Source: Agarophyton chilense (taxonomy: Eukaryota > Rhodophyta > Florideophyceae > Gracilariales > Gracilariaceae). From it: DNA of 64,000 nt. This document shows, in pieces, positions 1-64,000 of this stretch. Where the stretch lies: NCBI GenBank assembly GCA_030374765.1, contig JARGXX010000106.1, positions 1 through 64,000 of the forward strand. The letters are read 5' to 3'. The notes beneath the pieces were generated by a model. It saw only the letters and a list, made by a program, of their open reading frames with translations. It made no database searches and had not been told where the DNA came from. Each line of letters opens with the position of its first letter. Position 1 is the first letter of the stretch. The translations under genes were made by a program, and so were the position numbers.

Positions 1-5
1 CTCAG

Positions 6-194
6 TCAGATGATAGCTCTAGCGTTTTCATCGTACTTCCTCCACGTTGAAAGCTCCTCTCCGTCGGTGGGTCTCGTTGAGCTCAGATGTTCGTCAAGGT
101 CTTTGGGCGCAAGTAACAGCTCTATTTTCTGCTTCCAAACATGGAAGTTGCCCTCACCAAGCTTTTCCATCTCCACGCCACTGAACGAGTCCAT
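6..194 (-). pseudogene. Copia Gag N-terminal fragment
   Basis: The 62 residues match the start of Ty1/Copia Gag polyproteins: a leucine/glycine patch, then NFHVWKQKIELLL and a DLDEHL motif, the usual capsid start of plant-type and algal Copia elements. The initiator Met is at 194. The frame closes at a TGA (4-6), exactly where these Gags continue with a conserved Leu-rich stretch (the next codon is CTG, Leu). It therefore looks like a nonsense-mutated copy continuing beyond the window edge. No paired LTR is visible to the right, so the element cannot be delimited. Family call is firm; integrity is not. Confidence 0.7.
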
Positions 195-209
195 AGCGAC
201 ATTCGCTTG

Positions 210-1767
210 AATGGGGTGTGGATCTCACGGAGTAGACACAAAAACACGACAACGGCAAAACTAAATAGAACAACAATAAAAAAATTCAAAGATTGACCTG
301 AAAAGAGTCAGTCGGCGCAATGGCACGGCTTCCTATAACCGCTGCCCAAGGGAGTTGGACCCCTGGCTTCCAAAGCTTTTTTGGGTAGATGAAGGTTTCT
401 GCAGTCTACCTTCTCTCACGCTAAAGGAAGAAGGCGCGTTGCTCCCTACGAGGCGTCCATTAAATGGCTTGTGACCAAGGATATGCCTCCACCATTTTAA
501 CCCTCCCTGACCTCTTGCAAGAACTTGTGCAACCTTGAAAGCGAAGCTACTTCAACACCCAAAGTACGTTCCTGACGCGCAACCAATGCAGATTGCACGT
601 GGCTTGATCCTGAAAAGGAGTTCAGCCTGCAGAACGTAGCCTCCCCGTTTAGCACGGATCAAAAGCTCTTTATAGTACCTGTTCCGACAGTCCAATCGCC
701 CACTAAAAATGCCAGGCTCATAAACAAATTCAACAACCCTACCGGATGCAGTACGCAACGGCACCCCGTCCACAGATGCACCCGGGGTTCTCACCAGCTC
801 TTACCGATCGTCACTGTTATCCACTCTAAAAAGAGCCATCGGGAGCCCGCTTGAGGGAACACCTGCTTTTGTTCAAGCCACCAGGCTAACCTCCCCGTCG
901 CACTGGATAAAGATGATGACCAAACACAAACGATTTCTGAGCCCAAAACAGAAGGCTCAGACTTCAGCGAAACAAGAGTCGCACCCCGAAGAACTAACAC
1001 GAAAACCACACGGGGTTCCAAAGACGAAACAAAAAAGGGGCGACTCTAACAAGAACAGAACGCGAAGCAGAATGAAATCGACAACGACGGCCAAAACAAA
1101 GTCCCAAAGCAAAAAATAAACCATAAAACACGTCGAACCACGACCGCCAAGACGCTTTTCGGAAAGAACGCCAACCAAAAACATAACACAGATATCAACA
1201 CCGATTAAGTACAGCAATCAAGACACCCAACTCGGCGACGGCGAAATGAAGCGAAATCGAAACGAAACAACGAAAACGATACGACAGAGCGGGTATACAA
1301 CGGTGCGGGAGAGTGGGGACAAACGGAATTTGACGGCAGATGTCAGCGGGGCTAGGCCCATAACCTGATGTAGGTAGATGAAAAGGTTGAGGGTTGTAAG
1401 GGAAGGGCGCCAGCTCTGGCTAGAATTTACTTGGAGGTTGTAGATCTTCGACTTATATACTACTTCACTCTGATAGCCATCCAACCTTAAGCTCCTGTAA
1501 ACCCTAGATTACAAGCCGAGGATATTCAATACCACGAATCATATTCCACAATGACATTAAAGCCTAACCCAAACTCACTTCCACATACTACAGCAAGGTA
1601 CAACAGTGCACAATACACCATTACAATGACTTGAGCACAAACTCAACGTGCTAGCACATATTAAATGTAATCCGCCTCCATGCACGATCTTGTTCCAACA
1701 AAGCACTGCATGCCTTCTGTAATACACAAGAAAATATATATCCATTCTTCCAGAACATTCCATAGTA
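210..1767. other. No recognisable gene; possible LTR/leader of the flanking Copia
   Basis: Several short ORFs occur on both strands (552-794 minus, 913-1119 plus, 957-1217 minus), but none has a recognisable motif. The plus one is a Lys/Thr/Ser-rich low-complexity peptide. The minus strand near 330-345 reads GGTTATAGG, a partial resemblance to the initiator-Met half-tRNA primer site. If real, the 5' LTR of the minus-strand gag fragment would begin to its right. No second copy of such an LTR is in the window, so this stays a guess. Confidence 0.3.
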
Positions 1768-1973
1768 TGGGAAGCAATCGTATGCAGAGCGAGAGGGCTG
1801 TCAGTCTAATGTGTAGCATGCACTTGTAACGCGCGGTGGAACCGACGAAGATGGAACAGGCACAATTTGTCTTCCCTTGCTCCTCTCTCCTCAGTGTCTC
1901 GAGGTAGAAGAAGGGTGAAGTTCAGTATGTAGCACCGGCGGCATTGGGCCAGATGGCAATCGTGTATTGCACA
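1768..1973 (-). repeat. 3' LTR of Copia-A
   Basis: Aligns along its length with 8520-8725 (shared blocks include cgcggt.gaaccga.gaagatgga, tgctcctct and ggcattg.gccag.tggcaat). On the minus strand it starts TGTG and ends CCCA, i.e. TG...CA as in LTRs. The many substitutions between the two copies indicate an old insertion. Confidence 0.8.
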
Positions 1974-1985
1974 ACCCCCGCCTTG
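1974..1985 (-). other. Polypurine tract of Copia-A
   Basis: The minus strand reads AAGGCGGGGGTT immediately upstream of the 3' LTR, the position and composition expected of the plus-strand primer tract. It also shows that everything to its right up to 8519 is internal to the element. Confidence 0.6.
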
Positions 1986-2291
1986 GCGCCATAAAAAAAG
2001 TTTTTATTTTTTGAAGTGCGGCCAAATTCTCAAGAACTCCTTTCTGACCCTAAGCGCAATATTTTTTGGCGCATCTTCCTCACGGGCCAGGTATCTCAAA
2101 TAACCCCCCATGCCTATCTTCAGCGTTTTGCGATTACCCCCATTTTTCCGTTCGAAAACCGCACACGCGCCGAAAACGCTTTATTTGCAACGTCACTGCT
2201 TCGATCTGAAAGTGTGAATTCTTGACTCGGAACTGGACGTGTCACCTCTCTTCGAAAAGTGTGGACGACTTTCGCTCAGGTGAATCCATCG

Positions 2292-2588
2292 ATGGCTCGA
2301 ACTAAGCATACCGGTCGCAAATCTGTTGGCCGAAAACCCCCACCGCGCCAGCTTGCAGGCAGAGCGGCAAAAATCACAAGCGAGACATATCTTGACCAAT
2401 ACCTTAACAAGAATATTGTCAAGGTTCTCTGTTCGAAACTGCAGCGTGGCCTGAGGAAAATCTACGCAATCACATTGGAAGGCAGAAACAATCTCGTGCG
2501 ATTTAGCGAAAACGAAGCGATTATTCTTCTCGGGCGCAGGATACTCATTTTATCCGGCCGTTTCGTGGCACGCAGTTTGGAGGGTTGA
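2292..2588 (+). CDS. Small protein with histone H3 tail-like N-terminus (antisense ORF in Copia-A)
   Basis: A 98-residue ORF opening MARTKHTGRKSVGRK. Numbered as mature H3, residues A1 R2 T3 K4, T6, R8 K9 S10, G12, K14, P16, Q19 L20 A21 and A24 A25 are identical (16 of the first 25), including the modifiable K4, K9, S10 and K14; K18 and K23 are Arg. The ATG at 2292 is the first ATG in this frame (upstream codons reach only a GTG at 2259), so the tail would be N-terminal as in true H3. The remaining ~70 residues, basic and hydrophobic mixed, show no H3 histone fold that I can see. The stop at 2586 is followed two bases later by the ATG of the next ORF. It lies antisense to the host retrotransposon. 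It could be a captured H3 exon fused to other sequence, a chromatin mimic, or a decayed gene. Reading frame certain; function inferred only. Confidence 0.6.
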   Translation: MARTKHTGRKSVGRKPPPRQLAGRAAKITSETYLDQYLNKNIVKVLCSKLQRGLRKIYAITLEGRNNLVRFSENEAIILLGRRILILSGRFVARSLEG

Positions 2589-2590
2589 TA

Positions 2591-3640
2591 ATGTTCCGAT
2601 TGGACCTTACAGAGGCTTTGGACGACGACGACGATCCCGATATCAGAATTGAGTACAACGATTGGATGATCGAGAAGTTATGGTATTTGGGAGGAGGTCG
2701 TGGTAAAATTAAGGACCAAATCTATGCTCTGGAGCATGTCACTAACGTAGTGTGCCGCATCGATATCCATACTTTCCGAATCGAGTACAGTCAGGCAGTT
2801 GGAGGCGGTGCGTCGAGAAGTAGGGTGACGTATAATGAGGAAGGCGCAGAAGAAACCATCTATTTGGGAGTTAAGGACCGTTATGAAGCGACCAAGAGCA
2901 TTTAGGCTACTTGCAACGCAAAGCCAGGTCAAAGGCCCACCGTGTTTCAACCCGAAGCGCAGATGCCGTCGTCGGGCGTCCGATGTTTCCATCTCCTTCA
3001 TACGTCCGTGCAGTTTCGCGACGAGACGTTTCTGTGCCTTAAAGCTTCTCTAAGTATTGCATTAGCTCTCCCCATTAGGTCCGAGAAGGCTGCTCAGTGT
3101 TGGGCGTATCTCGTCGATCGTGTTACGAAAAACGCAGAAGATAATGAGATGTACTTGAACGCCGTTGCAGGTCTTGGGTTTAGTGATATTCTTGAGCTTG
3201 ACTATTGGAACCGGAAGGGGCGAGGGGAGGTCCGAGGGAAGTTTCGTGATCTCAAGGATATGCAGAGATTTGTTCGGGAAAAGACGCGTGTCATTATCCT
3301 CCATTACCTTCGTGATGGGAATGAACACCGAGAAGAAAAATTAGATTTGTGGAACTTCCGCGATAGTGGAAACGTCTTCCTTGTCAGTCTTCAGGCCATT
3401 GACGGGGACCTGCCTGCGATTTGCATAGATGGGGAGCGCAACATGATTATTGATCCAGTGGACAAGTGTCACATGGATCTCATGCAGGTTGCTCTCGAGT
3501 CCTGTGTTGGATCAGACCGTTCTTCCAGTCATATTGTAGACTGTCGCGTATTGCGTTTGCTCCCAGGGAGGAAGAATGGGAAACGGGCTCGCCGCGGGAA
3601 GATACATCGTCACCAAGAAGGTTCTTCAAACAGAGTTTGA
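2591..3640 (+). pseudogene. Unknown ~349-codon ORF with one in-frame UAG (antisense ORF 2 in Copia-A)
   Basis: One frame stays open from the ATG at 2591 to 3640 except for a single TAG at 2903-2905. It starts two bases after the H3-tail ORF stop, and the frame is also open back to 2507, so reinitiation or a -1 shift could couple the two. The N-terminal part has an acidic run (DDDDDPD) and a basic, glycine-containing IEKLWYLGGGRGK segment. The C-terminal third reads LPAICIDGERNMIIDPVD, followed by a cysteine-containing helix-like stretch and a Lys/Arg-rich tail. The pattern (x-V/I-C-I-D...I-x-D-P) recalls the His...Asp half of papain-fold peptidases, but the His position would be Ala here, so any such enzyme would be dead. 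This resemblance is weak. No confident family. Confidence 0.45.
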
Positions 3641-3879
3641 AATCTTTTCTATAGTAGATCCTAACCCTTAGGGTTCCATGCCTTAAGATGGTGGCCCATA
3701 GTAGATATGACAAATTTGCTTAGTATGGCTTGAAATATATCTTGGTTCGATTGAGTAAATGAATGATGATTGCCCTTTGTCAACACGTTGGCTTAGTGCA
3801 GACTTCCCGTTCTCCAACGCATCGAGGATATGTCTCCAGTTTTCAAGGAGTCACGGAGGCGCGACAGCGTGGGGCGCAA

Positions 3880-4074
3880 TCAGTAGTCTCGGCATTCGTG
3901 AAGGGTGGTAATTGTTGAGTATAAACCAAATGCATCCACGTAAAGGGCGAGCGAACGAAAACCCGATGCAAGAACTTCAATGCATTTCTTAATTAGTATG
4001 GATCTGTCTGCGGCTTCTGTTGCCGCAAGAATTTCGGCACCAATTGAACTAAAAGATATGCGTCTTTTCTTCAA
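3880..4074 (-). pseudogene. RNase H fragment of Copia-A
   Basis: Contains FSSIGAEILAATEAAD followed by a LALYVDAFGLYSTI segment. These are the paired hallmarks of Copia RNase H: the S.xAE.LA helix with its catalytic Glu and the vDs.gL strand with an Asp. The N-terminal RNase H Asp motif is not in this frame. The frame ends at 3880, where the Copia coding region would normally end close to the 3' LTR. Here ~1.9 kb of other DNA intervenes. Confidence 0.7.
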
Positions 4075-4307
4075 GCTATGCCAGTCGACGATGTGATATG
4101 AAACGTTTTCACCTTTGGAGAAGGGGATGCCACTAATATAGCCTGTTTGATCGTAGGATGATTTCCAGTGCTGGCTTCAGAGATCGTCACTATGTGGCAA
4201 ACGTTCATGTTATCTTATACGATCGCAGATCTCGGAGCCATGTACTCAAGGACCGGGACGGAGCTTTAGGACGAGGTTGAGGATCTAGTTTTCCTTCAAA
4301 AGATGCT

Positions 4308-5198
4308 TCATGCCCATCTCTGCGACCAGCTGCTGCATGAAACTAGAAGGGTACGCGGCTTGAAGCAGCACACCATGGCCGAAGTAGTTGAGTTTTCCAG
4401 CAAGAGACTGGGTATCTCGGACATCTTCTTGGGTGCATGGATCCTCTGACTGTTTCCTCCGATCCCTCGAGATTGGAATGGGAGCGAGCTTTTACATAAA
4501 CTCTGCCATGTAGATCTCAATCGAGAAGTCTTAATATGCCGAATCCAAAGGCGGCTAAAGATAATCTCGTTCTTGAAGATGGCTTTGCCGACCTTGAAGT
4601 GAGCTGAGAGAGCCTCGGAGAATGTTTTAATCTCACTCTTTTGTCCGGCAAGGAGAAGATCGTCCACCAATTTGGCCAGGTGTAGAGAAATATGCCCGTG
4701 GTTGTTCGACAATAGAAACATCTCTGGCATACCAGGGGCAGTAAGAAATTCGTACTCGCATAGCCATTGCTCGATGCAAAGCTGCCAAGAACGACTGGAC
4801 TCTACGAGGCCATTCGCAGACTTGAGTAGCTTCCATACTTCGTCTACAAACTGTTCCCATCCCTTTGGAGGCCGCATGTATATATCTCGTTTGAGGTCGC
4901 CTCATTGCAAATACGCTCTAGAGAGATCAATGTTTACAAGGTAGAGGTGTAGTAAAGTTGCAAGGGAAAGCAGAAGTCTGCTGCAGGTAAATTGAGCCGT
5001 AGAGGAGTCAGATCGAATGTTATCTTTTTGGGAATCTCGATTCCTATGGGGTTCCAGTCAGCACTTGAGCTTAAGCTTACCACTCTCCCCATCGAACTTC
5101 GTCACGAAGAAGTGGTGGGAGGAGATAATATTTGCATTTCGCGGGAGTCCTTTGATGGAGACTGGCTTGTATGCCTTGGCATCAGAGTAGTTTCTTTT
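4308..5198 (-). pseudogene. Reverse transcriptase of Copia-A, frameshifted
   Basis: The longest frame (4308-4877) holds MRPPKGWEQFVDEVWKLLKS and the palm motif LAKLVDDLLLAG, i.e. an LVDD version of the YVDD box, as in Copia RTs. Just upstream, in shifted frames (4880-5160), the RT N-terminal segments are recognisable: ANIISSHHFFVTKFDGESG, then a NRDSQKDNIRSDSSTAQF block, then VNIDLSRAYLQ with the first catalytic Asp. At least one stop and frame changes separate these pieces, so no functional enzyme is encoded. Confidence 0.8.
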
Positions 5199-6494
5199 CT
5201 ATGCTTCGATGGCCTTGTCGGTTATCCATGGTGGGGCAAACTGGAGCTTGGCTTCTGTGGCTGGCTGGTCTACAATGAACTTCTTGATCTGCTCAAGAAT
5301 TCTTTTCACCGAAGACAATAGATTTTCGCCTAGGGTAGGGAACCTAAGCGAGGTGTCACCAACACCTCTGCAGAGTTGCAGGTTTCTGACATCCATTGAG
5401 GGTGCAATCATAGCAGTTTTGTCTTCTTTGGACGCAAACACGGATAAAGAGAACGGATGCATAGACCAAAAGTTTGGTTCGTCCGATATGTTTAGGTCGA
5501 AACTTAAAGGGTCTTGTGTGTTTTTCTCAGGGAAGTCTGTGACTTCTTCATCCTGGAGAGGCGGAAGAGAAGAACAATCGGAATAATTCCTTTCTTCAGG
5601 GACTGCGATTGGTTCTTCTTGTGCGTTGGTGTCCGCGAAGAACGAGTATCCAAGCTCCTGTTTGCCCAGTTTTTGTAAAAGAAATGAACGCGGGACTAAC
5701 CTTATGTCTTCGTAGGCGATCTGATGCTTTGGTCCCTGGAGATTTTTTCTAGGAGAGACCGACCTTATATGGTCAGTAGTAGTGACCACAAATTTCTTGT
5801 GCCAGGCACCATGTTTTCCGACTCTCTTGAAGACATATAACTGATTCTTTGGTACCAGAAGGTGTTGTGATAAAGGGTACGATGGCCTGATACGAAGAAG
5901 GGTGTGTACGGCACGCCTGGAAAGTTGTTCGCTGTAGAAAGCAAGGAGCTTCTCTGGTAGCATCTGCTTGGGTACCCCAAAAACAGAAGGAGTGTAGCAG
6001 TGAACAAGCTCGACGATGCTGAGTGACTTGTTACCATACACCAAATTCTTAAGGAATGTGGCTTTTAAGAGGTTCCCTGAGTCCGTGCGATACACTTGAC
6101 GAGTTTTCCTCAGATGAGGTTCGTCGAGAAGGAACGTTTGGACAAATATACGGATGGTCTCGTTGCTCGATTGGACGCTTCCAATTTTGTTTTGGCGTCG
6201 AGCAGGCCACGGTTCGAATGATATCTGATTCTCGCCACCCAATCGCTGAATTGAGACGTTATCGAACTCTGAGTCTCCTGGTAACTTTGATGGAGGCCCA
6301 AAGACATCAAAAAAGTGAACCACAATCATGTGAGCGGTATCAGTCATATCCTTTAAAGTCAATAAGACATTAACGGAGAGACCGGTTGATAAATCGTTTA
6401 TATGCAGAATGGGGAGCTTTCGAAACTCGCGTATGAATAGGAAATCAACTTGAGGGTGCTCGTTGTACTCATCCATTATTTTCTTGAGTGACAT
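5199..6494 (-). pseudogene. Integrase region of Copia-A
   Basis: A 431-codon open frame corresponding to the Copia integrase core plus the linker to RT. A core segment LTLKDMTDTAHMIVVHFFDV precedes FGPPSKLPGDSEFDN, whose Asp corresponds to the second catalytic Asp. Where the family has a VERSN-type motif with the catalytic Glu, this copy reads VQSSNETIR (Glu to Gln). The middle holds a basic PRKNLQGPKHQIAYEDIRLV segment typical of the post-core region. The C-terminal part is acidic linker. The frame is long for a decayed element, but the missing Glu predicts no strand-transfer activity. Confidence 0.7.
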
Positions 6495-6609
6495 CTTTCG
6501 AGAATGTAGTAGGCGGTTAGACCTTTTGCATGAAGGGCAAGATTGTAGGCCTCTTCGAGCTCACCAGCAAGTGTTCGATTTAGAATCCCACCTCGACTGC
6601 AAAGCTTTT

Positions 6610-7236
6610 TCATGTCCTTGGCGGAGAGATGGGACTGAAAGTGAAGCTTTTTGGCGAAACGACGGGCATGGGTTCGATCGCTTGATCCATGCCGTCCTTG
6701 CCAGATAGTTTGGCGATCGGATGAGAAATCGTACAGAGAAAGGAAGAATGAGAATAAACGAAGGATTTGAACGAAGGTTTTATCGAAGGAAGGACAAATA
6801 AGTGTGTTTGGCGGTCAATGTCTTCTCTTAGGACGTATATTGACAGAACTGCGTCATCCCGAAAGATTCCGACCGAAACGGGCACTACATGCGTTTTGTC
6901 CGAAGTCATGAGGTCCGAACGTGACACTATGTCGTTCCCAAGTAGCAAAGGACCGTCGCCTTCCGTAATGTAGAACTTAATGTCTGATTCCACATCGTTG
7001 AGTCCTTTGATCTTCAACACCCAACTTCCAAATATCAGTTTTGGATTTGAACATTCTCGATCATCATCGTGATATAAGGAGTCATAGTCAAGGTCTTCAA
7101 CGTGAAATTGGATGCCAATTGCGATTGATAGAGCAGCGGCAGAGTCAATGCTTCGCACAATATGGGGACAACAAATGTCAATGAAGGGGTTAGGATCTCG
7201 CGTACCACTAACCACATCAGAAGGAGCCCCAACCAA
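6610..7236 (-). pseudogene. Aspartic protease region of Copia-A
   Basis: Carries IVRSIDSAAALSIAIG, matching the retropepsin active-site strand with DSAA in place of D-S/T-G-A. About 75 residues later comes GDGPLLLGNDIVSRSDL, the flap/second-lobe LLG motif of retropepsins. It lies between Gag and integrase, as in Copia polyproteins, and ends in Ser/Pro-rich linker. The Gly to Ala change next to the catalytic Asp-Ser may impair activity. Confidence 0.6.
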
Positions 7237-7241
7237 TGACT

Positions 7242-8309
7242 TTAGCCATGATTGCGCTTCGATGGGGCAGCGCCTGGCGTAAATTGAGCGTTAAACCCAC
7301 GATTTCGTTTTCTGGAGGAATCTTTCCTCGGGTTTCTTCCTCCACGACGAGGAACTGTGGACCTACCGTCTAAGTCGTTGCTCGATATCACCACAATCGA
7401 AACAGAAAGACGACTTTCCATCTTTCCCGGCTTAAGATCGGTGCGTTTCCTCTTGCCATTGCCCGGTTTGAAAGACACGGTTGATGCATTTCCCTCTTTC
7501 CTATTTCCCAAGCGTGTTAGTACGCTCTCGTTGGATTGGAAAATTGCAAATAAGGCAGTTTGGACTTTCTGAACCACGATGTTTTCAAGGTCCTCCCTTA
7601 TATAGTGAGCAGTAGAGCTCGAAGAGGTAAAAGAAAGACTCCATATGACTGTAACGGCGTCATCCAGGTTTAGATGGCATCTGCGGGAAGGATGAATTAG
7701 CTTGTTGATAGAAGGAGTTGGGCTAGTCTTTGAGTGAGTGTCTGTAAGATTACCCTCGAACTCAACGACCACTTCATTGATCTTTCTCTCGGTTACGAAA
7801 AGCTTTACCTTTGTCGTATTGTGATTATTGCTCCTCGAAATCTTAAGGTGAGGCCTCCACAGCATTTCACGAAGGTGAATTACGGACTCCTGAAACTTCA
7901 AAAGATTGATGTGGTACTGGGTATCCCCAGCATAACTTCCACTTCTCATACGAGTTTCGGCGAGAGAGATTGGTTGTAGTTTGGCATTGGTCAACGTCTC
8001 CTCACACAAAGATGCGTTGTTGAGTAGCGTTATTGCCAGAACATCTCCAACCTTAGATGAGAATGATAGTCCACCATGCACGAGATGCTCGGCTGCCAAG
8101 CCGCCGAAACGTGATACGAAGCTAGCCACAGGCTCGACCTTGCAACGACAGCAGTTTGTAACACGATTGAAAGAAGAAACCAAAAAAGAAACAACAGCAA
8201 TCGGATGGTCGACTTCAACAAGTTTACCATTTTTGCCTACCGCTTTGACTTGGTCCTCTTGCTTGTAATGAACAACTCCTTTTTCCTGGGCTTCGTCGCC
8301 ATTGAACAC
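7242..8309 (-). pseudogene. Gag of Copia-A, frameshifted before the zinc knuckle
   Basis: The 355-codon frame is first after the 5' LTR. A capsid-like helical segment reads EPVASFVSRFGGLAAEHL and DVLAITLLNNASL. The C-terminal basic region is present, but the CCHC knuckle sits in a different frame near 7365-7410 (CFDCGDIEQRLRR then a stop: CX2CX4 with Gln for His and a stop codon in place of the last Cys). This points to a frameshift near 7420 and loss of RNA binding. Confidence 0.6.
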
Positions 8310-8503
8310 CAGGTAAAGCTCTGTCGTACAGCCGTAGACCTAGAGTTGCAAAGATTGTTGGGTAACATCGATCGGTGCCCTTCTTGGCAGCACTATAAAT
8401 AATATCTACACATCCACAAACGTTGCGATGACAGTCTTGTAGATCCTTGGTAGGGTCAATCTTTTTGGTGTCTCTCGGATTGAAAGATATAACAGCTCAT
8501 GAA

Positions 8504-8515
8504 GCTGGGTCCATA
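8504..8515 (-). other. Primer-binding site of Copia-A (initiator tRNA-Met anticodon arm)
   Basis: The minus strand reads TATGGACCCAGC a few bases inside the 5' LTR. It matches 11 of 12 bases of TATGGGCCCAGC, the complement of the eukaryotic initiator tRNA-Met anticodon arm used by Drosophila copia (half-tRNA priming). Confidence 0.55.
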
Positions 8516-8519
8516 GCTA

Positions 8520-8725
8520 TGGGAAACAGTCGTACGCAGAGCAAGAGGTCTGCCGGTCTAATTTCTACTATGCGCTTGAAACGCGCGGTAGAACCGAGGA
8601 AGATGGAACGGGCACAAGGTGCCCCCTCTTGCTCCTCTGTCTACAGTTTTTTGAGGTGGAGCAAGGGTGTGGCTTAGTATGCAGCGCCGGTGGCATTGAG
8701 CCAGGTGGCAATCATGTGTTACACA
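8520..8725 (-). repeat. 5' LTR of Copia-A
   Basis: Partner of 1768-1973, of equal length (~206 bp). On the minus strand it starts TGTGTAACACATG and ends TTTCCCA. The right edge is set by where similarity with the other copy stops. Confidence 0.8.
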
Positions 8726-9085
8726 CATACAGCCTGTACTATATATTCAACATAAGATCTCGAAAGCGTGGACACGTGTATACGGCAGACTCCTACTACC
8801 TTCCCACCAACTACAGTGACAGCACTTATCAATCATACGATATCCAACAATAACGTCATATTTGCAGCATCTCTTAATGCTCGCATTCGGGACAAATAGG
8901 GGACCCACATTCAGGACTTGTTCTGGGCCATATTTCACACACAAATAGTTGATCTTGTGTGGGCCCTATAAAAAACATTGATATCCTTGAGAAACCCGTT
9001 CGATTGTAGTTCTCGAAATTTAGAGTATATAACATGTAGCATGACTGTCAGTCAAACTTCTGAGATGTCTTATAGACGCCCTGAA
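8726..9085. other. Spacer between Copia-A and Copia-B
   Basis: AT-leaning 360 bp with no usable ORF. It contains a TATA-like CCTATAAAAAAC near 8966. I see no gene or repeat partner in the window. Confidence 0.4.
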
Positions 9086-9429
9086 TGTCGCTGGACACTT
9101 TGCAGGGTCGCCAGGCTGACTATAGACCAAGCTACAGCGGGGAACGAGCCTGACGTAGAGACTGAAAGATAAGAGCGAAAGCGATAGGAGAGAGCACGCA
9201 GCGACGTAGTTAGAAGCGAACACGACCGTGTGGTCCAGCGTTTACTTCTATTCCCCTCACCCCCGCCTTCTGAGATTGGGGAGGGGTAACAAATTAAAAC
9301 TAAAGTTACGAACTGCACCCTGTGTACAGTTCAGCTGCGACAGCGGTGGTGCAAGCAGACCCACTGCCACGATATGACAGGATTACAGTAAGTGTAGTCC
9401 TACATAGAAGTTACAAATGGAGTATGACA
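9086..9429 (-). repeat. 3' LTR of Copia-B
   Basis: Near-collinear with 14422-14766, with blocks such as gaccaagctacagcggggaa and gatatgacaggattacag in both. Ends are TGTC and GACA. Confidence 0.92.
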
Positions 9430-9437
9430 CTCCCTCC
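9430..9437 (-). other. Polypurine tract of Copia-B
   Basis: GGAGGGAG on the minus strand, directly against the 3' LTR start; a textbook plus-strand primer position. Confidence 0.75.
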
Positions 9438-9506
9438 ATTCGCGGCCTTGTGCGCTTGCAGCACAAATATTACAACATACTTACGCAAAAACAGAAGGGA
9501 CAACAG

Positions 9507-10241
9507 CTAACACAACTCTGAATAACCATCAGCGATGTTATCACCAGACCGAACTAAGCCAATGTCACAAATATCATAACTTGAGTATCCTTCATGTGTG
9601 CAAGCGATGTCCAACATCAGCCTCGTCTCCGAAGTAAGAGTGCCATTCGATATAACATCAAAAAGCGACTTTTTATCGGAAAATAGCTGTCCCGGAATGT
9701 TTTCCCTACGTAAGATTGCGCGAAGCTCTTGCGAAAGACTAAAGGCGGAATCAAACACGTTGCTAAACGCAACAAGCTCAGCGGCCATCACAGACATAGT
9801 AACACGGCAGGTTTTGTTAGAACGATACATAATAAGAATAATCTGACCACCGGCGTCTGCTGAGAAGACAACAAAACCAAGTTGATATGAGTAGTCTGCA
9901 TTTCCGTCAAACGATGCCTCAGAGTAGCCAACGACTCTCAGAGTAGAAGATAAAAGACACGGGAAACGAACTGAAACAGCGTTTTCGACGACGTAATGCA
10001 CGACACGGTTAACACGCTTAACAGCATCTCTAGAGTTATCATCGAAGCGGGTTCGGGTTACTTGCGCTACCTGAGAAACTTCGAACATGCAATTAGAACG
10101 GCTATGTACGACCCACATTAGCTTCGTACGAATAGATGCGAATTTTCGAAAGGCAGCATCTTCAGGTAGCGGACAAAGTCCTGAAATGTACCGGGCTTGA
10201 TCCAAAGACAAAGTCCCATCAGATGAGCGGGGAAGCGCCAA
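9507..10241 (-). pseudogene. RT C-terminus and RNase H of Copia-B
   Basis: An open frame of 244 codons. After an RT thumb-like LDQARYISGLCPLPEDAAFR comes the RNase H block: VVGYSEASFDGN (Asp strand changed to Glu/Ser), a MAAELVAFSNVFD helix with the catalytic Glu, and QLFSDKKSLFDVI with the second Asp. It ends in the usual IADGYSEL-like tail near the 3' LTR. Loss of the first Asp suggests an inactive RNase H. Confidence 0.75.
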
Positions 10242-10255
10242 CCCAGCGATGATAC

Positions 10256-11171
10256 TTGGCGTATAGCCATCTTCTCATGTGTCTAACCGTCGAGACGTAA
10301 TCTAACATAACTCCTTGAAAGCACGGGTACCTGTTCGTAGCAAGTCATCTACATATGTTTCAGACATTCCCTGGAGTTTACACTTTGCCATGATATAGTA
10401 GCACGCCCGATCCGAACAAAGACTTGACATTCTGAGATCCTTCTTCTGATGATTATCCAAGGTTTCGTGCCATAAATCGCCAGATTATCCGAGACCATAG
10501 AGTGCTCGCAATAGCCGAAGAGCTTCATGAGGTTTAAGTTCGAACTCAGGGACAGGATCACGAATGTAGACATCTCTCTGGAGCACTTCGGAAGACTGTA
10601 AGTAGGCTTGGCTGACTTCAGACGTCCACACATCGAACCCGTGTAGTGCAGCCATACTCAAAATGAGTCGAACAGAAGAGTACTGTACACTAATCGAGGT
10701 ATGAACAAGGTACTTCTTGAGCTTGTCTCTGTGACCTCCAATAACATATCGGGCCTTCCACTTAGTCAGACCATCGTTATTTGACTTGATTGCGAGAACT
10801 GAAAGAGCACGTAGAAAGTTTCATTCAGAGGGTGTATCCTTCTTCAGGATCACCTCAAAAGCCCCACGGTCCATCAGGTTCTGGATTTCCTTCCGCTTCG
10901 CAGAAGTCATTTGCGGAGCGGAAGAACGAAGGTCATTAGCAGAGATAGGCTCTGCTAGAAAGGTCTTCTGAGTATACAGCGAACAGAAAATATCTCGGAC
11001 ATCCCTGAGAAACATAGTGGAAATTGTAGAAGGTGACATGAAGGGCTTCACCTGCTTGATGCCGAACGGACGAGCTGCGCCAACTTGGTAATCCTGAACG
11101 AATACAAGCTTCCTCGTAGTCCAAAGTCTGAACGAGTAACGGCCCAATCCATTCTCCAACACGATGCTCAA
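10256..11171 (-). pseudogene. Reverse transcriptase of Copia-B, multiply frameshifted
   Basis: The first frame (10821-11171) carries the integrase C-terminus (FVQDYQVGAARPFGIKQVKP) and the RT start (MTSAKRKEIQNLMDRGAFEV), a combination typical of one Copia lineage. The middle of RT is spread over several frames (10349-10820). The catalytic box is readable as TYVDDLLRTG at about 10331-10360. Stops and frame changes between pieces make it a pseudogene although the YVDD residues survive. Confidence 0.75.
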
Positions 11172-11257
11172 CCTGGTTTTCCCTCAAAGCGAGAACCTTC
11201 TGACCTACATGTAGAACGGAATCAGCAGCAGGAGGTACTGCATGTCAAAGAGCACGC

Positions 11258-11794
11258 TTAACACGTAAAATTGCCATTTGGCGCTCCAGTAGCCACATTT
11301 GCACGCCCCTCTAACGACGTTTTTAGATGCGCAGCACCGTCCGTGTACACAAGAGTAGACGGACACTCACCGAAGACTAACGCAGAAGGAACCATTCCTT
11401 CAGGTCCAAGAGTGTCGTTAAGAGCTTTCACGGACATAACAAGCAGTGGCTTTCTCGACGCATTCGAATGGTCCAACTTGAGCTTGCAGAAAGAAGACCG
11501 GAGAGGCTGATTGTAGCGCTTACCTATTCGTAAGCTTGATTGTCCCTCGATGCCTATACGTTGCACTTCGACCTTACTAGCGGCGCCGATACTAACGAAG
11601 AGCTCACGGAAACCAGATCCTTGATCGGTGATAATCTGGTGAGATAGGCCTGTAAAAACGGTAGCCCAGCACTCTAAGATCGTAGACCAGATTTTCTTCG
11701 TAGGTACATCACGTAGGAACACAGCAGCACTGAACCTTGTACCTTCATGGACGATGTGTAGTACAGGATCTGAATCCAAATACATGGTGTCCAT
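11258..11794 (-). pseudogene. Integrase core of Copia-B
   Basis: A 178-codon frame with MDTMYLDSDPVLHIV (first catalytic Asp in DTMYL), IITDQGSGF (second Asp) and GQSSLRIGKRYNQPLR. In this lineage the last motif is normally GERYH with the catalytic Glu. Here it is Lys, placed with 34 residues between it and the second Asp, matching DD35E spacing. The D,D,K triad predicts a dead integrase. The following GMVPSALVFGECP segment is the conserved post-core motif. Confidence 0.8.
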
Positions 11795-11839
11795 GAATAA
11801 GCGTTCGTTGAACTCCGAAATAGCTGCACCGAACGATAC

Positions 11840-12049
11840 TCAGAAGCGTGTAGGTCCACACTGAATCCGTTGGCATGAATCAAATCGCTTAGCAAGGTCT
11901 TCCAACGTCGTGAGTGTCTCGGCTGAAGTAGCTTCCGGCCTCGCACGCTTCAGCAACTGGTACTGCTTGTCAGCTGAAGGATGAGCGAACTGCCTTTGTA
12001 CCGTACTAAGCTGTGCAGAAGTATAGAACATTGGTGTAGCAATGGCCAT
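11840..12049 (-). pseudogene. Pre-integrase zinc finger region of Copia-B
   Basis: Contains QRQFAHPSADKQYQLLKRA and ends FDSCQRIQCGPTRF, matching the HHCC zinc-binding region before Copia integrase cores. The first Cys of the usual C-D-S-C pair is Phe. It sits directly upstream of the integrase core. Confidence 0.65.
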
Positions 12050-12142
12050 GGGGAAGTAGATGTGCCAATGATAACGATTAATTGGAACGCTCCACCAGTA
12101 GTGAACTGACGGTTGCTAGCCTGAACTTCCAGGCAAGACGGT

Positions 12143-12577
12143 TCACTTCGAAAGCTCATTCGTGACAGTGTTCGGTGTGAGGGAGTGTTCGTCCAGTACG
12201 TCCATACCTAAGAGGGCAAGTAGGTTTCTGGCCACAACCTCGAACGAAATGTAGATCGGAGAAGTACCATCTGGAATAGCAAGCAGTAGATGAAAGACAC
12301 CAAGCAAATTGAAAACAGAATCAGCAAATCTGAAACGCTTAAAGGATTTTGGAAACGGCCTAGGTTTGATCCAGGCTCGTTGGTAGACATCACGGAGTTC
12401 TGTCATACCAATGACAGAGACAGGAGCAACAGTGTCGACACAGAAGCCAAAGAGCTTCTTCAGATTCGGGTGAGATCTTCCAGGAAACGATAGAGCATAG
12501 ATCTTTGGGATGTTGTGATACGTGAAACAGGATTTCCGTCTAGGAATTGTAGTACGATGCGAAGACGCAAAGCACAT
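12143..12577 (-). pseudogene. Aspartic protease of Copia-B
   Basis: GFCVDTVAPVSVIGMTEL is a retropepsin active-site strand with the family DTGAP changed to DTVAP. About 80 residues on, NLLALLGMDVLDEHSL is the conserved second motif. The frame is otherwise open. The Gly to Val change next to the catalytic Asp-Thr should inactivate it. Confidence 0.75.
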
Positions 12578-12615
12578 TCGTTGGCCGAAAAGGTTAGACG
12601 ATGGTTCTTTCCGCC

Positions 12616-13182
12616 CTACTGAAAAACCGGCGAAGGATAGTGCAGTAGTTTCCCAGGTTCAGAAATTTCTCCACGGGGGAGACTACTGCTCAGAAAGTTA
12701 GTAGTATCCGCAGTGTCGACGTGGTTGAAGAAATGAACATCTGATGTCCCCGAAGCATCCCTACCGTTATCAGCTTCAAGGTTGTCAAATACAGTAGCCT
12801 CACTTGGATCGTCAGGTAGTTCCACAGGAGTATGGTGCGTGTCAAGATGTCTGCCCGGCTCCATGTTATTCAAATATGCCTCGTGGTCTGTAATAAGTTC
12901 GTGAACGATATGTACGGCAGGCACACCGTTTCTTAGCTGTGTTTGAACACGATTAGAATCGTTACAAGCAGCGCAGTTTCGCTTAAAATTGTTATCAGAT
13001 CCGCATGTCATACAGCGCATGACCTTTCCATCCAGACCAATAGGGTTACTGTGACAGTTCCTTGCACCATCGTTTCCTGCGTAAAGAATGCTCCTAGTTG
13101 CCGGGGCACGTCCATAGTGCTCGTACAGTGTATTCGACGTAGACATGTCCTTGGAGGCGTGGTGCTTCTTCTCCTCGTACAA
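12616..13182 (-). pseudogene. Nucleocapsid (zinc knuckle) region of Copia-B Gag
   Basis: Carries MRCMTCGSDNNFKRNCAAC, a CX2CX4-X-X4C knuckle with Asn in place of the zinc-binding His. The rest is low-complexity linker between capsid and protease. The frame is separated from the capsid frame by about 180 bp containing stops. Confidence 0.65.
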
Positions 13183-13365
13183 CTGTAGACCTTCGCGAAG
13201 AAAAGTTACAAAGCTATTGAAGTTGCAGCCAGGTGTAGTTATCTGACCAACGGCACGAGATGCCCATTGCTGTCCAACTACAGCAGACCGTAAGAAACGA
13301 ATCCTGTTCGCATCCGATCTGAAGCTGACTGGACATTGAGGCGTAAGAGAGTTGATGCAATCAAT

Positions 13366-14115
13366 TTATGAAGTAAGGCCGGTGCTCAAATCTGTGATCC
13401 CCTTTTCCTTCATGTCTTTGTCGATCCGTATCTTCTCCAGCTCACCTTGGACGGTAAGTTGACGAGCATCAGAATCGTACTCGTTTCTCATGAGCGTCTC
13501 AAGATCCCTTAAGGCCATATCATGGGTTGCGTTTTGGAAAAAGAATGTGCGGGCTGCTCCAGAGAATACGCTTATTAAAAAGTTGGTCTTCTGTGGTTCG
13601 GATAATTCGAACAGTCTGCTGCTGATGTTGTAATCACGGACACTGTGATCTATCGACAGCGACCCATCCCCAGAAAACTTAGAGCCCCGGAAGTACTGTT
13701 GAAATGAAACAGCCTTCGTAGGGGTGTCTACGGTTGGAAATGAGTATTCTCGAGATTTCCTCGAAAAACTTCCCTGAGACATCCATGTTCTAGTTGTGGT
13801 GTCTGGTTCAATATGGGAGTCTACAAAAGACACACCCTGTGGTAACCTCGAACTTGAGGAGCGTTGGTCAAGAGGATGAGCTCCTTCCATAAACGGTTCC
13901 GACAGCGGGACCTGAGTACTGGGAAATGGAAGGTTTTCTTCCGCACAAAATTTCGAATTCGAAGGCTTTCTTATAGTTAGTGATAACCTGTAAAACATCC
14001 CCTTGACTTGCTCCGTATACCTTAGCGAGCCAAACATATGCCAGAGCAACCTTGCCCTCTCGAATATGGGGTTCGAGAGTTTACAGGAAGCTGTTCTCCA
14101 GGCAAAGAACTCCAT
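13366..14115 (-). pseudogene. Gag capsid of Copia-B
   Basis: A 249-codon frame. The C-terminal half has KFSGDGSLSIDHSVRDYN and a helical stretch FLISVFSGAARTFFFQNA ending in LMRNEYDSDARQLTVQGEL. This is the capsid domain arrangement (target block, aromatic helix, short-repeat helix) common in algal and fungal Copia Gag. Assignment to Gag rests on this pattern and on its place just inside the 5' LTR. Confidence 0.6.
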
Positions 14116-14421
14116 ACGCCAGGGAGATGTCCTTGATTAAGACGACAGGAAACAAAGGCTGAGTATAGAGCTGAGGTTTGAAGACGACTGATGAAGGCAG
14201 CAGAGCAGTCATCATGTGCACGGCGATTTGCTCTTCTTCATGTTCTTCTCCCGGCGGGTTGGTAACAAGGACTTCTTGCGCAGCTCCGATCAGGCTTTCG
14301 GCTAAGGCAGATCTAGCGTGAAATGCGTTACAGCGTCAGAGAAGCCGGGCGTACTTCACTAGAGCGGCAGATCAAGTGGATGAAGCCATATCGCCCACAC
14401 GGTCACTCAGCAAATCCTGAT

Positions 14422-14766
14422 TGTCGCTGGACACTTTGCAGGCACGTCAGGCTGACTATGGACCAAGCTACAGCGGGGAACGAGCCTGACGAAGACACTG
14501 AAAGATAAGAGCGAAAGCTATAAGAGAGACCACGCAGCGACGTAGTTAGAAGCGAATACGACCGTGTGGTCTAGCGTTTACTTCTGTTCCTCTTACCCTC
14601 ACCTTCCCAGACCGGGGAGGGGTAATACATTCAAACTACAACTACGAACTGCACCCAGCCCACAGTTGAGCTGCGACGGCGGTAGTGCAAGCAGTCGCAC
14701 TGGCCGCGATATGACAGGATTACAGTAAGTGTATTCCTACATAGAAGATACAAATAGATTATGACA
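14422..14766 (-). repeat. 5' LTR of Copia-B
   Basis: Pairs with 9086-9429. Between its inner edge and the Gag frame (14116-14421) is ~300 bp of leader with no ORF. No iMet-type primer site is obvious next to this LTR, unlike Copia-A, -C and -D. Confidence 0.92.
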
Positions 14767-15228
14767 CTTAAGATTTTCAGCAGATATTACTAAAAGGTAT
14801 TTGGGAGATCTCCAGCCCATATTTGTCCTATTTCTCAGTGATGTTTAATATGTTTTTGCTTTCATCATGAATCAACTAGATCATGAATCAATTAGGTCTT
14901 TATTTTAATACTACTTTGTAATAATAAACTGTACCGTTAGAATATACCATTAATATTACATTAAGAAAACACATTATTATATATGGGTTGATTGAGTTTG
15001 GTTTCATGTATATGTCGTTCCGTTTTATTAACGAAATCGTAAGATATGTTGATGTCAATTGTGATCTCAACTCCTCAATATAAATATTCAAGATAATATC
15101 CTGCGCCGATAGACTCCTAACGTAGTCCTAATGTGAAATCATAAATAGTTGTAGCAAGAAACAAAGCGCCATGAATAGGGTGTTTCATTAATGAATCTGA
15201 TGATTCAAAGAAGACCTTTGAATGTGTT
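14767..15228. other. AT-rich spacer between Copia-B and Copia-C
   Basis: About 460 bp of AT-rich DNA with only a short Lys/Ile/Tyr-rich ORF on the minus strand; no motif. I see nothing functional. Confidence 0.4.
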
Positions 15229-15360
15229 CGTGAAGGAAGCACTTGCCTTTTAAGCTCTCGTGGATCTGGCGTTGCCGTCCGACTATTCACCATGTTCTCT
15301 ACTGCAATGTGATCTGATCGAAAAGTGGCAGGACATAGATTGAGCTAATTTGATCAGACA
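15229..15360 (-). repeat. 3' LTR of Copia-C
   Basis: Shares gaaaagtggcaggaca and the ...GACA end with 19504-19635, at equal length (132 bp). The outer end reads CGTG where the other copy has TGTG. Confidence 0.8.
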
Positions 15361-15369
15361 GTCCCCTGT

Positions 15370-15780
15370 TTATTGCCGCTTTTCAATGGAGATGTAGGGA
15401 GTTTGATGTTTAGTTGGCTTTGGAGGTGTGTGTAGTGGCCGTATTGGAGGGGCTTGGTGAATAAGTCCGCTTTCGTTGCCGCGGTATGTTGCTCCCAGAG
15501 TGTGACGGTTTTCTTTTGAATAAGATCTTGGATGTGATAATGGCAAATGTTGGTTCCGTTTGCGAGTTGGAGCCTGATTCTTTGCTGTCATGATAGCAGA
15601 TTTGCTGTCCACAAAACGTTGCATGACAAAGCGTAGTTACAGAATAAGGAAAGCAAATGGATACTTGACCCACGCGGTATGCAAAACTGCGGCCATGGCG
15701 GCAAGCTATTGTGACTCCGTGGTGGATAGTGCCACGATACATCGCTTTGCAAATGCCCAAAGTATGGGACTGCCATTCTA
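15370..15780 (-). pseudogene. RNase H remnant of Copia-C
   Basis: The first frame contains FVDSKSAIMTAKNQAPTRKR, the second RNase H Asp and the downstream motif, nearly identical in plan to HIDNHSAVIIAENQAPTKQR in Copia-D. The upstream AE.LA-type helix is in another frame (15590-15780). Frameshifts and stops destroy it. Confidence 0.65.
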
Positions 15781-15997
15781 AAGGTGAAGAATTCCGCTTA
15801 CTGACTTCCAGTCTTTTGCGTTCGCAAATTCAGCATCGCTGTACCCTATAAGATGGTTCTTGGCGAAGGGATTCGACCGAAAATAGGTTATGCCGTGAGT
15901 ACACGTTCCTCGAGTGTAATGTAAAAGCGCTTTGAGAGCCTGCCAGTGGTGCTTCTGTGGTTGTTTGGTGAACCGGGAAAGGGTATTGACCTGGTTT

Positions 15998-16438
15998 TTA
16001 AGATCGGGTCGGGCGCAGTCGAAAAAGGTTCAGCACTTCTCCTAGGAGCATTCTGTCGAGACATGTTTGAGGTGCTGTGAGGGGAGGGGTGGCAGATTTC
16101 GATTGCAAAGATTTGATATCTTGATAGGGAAACTGTTTGTTATTTAAGTCCATGAGATTCACGTGGGCTAGAATTTCATACACCAGTGGCGGTAGGGACA
16201 AGTGGTGCGAGTTATCGGTGACAGTAACCAATCAGTTAAGGAACATTGTTGAACAACCGAGGTGTTTGATGTTGTATTTTTCTTTCATGTGGTTGCACAG
16301 TGTGATAATGAGAGAGCGATAAAAGGCTACAACGAAGAAGTCATCAATGGTGGTTGTGATCAAAATGATTACGTCTGTGATTGATCGGGAGTGTAAGCAT
16401 GGATCTGCAGATGTTTTTGTATAAACGATTTGTTTCAT
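15998..16438 (-). pseudogene. RT remnant of Copia-C
   Basis: 16232-16438 encodes a DPCL-type strand followed by TTTIDDFFVVA, the RT palm box in its TIDD form as in Copia-D. 15998-16231 continues with the THVNLMDLN segment that in Copia-D follows the palm (THISQPDSID). Confidence 0.65.
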
Positions 16439-16439
16439 G

Positions 16440-17361
16440 GTTTTGAAGAGGCCTTAGTTATACTTTAAGACTGCTGGAACAATACCGAGACTGTTTCCGC
16501 CGAGTTAACGATACTTGGTTTGGTAATTTAGAGACTCGTCACATCCTGGCATCTGTTTTACGTGTATCTGGCGGTCGTCATTGCTAATGAATCTGCGTTT
16601 TCATGAAATCTCTTCTGAGATTGCAGCGTGCCTTGAGTTCTGAGTATATTTCTTTTAGAGTCTCGTCTGTAACGATATTACATCATAAGAGGAGTATTGG
16701 ATTCTAGTGGTAGTTGTATATTGTTTGGTAGCTATTTCACACTATCTAGTTATCGAGATTATCCAGTTCTTGGTTGTGAGCTTTTTGCCATAGTTCTGGG
16801 ACTGATTATTCATAGGCACTGTGGAGATTTTCCAGGGGTGGTAGGTGTGCTGTATTTGTTTGAGGAATGAGCGTGAGGTTCACACGATTGAGTTTGAAGG
16901 CTGTTGTGAAATGTGTGACAGGATTGGTTTCTTTTTGGTAGAAACAAAAGTCCGTGTTCCGTATGGAATCATTATGGTTTGTCTTCAGGTTGAGAACGCT
17001 TTATTGCGTCAGAGACGTGCCGTATATGTTTCTTGCAGAATATGCTCGGGCTCATAGTTTTGTTTTGGGAGAGTGGTTCGGGATCGTAATTTTGTTTTGG
17101 GAGAGTGGTTCGGGATCGTACCTAATCGACCAAAGGTAAAGAGACGTTTAGTAGTTGGTGGTGGGCCATATCATTGCCAATAAGAGCTTGTTCCTGTACG
17201 TGTGTAGTATAACAGGTTATATTTGAAGACTGTATAGCGTGCCGTGTCTTCCCAAGAATCCGGTTCTAGGCCTGCTGTGTGGAACAATGCTCTGACTACA
17301 TTTAGCAGGATACGGTTGAAACTTTTTGCGATTGAGCTTTCCTTAGGTTAGTTGGGGTTTC
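16440..17361. other. Unreadable centre of Copia-C
   Basis: By position this should hold the integrase C-terminus and RT fingers, but I find no recognisable protein segment. It is T/G-rich on the plus strand and contains a 36-base direct repeat near 17048-17120 (ttttgttttgggagagtggt twice). Confidence 0.4.
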
Positions 17362-17697
17362 TTAGGGAGTGCTTGAGTCTGTAATTTGGTAGTTCTCCTG
17401 AGCCACTGTGAAGGTGTACTCTTTGGCGTTGGCTGTCTTCAAGGGCTGCAGTGGGTGGTGCATGGTGTGCTTGGTATTGGGAAACGTTGGATCTAGCAGC
17501 ATGGGGACTTGATTGGTGTTGATTAGAAAATGAACGATGGCAAAATTACTTGGGGCATCTAGAAATTTCATGTTGTGTTGGTTCCCATGAATTGACATAA
17601 GATGAGATGGTCTGCATGTATACGAACTAATGTGTGACCATACTCGATAATGATGTGTGTTTCCTCTGTATGCGCTGGGGGTTTGTTTCGAATGCAA
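17362..17697 (-). pseudogene. Integrase core remnant of Copia-C
   Basis: Aligned with Copia-D, SSDTCGPI is SSYTCRPS here (first catalytic Asp to Tyr) and FRSDNAKEYT is LKTANAKEYT (second Asp to Ala). Both catalytic aspartates are gone. Confidence 0.65.
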
Positions 17698-18188
17698 GCA
17701 GAAATCGCAAATGTGTTGAACGGGATGTCATGAGCTTCTGGGACCAGTGGAAATAGGCGTGTACGTGCCATTGCGTGGATGGTGTTCGGGTGTATGTGGA
17801 TAGGACCCAGATTCCAGTCGTGCATCAATAGCGCTAGGCGAGACGAAGTTGGCGGTTTGTGTGGATTTGGAAGGCGCTGGATGGGAGCCCTACTCTGAAT
17901 TCGCATGGTGGGCGCATGGAGATTTGGTATAGAAATACCGATTGGGACAGTCTCGAGTTTCCTTTTTAGTGTTCGCTTTGTCATGATTCCGGCTGGCTTT
18001 TCATGCATGGTTGGACGGGCTTTTACTTCATATTTATATTTGTCCCAATGAGCCATTGCCTCTATCTTAGATAGAGTGACGCGTGTTTTTAGAACTAATG
18101 AAGTATGAAGAGAGAAAGTGGCAAGGCCATACCGGATGGCTAGGTCATGTAAAGACTGGAGATTGTGTTTGAGGTGCTTGTCAATCAC
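17568..18188 (-). pseudogene. Pre-integrase region of Copia-C
   Basis: Has KHLKHNLQSLHDLAIRYGL followed, ~120 residues on, by HPNTIHAMARTRLFPLVP and ISACIRNKPPAH. This is the zinc-binding pre-integrase pattern, with Ile-Ser in place of the first Cys of the usual C-x2-C. It is collinear with residues 40-240 of the Copia-D integrase ORF. Confidence 0.65.
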
Positions 18189-18589
18189 TGAAAGTATTTA
18201 GAGTGGAGTGTTACTCGGCGTAGTAATCTACATTGTGCCGCCGTGCGTGCATGGAGAGAGTTGTTGGGCGGATTTCTCGGTATGTGTCTTGGTGAGGAAA
18301 CGGTGCACTGGGGGACACGAAATGATAACGTGGGGTGGGTGTGCACACCTGTTGAGAATGCACTTATCTTCCTGGATTTCTTCTTCATTCGATTCAGGTT
18401 CTTGCGGCTGGTTGTCCTTTTCATGATGCATAAAGTCCTTACCCTGAATCTGAGAATTATCTGGTACTCCCAATTGCTTCGCTTTAGATTTTAAGTCCTG
18501 ACACGGAGATCTCTGAATTTGTCTCTGGTTTGGATTTTGGGTCGACGAGAGTCTCTGCATTGTTCGTCCGTATCTTGAAACGGAATTCA

Positions 18590-19355
18590 TCAGTTGGTGT
18601 GATGACCGCATAGCGTAGGATTTTGGGGAATTCGAGCTCCGGTTTTGCTGTGGCTGGAATGTACCGAGTGCTCCATAGTCCACTCCAGAGGACGTGATGG
18701 GTTGAGTGGCGGGTTGAACGTGCTTAGTGTAGGCGTGATGATGGTTGGATATATGTGTACGAATTCTTTCCCTGTAGTAGGTTTTTGATCCATGATCTGC
18801 AGTCCGATACTCATTGTTGCTCTGTTATACTTCAGGTCATTGTCCACGAGTTCTACTGTTCTGGATTCGTCCAAAATAAAGGGATATGTGGCAGGTATCC
18901 TCTGTGTGCCAATCTTTTGATGATCAGGTACATAGGATGAAATAGTAATTTCAGAAAAAAAGGTTTTTGAATCTCCCAAAGTTTTGAGGTACTGTTGGTC
19001 CTTTTATTAGAGCGACCGAGATGCGATATGATTTGTTTGATAAGTTGGTGAGGTGTGGGCTCGTGGTGGGCTCGCGAAGGAGCATTATGATATCTGCTGG
19101 TACTGTGGAGATAAGAATGGGTAGGAGAATGTTTTTGTGCTTCAAACACGTCTTGTGCTGAGCTGGATAAGCTTGGTAACGGGGGGTCTTCTTGATGAGT
19201 TTAGCTGCATCTGTTGCGGCGGCTGTTGCTTTGACTGCAAGAAGCCAAGGTGCATAATTTAGTGGATTCAATGTGAGGACATTAGCTTTGGTACCCACGT
19301 TCATAGTACGGTTGCTAATTGTGTCGTGTCGAATGTGTGTGTCGAAGGATTCCAT
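18590..19355 (-). pseudogene. Gag remnant of Copia-C
   Basis: The first frame (18951-19355) starts after the 5' LTR and has NVLTLNPLNYAPWLLAVKA, the L.x.NY..W motif that opens Copia Gag. The sequence continues in shifted frames (18853-19149, 18590-18979), so the gene is broken. Confidence 0.6.
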
Positions 19356-19490
19356 CTGTGGTTGATTGTTTAGGATGGTGGTGTATTCGAATGTGTCTTT
19401 TTGTTGCTTTCTATATTGTCGCCGTAGGAGGCGTTGGTCTGCTGAGGCCGTCTTGGCGTGTTGATGTGCTCGTTATACTGATCAGCCGTA

Positions 19491-19503
19491 TGGGCCCATA
19501 ACC
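19491..19503 (-). other. Primer-binding site of Copia-C (initiator tRNA-Met anticodon arm)
   Basis: GGTTATGGGCCCA on the minus strand, immediately inside the 5' LTR. It is identical to the Drosophila copia primer site complementary to the anticodon arm of initiator tRNA-Met. Confidence 0.8.
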
Positions 19504-19635
19504 TGTGAAAAAAACACCTGTCTCTTTTACTCTCGTCGCCCCGGCGGCCTCGTCTGCTTGTCTTTCATCTTCCCTACTGTAATTTGAGATGACCGAAAAG
19601 TGGCAGGACAGAGATAGAGCAAATGCAATCTGACA
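19504..19635 (-). repeat. 5' LTR of Copia-C
   Basis: 132 bp, TGTGAAAA...CTGACA in plus orientation. The inner edge is fixed by the primer site that abuts it. Confidence 0.85.
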
Positions 19636-19953
19636 GTTTCTTAACAACAGTGAGTAGGTCCAATCGAATTAGAGGGATTGAAGCCAATGCCAAGTGTCGG
19701 TTCAGATCATGAGACGAGCTGTTGAAGAGCCAACGGCAGGGTTCTCTACCCTGTACTTGGATAAGTTACAGTTAATCGCTGCTTTTTGTTACGACGACGA
19801 ATGCGAGTAAAATCTGTTTCAAAATCATATCATCACTCTCGCAAATTTTCGAAAAACCAACGTCTTGGCTACAGTAAAACTAACAAAATCAGTGTGAAAA
19901 AAATTTCAAATAAAAAATCTGTTTCAGAAACGAAACCATTATTGCATTTTCTA
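19636..19953. other. Spacer between Copia-C and the Helitron array
   Basis: AT-rich ~320 bp. A Lys/Ser-rich ORF crosses its right edge (19786-20046), but its second half lies in the Helitron end. I see no gene. Confidence 0.4.
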
Positions 19954-20293
19954 TCTCTAACTACTAAAGCACATGTTTGTGTGTGTGTGTGCGCAGCTGT
20001 GAGACGAAAAAATGAATCGGTAGAACAGACTGAAAAGCGCAGGTGACGCAATGGAAAGAGAGACAGGAAAGGAGGGCCACATAAGACCACTACAAGGCAA
20101 CAGACAAGATTCGAGAGTGAGAAACAGAGTTGATCTCAAAGTGGAGAGCGTAAACCCCAGAAAGAGCGCTCGCGCGTAAGTAATGGTGTTGAATACACTC
20201 AGCGGGAAAGCTGCCATTCTTGATCATTATTGTAAGCCGAAGAAAGGATTCATGTTAATGTTTCTACGACACTTGGACATTTAAAAGAGACAT

Positions 20294-20377
20294 ATGAATT
20301 GGGCAATAGATGAAGTGGATGGGATGACAACTAATATGAATGGGGCAATAGATGAAGTGGATGGGATGACAACTAGC
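20294..20377 (+). repeat. 42-bp tandem duplication in Helitron unit 1
   Basis: The block caatagatgaagtggatggg with its flanks occurs twice in tandem (20294-20335, 20336-20377), differing at one base. Units 2 and 3 carry it once (near 21583 and 25323), so the duplication is private to unit 1. Confidence 0.85.
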
Positions 20378-20902
20378 CTATTTTCTTTCGGTTAGCTACA
20401 GGTTCGTACAATGCACAGCGTTTTTGCTTGCTGAGAATTCCTTGCGGACGTATAGAAGATTCGTTTGCAGCTTTCGTCTTTAGGCTTCGCCCTGACTACA
20501 AATAACATACAGGGACAATCGTCTTCGAGTACGGCTAAGTGTGGGAGTAGAGTGGAGTTTGGGAGTAGGGTTGAGTTCGATGTTTAAGATAACTGCTTTT
20601 CTCATGGCTTGCTCTTTGTCACTCTGTTTCGTACTACAAAACATTTCAACGTCAGTGTATGGGTGAAAAGTGATGATAGAAAATTATTTCATGGAGGCTT
20701 TTCAGAAGTTCTGCTGTGAAAAGGTTTTGGATAATTAATCGTAGCGGATGACATCGTTTTTCTTTTTCATTTTTCCAATGCCGTTTTGAATCTGATGAAC
20801 TAGCCGTCCTAGAAACATTTGTCTTTTTAAAAGCCAGTTCTAATTAACAAACGCTTCAAACTACTTTCAAAGCTTTTTCTCAACATATGTAAACTGTCAA
20901 AC

Positions 20903-20917
20903 GCGTGCAAAGCACGC
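20903..20917 (+). repeat. Helitron 3' hairpin, unit 1
   Basis: 6-bp stem GCGTGC/GCACGC with an AAA loop, embedded in a ~55-bp block conserved at the end of all three units. Confidence 0.65.
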
Positions 20918-21201
20918 TACGGAGACACTCTTCAGAACAGGCGAAAGAACGCAGGCGTTGCAACTAGGCACAAAATTGCGCACATGGGCGCTGCGAGCCA
21001 AGCCCAAAGAGCACGGTTTGCCACACAGAGCACGGTTTCTTACAGAGCACGGTTTCTCACACGTCGCGTATGAGTGCAACGGCGCCTTATTGCGCCCTTA
21101 TCGCTGGGCTCATCACCGCGCTCATGGGCGCTACGAGGTTGAGTTTAAACGGTGTGTGTGAGTTTGAACGAGGTACGCCATGACACGTCTACAGACACCA
21201 A

Positions 21202-21487
21202 CCGAATTCTTTGCGCAATTATGCCGAACGTACCTTCAATCGATGCCAATGAAGTTCTGAGAAGACAATAGGGTGCACACGCATCTGTGAGACGACGACA
21301 TGAAACGGCAAGACAGACTGACAAGCGCAGGTGGCGCAATGCAGAGAGAGCCAGGGAACAAGAGGCAAATAACACCACTGCAAGGCGACATACAAGATTT
21401 GAGAATGAAAAACAGCGTCATTTTCAAAATAGAGAGCGTAAAACACAGAAAGAGCGCTGGCGCGTAAGTGGAAGTTTTGGAATGCAC
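21202..21487 (+). pseudogene. STPR-like basic repeat peptide, Helitron unit 2
   Basis: After MPNVPSIDANEVLRRQ there is a stop, then an open frame (21287-21529) of Arg/Glu-rich repeats such as RRHETARQTDKRRWRNAERA. The spacing and E-T-x-x-Q/A-x-x-x-R-R-x-R-x-x-E pattern recall STPR domains (23-residue basic repeats reported near the N-terminus of some Helitron and PIF1-type proteins). No helicase or Rep motif follows. Recurrence in units 1 and 3 supports a once-coding sequence. Confidence 0.4.
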
Positions 21488-21636
21488 TCACCGCGAGGGC
21501 TGCCTTTCTTGATCATTACCCTAAGCTGAAAAAAGGATTCATGTTAATGGTTCTGCAAAACTGGGACCCTTCGAAGGGATATATGAATGGGGCAATATAT
21601 GTAGTGGAACGAATGACAAGCAGCCTCTCTTCTTAC

Positions 21637-22538
21637 TGTGGAGCAGAACCCGGCGACGGGAAGTGCTCTCAAGGTGTTCGAAGCCTTGCTCCCTGGGGGA
21701 GGCAGACTGAGAGACAGAGCCCTCCGTTCCACCCGTAGTGTGGGGTGTAACTCCCACGGGGGATTCCGGCAGTACCGACGGAGGTGAGGGGTAGAAACCG
21801 TGGATCGGGAATGGGTATGGGTATCCCAAAGAATGGGGGAAAATCCGGCGAAGAGGAAAAACGGGGCGAGGGTCGGGCGCTAACAGGCGCCGGACCCGAG
21901 AACCAGAAAAGGGGCGAAACAACAAAAGAAACCTAATACAGGGGCGAAAACCTGTCTTCGAAAGGAAACACAAAAAGCACGCAACAAGTAAGCAGAACCC
22001 CCACGGGGTATCGTGCACGCAGGTAGTCTGAGCGGTCTCAAGGGGGTGGTTGCACGGAACCCAAACGTGGGCACTCTCCAAGTGGAGTCGTGTCCCTACG
22101 CAGGCGTTGCCCGTTCCGGGTTGTAAGGCCGAAACGATGGCGACGAAGAACTTCTAAAGGTATCGAAGACCAACCTTGGTTACCATTTACTCTGAGCTCG
22201 GACTGTCAGATCTCGCCTCCCTAAGTAGGGCCCACTAACTAAACTCTACAGTAGTGCACACCTGCTCAGGGCCATACACGTGGAGATCCCACTGCCAGGG
22301 CCCAAAAGTCCAACGTTCTACAAATATCCGAAAATCGGTGCCAAAATTAAGCCACGTGTATCACGTGGCCAATCCAACTATGGGCCATCCGAATTTTCCC
22401 TTATAGGCGAAATATAACCAGAAAACAGTGCCACCTCAGCACACCTTAGAGGGGATCATAATCATAACCCTCGGAGGGTTCAATCCTCATTCTATGAGTT
22501 GCATCTTCAAGTACCCCCTGACTGGGCGTTGCTCTACA
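21637..22538. repeat. LTR-like insertion 1 (solo LTR or TRIM) with 5-bp TSD
   Basis: TGTGGAGCA...TGCTCTACA, 902 bp, flanked by CTTAC on both sides (21632-21636, 22539-22543). It sits inside a Helitron block that is uninterrupted in units 1 and 3. TG...CA ends and a 5-bp TSD are the LTR-retrotransposon signature. It has no gag-pol. The 180-codon minus-strand ORF inside is Pro/Leu/Phe-rich with no motif and is probably spurious. Confidence 0.7.
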
Positions 22539-22570
22539 CTTACGGTTAGCCACAAGTTCGTACAAAGGAC

Positions 22571-23364
22571 TGTAGTACAACGCCAAGGGCGGCGGAAACA
22601 CACGAAGATGTCCGAGTCTTCCTCCAAGGAGGGTAGCACGGCGACGGAGCCTCTCCGGAGTGAACACGACTAAGTCGGGGTGTAAGGCTGAGGTTCACCG
22701 GCACGCCAAGCGGGGAAAGTGCGGGATGCTAGAAGGGAGCAGACCAGGTATGAGCTGTATTCCACGGGAGTGGGCAAGTGACAAAGGGGGGACCACCCAA
22801 TGGGGGCGATCGGGGGCATGGGCCACGAGAGCCAAAAGAAATATGCAGCAAACCCAATACTGGGGCGAGAACACGGCAGTGGTATGAAAGATATACACGC
22901 TAACAGCGGTGACTCTCCTGTTGACGCAGGGTGGATAAGTCTACCGTTAGTAACGCGGCTTCACCTCCGTAGAGTGTGGAAGACTCGCGAAAGCGGAAAA
23001 AGACTTAGAGCCAAGAACCCTGGTTGGGGAGGTTTACTGAGTGTCAGAGCGAGATCGCCCTGGCACTTTATAGTGTAGACTACTGTAGAGAGCTCCTTAT
23101 CCTAGTGTAATAAAGCTAAATAAATAGAGAAATATCCAGCTATGCTGTGCCAACCTGTCCTGGGCCACCCGTGGTACACGTGGGTAAGTCACACCCGAAT
23201 CGGGGCCACGGCGCACGGCCGCCGGTGCACTTTGCGTACAACGCGTATACACCTGGCTACGCCAGCCCGCTAGTAGCGGTATTACTCATAGATCTCACAA
23301 GTATCGCCCGAGGCGGAAAAACAACGAAGTCCTGGAAAACGGCCCTCACGAGGGTTGCACTTCA
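22571..23364. repeat. LTR-like insertion 2 (solo LTR or TRIM) with 5-bp TSD
   Basis: TGTAGTACAACGCC...GTTGCACTTCA, 794 bp, flanked by AGGAC on both sides (22566-22570, 23365-23369). Internal segments resemble insertion 1 (..aaaagaaa..aaaccca/ctaatactggggcgaaaac) and the ends share TGTAG.xCAACGCC, so they are related. A TATA-like ctttatag (~23068) and aataaa (23109) fit an LTR. The first and last ~80 bp show a weak direct similarity, leaving a TRIM possible. Confidence 0.65.
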
Positions 23365-23838
23365 AGGACAGCGTTTTGCTTGCCGAGAATGCTTTGCAAG
23401 CCTAGATACGATACGATTCAAGTTCCCGTTTTAACGCCCACGCAGTTTCCGGTAAAGATGTGCTGCGCACTGACTACCAAAAACGTATAGGGGCAATGTT
23501 TTGGGAGTAGAGTTTGATTCAACCTACGAGAACTGCTTTTCTCACTGCTTGCTCTATGTTGCTCTCTCCCGTACTACAAACCCTTCCAAGGTCAAAGTAT
23601 GTGTCGGCCACAGCGATAGAAACACATGTGATGTAGTTTTTCGAGAAATTTTTTTGTGAAAAGTGGTTGGATGATCAAAACTAGAGAAGAAATTCGTTTT
23701 TTTTGCATTACTTTTAAAACTTTTTCAATTTTATGCATTAGCCATACTCAAAAATGTTGCTTTCAAAAGCCAGTCCTGAACAACAATTGATACGAACTAC
23801 TGTAAACGCTTTTTCTCAACATATGTAAACTGTCAACC

Positions 23839-23853
23839 GCGTGCAAAGCACGC
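23839..23853 (+). repeat. Helitron 3' hairpin, unit 2
   Basis: GCGTGC-AAA-GCACGC, then 14 nt to the CACTCG end at 23867. The next base begins unit 3. Confidence 0.65.
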
Positions 23854-23997
23854 TACGGAGCCACTCGTCTGCAACTACTAAAGCACATGTTTGTGTATGT
23901 GTGTGTGTGTCTGTGTGTGTGTGGGTCTCACTGCGTGTGATACAAATGGCCCACTTGGCCGCGGAACAAGAGTGCCATGGCATAGGATTGGTCAACA

Positions 23998-24110
23998 GCG
24001 ACACACGTGTAACAGTTGACCAATAGCGTGCCGTGGCACTCGGCTGGGCGGAAGTACAGTGCTGAGCGCGACACGTGTGTAACATTTGACCAATCGCGTG
24101 CCGTTGCACA
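23998..24110 (+). repeat. Two-copy ~70-bp repeat in Helitron unit 3
   Basis: gacacacgtgtaacagttga and caatagcgtgccgtggcac recur with few changes at ~23999 and ~24069. An inverted fragment (attggtcaac) precedes them. Confidence 0.6.
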
Positions 24111-24114
24111 CCTT

Positions 24115-24335
24115 GCTCCGGGACAACTCCAAGAGCAGGGTTTTCTACCCTGCTCCGGGACAGCTCCAAGAGCAGGGTTTCTTCACTGCGCTCCGGAACG
24201 AGTCCAAGAGCAGGGTTTCTCCACCCCGCTCCGGAACGAGTTCAAGAGCAGGGTTTCCAACCCCGCTCCAGGACGAGTCCAAGAGCAGGGTTTTTCCACC
24301 CCGCTCCAGGAGAAGTGCAGAGAGAGCAGGGTTTC
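24115..24335 (+). repeat. ~38-bp minisatellite in Helitron unit 3
   Basis: About six tandem copies of a unit containing ctccggaacgagtccaagag and cagggtttctccaccccg, with period ~38 bp and 2-5 differences per copy. Because the period is not a multiple of three, the three overlapping ORFs across it are repeat artefacts. Confidence 0.85.
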
Positions 24336-24480
24336 TCACACACCGCGTATGACCGCAATGACGCGTCATTGCGCGCCCACTGCTGGGCACACAGTTGCGC
24401 ACATTTTCGGTGCTAGGGGAAATTTAGATGGGGACGCGGTGAGACGTCCACAGGCACCAACGTGGTCTTTTCACGCTATC

Positions 24481-24630
24481 ATGCCGACCGTACCTTCAAC
24501 CGATGCAGCCGAAGCTCGCAGAAGGCAACAGTTCGAGCCCGCTACTGTACGACGAAGAGCTGAAACTTCAGAACAGGCCGAAGAACGCAGGCGTCGCAAC
24601 CGAGAACGCGCTAGAATTCGGGGCGCATAA
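24481..24630 (+). pseudogene. STPR-like basic repeat peptide, Helitron unit 3 (first copy)
   Basis: MPTVPSTDAAEARRRQQFEP is followed by RRRAETSEQAEERRRRNRER, the best-preserved form of the recurring reading frame. It stops at 24630 after ~49 residues. A second copy in the same unit starts at 24970 (MPNIPSIETAEVLRRQQLDH) and has stops. Function unknown; strongly basic. Confidence 0.4.
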
Positions 24631-24969
24631 CAAAAAAACACGGACTGCGTTTGAGTGCAATGACGCCTCATTGCGCGTTTACCGCTGGGCACACAATTGC
24701 GCACGTTGGCGCTGCGAGCCAAGTCAAAAAAGTTCGGTTTCTCACTCAAAGCAAGGGTTTTCACACAAATCACGGTTCGTCACACAAAGCACAGCTTTTC
24801 AAATCTTGCGTATGAGTGAAACGGCACCTCATTGCGCGCTTACCGCTGGGCTCATCATCCAGCTCATAAGCGCTGCGAGGGTGAGCTTTTAGGGTCTTTG
24901 TCAGTTCGAACGAGGTACACCATGACGCGTCCACGGACACAAACCGAATTCCTTGCGCAATTGTGCCGA

Positions 24970-25225
24970 ATATACCTTCAATAGAAACAGCTGAGGTTTT
25001 GAGAAGACAACAGCTTGACCATGCAGCCGTAAGACGAAGAAATGAAACGGCAAAACAGACTAAAAAGCGCAAGTGACGCAATGGAAAGAGAGCCGGGAAA
25101 CAAGGTGCAAATAGGACCACTACAAAGTGACAGACAAGATTCGAGAGTGGAAAACAGAGTTGTTCTCAAAGTAGAGAATGTAAACCCCAGAAATAGCGCT
25201 TGCGCGTAAACGGAGGTTTTGAATA
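24970..25225 (+). pseudogene. STPR-like basic repeat peptide, Helitron unit 3 (second copy)
   Basis: Starts MPNIPSIETAEVLRRQQLDH and continues RRRNETAKQTKKRK, then several stop codons. Collinear with 21220-21440 of unit 2. Confidence 0.35.
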
Positions 25226-25992
25226 CACTCAGCGCGAAATCTGTCATTCTTGATCAATTTTGAAGCTGATAAGGGGAATCGTGTTAATCTTTCTGCAAAA
25301 GGTGAACATTTCGAAGAGATATATGAATGGGGCAATATATTTAGCGGAACAAAAGACAATCAGTCTTTTTAATTACGGTTAGCCACAAGTTCGTACAAAA
25401 GACAGCGTTTTTGCTTGGCGAGAAATCCCTGCGAGCCTAGAGACGATACGTTTCCAGTTTTCGTCCTAAGGCTTTGCCCTGACTACCAATATCGTACAGA
25501 GGCAATCGTTTGGGAGAAGGGTTGAGTTCGACATTTAAGATAACTGCTTTTCTCACGGCTTGCTCTATGTCACTCTTTCCCGTAGTACATTTCAACCTCA
25601 ACATATGCGTCATAAGCTGTGATAGAAAAGTATTTCGTGTAAGCTTTCCAGAAATTCTGCCCTGAAAAGGTCTTGGATACTAAATCGTAGAGGATGGCAT
25701 TTTGTTTCTTTTCCAGCTTCCTTTGCCTCTCTAAATCTTATGAAATAGCCATCCGCGTGCAATGGCACCTTACTGCGTGCTTACCGCTGGGCACACAATT
25801 GCGCACATGGGCGTTGCAAGCAAAGTCCGAAGAGCACGGGTTCTCACACAGAGCACGGTTCCTCACACAGAGAACGGTTTCTCACATCTTGCGTATGAGT
25901 GAAACGGCGCCTCATTGTACAAGCCGGTTCTAACCTACAAACGATAAAAACTACTCTCAAAGCTTTTTCTCAACATATGTAAACTGTCAAAC

Positions 25993-26007
25993 GCGTGCAA
26001 AGCACGC
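25993..26007 (+). repeat. Helitron 3' hairpin, unit 3
   Basis: GCGTGC-AAA-GCACGC followed by an extra ACGC, then TACAAAGCCACTCG to the unit end. Confidence 0.65.
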
Positions 26008-26044
26008 ACGCTACAAAGCCACTCGTTTTATTCTAACGCAAGTT

Positions 26045-27082
26045 CAGTAGCTTTTGTTTGCTCCTTTACCCTGTATATCACTTATACAACGCTTTGCCAT
26101 TGATTATTTAAAAGGATTGATAGCATTACAGTCATTCTTTTCCCAGTAATCTTTGATACAGTTTTTTAGATCAAAAACTGTATCAAATTGCCTTCCTCGC
26201 CCAGAAACCATTCGGGCCAACATTCCCCAAATGTTTTGGATAGGGTTGAGATCAGGAGAGAGCGCAGGCCATTCCGTAACCGACATATTTAGAATACTGA
26301 ACCACTGTTTCCTAGAATTAGACTTATGTACAGGTGCATTATCTTATTGAAAAATGATTTCTTCTCCCATACAGTATGCAAAAGGTAGAAGATAGTTTTC
26401 TAGAACCTCAGCATACTTCTCAAAGTTCATTGTAGTTTCAACAAAAGCCACATCAGTTGCTCCTTTCGTAGAGATTCACGCCCAAACCATTACTGATGCG
26501 CCTCCTCAATGCTTGGTCAAAAATTCTTTCTTTTCTTTCCGTAGATCATGCCAATAAAAATAGCAATCTGGACCATCAAGGTTAAACTTTTTTTCGTCGG
26601 AAAAGAGAACATCTTTCCATTCCGGTTTCCAATAAACCTTTCGAGCACATCATTCAACTCGATTCTTCTTGTGACTATCTTTTAAAAAAAAGCTTTCCTC
26701 ATTTTTGTGTACTGCAACAAATTTTGATGGTTGACGTCACGGCATATTGTAGATCTTGATAGAGGCAAATTTAGATTTTTGACAATTTTCCCGATAGATG
26801 AAGTGTTACGGCATAGTTCTGGCTTAATTCCACGCTTATGGACCGGGGATAGTGACGTAGGACAGCCGGTCGAACGCTTTGTCCCGTATGTAGCGGGGTT
26901 TTTGATGGAGTTGCTGATTGTTTTTGGGCTGCGCTTGAGTTTTCGGGCTATTTCTGCTGGAATCATACCCTGACCTACTTATTCCTTGATTTACAGCGGT
27001 TCAGGACGTGTCAGAAGTGTGCCACCAGCCATAATTGAGTTAATGGTTGTATAAAGGATATACTTTTAAAACAGTGTTACTG
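26045..27082 (-). mobile_element. Tc1/mariner transposon, defective
   Basis: Inverted ends read CAGTAGC...GTATATCACTTATACAAC on the left and CAGTAAC...GTATATCCTTTATACAAC on the right (read inward), about 45-50 bp each. They enclose one minus-strand transposase relic of Tc1 type. The expected TA duplications are not intact. Length ~1.04 kb is slightly short for Tc1. Confidence 0.8.
26104..26966 (-). pseudogene. Tc1-type transposase, DD34E family, inactivated
   Basis: The N-terminal part (26682-26966) is a DNA-binding domain with EIARKLKRSPKTI, a GTKRSTGCPTSLS hook and an STICRDV second helix-turn-helix. The catalytic part lies in stop-bearing frames: [11 protein letters not shown] (first Asp), QxDNAPVHKS (second Asp, after an in-frame TAA), and WPALSPDLNPIQNIWG, where the family has PIENIWG. 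The third catalytic residue is thus Gln at the correct 34-residue spacing. Two further stops lie between. Clearly dead. Confidence 0.85.
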
Positions 27083-29286
27083 ACTTAGTGGTTTTTATTT
27101 GTTATGAAATGTGCTCAACAGTACGTGGAATGCCTTTCTGGCGCAGTTTTTGTGAAGTGATATGTTTTTGAAACGCCCTGTACGTGGTAACACTACGATT
27201 CATTGAGCTGGGCAGAATAAAAAATAGTCCAATCCATATATATCTTCCGAGTACACGGATGTTCCTTATATAAAATGTTGACAACTAAGCCACCTCCACG
27301 CCTGGGACCTGAACCTAAAGGTGGCATGATGTTTGTGTAAATATCATTGGCCCACCTAAAACATGGTTATGGGCGTCTTGGCCAAAAGATGGACATCCCC
27401 AGACCTGCACACCCCTACCAAGCCAACATCAAACGATATTGACGACATTTAAAAATAAAGCAGCAGAAGAAATCGCTTTTATATCTCTTGCGTCAACTAC
27501 AATCATGCATCAGACTTGGAATCGGCGAGCTTTCGGTCCAGCTTTTGCTCAACGATATGCATCACAGTCGAATAGTGGAATATGTCCATTTCAGAAGATG
27601 ATCTGGTCAATACAGCGCATTGAACCTTTACAGCTGCATGATACTTGGTACATACTTTTCTAATTTTCCGCCACGGCTTTAGAAATAACTCGGGAGACCT
27701 ACCACCCCAACGACGTGTGTCGATTGACCAACGTTTCCTATTACTATATACCGACTCAGAAGGCTTTTTGCCCTTGATATAAGAACTTTAAATAAGTCTT
27801 GAGAATGGAGCAGATTTCGTTCCAGCCCCACCTGTAGCGTTCGTACACGCCACAGATGTACCATGTGCAAGCGAACGAATCTCGCCTTCGTTCCGTCCCA
27901 GCCCTTTTATAGTTCGCTTGGCGGCGATGGCTCCATCATCGATTTCAGCGACATAAACACTCGTTTATCACAAGCAAGACTCATAAAAGACTCGAGAAAT
28001 TTCTTTTGGGTGAATGTGACAGTTTTAGTTTTCGATGGCGAGGACAAAAACCAAAGATGCAAAATACTCATTGCTTTGCATGGAAGTACCCATTTTTTCT
28101 TGAATTGACAGCGCAAACCCAAAGCAAGCGCGAAACAAGCGTTAGCTGCCCAAACGTAATGACTTCTCGCTGGCTTAGGAACTATAATTGGTTTTAGGTC
28201 TCGGTCTGGGAGTTAACGTATTTCAACTCAAAGCGAAAATTAAATGCCTTTTTGTAGTTTGGCAAGTAGCGGTGGCCATGCCCTTGTAACTCCCATTGTG
28301 AATGCTCCAAAATTTTGGCATGACGCAGCAGGCTAAAGAATGTAACAAACGCCAGGTAGAGTGGGAACCGCTCGTAGTTTCAAAATCCAATACGAAGAAA
28401 TCAGGCTTTTGAAGCAGGAAGTACAAGAATAATCGTACAACCACGATACTCTTCAACTTTTCTGACTAAATACTACGCAAGGTACAGTAAAGCAAAGAAA
28501 AGTCAGAAAAGAAAAGCCCTTTTAAAAAATGTTTTTCGACAAAAATTCAACGAAACCTATTATTCGGTGGTGAGCATGAGTCAAAACGTGCCTGCTGATA
28601 AAATATCTCTGATATGATGCATTAGTTTAATATTCTTAACATCTGCTTCAAGCAGAAATAAACGTGTACCTACCATGTAAGAAAGTGAAACAAGTACTCT
28701 GTGCCAAAAGTAGTGCAAGGTCTATATGAGCTTTTCAGTTTTGGAAATAAAACCCACTACTACGCCATCTCCAGCACCTGTTAAGGTGGCCTAACATTTG
28801 AAAATAATAAATCCAGATAAATGTGTCAAAAATTCTTCGAGCTCAGGCCGAGCTCGGTTGGATTTTCATATTTTCTTTTTCGAGTACTTCTAGCACCCCT
28901 CCAGAGCCCTGCCTATTATTCTCAAAGGTTTAATATCCCATACGTGTGCTTTTACGCTTTCTGCTCGACGGGTATTCGAGCTCCACCAGCTCTACGCTTA
29001 GGCTCAGGTACACCTCGAAACTTCTAACTTGGTCGTAGGAGTTTTCTTCTACCGTAGAAGTGGATCTTACCAGTAGTCTCCGAACTTCGAAAAAGTACAG
29101 TCAGCTGCACTGCCCGTATCGCTCCAGTAACAAGAAATCGGGACAGGTACTCAGAACTGGCGGTATCGCTCACTTATTACCAGATACCAAATCAATTCTG
29201 GTTGTTGACGAACTTGTTAGAGGTGGACACATTGTTTGCATGAGAGGGAAACTATTAGTTTCGCACCTGCACACAAGTTTGGTCTA
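27083..29286. other. Gene-poor stretch
   Basis: Only short unmatched ORFs. One site, GGTTATGGGC at 27365-27374, repeats 10 bases of the iMet primer-site complement and follows an ACA, but no LTR pair was found. I see no identifiable gene. Confidence 0.4.
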
Positions 29287-29490
29287 GGCGTCTGAAGAGC
29301 CGAAGCCAGTCAAGTATTCGTCGCCCAGGTCATACGGGACCATCCTCAAAGCTATATTTCGCTTCTTCAGTTGACGCAGGAGAGCAGCCCGAGCGGTTTG
29401 TGATGTCTTGCTCACTCTGTTAATAATAAACCGGATCCAGGGCAAGTCCCAGCTGTTGTCGTGGATGTAGTCGTGTCCTCGAAAAAGTCA
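29287..29490 (-). pseudogene. Coding-like relic, C-terminal end of an unknown protein
   Basis: A minus-strand frame without ATG runs ~67 residues to a TAG at 29287. It has a balanced protein-like composition: WDLPWIRFIINRVSKTSQ, then RAALLRQLKKRNIALRM and PYDLGDEYLTGFGSSDA. Upstream, stops and a probable frameshift appear at ~29490. It does not look like TE coding sequence and I do not recognise the family. Confidence 0.35.
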
Positions 29491-31770
29491 CAGTCGCCGC
29501 TACTGTCTTTGGAACCGAGGAAAAAGATGGCCTGTGCATCAATGGGCTTCGTCGTAATTGTGAGTTGAGCATTACATGTCTACACATGGTTGCCTGTGCA
29601 TCATGATCTCGGAATCATAGACTGCTGCTGTTATCGTAATCTTTGAGTATTTAAACAAAGTGCAGCCAGAATTCATCTGGCATATCGATTGAGAACAGAT
29701 TGCGGGGTTACTGAAAAATTGCAGCACGATCTAATTTAAAGGGGTAAGAATATGCCCAATGTATTACACGGCTAAATCCTAGATGTGCAGAAACTTCTGG
29801 CTCGACTCTATCGTCTTTTTGAGCGCTTTCTAGCGGCAGTACATACGCAGAACTGCTGCTGAACCATTTTGGCTAGAATAGAAAAGAATCTCTTTTAAAG
29901 AAGGTCATTCGAAGAAGCTGAATACTAGATGCAGGGAGCGGAAGTTCGCCTGTCATTCGAATGTAGGGTGGTGAACTGAGAAGCGTAACAGTTCTTGGAC
30001 AAATAATTCTGATTCTGTAAAAACGTCGAATGAAAACGGAAATGATGATGATCATGGAAAGTTTATATTTCGGAAGAAGAATACATTCTTGTGGTCACTG
30101 AAGAAAGAGGGTGTATCTCAAGAATAACTCGAGGAGCTCACATGACCATAGCCATTTTATCTGGCAATCCTGGCTTCTAGATACAAATATCCAAAGGTGT
30201 AGAGCAAAAAGCGCTTAGAGCACACACCTGTAGCGGCTACAGAAGTATTCTTTCTGAGCAGTTAAAAGCCTTCAAAAGCGATACAACAGAAGAACCTTGA
30301 TCTTATGAATTCAATTCGGAGCGCAGGTGAATGATACGGTGAATATATAAATCAGTCCGCCAGGAATTATTCCGTAGGAAGAGAAGAGGATGGCCTTGTA
30401 ATTGGACTGGTTTGAAAGTAGCTTTAACTCTTCTGTAGCTCGATTTCGAGAGAGGTAGTGAAGAGTCTTTTTCTTGGATTTGAATTAGTTTTTACAAGTT
30501 TAAGGGTGCACGGCAAAAGTATGCGGCATTTCCCGTCTCTTAAGGGAGTCAGTATCTTTTTCAGAAAAGACAGCCTTCGTATAGTATAGCTTTCCCAATT
30601 AGTTCTTGCATAGGCGCATCAAAAGCAGCATTCTCAGATCCAAGTCCCGAAAGATCAATGCCTCTAATTTTACATCCTGAACCTTCTATCCCTTGAGATA
30701 AAATCCGAACTTGACAGAAGAAATATGAGCATCTCGTAACAATGCTGCCCGTAACCATGCTCAGTTCATTGCAGGATCCATGTTCTCAGTTATTTCGCAC
30801 ACAAAATCACCTGAAAGAGATGAACTAGGTCATGACGTAGATAGTTTGTTTATTTCTATGAACCTATGATTCTCGATATCTCAGAGGCTTTTTGACTCAA
30901 TACTGTCATCATATCTCACCGATTCGCTAAATTTTCTACTTGTGGAACATCAATAGCTTTCTAATTGGAACAAATCAGCGAAGGTGCGATTTCAGAGCAT
31001 AAAACTAGGCAACTGTTCTGTGTTTTATGGCTTTCTGTCTTCAAACCTTATTACCTAGAATGCTGTGATATCTGGAACTTGAATATTAGACATATTCTAA
31101 TTTAATCATGATATAAGACTGGGACTTGAGAAAACGCAGTCACTAGTGAAAACAGAGCTGATATACCCGATGCATATATAATGGAACCAGTTTTTTAAGA
31201 CATCCATTCGGGAAACACCTAAATGCTTCTCAAATGTGCGGTAAACAGTTGTCATGAGTGCGGACAACAATCTGAGTTGGTATTATGGAAGTTTTGAAAC
31301 CATGTATGTTAAATGAGTTGTGCCCAGGGTTGGAGAAGAATTTGAGTGAGCACTGTCGGGGTTTACTCTTCGGGAGACGCATTGGCCTATTGAGGTGATT
31401 ACACGTACTCGCTGTTCTTTCCAGCACCTAGCGAGAAGGGAGAAAATAAATTGACCCCATATCTTTTATATACTGCGCCAAAAGCACTTTTCATTTCAGT
31501 ACCACTGTGGCATCAACAATGCGAATAAAGTTCTCGAGAAATGACGAAAATTCGGCTTCTCCCATAAACTCTACATAAGAGCCAATGTTTGGCTAACATT
31601 GGGGATGCTAGTAATAAATGAAAATTCGTTCATCTCGATCCTGATCATCCAAAAAAACAAATCTTATAGCAGCCCAAGCGTCGAAAGAAAATAGATGACA
31701 CCATTGAAGCCCAAAAGAACAGCCTTGCCCAAATGCGAGGCAGGAGCTGATATGACGAAACCTTTTTTAT
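29491..31770. other. Gene-poor AT-rich stretch
   Basis: No ORF above ~65 codons. A short minus frame at 30561-30758 (IRGIDLSGLGSENAAFDAP) has protein-like composition but no family. Nothing else seen. Confidence 0.4.
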
Positions 31771-31914
31771 TCATTCGTCTTTCAGGGTCTGGAGCCGAGT
31801 AAGCTCTTCTTCCACAATGCCTGGAAGCACTCCGCGCGATCCAAAAGCAATAACGAACGCCTTCATGATTCCCAATTTATCAGAGACTGAAATGGACTCC
31901 TGCTTTCTCTTTTG
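31771..31914 (-). pseudogene. Coding-like relic, C-terminal end
   Basis: A 48-codon frame open to a TGA at 31771, reading KAFVIAFGSRGVLPGIVEEE and LTRLQTLKDE. An AATAAA lies a few bases after the stop. The V-I-x-G-x-x-G-x-x-P-x-x-x-x-x-x-L spacing vaguely resembles the C-terminal tail of some non-LTR retrotransposon polymerases. This is a weak hint only. Confidence 0.25.
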
Positions 31915-34889
31915 AACTACTTCTGGTTTTTAGAGCTTAATCGAAGGTGTATATGGTGTGGGAGAAAATTTCAGAGTAGCTGTAAACAGCGGCTTGCATA
32001 CGATGATTGGGTTCAAATAAAAGCTAGTTGGCTGCTGCAATGAAAGATAGAGCTACATGGTTTAGGGAGCTTCATAGTTGGAGAGATGTTGGCTTTTAAA
32101 CGTCCAGGAACTCACGAAAAAGAAATCAGAAACAGCAGGGAGAGAGTGGAACAGGTCTCATTGTTGCAATGAAGCCAATATGTAACTGTTGTAATTATTC
32201 AAAATTAACAGATATTATGCCCGTGACGTGTGCGTTATTTTGTGAATGGTGCACATGTAAAATATACCTCGATCGCCCATAGAAGGTTTTCGAAGTGGGA
32301 GCCTAATGATAATTTAGCTCTTCAAGAGCTCTCTAATGGATATTTCTTGGAATCTGAGCGGAGGAAAATGCGGGATGAATCAGGTAACGCAGTTTTCACT
32401 TACCAGCAATCTCAAAGCGGTGTTATTCTAAAGGCTGCCAACCTGAACAAGAGACCATCAGACTTTTCAATCACAGTTCTAATGTACGAATAATGGATAG
32501 CAGGGTATAAAACTCTCAGCCAATTTAACCTCAGACGGACAATCCCCGCGTTCATATTAGAAGTTTTTTAGACCTCATAAGCTACGTTAGACGCACCAGC
32601 TCACACTGCTTATTGGTGCTTCGGCAAGACTGTACTGTCATGGGACATTTTCCTGAAGAAACTTTTAATGGGTTTGGGGGCTCATCACGTGTCTTTGGCG
32701 CCACTGAGTTGCCTTCACCAGCGGACACGCCCGCCAACCCTCTCTCTTCATAGAGTTTGCCACGACTAGAATATGATAAATGGTCTCTTTGCCTATGACG
32801 TCACTCTTTGCGATTCCTGCGAAGCTCCTTTTCTTCTTCGCGTTCATTGCTTCGTCCACTGCGACTTGAGGCCTGATTTGCACAAATTTCATTTACTTGG
32901 TATGCAAGACGGGTGACATGCTAGTTTTATTTTCAAGGCAGTACCAGGCTCTTTTAAAGATCTTAAACAGAAGATGTGCCCAGTCGATGATGGTCCCATT
33001 CCGTGCAGCGCACACTTTCCGGGATAGACCCAGCCGTTTCGAGACGTTTATTTTTCACATCTATATAGACAGAGTTCCTTCCTTAAAAGTAAAGAAGTAT
33101 ACTAGAAATCTGTTCTCACCCAATAACACCATATTTTATCAATGACATCCACAGAATTGTAAAGGATCCAGTTTCTAGATTCATTGAAAATGAAAACTAA
33201 ATCACCAGTATCATTGTCGAGAAAATTGGATGCTCCATGTAGCTTTTGATATTGTGAAAAAGTATCACTCTGAACGCTGGGTGAGTGAGCTCCCTGATGG
33301 TTAAAATCTGGGTTAACAACCAGGTCTCCACTTCTCATTGGCAACGGAGTGATCCCATTCCGTTGTGTCGTTCTTTATCTTTCTTTTATCGATCAATAAT
33401 TTATTCCTATAGAGCCTGAAGCAACTACGAAACATGGTCATAACTGGATGCCAATCTTTTTTGGTCTTTTCAAATAGCAAACCGCCCTCATGCATCTCCG
33501 GTATGTTTTTATGGCTACGATGAAAGACTTACAAAAAACGAGGGAGATGCAAAACATCAATGATAATGGGTCCTTTATCAGTTATACTTTGAGAGCATTC
33601 TAACGTCGAATACCAGCCTTGCCATCAATTCATATATTCTTAAAAGCCTGAGTTGTACGAAATGATGAATCATAAACAAACCCAAATTCAATATTTTCCA
33701 CAATACTCTGGTCAACTTCTATCGGTCTGCGTTATCCACGACAAGAATTATTCTTTCTTCCCTAAAGGCATTGGATGTAACCGCCTTGAGTACAGTAATC
33801 GTTGAAATAAGACCCAAGAAAATAATTAAATTGCCGATAAACTGGCCGCATATAGCCGCCAGGCAAGAAGCAATTTCCTCAAAATTATTTATTATGCCAA
33901 TATAAATTCCTGACGAGCACCAAATGTTTCGCTGACCGGAGAGGTTCGCCCGCCGGACCCCTGATACCCACACGCTGAGACGCCATCGACCTACTTCTCC
34001 GTGCCTCAAAACAAACAGCCAAAGAAGGTCACGTTTAGAAAGGGCGCCTGCGTCTACGTAAGTGTGCGTCGTGATGTCATTTGGCGCAATCGAATGCCCG
34101 GGTATCTTCAGATTGATGTATACTTTCAGTGTACTGCTAGTAGCAAACTTATTGGCATATCATGTAAGGCTCTTGCAGAGAGTGTTGAAGAATGGCAAGT
34201 GGAGAGCCATATGAAGAATAGATGCGGAGTCTCCAGAAAAAAACCAGAATAGAACGATTACCGACCAGGAATGTAGTTTTTTTTACCTAATGGCGTTAGC
34301 TCTTCTCCGTTGAGCTTTGAGACTTCTATGCTTTACGGGCACATTAATGGTTTTGCTGTTCTGTTCACAGCTGACATCCATCTAATTCTACTTGAGGCTA
34401 AGCACTTTCACAAAGTGAATATCAAATGTATCAGCCAGCCAAGGACCACATCAAGCCATTTTTAGAGTGCGAAATCTTACATTTCGGCTATCCGCATAGG
34501 TTTCTCGATGAGCAACTACTTTCGTCGGAGTCCCCCTGCTCCATTCTAGTAATGCCGTTCTTTTAAAAGTGACATCTTCCAACCAAATCCGGAGTAAAAC
34601 CATTCTATAAAGACCCCAAGGCCTAACCGGACGCTTGGCTCAATGACCCGAATTTTCTGCAGGCTACTTCACTCACTAAAAATATACAGGCACCAATACG
34701 ACCGCTCATGAACTTAGAGTACGAAAACCATTTACATGTGCCTTTTATAGTCGCGTTATTCAAGCTTATACCTGTCCATTACCGTTCAAAAAGCTGGATT
34801 TGCTGAGACAAATTGGCGGAAATCGTCTCTGAATAGACTCCTGCAGTATAACGCATGTGGTATCAACTCATCACGGATGCGCGGGACGA
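31915..34889. other. Gene-poor stretch with small unassigned ORFs
   Basis: Small frames at 32230-32493 (+), 33102-33344 (-), 33719-34009 (-, with a hydrophobic stretch) and 34001-34252 (+) have protein-like composition but no motif I can name. They may be debris of host genes. Confidence 0.3.
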
Positions 34890-36049
34890 TCTAGATAATA
34901 TTTTTACTTTTGAAAACCGGAAAGATTCTTTCTGAAGCACGCACAGAAGTTGACAATTCCCCGACGATTTGGTTGCCGGAACTTGCAAGAAACCTTTCAT
35001 TTGATGCAAACCACGGAAACCCAAAGCCTAACGAGCCAGGTTCAAGTAACACAAGCACCTATCGGGACAGTCTTAGCCATTGGTTCGTGGAAATATTCTC
35101 TGCCCATTCTAGAGCGGGGACTGGCAGTCATTGCTGCCCATTGGGCGATGATTTCAAAACCATCAGAGGAAACACCTCTATATGCACGAGCACTTGCAGA
35201 ACATAGACGTCGAATAAGTGGCCCAGCAGGTCTTTGAAGCGGTTTAGTTGTCTGTGAGAGTGTAAAGGTCGTGGATCATGTTTCCAAATTAGATTGCATG
35301 TGTATGGTGACATTCATGTGTGCAATAGTTGTAGGGAAGCTAATTGCTGCAAAGTAAGCAGAGTGGGAATTGCGGGTGACTTTGGAACTTGGCGGAAATG
35401 CCCCTTTCATGTTACTTGAAGACAGAGACTTGAACAAGACGATTGATGGTCGCGTGAAGAAAATGTTTTAATCCACGAGATTAACGTGTTGTTCGGCGAA
35501 CCGAAGATTTCTACAAGAGAGTATCTGCGACGAGTTAACAGAAAGGGTTAAGGAGTCGTTTCACAAGCTTGAGGTTTAAAATGCCTTGGATGGAACTGTT
35601 AAAGTACGCCCCTTGCCAAATCAAAAGGCCATTCATAGAGTTGGAAAGCATGTAGAGGATGCGAATTCAAAAGTAGCAAGGTTCGTATTCCAAGGCGAAC
35701 CTGACCGTAATTTTTGCCCTTCATTCTGCGTGCTGATGTGGCCAATTACATGTAGTTTACCAAGGCTAAAAAGATCGGTCCCATGGTATTGCTCAAACCG
35801 TTCAAAAATGAAGAGGAGGTGTGGAAAACGGGGAAGGGAGGTGTTCCCGGGTTTGCTGCGTACGTTTATACTGAAGACAATGGGCGACAAATGCAGGGTA
35901 TTCGCTAATTAGAGTACAATATGGTGACGATAAACAGCACTGCCGTGAGAACCTCCTCGAGTGGTTATGTTGGGATGCACGAAGGCGGCATCGGACTCTA
36001 CGGTGGGCTATTGAGTATATATGATTTCTTCAAAGCAAGTTTTCCATAA
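34890..36049 (+). pseudogene. Succinate-semialdehyde dehydrogenase pseudogene
   Basis: Collinear aldehyde dehydrogenase blocks appear in order across shifting frames: TGKILSEARTEVD (~34914), PIGTVLAIGSWKYSLPI (~35060), ISKPSEETPLYARALAE (~35152), LELGGNAPFMLLED (35382 on), LTCCSANR with the catalytic-Cys region (35481), a VKESFHKLEV..LDGTVKVRPL..HVEDA block (~35550-35660), KKIGPMVLLKPFKNEEEV (~35766), LEYNMVTINS (~35908) and GGIGLYGGLLSIYDFFK (~35980). LELGGNAPF plus the order of blocks points to the succinate-semialdehyde dehydrogenase branch. At least five frameshifts or stops (e.g. TAA at 35469) disable it. No introns are evident between blocks. Confidence 0.8.
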
Positions 36050-39000
36050 TTAACTTCTGCTCCTGAATATGGCACTGACGATGGGAGAAGCTTTCATATT
36101 CGTTTGGTGTCAATGAATCGATGTCCTTCTTTAGGCCTACCGAGATTTGCAAACACTATGAATGAAACATTTGAAATGCAATTGAGCATTAAATATCTCT
36201 TTCCAACCAGCCCTTGACATTTACAAAAGGGTTAGTCGACGGGTTCCCGTTCACATATAGACGCTTTTGTTGCAGTGGCAGTACTGAGTCGTGATCGACG
36301 TACGAAATGTAGTATTCTTTTCCGTAGTCAAATTCCATGTGACGAATGGCAGCAAGCCTAATGTTTTATGGAGAATTCTGGCCGAACTAGAGTGTGTGCG
36401 GACCAGCTATGGATCCGTCTGACCTTTGCGTTTCTGCTCATAAGACTCAATACCCATGTTTGGTATTTCCATCTCTTCTTGCACAAGCTGAGATCTCTTG
36501 AGCAATGAAATAATACAAAGAGCTATGAGGTAGTTTTATTTATATGAAGCGATATTGAAGGAGCTGAAACCTGTCCGAACATAAATTATACTTTTGCCAA
36601 TGTAGATGGTCAACGCTCACATTTCTTCTACAATGGATTATCCCAACACTATTGAAGCTCCGATTGCTGAACTCCTCAGACTCAGAAGCTGCAACTCAAA
36701 CACCGGAACTTGCCTGGATTACGATCTTCATGAACTGCATCATGATTTTCACAGAACACATTATTTCTTCTCCTGAAACGAATGATGATTCTGTCAACCA
36801 ACCTAGATACGGTATTTTATCCTAGGTCTCCAGTTCCTATTTTCAATCCGTCTTCAACAGTCTCTAAACTACAAGAAACTTGCACTCGTTTTCTTCTCTG
36901 AAATCTTTGATGTGTTTTGCTAGCGAGTCTTCGTTCCGCAACAATTAATGCGGTGTTTTGATTTCTTAGTTTCGTTGCAATCTTGGTGTCCGAGATGAGA
37001 CCCGCTCCACCAATGGTATCAAAAGTTGCTTCAAGGTTTTGAACTTGTTCAATAAACTCCAGACCTCTTGTTCCATGACATGCCACAGCTTTGGGTTTCT
37101 GGAAATGGGTGTATCAGAATATCACACTCCGCTTTTCTTTGTACTTGTTCGACTGTTTCATCCTGTCATGAGAAGTGGGCTTGTAAAAAGTAATCTGTGC
37201 TGCTCAGTTCTCAACAGTCTGTACTTTTACGGTGGGCGTGGAATGACGAAGTGAGCACGGACGTTATCCACAGCAGCCGCCGTTGCAATCTTGGATATGA
37301 TTCTCAAAAGAGGAGGTGGCCATTGGGCTGCCTGGAGTTGCTCCTTATGACGAAATTGCGTTGCAAGAGCCTCATCAATGAACCAGATTTCTAGACGGTT
37401 TCACATTTTAAAAAGAACTTGACGCCCTCCATTGACAGTATTTCTTTCACAAGCCTGCTTATAAGTACAGGGCTGAGGTGAGCGTGAGCTTTTATTGTTT
37501 TTGAAGCTTGCTGACTGTCAGTTATAGATACGCCGGAAGCGGTCTATGCCTTTTGAATGATGTCGTGAATAATCATATCTGATGCCACCCTTCCGAGATT
37601 GTGAAGAAGATATTTGCACACGGCGTTCACTGTAGAACGTTTGTGTTGACATTTTGATCCGTACCAAACGGAGATGCTCCAGTTAAAAAATAGGGAATGC
37701 CCTTGCTCAAGTGAATGAAGAATCAATAGGAGGATGGAAAAAACCCCATTACTCTTCAAACGTACTGAGCTGATTGGTGCAGGTCCAGCACTGCGGCGGC
37801 GATGATCACGCAGAACGCAGGAAGTAATAGAGACGAGATCCCGTTCAACACTCCGTACCAGCAGCGAGGTTTGAACATTTTGTATTCTGTACGCAGAAGT
37901 AGAAGCAGAGTTGCATGACACAATGTACAACCTCATTGAGAACAGAAGCGCGACACACAGGCTGATGATTGCACTAGAGTCCATGAATGCAGAAATCAGC
38001 CCCGTTTCGACCTCTTACACTACTCAAAACAGGAGACCAATGGAACAGGCTGGTCAACTCCCTCGTCCGCAGAATTCAATACAGCTTCTTTATCAAAATT
38101 ATCATCAACCAGAATGAAAAGAGCTGAACCTTAATCAATCACAACCCACAGAAAAGAATCAAGAGCTTCGAAATCGGTATAGTGAACTTGAGATATACTA
38201 GCTGACGAAAGGCCTAGGGTTTTTCTAAAAACATGAATAGAAGCATTGCACCATATTTTGGGTAAAGTAGTACTTGTTCAGTAAAACAAGTTCCGTTGTG
38301 AAAAAGATAGGAATTTCTTTTTCTTAATTGTGGGCGTTTTGTTTTAATTTCTAACACAGCAGAGGGATAGTAACGTTTAGATATATCGAGGAAACCGTAG
38401 ATGTCCAAGAAAGTGCGGGAAGTTTTAACAGTTTCGCTGAGTTGCAAGGGTGGGACTGTTCGTTGATGGTAGTACGCTCGTATACCTTGATCTGAGATGC
38501 ATCCTTTAAAACGGGAGCATTTGAATTTTTTACTTGTTGACAGGGTGATTATGGTAGAAAGACTGCTGTATTAACTTTCAACTTCAAAGCGATTGTGGGT
38601 TTGTCCCGTGATGGAAGTGGGTGAGTCTTTTTGCGGCCGGATTTCAAGGAACTGGTGGCGATAAATGACTGTAGCAAGGGGCAAGGTACGACTCAACGCG
38701 TATGCAAGTCTTGTGAAGCATTAAGGTGGCGGTGAAAGTATTCGGCTGCACTGTATAAATGCACGGAGAAAAGTGCCTTCATGTAACAGTCCCGTCACAC
38801 CACAGAATTGGACTGGCAAGGGCCTTTCCAGTTACAAGGCAGCATGAGTTGGCGGCCCCCGTTACGGATGAGATATGACTGCGAGTACACTGCGGGGGTG
38901 TATGAAGACTCGTAACGAGCATGTGTAGTACCTCTCTATGAGGAAGACAAGAGCTATGGCGCGTCCAATTCTAATCGGATTGCCATAGTCGCTTTTTGTT

Positions 39001-41637
39001 TGGAGACGTAAACGGTACGGCAGCGCCGTCATCAGCGGTCCCCCTTTATCAACTTGTACTTTTAAAGAAGAACCATTTTGTTAGTGACCTTTTATTTGCT
39101 ATGAGAACACATCTCCTTATTCGCGTGGGCGGTGGCATCCATGCTGGTCTTAGCAAAACGGAGATTAGCTAGGCTGTGTTCCAGATTCTTCATTATCGAG
39201 TGTTGTGCTTCGGAAACCCATTTTTAAGGGCAACCTCAACGGAAAAGTTGGCTATAATCATTTTATTGACCCAGGATGAGCCAACCAACACCATGCTGAT
39301 ATGTCTGTCGGCACTCTCAGTATGGGATGTGGGAAGGATGACGGTATTTTTCCTGAATTTGATACCCTAAAAAAGCTGGAGAGATGGAGACTATATGGAT
39401 AATTGAACAGAAACAGCGTATGAAAGGACGTTCGACACTGCAGAAATCGATATACGCAGCTCAATGAAGATGGATTCGATAACGCCATGGTCAAAATGGA
39501 GTCGAGCAGCATCAGCCTGATTAAAATCACTGCAACTACTTTCGGTGATCAAATGAGAGGAGACCTGTTGTTCACCAAGTTCGCCGTCTCTGGCAATCAA
39601 AAAGTTTACTGGATTGAGCTGAACAGTAAAAAGAAATATGAAGCCGATATTTGGCCTGGCTTTCCATTCAGGTCTTTCGTCTACTATGTCTCTGACTTGA
39701 AGCATTGTGAGTGGAAGAGAATACCAAGGAAAGACTGCTCTATTGCTCTCGAAAGAAAGGAACCCCAAGCGTGGTGGTGACCAGCGTGAATGTATTTCAC
39801 GGTCCCCAACGTGGAGGCAGTACAGTCACAATCACGGGATGGAAGCTTAAACCACTTCTTTGAGTATTACCGTTGGCGGAGAAGCTTGTACGTACGTTAA
39901 AGACTACAGGGCTGGGCGGAGCGTGACTTGCACGGTACACAGATTTTATGGCGCAGCGGAAAGTGTCGTGAAATGTTCTTAAAACCAATGGAAGAGCCTC
40001 AGATACGAATTTATCAACATGAATATTTAAGCAGTCATAAACACGAGGCTCATTCTTTTCATTTACGAGGAGGCCAGACTAAATTGTGTGATGGTCATAA
40101 CCTCTGCTTAAGAAAGTGCTCCAAACGCCTGGATAGTTTACGTGAGAAGGAATTGGTCCAAAACAGCCGAGGGCAACAATGCGCAGATGTCAGGCAAGAT
40201 GAAAGAGAACGAGGAGAAGAAGTGAATGCTTTCCAATAAGCCATTTGGGACAGTTGGCGCGTTTTCGGAAATGCGGGGGGACGACAAAATCGTAAATAAT
40301 CTTTGGTTGTAGACGGGCCGGTGGTATCGTTCGTCATTACACTCTTGATTCGTTGATGCCACGGCCTCAAAGAAGAAATTGACTTATATGAGAACCAATC
40401 CAAAAGAGATGTCGGCATCAGCCGACGACGAGTGCATTGCACATACATTTCCCGACAAGATCCTTGTGGTACATCCGGCCGATACGAGGCCAACCACGGC
40501 AAAAAATTTATAAGTGTACTATCTGCTCGTCCTCAACTTTAGAATGAGCATAAATGGAAGCAGCTTGCAACAATTTTCAATGGTGATGGACGAAAGGTGA
40601 ACAGCTTCAACGCCTCGTACTGGCAGGAGCTGGACATGGCATTAGAAACCGAACCATATACGTAGTCAGTCAATGGTGCGGCCGCTTTAAGATGTGACGC
40701 CTCATCGCGCGCAAATACCAAAACCGAAACCAAAAGCGCAGCCAACATTCGGTTGGCCGGCATACAAAACAGTCAGAGGTCCCGTAAAAAGGTGCCTTGT
40801 AATCTTCTCCCGGAACAGCGAGTAAACCATCAAATGCATCATAATGAAGAGCATACATGCACTCGAGTGGGCTAAGGTGTGCGCTGACAATCCTGTGGTA
40901 CGCTTCTTGGACAGCGATCTTGACTGGTAGAGGGCGAGATCCGGCGTCGGCTCGCTGGCGTATGGCACATAGAGAGATGGCAGCACAATGCTTTGTGGGG
41001 CTAGCGGGGGTGTGGAAGTGTGCCTCGCAACAGAGTTTTGTCTTGCGGTTTTAATTCCGTGACAGCACTTGTTGCCTAAACCCTCTTTGAGCCTTTGCGA
41101 CAACCCTTTGCTCCACGCGCAATCGCTGCGCCCTCCTTCGTCGCTGTCCCCGTCGCTGTCCCCGTCGCCGCCAAAGCCTGCACGATTGGCTTTCTTGTGG
41201 CGTAGGCGGCTCACTCGCAGCCGGGCGTAGATGCACTGATACATGCGCTATTGCTCGCTCTCGAGGCAGGCGTCGTGGTATGGTGGGCACAGCTACAGCT
41301 GCTACACGGAGAAGCCGGTATCGAAGCAGGCGTAGACGTACTTCATGGAGCATTTCTCACAAATCACTTTAAGACAGGTCGGTTCGCGACTTAAAGTGCA
41401 CATCGCTTTTTGTTTCACATACGCTAGTCCTTATGATTCTAATTGATTGCATATCTCTCCTTGCAAGTATTTTCTTACATATTCAAAGCGGGATGCACCA
41501 GGCTTTACGCAAGCCTGGAAAGGAAGCTTGTCCAGATTCATAATTCAACAGGACCACGGTTGTCTTCCTCTACTTCATAAGTGCTATGCGTTCGACATTT
41601 AGTTTTACTGGTCCTTAATTATCATCATATTTAACCA
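36050..41637. other. Gene-poor stretch with unassigned ORFs
   Basis: ORFs of 90-150 codons (e.g. 36817-37086 minus, 37544-37984 minus, 39391-39768 minus, 39928-40239 plus) have no motif I recognise and often overlap another ORF on the opposite strand. A plus-strand frame at 40546-40665 reads HKWKQLATIFNGDGRKVNSF with protein-like composition, between stops. A short tandem repeat of gtcgctgtcccc lies at ~41142. I would not call a gene here. Confidence 0.3.
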
Positions 41638-42154
41638 TCAATTCAGTCTATTTTTGCTATCGGCGTGTCTAGGTTGGATTCGGTTTAGACATTCTCCATA
41701 TTTGGCAACTCGAACACTTCGAATTATCTCTTTAATCCTGCCTTCTTGTACTTTCTGAGCATTTCGTACTCTGTCCAGATAATAACGACTGCCAGTCATA
41801 CCTGGTATTTCTATGGTGCTTTCGATAACCGGAACAATCTCTGTTGAAGATGAAGTGGGTTGCCTTTCCCCAATATAATGAACATCATAATTTGATTCTT
41901 TAACAAGCACTACGTTGATCATCGTTTGTACCTGTTGCGATCTATTATCCAAGGTCACTTGCATAATCCTTTGCATACTGCCGTAGTACAAATCTCTCTG
42001 TACTACCATATCACCGATTTTATCATGTGAGTCACAGGATGAGGATATGAGGCTTTCCTTCTCTTTAATGAGATGAGTGATAATAAAATGTTTCAATCAA
42101 GACTTTCTCTTTTCTGCAGTTCGCTTTTCGTACGACTCTAAAGTTTCAATGGAC
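41638..42154 (-). CDS. Hypothetical protein, possibly broken
   Basis: A 152-codon frame whose N-terminal continuation (ATG near 42154, MSIETLESYEKRTAEKRKS) is separated from it by one in-frame TGA (~42096). It has mixed charged and hydrophobic composition (NYDVHYIGERQPTSSSTEIV, VRNAQKVQEGRIKEIIRSV) and no recognised domain. It could be a host gene remnant or an orphan TE ORF. Confidence 0.3.
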
Positions 42155-42269
42155 ATTTTTTATTCTTATTTAAGATTTACGCACTTTCGAACTCTTTCAC
42201 TCCCGCAATGATGAACTTATACGGTGATTGAGGGAATGACTGTCGAAAAAGTTCTGTAATGCGTCGTTG

Positions 42270-42581
42270 TTACTCTTTGGAGAGCGTTTTTGAATATGTA
42301 TCGTATTTACATCCGTGACAGTTGACTCCAATGCACCACTCCGTAATATCATCTTCCCCGTCTCTCTCTCTTTCTCCTAGTGATATGTTTCCATATTTTA
42401 CAGAACGATCTTCCTCTGAGTCATCATCTCCGTCAGTCACCGGAGTCACTCTATTACAAGCAAGTCTTATTTCAAGCAGCCAGAAGTTTTTGTGAAACAA
42501 TTGCGCGCAAAGGTTTGGGGTCTTTTGGATCCGATTTTCAATCTCTCCGAGAAGTCTTTCTATGGCAAACTGTGAGGACAA
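42270..42581 (-). CDS. Hypothetical acidic protein
   Basis: 103 codons with a Glu/Asp-rich middle (TDGDDDSEEDRS) and a C-terminal WCIGVNCHGCKYDTYS, where the closely spaced Cys/His could bind metal. It lies upstream of and co-directional with the previous entry. No family recognised. Confidence 0.25.
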   Translation of the reverse strand: MSSQFAIERLLGEIENRIQKTPNLCAQLFHKNFWLLEIRLACNRVTPVTDGDDDSEEDRSVKYGNISLGERERDGEDDITEWCIGVNCHGCKYDTYSKTLSKE

Positions 42582-42939
42582 CGGCAGTGGCTTATATTAA
42601 CAAGGTACTTCGAAAAGGTGCAGAACTGCATGTGTGGTTGTAGTGAAATAGAAGCTCTCAAATTCTGATTCGTCGAACAGGACGACGAATCGGGCATACA
42701 TCTCCCAATGAACTGCTTCCAGGATGAAACAAGCACAGGGAAAGAATCATAGCCGAAGCTGATCGATACGAACCAAGAGGTGGGACTCCACAGTTACATT
42801 ATGTTTTTAGAATCTTTGTAGCGGTGCAAAAAGGGAATGAGATACAATTCAGCATGTTTCTTGAAGTCTTCGGCCTCGCATACAGCTAGGTGCTTTAGAG
42901 AAAGCGAAGATCAGCCAGAAGATCTCTGAATGTGACAGG

Positions 42940-43210
42940 TGTTGACCAGATCGGACAATCAGATTGAATCCAACCCACCGCCGGCGTCTGATATAAAATG
43001 CTTGAAGGGTCAAACATGGTTGCATATTTTGTACATATAGTTCCAAATGAAGAGAAAATATTATGAACTATTGTACTGTGCGTACAATAAAAGAATACCA
43101 GACTGCCATAGCAGTCCGGGGGTAACCGTGAAGGAGGCGGAACTCATCTTTGGTGCTCATTCTCTGTGTAACGCGAGCGGCGCGTGCGATCGACGATCTA
43201 CACCGAGACA
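42940..43210 (+). repeat. 5' LTR of the Gypsy element
   Basis: Aligns with 47861-48135 (e.g. gaaccgtgaaggaggcggaa with one change, tgaactattgtactgtgc). Starts TGTTGACC. A TATA-like tgatataaaatg occurs near 42990. Confidence 0.85.
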
Positions 43211-43263
43211 ACCAAGCGCTTTGGCTCTAAGAAGTAGGTCGTTGTCAAATCGTTAATCGCATA

Positions 43264-44073
43264 ATGTCGAGATACAGAGTAGTTGCTACAGTGACTGCAC
43301 CGCGACGTGACAGTCCGACGCAGCCGAACATGATCAAGTTCGAAGTCGATCACGCAGTGTACAAAGAGTATGTAACAGACTTGAACTGCACGCGTTCTGC
43401 TGAAGACCAAATCAAACCGGCCAGCGTTCGTCAGTGCACCAAACCAGAAATGCTGCACAGCCTCTGTATTATCGGAGAGATCAAAGGCGCAGCTACGCTT
43501 CAGGAAGCCACAGACGAAGTTGTTGGGAAGTGTTTCGAGAAAGCACTGAAAACGGCACGGAAGGATTTGGCAGAGCGATCACAAGCCTCGCTAGACGCAG
43601 TGAAGTACAACACATGCACGGAAGACCCCAGTTGAGCAGCACGAGAGTTCGTAGTCAACATTGTCATGCACTTGGACCACAACAATGCTTCTGAAGCCGT
43701 CAAGGACGCCGAGATCTGCAACACCTTGGTACCTAGACTCATCAATCGTGTAGAACCAGCCGAGCTTCGTATTCGCCTTTTGTACGAAAAGACTTACTGG
43801 ACGGCCGCAGAGAAATCCAGTATTTCTCATTTTATGAAACTTGCCAGTGCACTCGCCGTAGAAGCTCACAACGTTGAAGCAGCCAAAGCGAAGTTGATGA
43901 GGAGAAATGATCTTGTTAATGTAAGGTCATCTAACGTGGAATCTAAAGATGAAAATGGAAACACGCGTAAGTGTCAGAAACTTAATGGAGACTCGAGGGA
44001 GCGTCGAAAACCAAACACCAATGCGCGTATATGGAACAAGCTCTCTCTGAACAAGAAGTTAGAAGCTCCATAG
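43264..44073 (+). pseudogene. Gag of the Gypsy element, one in-frame stop
   Basis: A single frame from the ATG at 43264 to 44073 interrupted only by TGA at 43633-43635 (…CTEDPS, stop, AAREFVV…). It is helical, charge-rich, with a Lys/Arg/Asn-rich C-terminus (RERRKPNTNARIWNKLSLNK) suited to RNA binding, but without a CCHC knuckle. Identified as Gag by position just after the 5' LTR and ahead of protease. Confidence 0.6.
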
Positions 44074-44116
44074 CATAAGCGACTGTAACACGACTTCCGC
44101 CGATGAGTGAAAGCGA

Positions 44117-44793
44117 TTGTTGGGCGAATTCTATGCTGAGAAGAAGAAGCAGAAATCCATGAAGTTCTCCAGCGTGGGACACAGGAAGCTCGGTGATGGA
44201 AGGTACGACGTTCTTCTGGACGAAAAGATCGCCGCGGTTGCACTTGGAAACTACGGATGGGTCTTCAGCCCAGTTGTGAAAGATATCTGGCGGGAAATAA
44301 ACTCCGAGAAAAAATATACGTCGTTAGTGTACCTCAGAAAATCAGGCTCGAGGCAGCGATCATGAGTACACCGGAAAATCCTATCGTGTTCAGTGCAAAA
44401 ATAAAGACAACTATGTCTCTCGTCATAACGCTTCCAAGAAAAAAGATCCCCATCTTGTTGCACGGGATTTAGTTCTTGGTTACAGAACAGCCATTGAACG
44501 AGGTGATCCTTGGAAGACCGTTGCTCAATGCAATTGGATTAAACCTCGACGAGCATTTGAAACGGATCGGACTAATGATCAACGGAAAGTGCATCAGTCC
44601 GATCGGAGTACGAAATACTAACACCTTTTGGAGCGTATCATACGAAAACTTCGACGTCGACCCAATTGAGCCTCCCGAGCACTTGACAGCAGGATCTGGA
44701 ACAGATCACCCAACGGAGAATGACGATGCGCTTCGCACCCTCGAAGATAACGCAAAGAAGAACGGAATAACGGAAAAAGGCCTATGCGATTAA
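44117..44793 (+). pseudogene. Protease region of the Gypsy element
   Basis: 44476-44793 contains QPLNEVILGRPLLNAIGLNL, the second-lobe motif (I-L-G-R-P-x-L) of Gypsy retropepsins. Upstream frames (44117-44472) hold the N-terminal half without a readable D-S/T-G. At least two frame changes lie within it. Confidence 0.6.
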
Positions 44794-44802
44794 CACAAAG
44801 TC

Positions 44803-45528
44803 TTGCAACACCAACGTTCTGTGTTTCGCATCAAACTCGGACCTAAACCACCAGGTAAGGTAGCTACACTGCACATCAGGCTGCGCACCAGCGCAAAACC
44901 AATGCGCTGTCGCCAGAGGCGATACGCACAGAACCAGAGAGTGTTCATCAACCACACGATCAGACAGCTCGAGAAGATTGGGGCAGTGTACAGAAACCCT
45001 GCAGCGCGATGGGCAAGTCCAGCACTAGCAGTTCCGAATCCAGAAACAGACAAACTGAGATTCACCGTAGATCTTCGAGCTGTGAATTCCAGGACCGTGC
45101 CCATGCAATCTGCAATGCCGCACCTGGAGTCCAAACTACAGGAGTGTGGTGGATCGGAAGTGTTTGCCAATATAGACATCTGCCATGGCTTCTTGCAGTT
45201 CGCCCTATCGTATGACTCGAAAGAGCTAATGTCGTTACAAACTCCACTCGGTGAGTACTCACCACGCAGGATGCTGCAATGAGGCACCGACTCCGGGTAT
45301 CATTCTTAATCGTACACGCAGAGAACGTTCATGGAAGAAGTTCCAAATCTGATTCAATGGATCGACGATTTCCTGCTACACAACAAGGACAAAAGCAACC
45401 TGCTGGATTCTATAAGGAAGTTTCTGTCTGTATGCGAAAAGTACGGATTCATGGTGAACCCTAAGAAGAGTAGTTTTTTCCAGAAGAGCGCGATTTTTGC
45501 GGTCGTATCATATCCAAAGACGGCGTAG
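44803..45528 (+). pseudogene. Reverse transcriptase of the Gypsy element
   Basis: The first frame (to 45282) has RQLEKIGAVYRNPAARWASP, RFTVDLRAVNSRTVP and FANIDICHGFLQFAL, the fingers and first catalytic Asp of Gypsy RT, then QTPLGEYSPRRMLQ and a stop. After a frame change, 45331-45528 reads LIQWIDDFLLHN (WIDD in place of YxDD) and VNPKKSSFF. The motifs survive but the frame is broken. Confidence 0.85.
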
Positions 45529-45741
45529 AGTATGACCCTCGATGCTTTCAAATTCTAGTCGATATGAAACGCCCAAAAACTTCGAACGAGCTGCACCAAC
45601 TGCTCTGTGCCACGAACTGGATGTGTGCGTCTATCCCGGAATATGCACGTCGAGTGCAGCCGCTTCACGAACTCATGGACTCCGCTTAAAAGGAGGTAGT
45701 GTCTCGGAAGAAGAGCGCTGTTCCGAAAATCAGAATACATG

Positions 45742-46349
45742 AGAGGTGAAATGGAAGACACCAAAGTGCGTTCGAGGATATAAAACGGCAGCTCGTCTCA
45801 GCGACGAAGCTGCCTTATCCGAAAGAGAACCATGCACTGTGTCTCTTCACCGATGCGCCTGACACCGAGTGGACTGCAATTCTGTCTCAGATTTCGAACC
45901 ATCAGAGGAGAGAAGATCTTGAAGCGCAGAAGCACGAACCACTGGCATTCCTATCAGGAGCATTTCGAGGCTCAGCTGAGAAATGGAGCACGGCCGAGAA
46001 GAAAGATTTCGCAATAGTCAAGGCCATGGGCAGGCTCGACTATCTCGTATCTGGGAAGACGGTACTTATATTCACAGACCACGCCAAGATTGTTAAAATG
46101 TACGACCCTTATGGAAGAAGTTCTGGGCCACCACGACACACAGCGAGCAAACTCATGAGATGGGCAATGAAGCTAAGCTGCTTTCGCTACATAATTCAGC
46201 ATCTACCCGTCGAGAGCAACGCGTCGGCAGATATGCAGACACGTTGGGCAGTGAGAAGCCCAAACAAAGTCAAGGTTGCTCACGTGACTGCATGCAAAAC
46301 CATTCTCGCGGCACCAATAACCGCAGAGAAGAACGAGGAACTGGAATAG
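45742..46349 (+). pseudogene. RNase H of the Gypsy element
   Basis: Frames around 45742-46020 contain a CLFTDAPDTEW-type Asp motif (~45838) and LAFLSGAF (~45945). The frame 46026-46349 has VLIFTDHAKIVKMYDPYGRS and ends RYIIQHLPVESNASADMQTR, the typical C-terminal motif of Gypsy RNase H. Frameshifted. Confidence 0.75.
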
Positions 46350-46454
46350 CCCAAATTCAGCGATCTTCAAACATCGCAGGACAGCAGCGCGGAAAACCCT
46401 TCCAATGTATTCAGAAGAGAACAGGGGCTTTTCCGAAGTATCCAGAACCAGATT

Positions 46455-47150
46455 TTGATCCCAGAACATGACCATATGTGCACATTTCGAGTGATAATCA
46501 CAACACAAACTGAAATTACAGGGCACCGAGCATCACAGGTTACGAAGGGGAACATCGAGAGGCACTTTTGGTGGAAAGATATGGACAAGGACAACCAGAA
46601 TTTTAGAAGTACTTCCCTCCACTGCCTGGCAAGCCAACCCAGGCGAATAATCCCAGACCATTCGGTTCAGAAATCCACGCGACGAAACAGAATGACGTGC
46701 TTCACTTCGATTTCTGCAGCCTCGGCAGAGTCGAAAATCTTCACAAATATGTACTGATTTTGAAGGATGATTTATCGGGATACGTCTGGCTCACACCCAC
46801 TACCGATGCCACGTCTGAGACAACTGCCAAAACTTTAATACGGTGGTTTGCAACAATCGGCACTTAGAAGACCTGGGGTTCTGACCAGGGCTACCATTTC
46901 AAGAATACTCTAGTGAGAAAGCTAAAAAAACAGCTTCATACCCAACACTATTTCACACTGGCCTTTGCACCGTGGAGCAACGGAACAATGGAAGTGGTTT
47001 GCCTAGAACTCAGCAGAGCAGCTCTAGCAATTCTCTCAGAATTCCAGATACCTTTCCGAGCATGGCCAAGCATTATACCCGTCGTACAATCTGCTTTACA
47101 CAACGCACCCATCAAAAGTCTTGGACAGAAATTCCCGCTGTAAGTTTTTA
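46455..47150 (+). pseudogene. Integrase zinc finger and core of the Gypsy element
   Basis: In shifting frames: a GNIERHFWWKDMD segment (zinc-binding region), VLHFDFCSLG with the first core Asp, WGSDQGYHFKNT with the second Asp, and FTLAFAPWSNGTMEVV, where the Glu of NGTxE is present. D, D and E are thus all readable, but a TAG (~46866) and frame changes break the gene. Confidence 0.75.
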
Positions 47151-47242
47151 CAGGAATACAGCAATACAGCCCTTTCTCCGGACTGGCGCGACGCAATGGA
47201 GAACTCGAAACCTTCTCTCTCACCCAAGTTCGTGCCAGGCAG

Positions 47243-47818
47243 GTGAACGAGGTCACCACGTGCAAAGAAGCACTTGAACAGATGCAGAGAAACGTCCTTA
47301 TTTCCACATCTAGGAAGCAAAAATCTGCAATCAACTCCCACAACCAGAAGAAAGGAGTACGCCCCTTATTTTCCGAAAATGATTTTGTTCTGAAAGGGTT
47401 AGTTGAGAAGAAGGAAAAGCACAAGCTTTCCATGCGACTAATTGGACCATTCCGTGTCATGGAATGCAAAAGCGAGTACATATTCGAAGTCGAACATCTA
47501 ATATCTCAGAAACGGGAATTGGTGCACGCGCATATGCTCAAGATTATTTGCAACAAAGATTTTGAACATAGAGAAGAAGAATATAACCATTTCGCCTACC
47601 TAAAAAAAGAAGTAGTAGTTGTGGAAGAATTTCTAAATATCCGACAAAAAGACGGGAGAACAGAACTCGAAGTGATATGGAAAGGATTCGAGGACAAAGA
47701 AACCGATTGGGTTGTTGTAGAAAGCCTCAAACAGGTTAGCGACCTTTTACAAGAACATCTGGAAAGCGTCAGAAAGGACGGAACTGCAAAAGAAAAACGT
47801 CTGGTCAAATTTTTATGA
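47243..47818 (+). pseudogene. Integrase C-terminal domain with chromodomain
   Basis: A 191-codon open frame. The first half has FVLKGLVEKKEKHKLSMRLI and GPFRVMECKSEYIFEVEHLI, the SH3-like GPY/F module. After LVHAHMLK, VVVEEFLNIRQKDGRTELEV followed by IWKGFEDKETDWVVVESL is a chromodomain (EVIWKGF with the W later in DW in place of TWE). In chromoviruses this module steers integration to marked heterochromatin. It is the best-preserved part of the element. Confidence 0.8.
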
Positions 47819-47860
47819 ACACCTCTACTGAATGCGTTCCGCGATTCGGCCATGGAGGAC

Positions 47861-48135
47861 TGTTGACCAGATCCGACAATCAGATTGAATCCAACTCATT
47901 GCCGGCGTCTGATCTCAAATGCTTGAAGCGTCCAACATGGGCACATATTTTTGTACATACGGTTCAAAATGAAGAGAAAAAATTTTGAACTATTGTACTG
48001 TGCCTACAATAAAAAAACAGCGGACTGCCACAGCAGTCCGGGAGAAACCGTGAAGGAGGCGGAACTCATCTTTGGTGCCCATTTTCAGTGTAATTTGAGC
48101 GGCGCGTGCAATCGACGATCTGCGACGAGACCACA
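47861..48135 (+). repeat. 3' LTR of the Gypsy element
   Basis: Partner of 42940-43210, preceded by a short purine-rich GGAGGAC. About 85-90% similar by eye. Confidence 0.85.
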
Positions 48136-49739
48136 ACCGGAAGACTCCGGCATAGCATTCTTGGTATTCGAAAGCACCTCTGTTCGTATAAAGAATACCG
48201 GTCTCGGTGACATAAGCTAATGCTATGGATGTCCTCCGATAATGAGTTTAAAAATATGTTCTTCCCACCCTAGGAGAACGAGATGCAATACGTCATAGCG
48301 AAAATAGAACACGTGGTCTATATAGAGCCTTTAAAGTATGGGTTCTCTATTGATTTCCGTGGTCTTCGCGATGCCTTTACCCTGCAAAGAAGTGAATCCT
48401 TTCCTGCTGAGTTGTCTCCACACCTCAGTTTCATTTTCATGGCTTGTTCTTCTTGAGCAATCCGGTTCTATCCAATAGTTGATGATACGGCTCTCATTTC
48501 TTTGTTTAGCACTTTCAAACAATTTCTTTTCAGATTTGGGAAGTGCACATGAAGCTCTAAGAACCTTCATGTAGGTTTTCTATTTTCTACAGAACCGACA
48601 GAAGAGCAACGCGTAGTCCAAAACATATCCAAACATTTTGGAAGCCGCTGGGCAGTCAGCCGTAAATTGAAACAAACAAAATCAAACGGTTCTAATCTTT
48701 CCATCAAAACAGAACATCTTAGTCCCTAGCTCCAGAATTCTCATATTCACGAAAACTGGTTCCAGGAACGTCTCAAAAGGATTTCTTTCGTGGCTCCCTC
48801 GGATTTTGGCATAAACGATCGAATTAATAGCCTTGCTTGTTTCTGCTGGATTGAAATTGAATACAGTTGATACTATGGGCACTGGACAGTTTCCTACTCT
48901 TTCTGTCCATCCCATATTCAAAGCCATCAGTTGCAAGTGATTTGGTAAGCAAGGAAGTTCTAACCATAAAAAGTAAATTGTCCTGTAAGAATGTGTTGAC
49001 CATAAAGGACTGGTTGTAAGCATCCGTTTAATCGTTCTTTTTGAGATATGGGAAGCTTTTGCTGCAAAAGTAGGCTCTTGCTAAACGATAATTCAGTTTT
49101 AATACTTTGAGGCTAGCTCGCTTCTTTTGTTGGACCTTCTACAGGTTCTACGCTTCTATATTAGTAGAGCTATTATTTGAATGTTTGAACCTGAATTGAA
49201 CATTTTCTTGTAAGTATTTGTTCAAATACAATTACGAAAGTTTGCCATGAAACAGTTCTATTATATTTGCGATGATTAGGAATTCAATGAGGCGCTCAAA
49301 CTCAAATTGTACATTACTTTTTTCGAAATTTTCGTGTTTCTAGTGTGACGAGCTGCCTAACCTTGCTGTTTTACAAACCACGAAGTCGCTCATGGACGTT
49401 TGAAGTGTTTCTTGGGTGTGCAAATATCTCTCCAAGTTGGCAAAACTGCACTCATCGAGACCAATACTTCTCACGATGCGTTCTACACTTGTGTCACCTT
49501 CAGATTCCGATCGTTCTGGAATTGATTATTAGCGGTAGGCGTATGTTTCAATCAAGCTTGTATTTGAATTCTGGTTCGGATTTTCAACGTATCAAAAGCC
49601 AGGAAGAGGTAGCCATTCTCTCACTTCCTTTGTTTCCACCGGCGAAATTGAGAGCACTAATGTTTCAATGTACAGCCTGCGTAGGTTTTTTCATTTCAGG
49701 AGACTTAACGAAGAATTGACGCCTCTGCGTTTGGTCGAC
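48136..49739. other. Gene-poor stretch with two unassigned ORFs
   Basis: A 113-codon minus frame (48682-49023; NMGWTERVGNCPVPIVSTVF, HERNPFETFLEPVFVNMRIL) and a 79-codon minus frame (48331-48570) have protein-like composition and may belong to one broken gene. A 124-codon plus ORF (49345-49719) shows no motif. Confidence 0.3.
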
Positions 49740-49803
49740 TAAAGCTTTACTCCACCTCCTCGCGGTGTCGACTGGGCAGCGTAAGCTTGCTAACGGAGTA
49801 AGT

Positions 49804-49852
49804 CAGGGAGAGATCCCTGTTGGAGAGGGAAGTTATCAGGCCTCCGTAGGCC
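49804..49852 (+). repeat. Tandem perfect hairpins
   Basis: CAGGGA-GAGA-TCCCTG (49804-49819) and GGCCT-CCGT-AGGCC (49839-49852), 19 bases apart. They may be an RNA structure or terminal feature near the left end of the YR retroelement. Confidence 0.5.
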
Positions 49853-50957
49853 AGTGATCCCTATCGAGTTGGTGTGTTTTTCAGAATTCTTGAGACTTGT
49901 TTCAATTTTCTGAGGAAATTAAATATCGGTACTTCGAGGCCGGGCGTTGCGGTAAGCTGGTGAAAAATAATTTTCTAAGACTAGCTTCGACGAAATGCAG
50001 AGCTTGAGTGAGTTCTCATATGGGTTGTTGTCCATTGGGCTTTGCTGGCGTTGCTTGTGTTAGAGTCTGGAAACGGAATTACGTAAGGTCTTTCCTTTAT
50101 TGGGTGATCAGGGTTTTTTTCCCACGTGCACAAGTTTATCGTCAGTGCAATCCGGGAGGTCGCGTGAAGGTCGTATCTTGCTGGGGGTTCTGCATGTTTT
50201 TTAATCGAGTATTATAAGGTTTTTTGAAGTTGCATCTCGAAATTAACGGTCTTGGCGATATTAGTGTTTAGTTTTTGAAGGGTTTTCTGAAAAAACAATT
50301 GTTCAAATTTCTGTACTATGCGCCTTGCGTAATGACGTAAGGCGGGGGTGTTTAAAGCACCAAGGTCTGTCCAGTAGTAGCTGTGGGTAGTGTTGTCGAG
50401 GCACGAATCTCAGGGACCTGGCAGATACGAGGCGCGGACCTAATTCCAATTGTATGGGGGTCGGGTGACGGTTGGACCTATTCAGGTCAGGCGCTCAGCC
50501 GGGAGCTGCCCTCCTAAAAGCACAAGCCTGCACTACGGGTTAAAGTTGTCCCGAGGACGAAATGGGTTGACCATCCTTAGAGGTGATGGACCTGCTACAA
50601 ACAAAATTTCAAACTGCAGGGCTCTCGGGCAGAAAATCGAGGGCATGGGGGAAGATTCCTAGGGCGTCCTAAGAGAAGTTTTTCGGGGTAGGCATTCAAT
50701 TTACATTGGAGAAAAGTCACAGAGCAAAAATGCTCTCCTTCATTTAATTAGAAATGAGATTTCGGGGATCCCTAAAGAGGGAGAGACGGACGTCTTGTCC
50801 CATTGCATTGAAGATAAAACATACCCACTGAGTGTCGGAGGGAGTGCGTCGAAAGCGGGGTCTTCTAAGGGAGTAGCGAGTACTCGAGTTGTAACCGTCT
50901 CGGATCAAAAACCTCGAGGGCGTTCTAAATTCGTGACGGGGGGCTAAGAGGGTGAAT

Positions 50958-51600
50958 TCTTGAGTGAATACGAGTACGAGTCCATTCCGGATTCTGACTC
51001 TGTGGAAAAGGCTACTACAACCCCCGGTGAAATGCAGAAATTTCTTTCTTTCATGGAGGTGTTGAAGAAAGCGCAGGAACGCATGACTAAAGACATTAAA
51101 GAATTGAAGGAGTCGCGGAAATTTTCAAAGAAGAAATGAAAGGGGAAGGATTTTTTTGTCGACATCAGACAGGAGATGGAAGCAGTTTTTGTCGATTCTG
51201 GCAACGACTCTGGCTCAGAGTCCGACGATGGAGATGTAGTAATTTCGAGCCTTGCGAAGAAGGCTTTGAATTCGAAGCGACAGAAGGCGAACAAGCAGTT
51301 CCGGGTTATTTTCACTAGCAAACCGTTTCCTAAACAATATGTTTCGGTTGACAGTCTTGAAGGGGAAGATATGCTCCGCGAACCCCTGACGAATTATCCG
51401 ACGGTCTCTGCGTAGGTTCGCTGCAGTGACAATGGTTGATAAGACTGGCAACTGGGAAGCGGCCAGAGAACTCGAAGAAAAGCACGACGATTTGAGAAGT
51501 GATTCAGTGAAGAGAAAGCTTAACAAGCCGGCAAAACTTCGAAAGGAGTTTAAGAAGGATAAGTCTGCCTTGCGCAAGCAAGGATACGGGAACGAAAATT
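50958..51600 (+). pseudogene. Gag-like region of the YR retroelement
   Basis: Three plus-strand frames follow one another: 50958-51139 (acidic then KELKESRKFSKKK, stop), 51146-51415 (MEAVFVDSGNDSGSESDDGD, then basic) and 51400-51601 (GNWEAARELEEKHDDLRSDS, then Lys-rich RKEFKKDKSALRKQGYGNEN). The acid-then-basic layout ahead of RT suggests a Gag/ORF1 broken by frameshifts near 51140 and 51390. No zinc knuckle. Confidence 0.45.
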
Positions 51601-51612
51601 AATACAAAAGCA

Positions 51613-51615
51613 ACG

Positions 51616-51646
<31 letters not shown>

Positions 51647-51648
51647 AT
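51613..51648 (+). repeat. (CAA)n microsatellite
   Basis: About 12 near-perfect CAA triplets just before the RT frame, encoding poly-Asn, -Gln or -Thr by frame. Possibly a leader or Gag-RT linker. Confidence 0.9.
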
Positions 51649-51672
51649 ATTCATTCGTCGGGCACGCGGGAC

Positions 51673-52662
51673 GTGCTTCGTATGTCAGGGGCGTTTGATA
51701 TAAAGGACGGGGATACAAAGAAAACAAGCGCACGACAACGACTAAAGTGGAGACGCAAGAAGAAAAATCCATTTTTACTTGAGGGACTTCGAAGTGGACT
51801 AAATTGCTTGTATGCCAGGCATGTCTACCCCTTTCTACCAATACAAGAGAGCAACGCTGTCCAAAGCCTGGCGAGCAATACCTTGCAAGGCATTGGGGGG
51901 GACTCATACCGCCGAAATTATTTCGTTACCGAGAAGTACGTAGGAGACGTTGATTCTACGTTCGAATACAGTGATCCACACCAATGGGTCTGGCTGAATC
52001 CGGACTGGGTATCATTACCAGAAAATGGTCTGGCAGCCTCGGCTGATATTATCTCATTACTACCAGGGGATATACAGCTACTATATATGACTAGAAAAAT
52101 TATACGAGAAAATGAAAAGGTGAAAGGAGCTAAGAAGCCGTTTTGTGGAGTGAAGGCAAAAGATTACAATGCCCTGATTAGAAGAATGGTGGAAAGGGGC
52201 TTAGTAAATCTGAGGGAAAGAAAACCGAAAGTTGTAAATGGTGTTTTTGCGGTCTCTAAAAAAGAGGGAAAACAAAGGCTCATAATCGACGCCCGGAATG
52301 CTAACCTTCAGTTTACCGATCCACTAAAAATCGAACTTTCTAACCCAGGGCATCTGCCGAGATTACAAATCCCGGAAGGACGAACGCTTTATGTTGGAAA
52401 GTCAGACATGGACAATCAATATCACCGAATGAAATTACCGCGATGGATGAATACGTATTTTTGTTTGCCACTAATCGAAGTCGAAACGAAAGAATTATTC
52501 CCCGTCATGCTCTCAATGCCCATGGGGTGGTCACACTCCGTCTTTGTGGCTCAGAAAATCCGTCTAGAAATCTTAGCTCGCGCTAAGCTCTCCATGGACG
52601 ACTGTTGGAACAAGCAAAAGGATGTCGGAATGAAATCTGCGGGCCGTGATAAAGGAGTCTGA
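51673..52662 (+). pseudogene. Reverse transcriptase of the YR retroelement
   Basis: A 329-codon frame. Fingers: NGVFAVSKKEGKQRLIIDAR. First palm motif: YVGKSDMDNQYHRMKLPRWM (catalytic Asp in KSDMD) then YFCLPL. Primer-grip region: MLSMPMGWSHSVFVAQKIRL. This combination is typical of DIRS-group RTs. I cannot find a YxDD box in any frame between 52560 and 52700, so the second palm aspartates seem deleted. The thumb region (52646-52867; TEVLGIEVRKNGVV) is in another frame. Confidence 0.75.
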
Positions 52663-52960
52663 GCGTATCTCTTTGCCTTCGCAGGCGACAAAAATATCAT
52701 GGCCTGCAGAAGGAGGAAGTACAGAAGTTTTGGGAATTGAAGTCAGGAAAAATGGCGTAGTAATGCCAAAACTGGAAAAAATGAGAACGCTGATAACAAT
52801 TACTGGAAACATACTAGAAAAGAAGATATGGAAGTTGCAAGAAGAACAAAGCATAATTGGAAAATAGGCGTCGATTATGCTCTTAAGTATGCGGCTCTTT
52901 TAGGTCTTCGGAAGAATATATTCAGTTACGTCCTCGCCCAAAAAATCTGTTGGCGGCCAC

Positions 52961-53458
52961 GTGGTTAGCCGGAAGGAGCTGGAATTAACTTTAAAACTAG
53001 CACCGTCGATCTGGATACATAATTCTACGCCGTTCAACACAACAATCATTTGTACGGACGCAAGTTTGATTGGTGGAGGAGTAGTTTTTACCGAGTGCGG
53101 AGATCCTTTGAAGATTTGCGAAGGATCAGATCGGATTGAATGAATTGAATAACAGGAGTAGAAAATTGCGATACGACATCATTGGAAGAAAAAACACCCG
53201 ATACAAATTTTAGAGGGCGAAGCATTCATTCTTGGTCTGCGTTGGCTTCTTCGAAATCGGAATACTTATCGAAGACCGATAATTATTTTTATTGATAACC
53301 AGTCGCTTCTTGGAGCTTTGCCAAAGGGACGTAGCAGTAAGCGAAGCTTTAACCGGATCTGCAGGCGCGTTGCCGCGTTGGTGCTCGTTGGTGAACTTAC
53401 AATGGATTATTTTTAAATCCCTAGTGGGGAAAATCCAGCGGATGAACCGTCACGGGCT
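52961..53458 (+). pseudogene. RNase H of the YR retroelement
   Basis: 52961-53143 carries TTIICTDASLIGGGVVF (first Asp). In another frame ILEGEAFILGLRWLLRN (Glu, ~53208) and IIIFIDNQSLLGAL (second Asp, ~53282) follow, then IPSGENPADEPSR (~53418), the C-terminal motif of DIRS/Ngaro RNase H. A TAA at 53416 precedes that motif. All acidic residues remain but the frame is broken. Confidence 0.7.
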
Positions 53459-53754
53459 TTTTGATCTAGCTCACCGACGGATAAAAGCGGCATCACTGCA
53501 GGGATACCGTAAGGATCTTGGTTATTTCGTGGAGTGGTTGGCTCAACAACCAGTCACTCGCCGTCGATGTAGGAACGCAGAAGAGGTTGATAAATTGTTC
53601 ACGAGGTATTGCATTGATCTTTTTCATGGGAATCAACAATTGAAAGCAGGAGGTGTAGCTCAGGCAAAAACAGCGTTGGAATTTTTTCTCTCCGAACTCA
53701 GCGGGAAATTGTTATTGGCGAATCGAAGTATAAAGGGCTGGACAGCATCGCGCC
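53459..53754 (+). pseudogene. Tyrosine recombinase, N-terminal part (split by Copia-D)
   Basis: The frame reads DLAHRRIKAASLQGYRKDLG, VEWLAQQPVTRR and AQAKTALEFFLSEL, the helical core-binding (SAM-like) domain of YR recombinases. It runs without a stop to the Copia-D insertion point at 53754. The last codons before the insertion continue in the same frame at 57363, so the insertion hit a then-open gene. Confidence 0.7.
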
Positions 53755-53846
53755 TGTGAGTGGAAGTCACTGTCTCTTCACTTTATTTTTTCGTCGTCGT
53801 TGTCTAGCGATTAAGTACTGGCGTCCTACTGTAATGCTGTTTGACA
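53755..53846 (-). repeat. 3' LTR of Copia-D
   Basis: TGTGAGTGG...TTTGACA, 92 bp, differing from the other copy at three positions. Extremely short for an LTR. Confidence 0.95.
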
Positions 53847-55348
53847 TCAAAAATGTGGCGCAGCAATGAAGTGGTGTTGTTTGACAGTCCCCGGTTGGTG
53901 CGCCTCATTTTTGGTGCGGGCTTGGGAGGACTTGAAGTGCTTTCGCGAAGCACTTGGTATCTGTCTCTGTGCAGCGGTTTGGTAAATATGTCGGCGGTCA
54001 TTTTTGTGGTCGGTGTGCGGATGAGGTTGATAGTGTTGCCGGAAACTTGGTGTTGGAGGTAATGGTGTCGAATGTCTAAATATTTCCTTTGTTTCGTTGG
54101 TGCTTGGTTTTCTGCGATGATGACGGCGGAGTGGTTGTCTATGTGATGGGGGATAGCTTCCTTGATGGGGGTCCCGGTGTCGCGGAGCAGTTTGGCGAGC
54201 CATAGCGTGTGGCGAGCGGCGTCTGTAGCTGCAATATACTCCGCTTCGGTTGTAGATAAGGCTACGACATTCTGTTTGCGCGACGTCCAGGATATCGGTG
54301 TTGCGTGGATACTATGGAGGGTACCCGTGATTGATTTGCGGTTCTTTGCGTTGGCGAAGTCGGCGTCGCTGTACACCTGGAGTGGGTGGAGCTGGGGGTT
54401 GTTGTGTGATGCGGGAGAGTATAGGAGTTCATGTGTGCGAGTTCCTTTGAGATATCTGAGCAGTGTTTTTAGTGCTTGGTCATGGTGCTTCTGCGGTTTG
54501 GACATATGCTGGGCGAGACAGTTTGTGGCATATGCTATGTCGGGACGTGTGCTGTCGGTGATGTAGCGGATCTCGCCGATAATTGGGCGGTAGCGCGTTG
54601 CGTCCTGTGGTGAAAGAGGAGGGGTGTTGGGTTGTTGGTCCAACGTGACAAGTGTGTTGTATGGTGTCTGTGTCGGGTTGCATTGGTGCATGCCTGGTCG
54701 TTGCAGTAAGGCGTCGATGCTGTCGGGCTGGGAGATATGCGTGCCTGAGGCGGTGCGTTTTATGGTCCAGTTGAGAAAGCGGGTGGGTGGTCCGATTCGT
54801 TTGATCTTATATTTGCTCAGCATCTGGGTGTACAGTTCATCGATGAGGGATTGAGTTGCGGCGAGAACGAGAAAGTCGTCGATCGTGGAGCTGACGATTG
54901 TGTATCCCTTTGGTGTATTTCGTGTATAGAGACAGGGGTCGTTTTCGGAGCTTGTGAATCCGATTGAGGTAAGAAATTGTTGTAGACCATGATTATAGGA
55001 GTACGCCGCTGGGGGGGATCCGTAAAAGTTGCCAACAAAGCGGCCGTATGTGCTTTGGTGACGGTATGTTCCGTCAAACTTGGTCATTTGCTTGACGTAT
55101 ACAGGTCGGGGGTGTTGGTATTCTTCATGAAGATATGCGGACTTTATGTCAAAGTGCTCGAGGGGTAAGTTGTGCATTGCGTGTATCGCTATGAGCATTC
55201 TTTGAGTGTTTCTATCGGCGGTGTAGGTGGTTGTGTGGTTGGGGTCCAAGTGAAGTCCGGGTTTCATAAGGTCACCTCTAAGGTTGCATCTCGCTTTTCG
55301 TTGGACAATGTTCCCTTCAGCCGACCTTTTATGTCGGTATAGCATCAT
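53804..55348 (-). CDS. Copia-D reverse transcriptase and RNase H
   Basis: A 514-codon frame. RT: LPLEHFDIKSAYLHEEYQHP (first Asp), YSYNHGLQQFLTSIGF, DPCLYTRNTPKGY and IVSSTIDDFLVLAATQSL (TIDD palm box). Connection: RTASGTHISQPDSIDALLQR and a RPDIAYATNCLAQHM block. RNase H: VYSDADFANAKNRKSITG, ALSTTEAEYIAATDAARHTL, HHIDNHSAVIIAENQAPTKQ and TADIFTKPLHRD. All RNase H acids and the RT aspartates are present. The C-terminus extends into the 3' LTR. No upstream ATG is needed if it is read as polyprotein. The best-preserved coding sequence here. Confidence 0.85.
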   Translation of the reverse strand: MMLYRHKRSAEGNIVQRKARCNLRGDLMKPGLHLDPNHTTTYTADRNTQRMLIAIHAMHNLPLEHFDIKSAYLHEEYQHPRPVYVKQMTKFDGTYRHQSTYGRFVGNFYGSPPAAYSYNHGLQQFLTSIGFTSSENDPCLYTRNTPKGYTIVSSTIDDFLVLAATQSLIDELYTQMLSKYKIKRIGPPTRFLNWTIKRTASGTHISQPDSIDALLQRPGMHQCNPTQTPYNTLVTLDQQPNTPPLSPQDATRYRPIIGEIRYITDSTRPDIAYATNCLAQHMSKPQKHHDQALKTLLRYLKGTRTHELLYSPASHNNPQLHPLQVYSDADFANAKNRKSITGTLHSIHATPISWTSRKQNVVALSTTEAEYIAATDAARHTLWLAKLLRDTGTPIKEAIPHHIDNHSAVIIAENQAPTKQRKYLDIRHHYLQHQVSGNTINLIRTPTTKMTADIFTKPLHRDRYQVLRESTSSPPKPAPKMRRTNRGLSNNTTSLLRHIFDVKQHYSRTPVLNR

Positions 55349-55518
55349 GAGAGGTATGACCGTCTTGGGGGGTGGTATGAAGTTTGTGGGTAACCATTCA
55401 ATGCTGGCGTGATTGTCCAGGTTTTGTAGTTCGGTGTCGTTGGCGGTTTGCCATTGTGAGGCATCGGGGTATTGTCGGGCTTGAGCGAGATTTGCGGGGC
55501 GTGGAGGGTCGATATGGA

Positions 55519-57000
55519 TTACGTTGGGAGTAGGTGTTTGTGTGTGGTTGTCGCTTTGAAAGCGGTAGTGGTAGGCGTGGAAGGATCGATGGTCAGGTGG
55601 TAGGCGTGGAAGTCACTTGGCCTTATCTCTTGATAGTTGTGGTTGCGAAGGTTGCGTACCATGATATGCGTGAGGGAGGTGGCATACATATACCTTGCTG
55701 GGTCGGCTCGTGCTTCCAGCTTTTTCTTTGGGGCGTAGACGGGTATCGTCCCTAGTTCCCCAGATGTGAAGATGCGGTTTATTTGTGGTGTAGTGCCGTG
55801 CCACAGTTCGTAAGGGGAGGTGTTGGTGGAGTCATGATGAAGAAGGTTGTATTTGAAAATTGTATCGCGAGCTGCATCTTCCCAGTACGAGTCGTCCAGA
55901 TTTGGCGTGTTCATTAAGGCGCGAACGGAGTTCATGATGGTGCGGTTCAGCCTTTCGGCGATTTTGTTTTCTTGGGGTTGATGAGGTGTGCGGAGGTGAA
56001 GTTGGACTTTTTGTTTGCGGTAGATGTTATCCATATGCTGTGATGTGTATTCTTTCGCGTTATCACTTCGAAACTTGGTAATATTGTGTCCTTTCTGGAG
56101 GCGGATATGGTGAAGGGTGTCGTCGATGTAGGAGGGTATTTGTTTTCGTTCTTTGATGAAGTGGGCGATGGCAAGTTTGGTTGAGGCGCATATGATTGTG
56201 AGCATGTGATTGTTGCCATGGTTTGATGTGGGCTTGATTGGTCCGCATGTATCGGAGCTGACGTACGCTCCTGAGGGGTATTTGTGATGCTTGCGTTTGT
56301 GTGGTGCGGTGTGCCCCTTGGCGTGGTCACATGCGCTGCAAGTGAGTTGGGTGTTGGTTGGTAGGTGAGTGGGCATGTTGGGGATAAGTCGTTTCTTTGA
56401 TGTTAGAGCTAGTTTGATCGGGTGGGCGTAGTTCATTTTGAGGTGCCATTTGTGTGTGGGGTGGTGGATATTGACTCGCGGAGGTGGGGGTGCCGAATTG
56501 CAGAGTGTGCTGAGTACTTTTGTTGTGTTCGGTGTTTGGCGTGGTGTGGATATGGGGAGAGTCGGGCTGGGTTTTGGTGTGTTGTGTGTGGGGGTTGTGC
56601 GTTTGCTTTCGCATGGTTTGGCTTTCACCTTGTTTTTGCGCTTGCCGGAATTGCGGGGTTTACTTGGAATGGTTCGTGCAATTCGGGCTGTGGTATGATC
56701 TTGGAATGTTCCCTTAAGTCGGTATTGGTGGTCGCGCCATGGGGCCGTGGCTAGGACTATTGGGGGCCGTTTTGTTGTGTCTATGACACAGCCTTGGAAC
56801 TGTGTGAATGTCAGAAGTCCGTACCGGCTGGCGAGATCGTGAACGGATAAAAGGTTCTGTTTGAGGTGGCGGTTGGTGACAGCGTGTGTCTTGATGTGAT
56901 TATTCCAGTTGGTGCGGATCTTGATGCGTCCACTGTGGGTCCATAGTGTCGGCTGATGGGTTGCAGAGTTGGTTAGTAGGGGTTTGGTGAGTGGGGTCAT
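55519..57000 (-). CDS. Copia-D integrase with pre-integrase domain
   Basis: A 493-codon frame. Starts in the region before the zinc domain (HLKQNLLSVHDLASRYGL). Zinc-binding C-x2-C is in LTCSACDHAKGHTAP. Core: YVSSDTCGPIKPTSNHGNNH (first Asp), FRSDNAKEYTSQHMDNIY (second Asp), PQENKIAERLNRTIMNSVRA (Glu). All three catalytic residues are intact, followed by SPYELWHGTTP. The RT frame follows after a frame change at 55349-55519, so the two are not one ORF as it stands. Gag and the retropepsin are absent upstream. Confidence 0.85.
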   Translation of the reverse strand: MTPLTKPLLTNSATHQPTLWTHSGRIKIRTNWNNHIKTHAVTNRHLKQNLLSVHDLASRYGLLTFTQFQGCVIDTTKRPPIVLATAPWRDHQYRLKGTFQDHTTARIARTIPSKPRNSGKRKNKVKAKPCESKRTTPTHNTPKPSPTLPISTPRQTPNTTKVLSTLCNSAPPPPRVNIHHPTHKWHLKMNYAHPIKLALTSKKRLIPNMPTHLPTNTQLTCSACDHAKGHTAPHKRKHHKYPSGAYVSSDTCGPIKPTSNHGNNHMLTIICASTKLAIAHFIKERKQIPSYIDDTLHHIRLQKGHNITKFRSDNAKEYTSQHMDNIYRKQKVQLHLRTPHQPQENKIAERLNRTIMNSVRALMNTPNLDDSYWEDAARDTIFKYNLLHHDSTNTSPYELWHGTTPQINRIFTSGELGTIPVYAPKKKLEARADPARYMYATSLTHIMVRNLRNHNYQEIRPSDFHAYHLTIDPSTPTTTAFKATTTHKHLLPT

Positions 57001-57251
57001 GTCTTGTGTCGGGAGCGTGATATGCGTGGGGTGCGCATCGGGTATTTGTTTGTGCGATCGGTGTCCATAGTGATTACGGTGTTATGGTGCTGCATGTTGT
57101 CTCTGGGTATGTGTTTATCGTTGGCTGTGGCAAGAGCGTTGTTGTAGAGATCTTGGATGTGGGGGTTTTGACGGAGTTCGCGACCGAGTCGGCGTGCCAG
57201 GCGGGGGTTAATGGGATCCGTCTTGGGTTGATGTGTTTGTAGTTTTTAGCG

Positions 57252-57265
57252 TGAGGCCCTTAACC
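57252..57265 (-). other. Primer-binding site of Copia-D
   Basis: GGTTAAGGGCCTCA abuts the 5' LTR on the minus strand. It is the iMet half-tRNA complement GGTTATGGGCCCA with two changes, at the same place as in Copia-C. Confidence 0.65.
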
Positions 57266-57357
57266 TGTGAGTGGAAGGCACTGCCTCTTCACTTTATTTT
57301 GTCGTCGTCGTTGTCTAGCGATTAAGTACTGGCGTCCTACTGTAATGCTGTTTGACA
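57266..57357 (-). repeat. 5' LTR of Copia-D
   Basis: 92 bp, paired with 53755-53846. Outer edge fixed by the GCGCC duplication. Confidence 0.95.
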
Positions 57358-57362
57358 GCGCC

Positions 57363-58021
57363 CAAACCTTCATTTTGGCGTGTGTCCAGAAATCGTTGTA
57401 TACGGATTGGCATTGGATCTTTTTAAGCACGGGAATCCAGATCTGGGGGTAGGAATGCTGCTGCTGTTTGATGGGTATCTCAGGCTAGGGGATTTATTGC
57501 AGCTAAAAGTATTAGACGTCGCCATGCTGCTGCTACCCAAAATGCGGCCGTATTATGGGATGCTCAACATTGCGAAAGGAAAACATTGCCCTAATGAATC
57601 CGTCACGATAAGGTTATTTTTGGCGGTTTTATTAAACAAGGGAGTTAAAAGAAGGAAGTTGGCAGAAGCAGAAGCTCTTTTCCCGTATCAACCAGCCCGG
57701 TTTCGGGCCGGTCTCCGACGGGCCGTCGAACGTCTAGGCATTCCGTTCGCGATTACTCCACACATACTTAGGTACGGCGGGGCGACCACCGATAACTTTT
57801 TTGCTCGCCTCGCCGACCAGGATATTAAATGCCGAGGACGTTGGCAAAGCGATAAGAATTTTAAGGGATCTATTCAACCACGCAAATTATTCCAAGCGCT
57901 CAACGAATTATCCCCGGCCCAACGTCAGTCATTGGAGGCTGTTTACACAAGAGCATACACAACTTTCAACGTGCTGCCGCCAGATTGGGCTGGAGGTTTG
58001 GATTTTCATGTGGAAACTTAA
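57363..58021 (+). pseudogene. Tyrosine recombinase, C-terminal catalytic part
   Basis: Continues the recombinase frame after the Copia-D TSD without a stop to 58021. Box I: GYLRLGDLLQLKVLDV (Arg). Box II: AITPHILRYGGATTD (H-x-x-R). Then KCRGRWQSDKNFKG (Trp at the H/W site). The nucleophile site, normally R-Y-I-Q-P, reads GSIQPRKLF, so the catalytic Tyr appears to be Ser. It belongs to the DIRS/Ngaro recombinase type. Inactive by the insertion and probably by the missing Tyr. Confidence 0.75.
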
Positions 58022-58051
58022 GCCGAAAATCGTTTTCGTTTAAGTCAGTTC

Positions 58052-58086
58052 GTCAGAATTCTGCACCGAACTCGCAGAATTCTGAC
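58052..58086. repeat. Perfect 13-bp inverted repeat downstream of the recombinase
   Basis: GTCAGAATTCTGC, 9-nt spacer, GCAGAATTCTGAC. Each arm contains the palindrome CAGAATTCTG. Lies 31 bp after the recombinase stop. A related tttcagaattcttga occurs near 49881, close to the presumed left end of the element. Confidence 0.75.
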
Positions 58087-58190
58087 ACTCGGAATCAGTT
58101 TTCTGAAAAAATCATTATAACAGAAAACTGTCTCCTGGAATATCATCTTATAGCTTGGAACCTATATCAGAAGAAAGATTTGTTTGGATA

Positions 58191-61100
58191 GTGGTAGTGG
58201 ACTTGGTTGTAGGAATTTAATGGGTTTTGGTCTAGGATTGGTTTTTGGGAAGTGCCGGTGAGGTGGCTGGGACTTGGTTATTTTTTGGGTAAGTCGCTCG
58301 GACGCCTTCGCGTGGTAGTTTAAAGCACTATAGCTTCGTATTGAAATGTTGTTGTCAAAAAATTGATTTTTACCTTGTCAATAGTAGTTAATTAAAAAAT
58401 TCGAAGCGTAATAGTACGAGCGTAGCGAGCTGTCATGTAGTCAATGAGAGGAAATGATCTTTTCAATCGATTTGCTTGCTTAAATGATCGTCTCGGTGGG
58501 CTCTGTTTATATAATAGGTGGTCTATTTGTTTCTTTTCTTGTTCAATTTGAGGGACCTGAGTGCTGATCTCGTAAGCTCCAGCGGTTTCCCATTTGCACC
58601 GCTTTTGCCCATACCTTGACTACATGTTTGGGGATGTTGCGAGCGTAGACGCCTTCAATTTGATATCACTGCTCAGACGTTTTTACTTTTTGATAAATGA
58701 TGGTACAGAGATGTACTTCCCGCAGTTAGTATCATGAAACACGCCTATCCACAAGGGCCAGAACATTATAGCTATTTTTTCCAAAATATTTCGAAACTCT
58801 ACGTCTCAAAACGATATTTAACACAAACTCTCGACGTAATGTGTTAATTCCCGAAGTGACGGTTCGGTTCTCTAAGCGCTGTTTCTCTTTTACCTTTGCC
58901 AGGGGTTTTATTTGACATCGATTTTTGTCAATGCGTTTCGACTTACTGAACTAATAGTGCAAGTACCTTCTCTCCTCATCTCTTCTCTTGCTCCCCATCC
59001 CGTACTCTCTATCTTTTGGCACATGATCCGACCGAGACATAACTTATTACATTCCTCCTTTGACACGCATTTTTACACCTTTTCTGACCTCTTTATATCG
59101 ACGAAGAAAAACCATTTACAGATTGTCAAGCTGCAGCAGCTCTTATTCAAGTCCCCGCTCTCACATAATCACAGTTCGATTGTGCCTGTCGTTTTGCGTA
59201 TAACTTCGAACACTAACCCCAACCTCCCATTTCACGGTTGCAGATGAGTTCTGGAGTTATGCACATTGGCGTTACTTCTGATAGCGATTTTGATCATGTA
59301 TCATTTTCTACTACCAATCTCATGACCAGAGGATGAAGAAAAGGGAGGCTCCGTATCATTTTGGAGGCAAGAGCTGCCGGTGAATGCACAGCACAAAAAA
59401 AGCAGCTTAGAATGAAGGTAATCCATAACAGCTCACATGAGCTACTACACGCAACTCAGGATACTCAACTTTAAGCCTGCGCGCTGTTTCCATCTAATTC
59501 TGTTCGTATTCCCACTGCCGAGAAATTGAATTGGTCTTGTTACGCGACATGTCTGGCAGACAAAAATCCTCACCTTGACGTCAGTGAGTTTAAGGGGATC
59601 TTATGAGAATGTGTTTCCCAACACACTTCTTGCTGTTCTTTGATGAAGAAACGCATGGTTGCATGGCTTTATCGTAGCAACATCGCTTGCAGTCATAAGT
59701 GGCAAAAGCCTTTGGCATTCATTTTGAATAGGCTTGGTTTTTTATTGCAAACCTTCTTATGATTAGCCATAATTTTTTCAAAAGGCGTAGTCCTTCTTTC
59801 AGTCTTTTTGCAGATTGACTGTTACTTTTCTTTCTCGTTGCACATGGCAAATCTCCGACGAGGACATCGGTACTTCTCCTTAATCTTTCTCGTGAAAAGT
59901 GTCTGAGAACTGTTGGTGATTTTACATTTCGCTTTCTTTTTGAAACTAGTGCAGATTCTTACATATAGCGATCTCTTAGTCTCACAACATTTTCAAGGTT
60001 CAAACATCGATGTTTTTTCTGTCAAAAACGATAACAATGCTTCAAACGTTTCTTCTTCTTCTCTTTTTCATTCTTTATACCATTCTTTGGATAAGCGTTT
60101 CTGTTTTCATTGTCCTTGTCATCATAATCGGACATTTATTTGGTTTTCTATACTCTTCTTCTTCCCATGTCCACGATTATTTTGCACTTTTTGTTTGAAT
60201 TTTAACGTCATCGGGGATTGTTGATGACCTCTGAAACTTGGGCACAGCATCTATGCAAAAGAGAAGCGTTTTTTGAGAAGGATATATGTCGATAAGGACT
60301 TATGAAACTGGGGAAGTGTAGTTTGGGTCGGGTACAGGCCCATCTTGCGATACTCGAAAACTTTAGATAGATAATATAGCTAGATTACAAACGTTGGTCA
60401 AAAAGAGGAGGGTTTCAATATGAGAAATCATTGCATTTAAGTTGAACCCCAACGACGGGTCAGGGTAGGTGAAGATGGGAGGAGCAGTGGAGGTCGAACG
60501 CAGTTCTTTGATGCATGCTGACAACGTGTGCTTCTATATTGAGAAGCAACGGAAAGGATGGAGATGCATGGAGCAGCACGTTGAGATTGGCGTAAACGTG
60601 GATGAAATGTGAAATTGAGTCAAGGTGTCCGGTCGCGGCCGCTTGTCTAGATACTCCCATGATTAGTAACGGAGATCTATAATGCGAAATATATATATAT
60701 ATTTGGCCGGCTGTTGAAGAAAGGCGCCATCCTTGGACAGAAGCTCGTGTCTGTGGTCTAGAAGAATATGAAAGTTTTGACTTCCGTTGGTACGAGAGCA
60801 GTGAGTGAAGATGCCAGTGAACGTGTTCTGAGATGATTAATCTCGTTCACTTGTCTCTCTACTTCTAAAATTGACGTTTCTGCGCTACTGCAATGGAAAG
60901 AGATGTTCAAAAATGAATATACTTCTTTTCATCGGTGGTTAGGAAGCAAACAGAAGCGCTGGATATCTTCCAACCACTTTGGAGCCAATGCAGAGAATTT
61001 GATCTTCGATGATTACCAGGTTTTGTTTCGACTCAACAATGCGATGTGAAAGTGAGCGGTAATAACAAGAGATGTAGGAAGGTTGGTTTTGGCAATATTG

Positions 61101-62258
61101 TAACGATATAATGGGATATCCTGAAATCGTGGTCAGTTCCATGGAGGAGTAGAAGAAGAGCATCATGTTTATTGCATCAAACTCTCATATCAGGACGAAA
61201 GGATACAAACTATAGGTTAAACGCGAAACTCGGCCATTTAAGCACGGCGTATTGCAGCGGAGCGGGCCGCTCGGAATTTGGCAACGGAGAAACCACCATT
61301 CGTCCAGAGGTGCCGCATTTTCAATGTAACTATCTTCATTAGACTCCACCGTGAAGCGAAGTGTCTGTCTAAAAATATATTGTGATCTCTTAATCTGGAA
61401 AATCTCTCCGCAAGGCTAGACAGCCAACCCTTTACATATCACAAATAACGCGTGTACGATATGCCTCAGGCTGCACTGCGCCACTCATACACATTCTTCT
61501 CGGCGTGTCAGCTACTTCTTAAACAGCGCTGCGTTGTCCAATCCCTCCGCCTCTCGTGTTTGCGGCGGCAAGCCAGAATCAAAGATCTCCGTCCGCTCTC
61601 CGCTCTCCCTCTCCCGTGCCGGTCGAGTGAAAATGTTCGTGCATTCTGACACGATTCACAACCCTTATTATGCTCATCATTTTATGGACCGTTTCGCCGC
61701 CTGCTCAAGCTACCAGATATTAGCGGCATCCTAATCTTGCATTTGATTCCTTTCGGTCGGTAGCATTATTGCTGCTGGTGTTAAACTCCATTCCTATTGA
61801 TTTCTTTACTGTTTTTTGCACGAAGCTTGCCTTTTCAGGTGTCTAAGGACTATCGATGGAATTTTCATATATAGAGACACATGTTCTTCAATCTTTATAT
61901 CTTTATTTTCATCTGTATTCTAGCCGTCACGTTCGAAAATACACTCAATATTTCTTAGAAGTGAAGAAAAATACTAAGCCTTTCTACGTACGATATTCAC
62001 AACCACCACATGTAACTATTTTTAACCCGTCTCACCTAAACTCATATTTAAAGGCAAACCTCGTGTATGCAACCCAAACAAGATGAATCTTTCAACAAAG
62101 AAAAATGGCTCTATTTTTCAGGTTTTGGCAGTGTGCGTTGCGAGGTGTGTAATTTTTGTAGCGTTGTTTTCGTCGGAGTGATCTACTTTCAGCGTGCCTG
62201 TCCCGCGTGCAATGAATAGAAACCCAAAAGCTTCTGGAAAAGTATCAGGACGTTAAGC
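58191..62258. other. Gene-poor AT-rich stretch
   Basis: ORFs are Ser/Phe/Leu-rich frames over T-rich DNA (58912-59247, 59913-60224) with no motif. An (AT)n run lies at ~60688-60701. I see no gene or paired repeat. Confidence 0.4.
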
Positions 62259-64000
62259 ATGTCTCTTTCAGAGACAGTACTACAGTACATAAACCGATAT
62301 GCAATTGTGCAGCCGAAGCTAAGTATCATTTGTCATGTACTTGGAGACGAAGAGAAACCACGTGCAGTGCTGAGAGGGCTGGTTCAAGAATTTGAGGTTA
62401 CGGCTGAAGTAATCTCTGCGACTGGAAAGAACATCAAAGAGGCTATACTATTGTTGATAGCAAAGTAGGCCCACCTGGAGAGCGACTGGCCCAAATTGCA
62501 CCAGGAAAGCAGCCGGGCTTTTCAGTCCGCCTGATGCGAGAGAAAACAAAGAAGACTTGTTATTTCTGTAACAAGAAGGGTCATTTGAGAAAGGTCTTTT
62601 GGAAGAACACAAGGAGCACGTTCTACAAGGAACAGAGTGATTCAAGAAAGGCAAGTGCAAACTGATCTGTACATGAAAAAGTGGGTCACATGGCCTCTGT
62701 CTCCTTCATTTTATCCCATCTGCTCGGAAATCAAAGACAGTACACCTTAATCGAAACCTTTTGACATCAGCAGCTATGGTCCGAAGAGGTAACCACGGCT
62801 AACTATTTGCGCAATCGAACATTCACGAAGCGGCCAAATCAGGCCGAGATGGCGCGATATGAGACTTTTACAAATAAGAAGCCGCACATCTCACATGTAA
62901 GAGTGTTCGGATCCGTTCCTCATGTTCATGTGTCCAGGGCAAGACGGGTTGGCGATAGAAAATTTTCATCCCGCGCACAGAAAGCAATTCTGGTAGGCTT
63001 TGATAGGGGCAGTTGCTCCAGAGTGTACTGTCCTGCCACAGGCAAGATTATCGTAAGCAAGGATGTTGCACTCGACGGGGATGCAATTGGATGGAAGACG
63101 AGCCTTATAGTCGTAGTGGACTTTCCTCTGTAGTCGAAGGCATCCATTAAGGAGAACGTTGGTGGAAATCACGTGAAGCACGAGGAAATGATTCAAGAAC
63201 TGACAAACTAGAGTGCCGAGGCGGACCAAAACCTCGAGAACACTTCCGAAGATGAAGAATTTGAGGACGCGAACGAGGAGCTCACATCTGACCAAGAATT
63301 GGTGACCCCCTATCCTTCTGAGCCTTGACGATCCGTTTGCAATAAGAAGACTACATCGAGGTTTTCTCCAGATTCAGTATTTGCGCTTATGGCCCAGAAT
63401 ATAGTGGATGTAGCTGACAAATCTACGCCAGCTTCATATGAAGAGGCAGTGATAAGAAGTGATGCAGCGCAGTGGCAAAAAGCCCTGAAGGAAGAAATGG
63501 ATAACAAGAGCTGCAGAGTCTTGACTTTGGTAAATCGACCGGCAAGAAGTACAGTGAAAGACAATAGTTGGATATACTTCAAGAAGACTGATTCAATTGG
63601 CATTCTGACTGGGTACAGGGCCAGGCTTGGAGCTCGTGTTTTTGGCCAAAAGGAAGGAACTGACTATTCGAAACTATTTGCCCGAGTTGCGAAGTAGAGT
63701 AAGTCCCGATGGATGCTCTTGGAAGTTGGAGCCCGTGCGCTGGAGATGGTTCAGTTCGATGTACGAACTGCGTTTCTCTATGGAGATCTGAAGGAAGAAA
63801 TCTACATGATACAACGTTAAGGCTTCGTGCAGGAAGGTGGAACGCCATGACTGATGGGTCAGCGTACTGGTCTCAACCTGAGGTAGCGTTGTAGGGCGGT
63901 TCCTAAGGTTCGTATTCATGACGGCGGTACTCCGAGAGTACTTGGTGCAATGGGCTGGCATTTGCTGCGTAGTCCTACAGGTTGGAGCTAAGGAAACGAT
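62259..64000 (+). pseudogene. Copia-E gag-pol fragment, internally deleted, continues past the window
   Basis: Collinear Copia pieces in shifting frames. Gag end: VLRGLVQEFEVTAEVISATG. Zinc knuckle: CYFCNKKGHLRKVFWKN (CX2CX4HX4-C with the last Cys as Phe). Post-core integrase: PHISHVRVFGSVPHVHVSRA and AILVGFDRGSCSRVY. RT start: AQWQKALKEEMDNKS, TGYRARLGARVFGQKEGTDY and QFDVRTAFLYGDLKEEIYMI (first catalytic Asp). The integrase zinc finger and catalytic core between ~62700 and ~62790 are missing. Stops at 63133, 63211, 63325, 63697 and 63820. No LTR seen within the window. Confidence 0.85.

Follow-up and report, generated by a model that had tools for sequence, protein, structure and literature searches.

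The plus-strand open reading frame (ORF) at 2292-2588 of the window (the whole stretch of DNA analysed, 64,000 nucleotides) encodes MARTKHTGRKSVGRKPPPRQLAGRAAK... at its N-terminus, a likeness of the tail of histone H3. On balance we read this ORF as the front part of an antisense accessory gene of a Copia LTR retrotransposon, here in a copy that is dead; the product of the gene may engage the chromatin machinery of the host through its H3-mimic N-terminus. That a working lineage of the element held the antisense protein under purifying selection is strongly supported by the pattern of codon changes among copies, and the H3-like core of the tail (residues 1-10) has probably been kept by selection as well.

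The translation of the ORF starts MARTKHTGRKSVGRK. It confirms the count made by a model that saw only the letters of the DNA (hereafter the sequence-only reading), namely that the protein and H3 agree at 16 of its first 25 mature positions, with K4, K9, S10 and K14 among them; taken over 26 residues the number is again 16. Chance resemblance to H3 is ruled out: 200,000 shuffles that preserved the composition gave 12 matches at best and 3.3 on average. The match was also said to begin at the first ATG of the frame, and it does: the frame is open for 22 codons further upstream with no ATG in them, so that MARTK marks the first one; a single out-of-frame ATG lies upstream, at 2110. The remark that no histone fold follows the tail agrees with our Pfam scans, which gave no Histone match. 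A downstream fold, and with it an H4-like stretch picked out by eye, is likewise unsupported by hhalign comparison of the middle region with host H3 and H4 (0.2% and 0.5%, from a shallow alignment with Neff 1.8).

The features of the element that carries this frame are collected in Table 1. The reverse transcriptase match on the minus strand together with the LTR pair bears out the description of the ORF as antisense inside a Copia element. The bases flanking the two LTRs, compared by eye, are catag (1761-1765) and catac (8726-8730), equal at four of five positions. The window copy of the element is dead, with both gag-pol and the plus-strand gene in pieces. A near-identical copy (L058) matches it at 99.5% over 8,860 bp, flanks included, so some of the closest relatives (on contigs C82, C14 and C81) are segmental duplicates, and not every one of them stands for an insertion of its own. 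In two long copies (L056 and L057) colinearity with the window begins at the left LTR and reaches deep into gag, and another (L055) retains only the equivalent of window 1763-3702.

Table 1. Features of the Copia element and of its antisense gene, in window coordinates
Feature	Position	Strand	Basis
Left LTR (3' LTR for minus-strand gag-pol)	1766..1973	.	Direct repeat, 208 nt, 79% identical to 8518-8725
First piece of antisense gene: H3-like tail (codons 1-27) and start of middle region	2292..2588	+	Frame translation
Second piece of antisense gene, other frame (stop to stop)	2507..2905	+	Aligned by eye with copies L013, L014, L015, L020
Third piece of antisense gene: rear domain and basic C-terminus	2906..3640	+	Cys and Asp of Cys-His-Asp pattern present; His position is Pro
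Copia pol reverse transcriptase piece	4308..4877	-	RVT_2 (PF07727), E 2.5e-09, above cut-off
Further pol piece	5199..6494	-	No Pfam match; served as family marker for copy counts
Further gag-pol piece	6610..7236	-	Placed by position; no Pfam match
Gag region	7242..8309	-	Placed by position only; no Pfam match
Right LTR (5' LTR for gag-pol)	8518..8725	.	LTR pair with 1766-1973

Other elements occupy the same window. Another Copia element, at 53804-57000, is far better preserved than the one studied here: its gag-pol frames stay open over 514 and 493 codons, and it has an RVT_2 match at E 5.9e-27 and an rve match below the cut-off (E 6.7e-06). An ORF at 47243-47818 encodes the C-terminal part of an integrase and matches the chromodomain weakly, below the cut-off (E 0.0022); a possible reader of histone marks would share the window with a possible mimic of them.

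The sequence-only reading spoke of a chromatin-facing peptide. What we find is not a small H3-tail peptide: the 98 residues of this ORF make up the front of a protein about 450 residues long. It departs from the family frame after about codon 82, and the three successive pieces listed in Table 1 point to a gene of about 450 codons with a basic end, antisense to pol; the coordinates of the second piece were carried over from copy L012 (1716-2111 plus the stop, where L012 position + 791 gives the window position). In other copies the frame continues uninterrupted for longer, reaching 399 codons stop to stop in L014 and 294 in L020. In protein searches of the same genome the 98 residues drew 61 matches, in which a single copy is at times counted by its separate fragments, and the rear part drew 105, more distant relatives included.

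In the window, L056 and L057, and also in a Gypsy-type relative (L059-L061), the antisense gene sits between pol and the 3' LTR, on the strand opposite to gag-pol. The pol segment had 43 matches, from which we counted the 31 of at least 900 bp and dropped the 12 shorter ones. The tail frame lies on the expected side and strand in 25 of these 31 pol copies; three have the rear part only and three have neither. Eighteen of the 25 have the frame at 2.5-3.6 kb from pol, and the median over all 25 is 2,908 bp, a set that includes four near-identical duplicates and two copies at about 12 kb. This co-occurrence with pol, together with the colinear L056 and L057, indicates that the element normally carries the antisense gene, and we are almost certain that it is integral to this Copia family. 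The same evidence rules out a host-locus gene or a nested insertion.

Whether other family members retain the tail had been posed as a question on which the mimic would stand or fall, and the tail proved widespread. Of 49 aligned rows we removed 11: near-duplicates of the window copy (L009, L011, L012, L017, L006), rows without an aligned tail (L026, L070, L082, L086) and poorly aligned rows (L080, L073), leaving 38 copies for the selection counts. Identity to H3 among these 38 has a median of 17 residues and a maximum of 21/26, and the family overall is closer to H3 than the window copy is. At least eight of residues 1-10 are kept in 24/38 copies, and all ten (ARTKQTARKS) in 7/38. Among the modifiable positions K4 is kept in 33/38 copies, K23 in 30/38, K9 in 29/38, S10 in 26/38, K14 in 23/38 (it is frequently Q) and K18 in 0/38; at T11 most rows have V or D instead. 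Identity to H3 drops as terminal branch length grows (rho -0.75), which fits decay after insertion and implies source copies nearer to H3. A diverged relative (L095), whose LTR and leader DNA are about 65-76% alike to the Copia family, reads MGRTKQTARKSTGRTALRRQIARKAAR (22/32 H3 residues).

On a tree of the 38 copies over 510 bp we counted changes at codon positions 1 and 2 against those at position 3. Terminal branches gave ratios near 2:1 (80:37 for residues 1-10, 132:67 for residues 11-26 and 930:532 for codons 28-150, the last with p 0.0074), and the changes on them look near neutral. Internal branches gave 217:173 for codons 28-150 (p 3.9e-06); within the tail they gave 8:12 for residues 1-10 (p 0.013) and 31:13 for residues 11-26 (p 0.75), a split that was picked after the per-codon table had been inspected and not fixed beforehand. 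For the whole tail the internal-branch count of 39:25 is not significant (p 0.20). An IQ-TREE tree, of modest support (11/35 values at 95 or more), gave similar figures: 7:11 for residues 1-10 (p 0.014), 34:15 for residues 11-26 and 218:174 for codons 28-150. Across 40 bootstrap trees p fell below 0.05 in 27/40 for residues 1-10, in 0/40 for residues 11-26 and in 40/40 for codons 28-150.

Two clades that stand at dS of about 1 from each other have ARTKQTARKS in common. Over the 16 pairs between them, codons 28-150 show dN 0.13-0.18 and dS 0.89-1.16, and residues 1-10 show no non-synonymous differences in 6/16 pairs and 1-3 in the other 10. Synonymous differences in these ten residues are also few (1-3 per pair), so their conservation is perhaps partly a DNA-level or small-number effect. 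The pairwise comparison of dN/dS proposed in the sequence-only reading, codons 1-26 against the rest, does not favour the tail, which is the higher of the two (0.56-0.61 versus about 0.25-0.43, in 100/100 resamples); among shared variants N/S is 0.82 in the tail versus 0.45 elsewhere. We give more weight to the branch-based result because pairwise figures blend decay after insertion with the evolution of source copies. Neutral drift of codons 1-26, which had been named, jointly with an absence of plus-strand RNA, as grounds for dropping the mimic, would apply to one part of the tail and probably not to the other: residues 11-26 look relaxed on internal branches, and residues 1-10 bear signs of constraint.

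The antisense gene has relatives in other element families. A Gypsy-type family of the same genome has a full-length homologue (L059), 424 codons long when read from its ATG and 471 between stops, that is 22% identical to the Copia antisense protein over 335 aligned positions (E 5e-18). Matches to H2C2 and the rve integrase in this family lie on the opposite strand, so the homologue is antisense there too. Its N-terminus is basic, MAVTRQRVRAQRTRRVPRSHVRG, with a faint H3 tail (8/26, shuffle p 0.0017), from which it follows that the gene can manage without a good mimic. In the Gypsy-type copies L059, L060, L061 and L087-L090, which are about 95-97% alike, the gene is nearly intact; five more copies have one large internal deletion in common (276-codon frame, e.g. 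L062). A third family (L067, L065, L066), Copia-like by eye, has antisense pieces of the rear domain and no visible H3 tail.

The Cys, His and Asp columns of the rear domain are common to all three families. Within the Copia family the Cys is present in 20/21 rows, the His in 14/19 and the Asp in 16/19, with the Cys alone above average conservation. Cys-His-Asp is the residue order of papain-like proteases. The likeness to these or to OTU-type cysteine proteases consists of this order and a helix-like stretch after the Cys; no protease profile or structure in Pfam or PDB matched the rear domain, and we offer only tentatively, and with more doubt than belief, that it may be an active protease or a ubiquitin/SUMO-type hydrolase.

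Searches beyond the genome returned little except H3 itself. A phmmer search of PDB gave nothing; the profile of an alignment of the family (A1) drew 74 weak PDB matches, best E 0.22, and the best 60 of these 74 were all to H3 or H3-like proteins, in the tail only. At E 0.001 we found no database homologues of the 98-residue ORF (6 candidates), of the rear 341 residues (1,959 candidates) or of alignment A1 (7,999 candidates scored), and in IMG/VR none of 18 pattern matches was confirmed; all these searches require shared short words and so may miss distant relatives. Pfam at a loose threshold gave only weak, sub-cut-off matches, to Nexin_C, DUF4820, UPF0158 and Rad9, and to the PAF histone-like domain (E 0.12, residues 1-40).

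Nine light-harvesting matches in the same genome suggest that the host is an alga, perhaps a red one. Several other loci of the host are related to H3. A separate repeat (L096-L101, on contigs C31, C113, C77, C7 and, twice, C75), 85-89% alike over up to 1 kb, contains a 5' piece of an H3 gene of the host; it is about 80% identical to L038 along at most 143 bp and ends at codon 43. In those copies that retain the start, the reading frame is altered near codon 14. This repeat is a plain H3 capture that seems not to code for protein and has no relation to the element studied here; it is similar to host H3 at the DNA level, as a recent capture should be. A single-copy H3-like gene (L042, C96:452661-452999) has a core that matches H3 and a strongly altered N-terminal tail, and is either a variant or a pseudogene; at L094 (contig C16) H3 and H4 genes adjoin, divergently. 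Among candidate partners of an H3 tail, the host has six matches to SWIRM proteins; a search for an H3K9 methyltransferase (Pre-SET) gave no match, but its control was blank too, so that this result carries no weight.

A possible objection to our interpretation is that the tail is a passenger, captured by the element from the start of an H3 gene of the host and with no function of its own. The L096-L101 repeat demonstrates that such captures occur in this genome, the apparently relaxed residues 11-26 are what a passenger would look like, and host H3 has 32-bp DNA matches at 84-88% to copies L015 and L020. However, where a copy still encodes the H3 residue, its codon is the one used in the host H3 genes L038, L039 and L040 in 249/626 (40%), 217/626 (35%) and 174/626 (28%) of cases, against a uniform-codon expectation of 30%: synonymous sites are near random, yet the amino acids still match. 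This rules out a recent capture at the DNA level, and with it the recent host insertion that the sequence-only reading had named as a ground against the mimic. Part of the codon divergence may lie on the host side, since the three host genes are themselves as divergent, agreeing mutually in 11-14/26 codons. The passenger explanation also has to face the internal-branch bias of residues 1-10 and their freedom from amino acid change in those clade pairs that show none at dS of about 1, and we consider it improbable. Old descent of the tail from H3 is likely, given that the match is ungapped through residue 26; convergence on a pre-existing basic N-terminus is possible, as the Gypsy-type homologue starts in register with its own basic N-terminus.

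By either route, the tail might instead be a basic segment for nucleic-acid binding or nuclear import, H3-like by descent or convergence, with H3 readers uninvolved. The Gypsy-type homologue, where charge alone may suffice, is consistent with this, as are the K18 that is never kept and the K14 that is frequently Q. But most Copia copies preserve the uncharged T3, Q5, T6, A7 and S10 no less than the basic residues, so that charge alone is no explanation, and we hold this alternative, too, to be unlikely. It could further be the antisense transcript that matters and not the protein, for example through double-stranded RNA formed with gag-pol RNA, an idea raised for antisense ORFs in the discussion of them in PMC7264820. 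The dN/dS of about 0.15 between clades in codons 28-150 and the strong position-3 excess there on internal branches argue that the protein is the thing kept, leaving the transcript a very slim chance.

Returning to the mimic that we favour, its apparently constrained part (residues 1-10) takes in K4 as well as K9 with its surrounding ARKS motif. These two sites are the epitopes of N-terminal H3 readers and of K9 enzymes. The antisense protein would enter the nucleus, to judge by its basic C-terminus, and removal of its methionine would leave ART... as a free N-terminus; the natural peptide ARTKQTARKSVGGK is a putative partner of H3-tail proteins. The antisense protein would present a false H3 tail, with its K4 and A7-R8-K9-S10 sites, to proteins that read, write or erase marks on the true one, and these might thereby be tethered to the antisense protein or diverted from the chromatin of the element, to the benefit of its transcription or integration. 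That the antisense protein engages H3-tail-binding proteins at all we rate at slightly better than even; that the net effect would be relief of silencing rather than targeting is a weaker proposition, which we would not lean on. The rear domain, with its papain-like order, may be an enzyme delivered to the H3-tail partners. A fuller and more speculative version, which we think unlikely to hold in all its parts, would have the product be an antisense-encoded nuclear enzyme with an H3 decoy as its N-terminus: the tail would dock on the host H3-tail machinery, the Cys-His-Asp domain would act on that machinery or on its ubiquitin-like marks, and the element would so disarm its own silencing. The module would then have moved between Copia and Gypsy-type elements or been inherited by both, and the Copia line would have either sharpened its H3 match or kept the one it had.

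Histone mimics are known from influenza NS1, G9a, the SNAG-domain factors that act on LSD1, bracovirus H4 and EZHIP, and the SNAG factors depend on a free N-terminus. The antisense protein resembles these viral and cellular mimics in carrying a short copy of a histone tail, modifiable residues included, in a non-histone protein, and differs from them in being encoded by a retrotransposon, and antisense. Compared with H3 itself, up to 21/26 of residues 1-26 are identical and no histone fold follows. To our knowledge a copy of H3 that runs from residue 1, as here, is longer than most known histone mimics. A literature search of open-licence full texts turned up no account of a transposable element that encodes a mimic of a histone tail.

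The gene itself has a clear counterpart in the antisense additional ORFs (aORF-3R) described between pol and the 3' LTR of plant LTR retrotransposons, such as Grande gene23, RIRE2, Retand and PvRetro13, in the accounts of these ORFs in PMC7264820 and PMC11963269. Their function is stated as unknown where PMC7264820 treats it, and Retand elements are described in PMC11963269 as having TRP28 and a few other domains at the aORF-3R position. Like the aORF-3R genes as those accounts present them, ours is defined by its position and orientation, its presence in most copies, conservation on a par with other element proteins and the want of a clear outside homologue, with nuclear or DNA-related hints for some of the plant ones; the protein-level conservation that codons 28-150 appear to have places the gene alongside them. 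It differs in its setting, since the plant genes are known in Gypsy-type elements and ours sits in Copia, with a relative of Gypsy type, and in its domains, which in plants include TRP28, SMC, Mis12, topoisomerase and others and here begin with an H3 tail. Compared by way of Pfam, the antisense protein gave no match to the plant aORF-3R proteins, and the word histone is absent from the main texts of PMC7264820 and PMC11963269. If the selected H3 tail is true, it would be the first concrete molecular hypothesis for an antisense accessory ORF, and would mean that a transposable element mimics chromatin, whether to oppose the host silencing machinery or to work with it. The class of antisense accessory genes was already known; an H3-tail N-terminus on the product of one is new.
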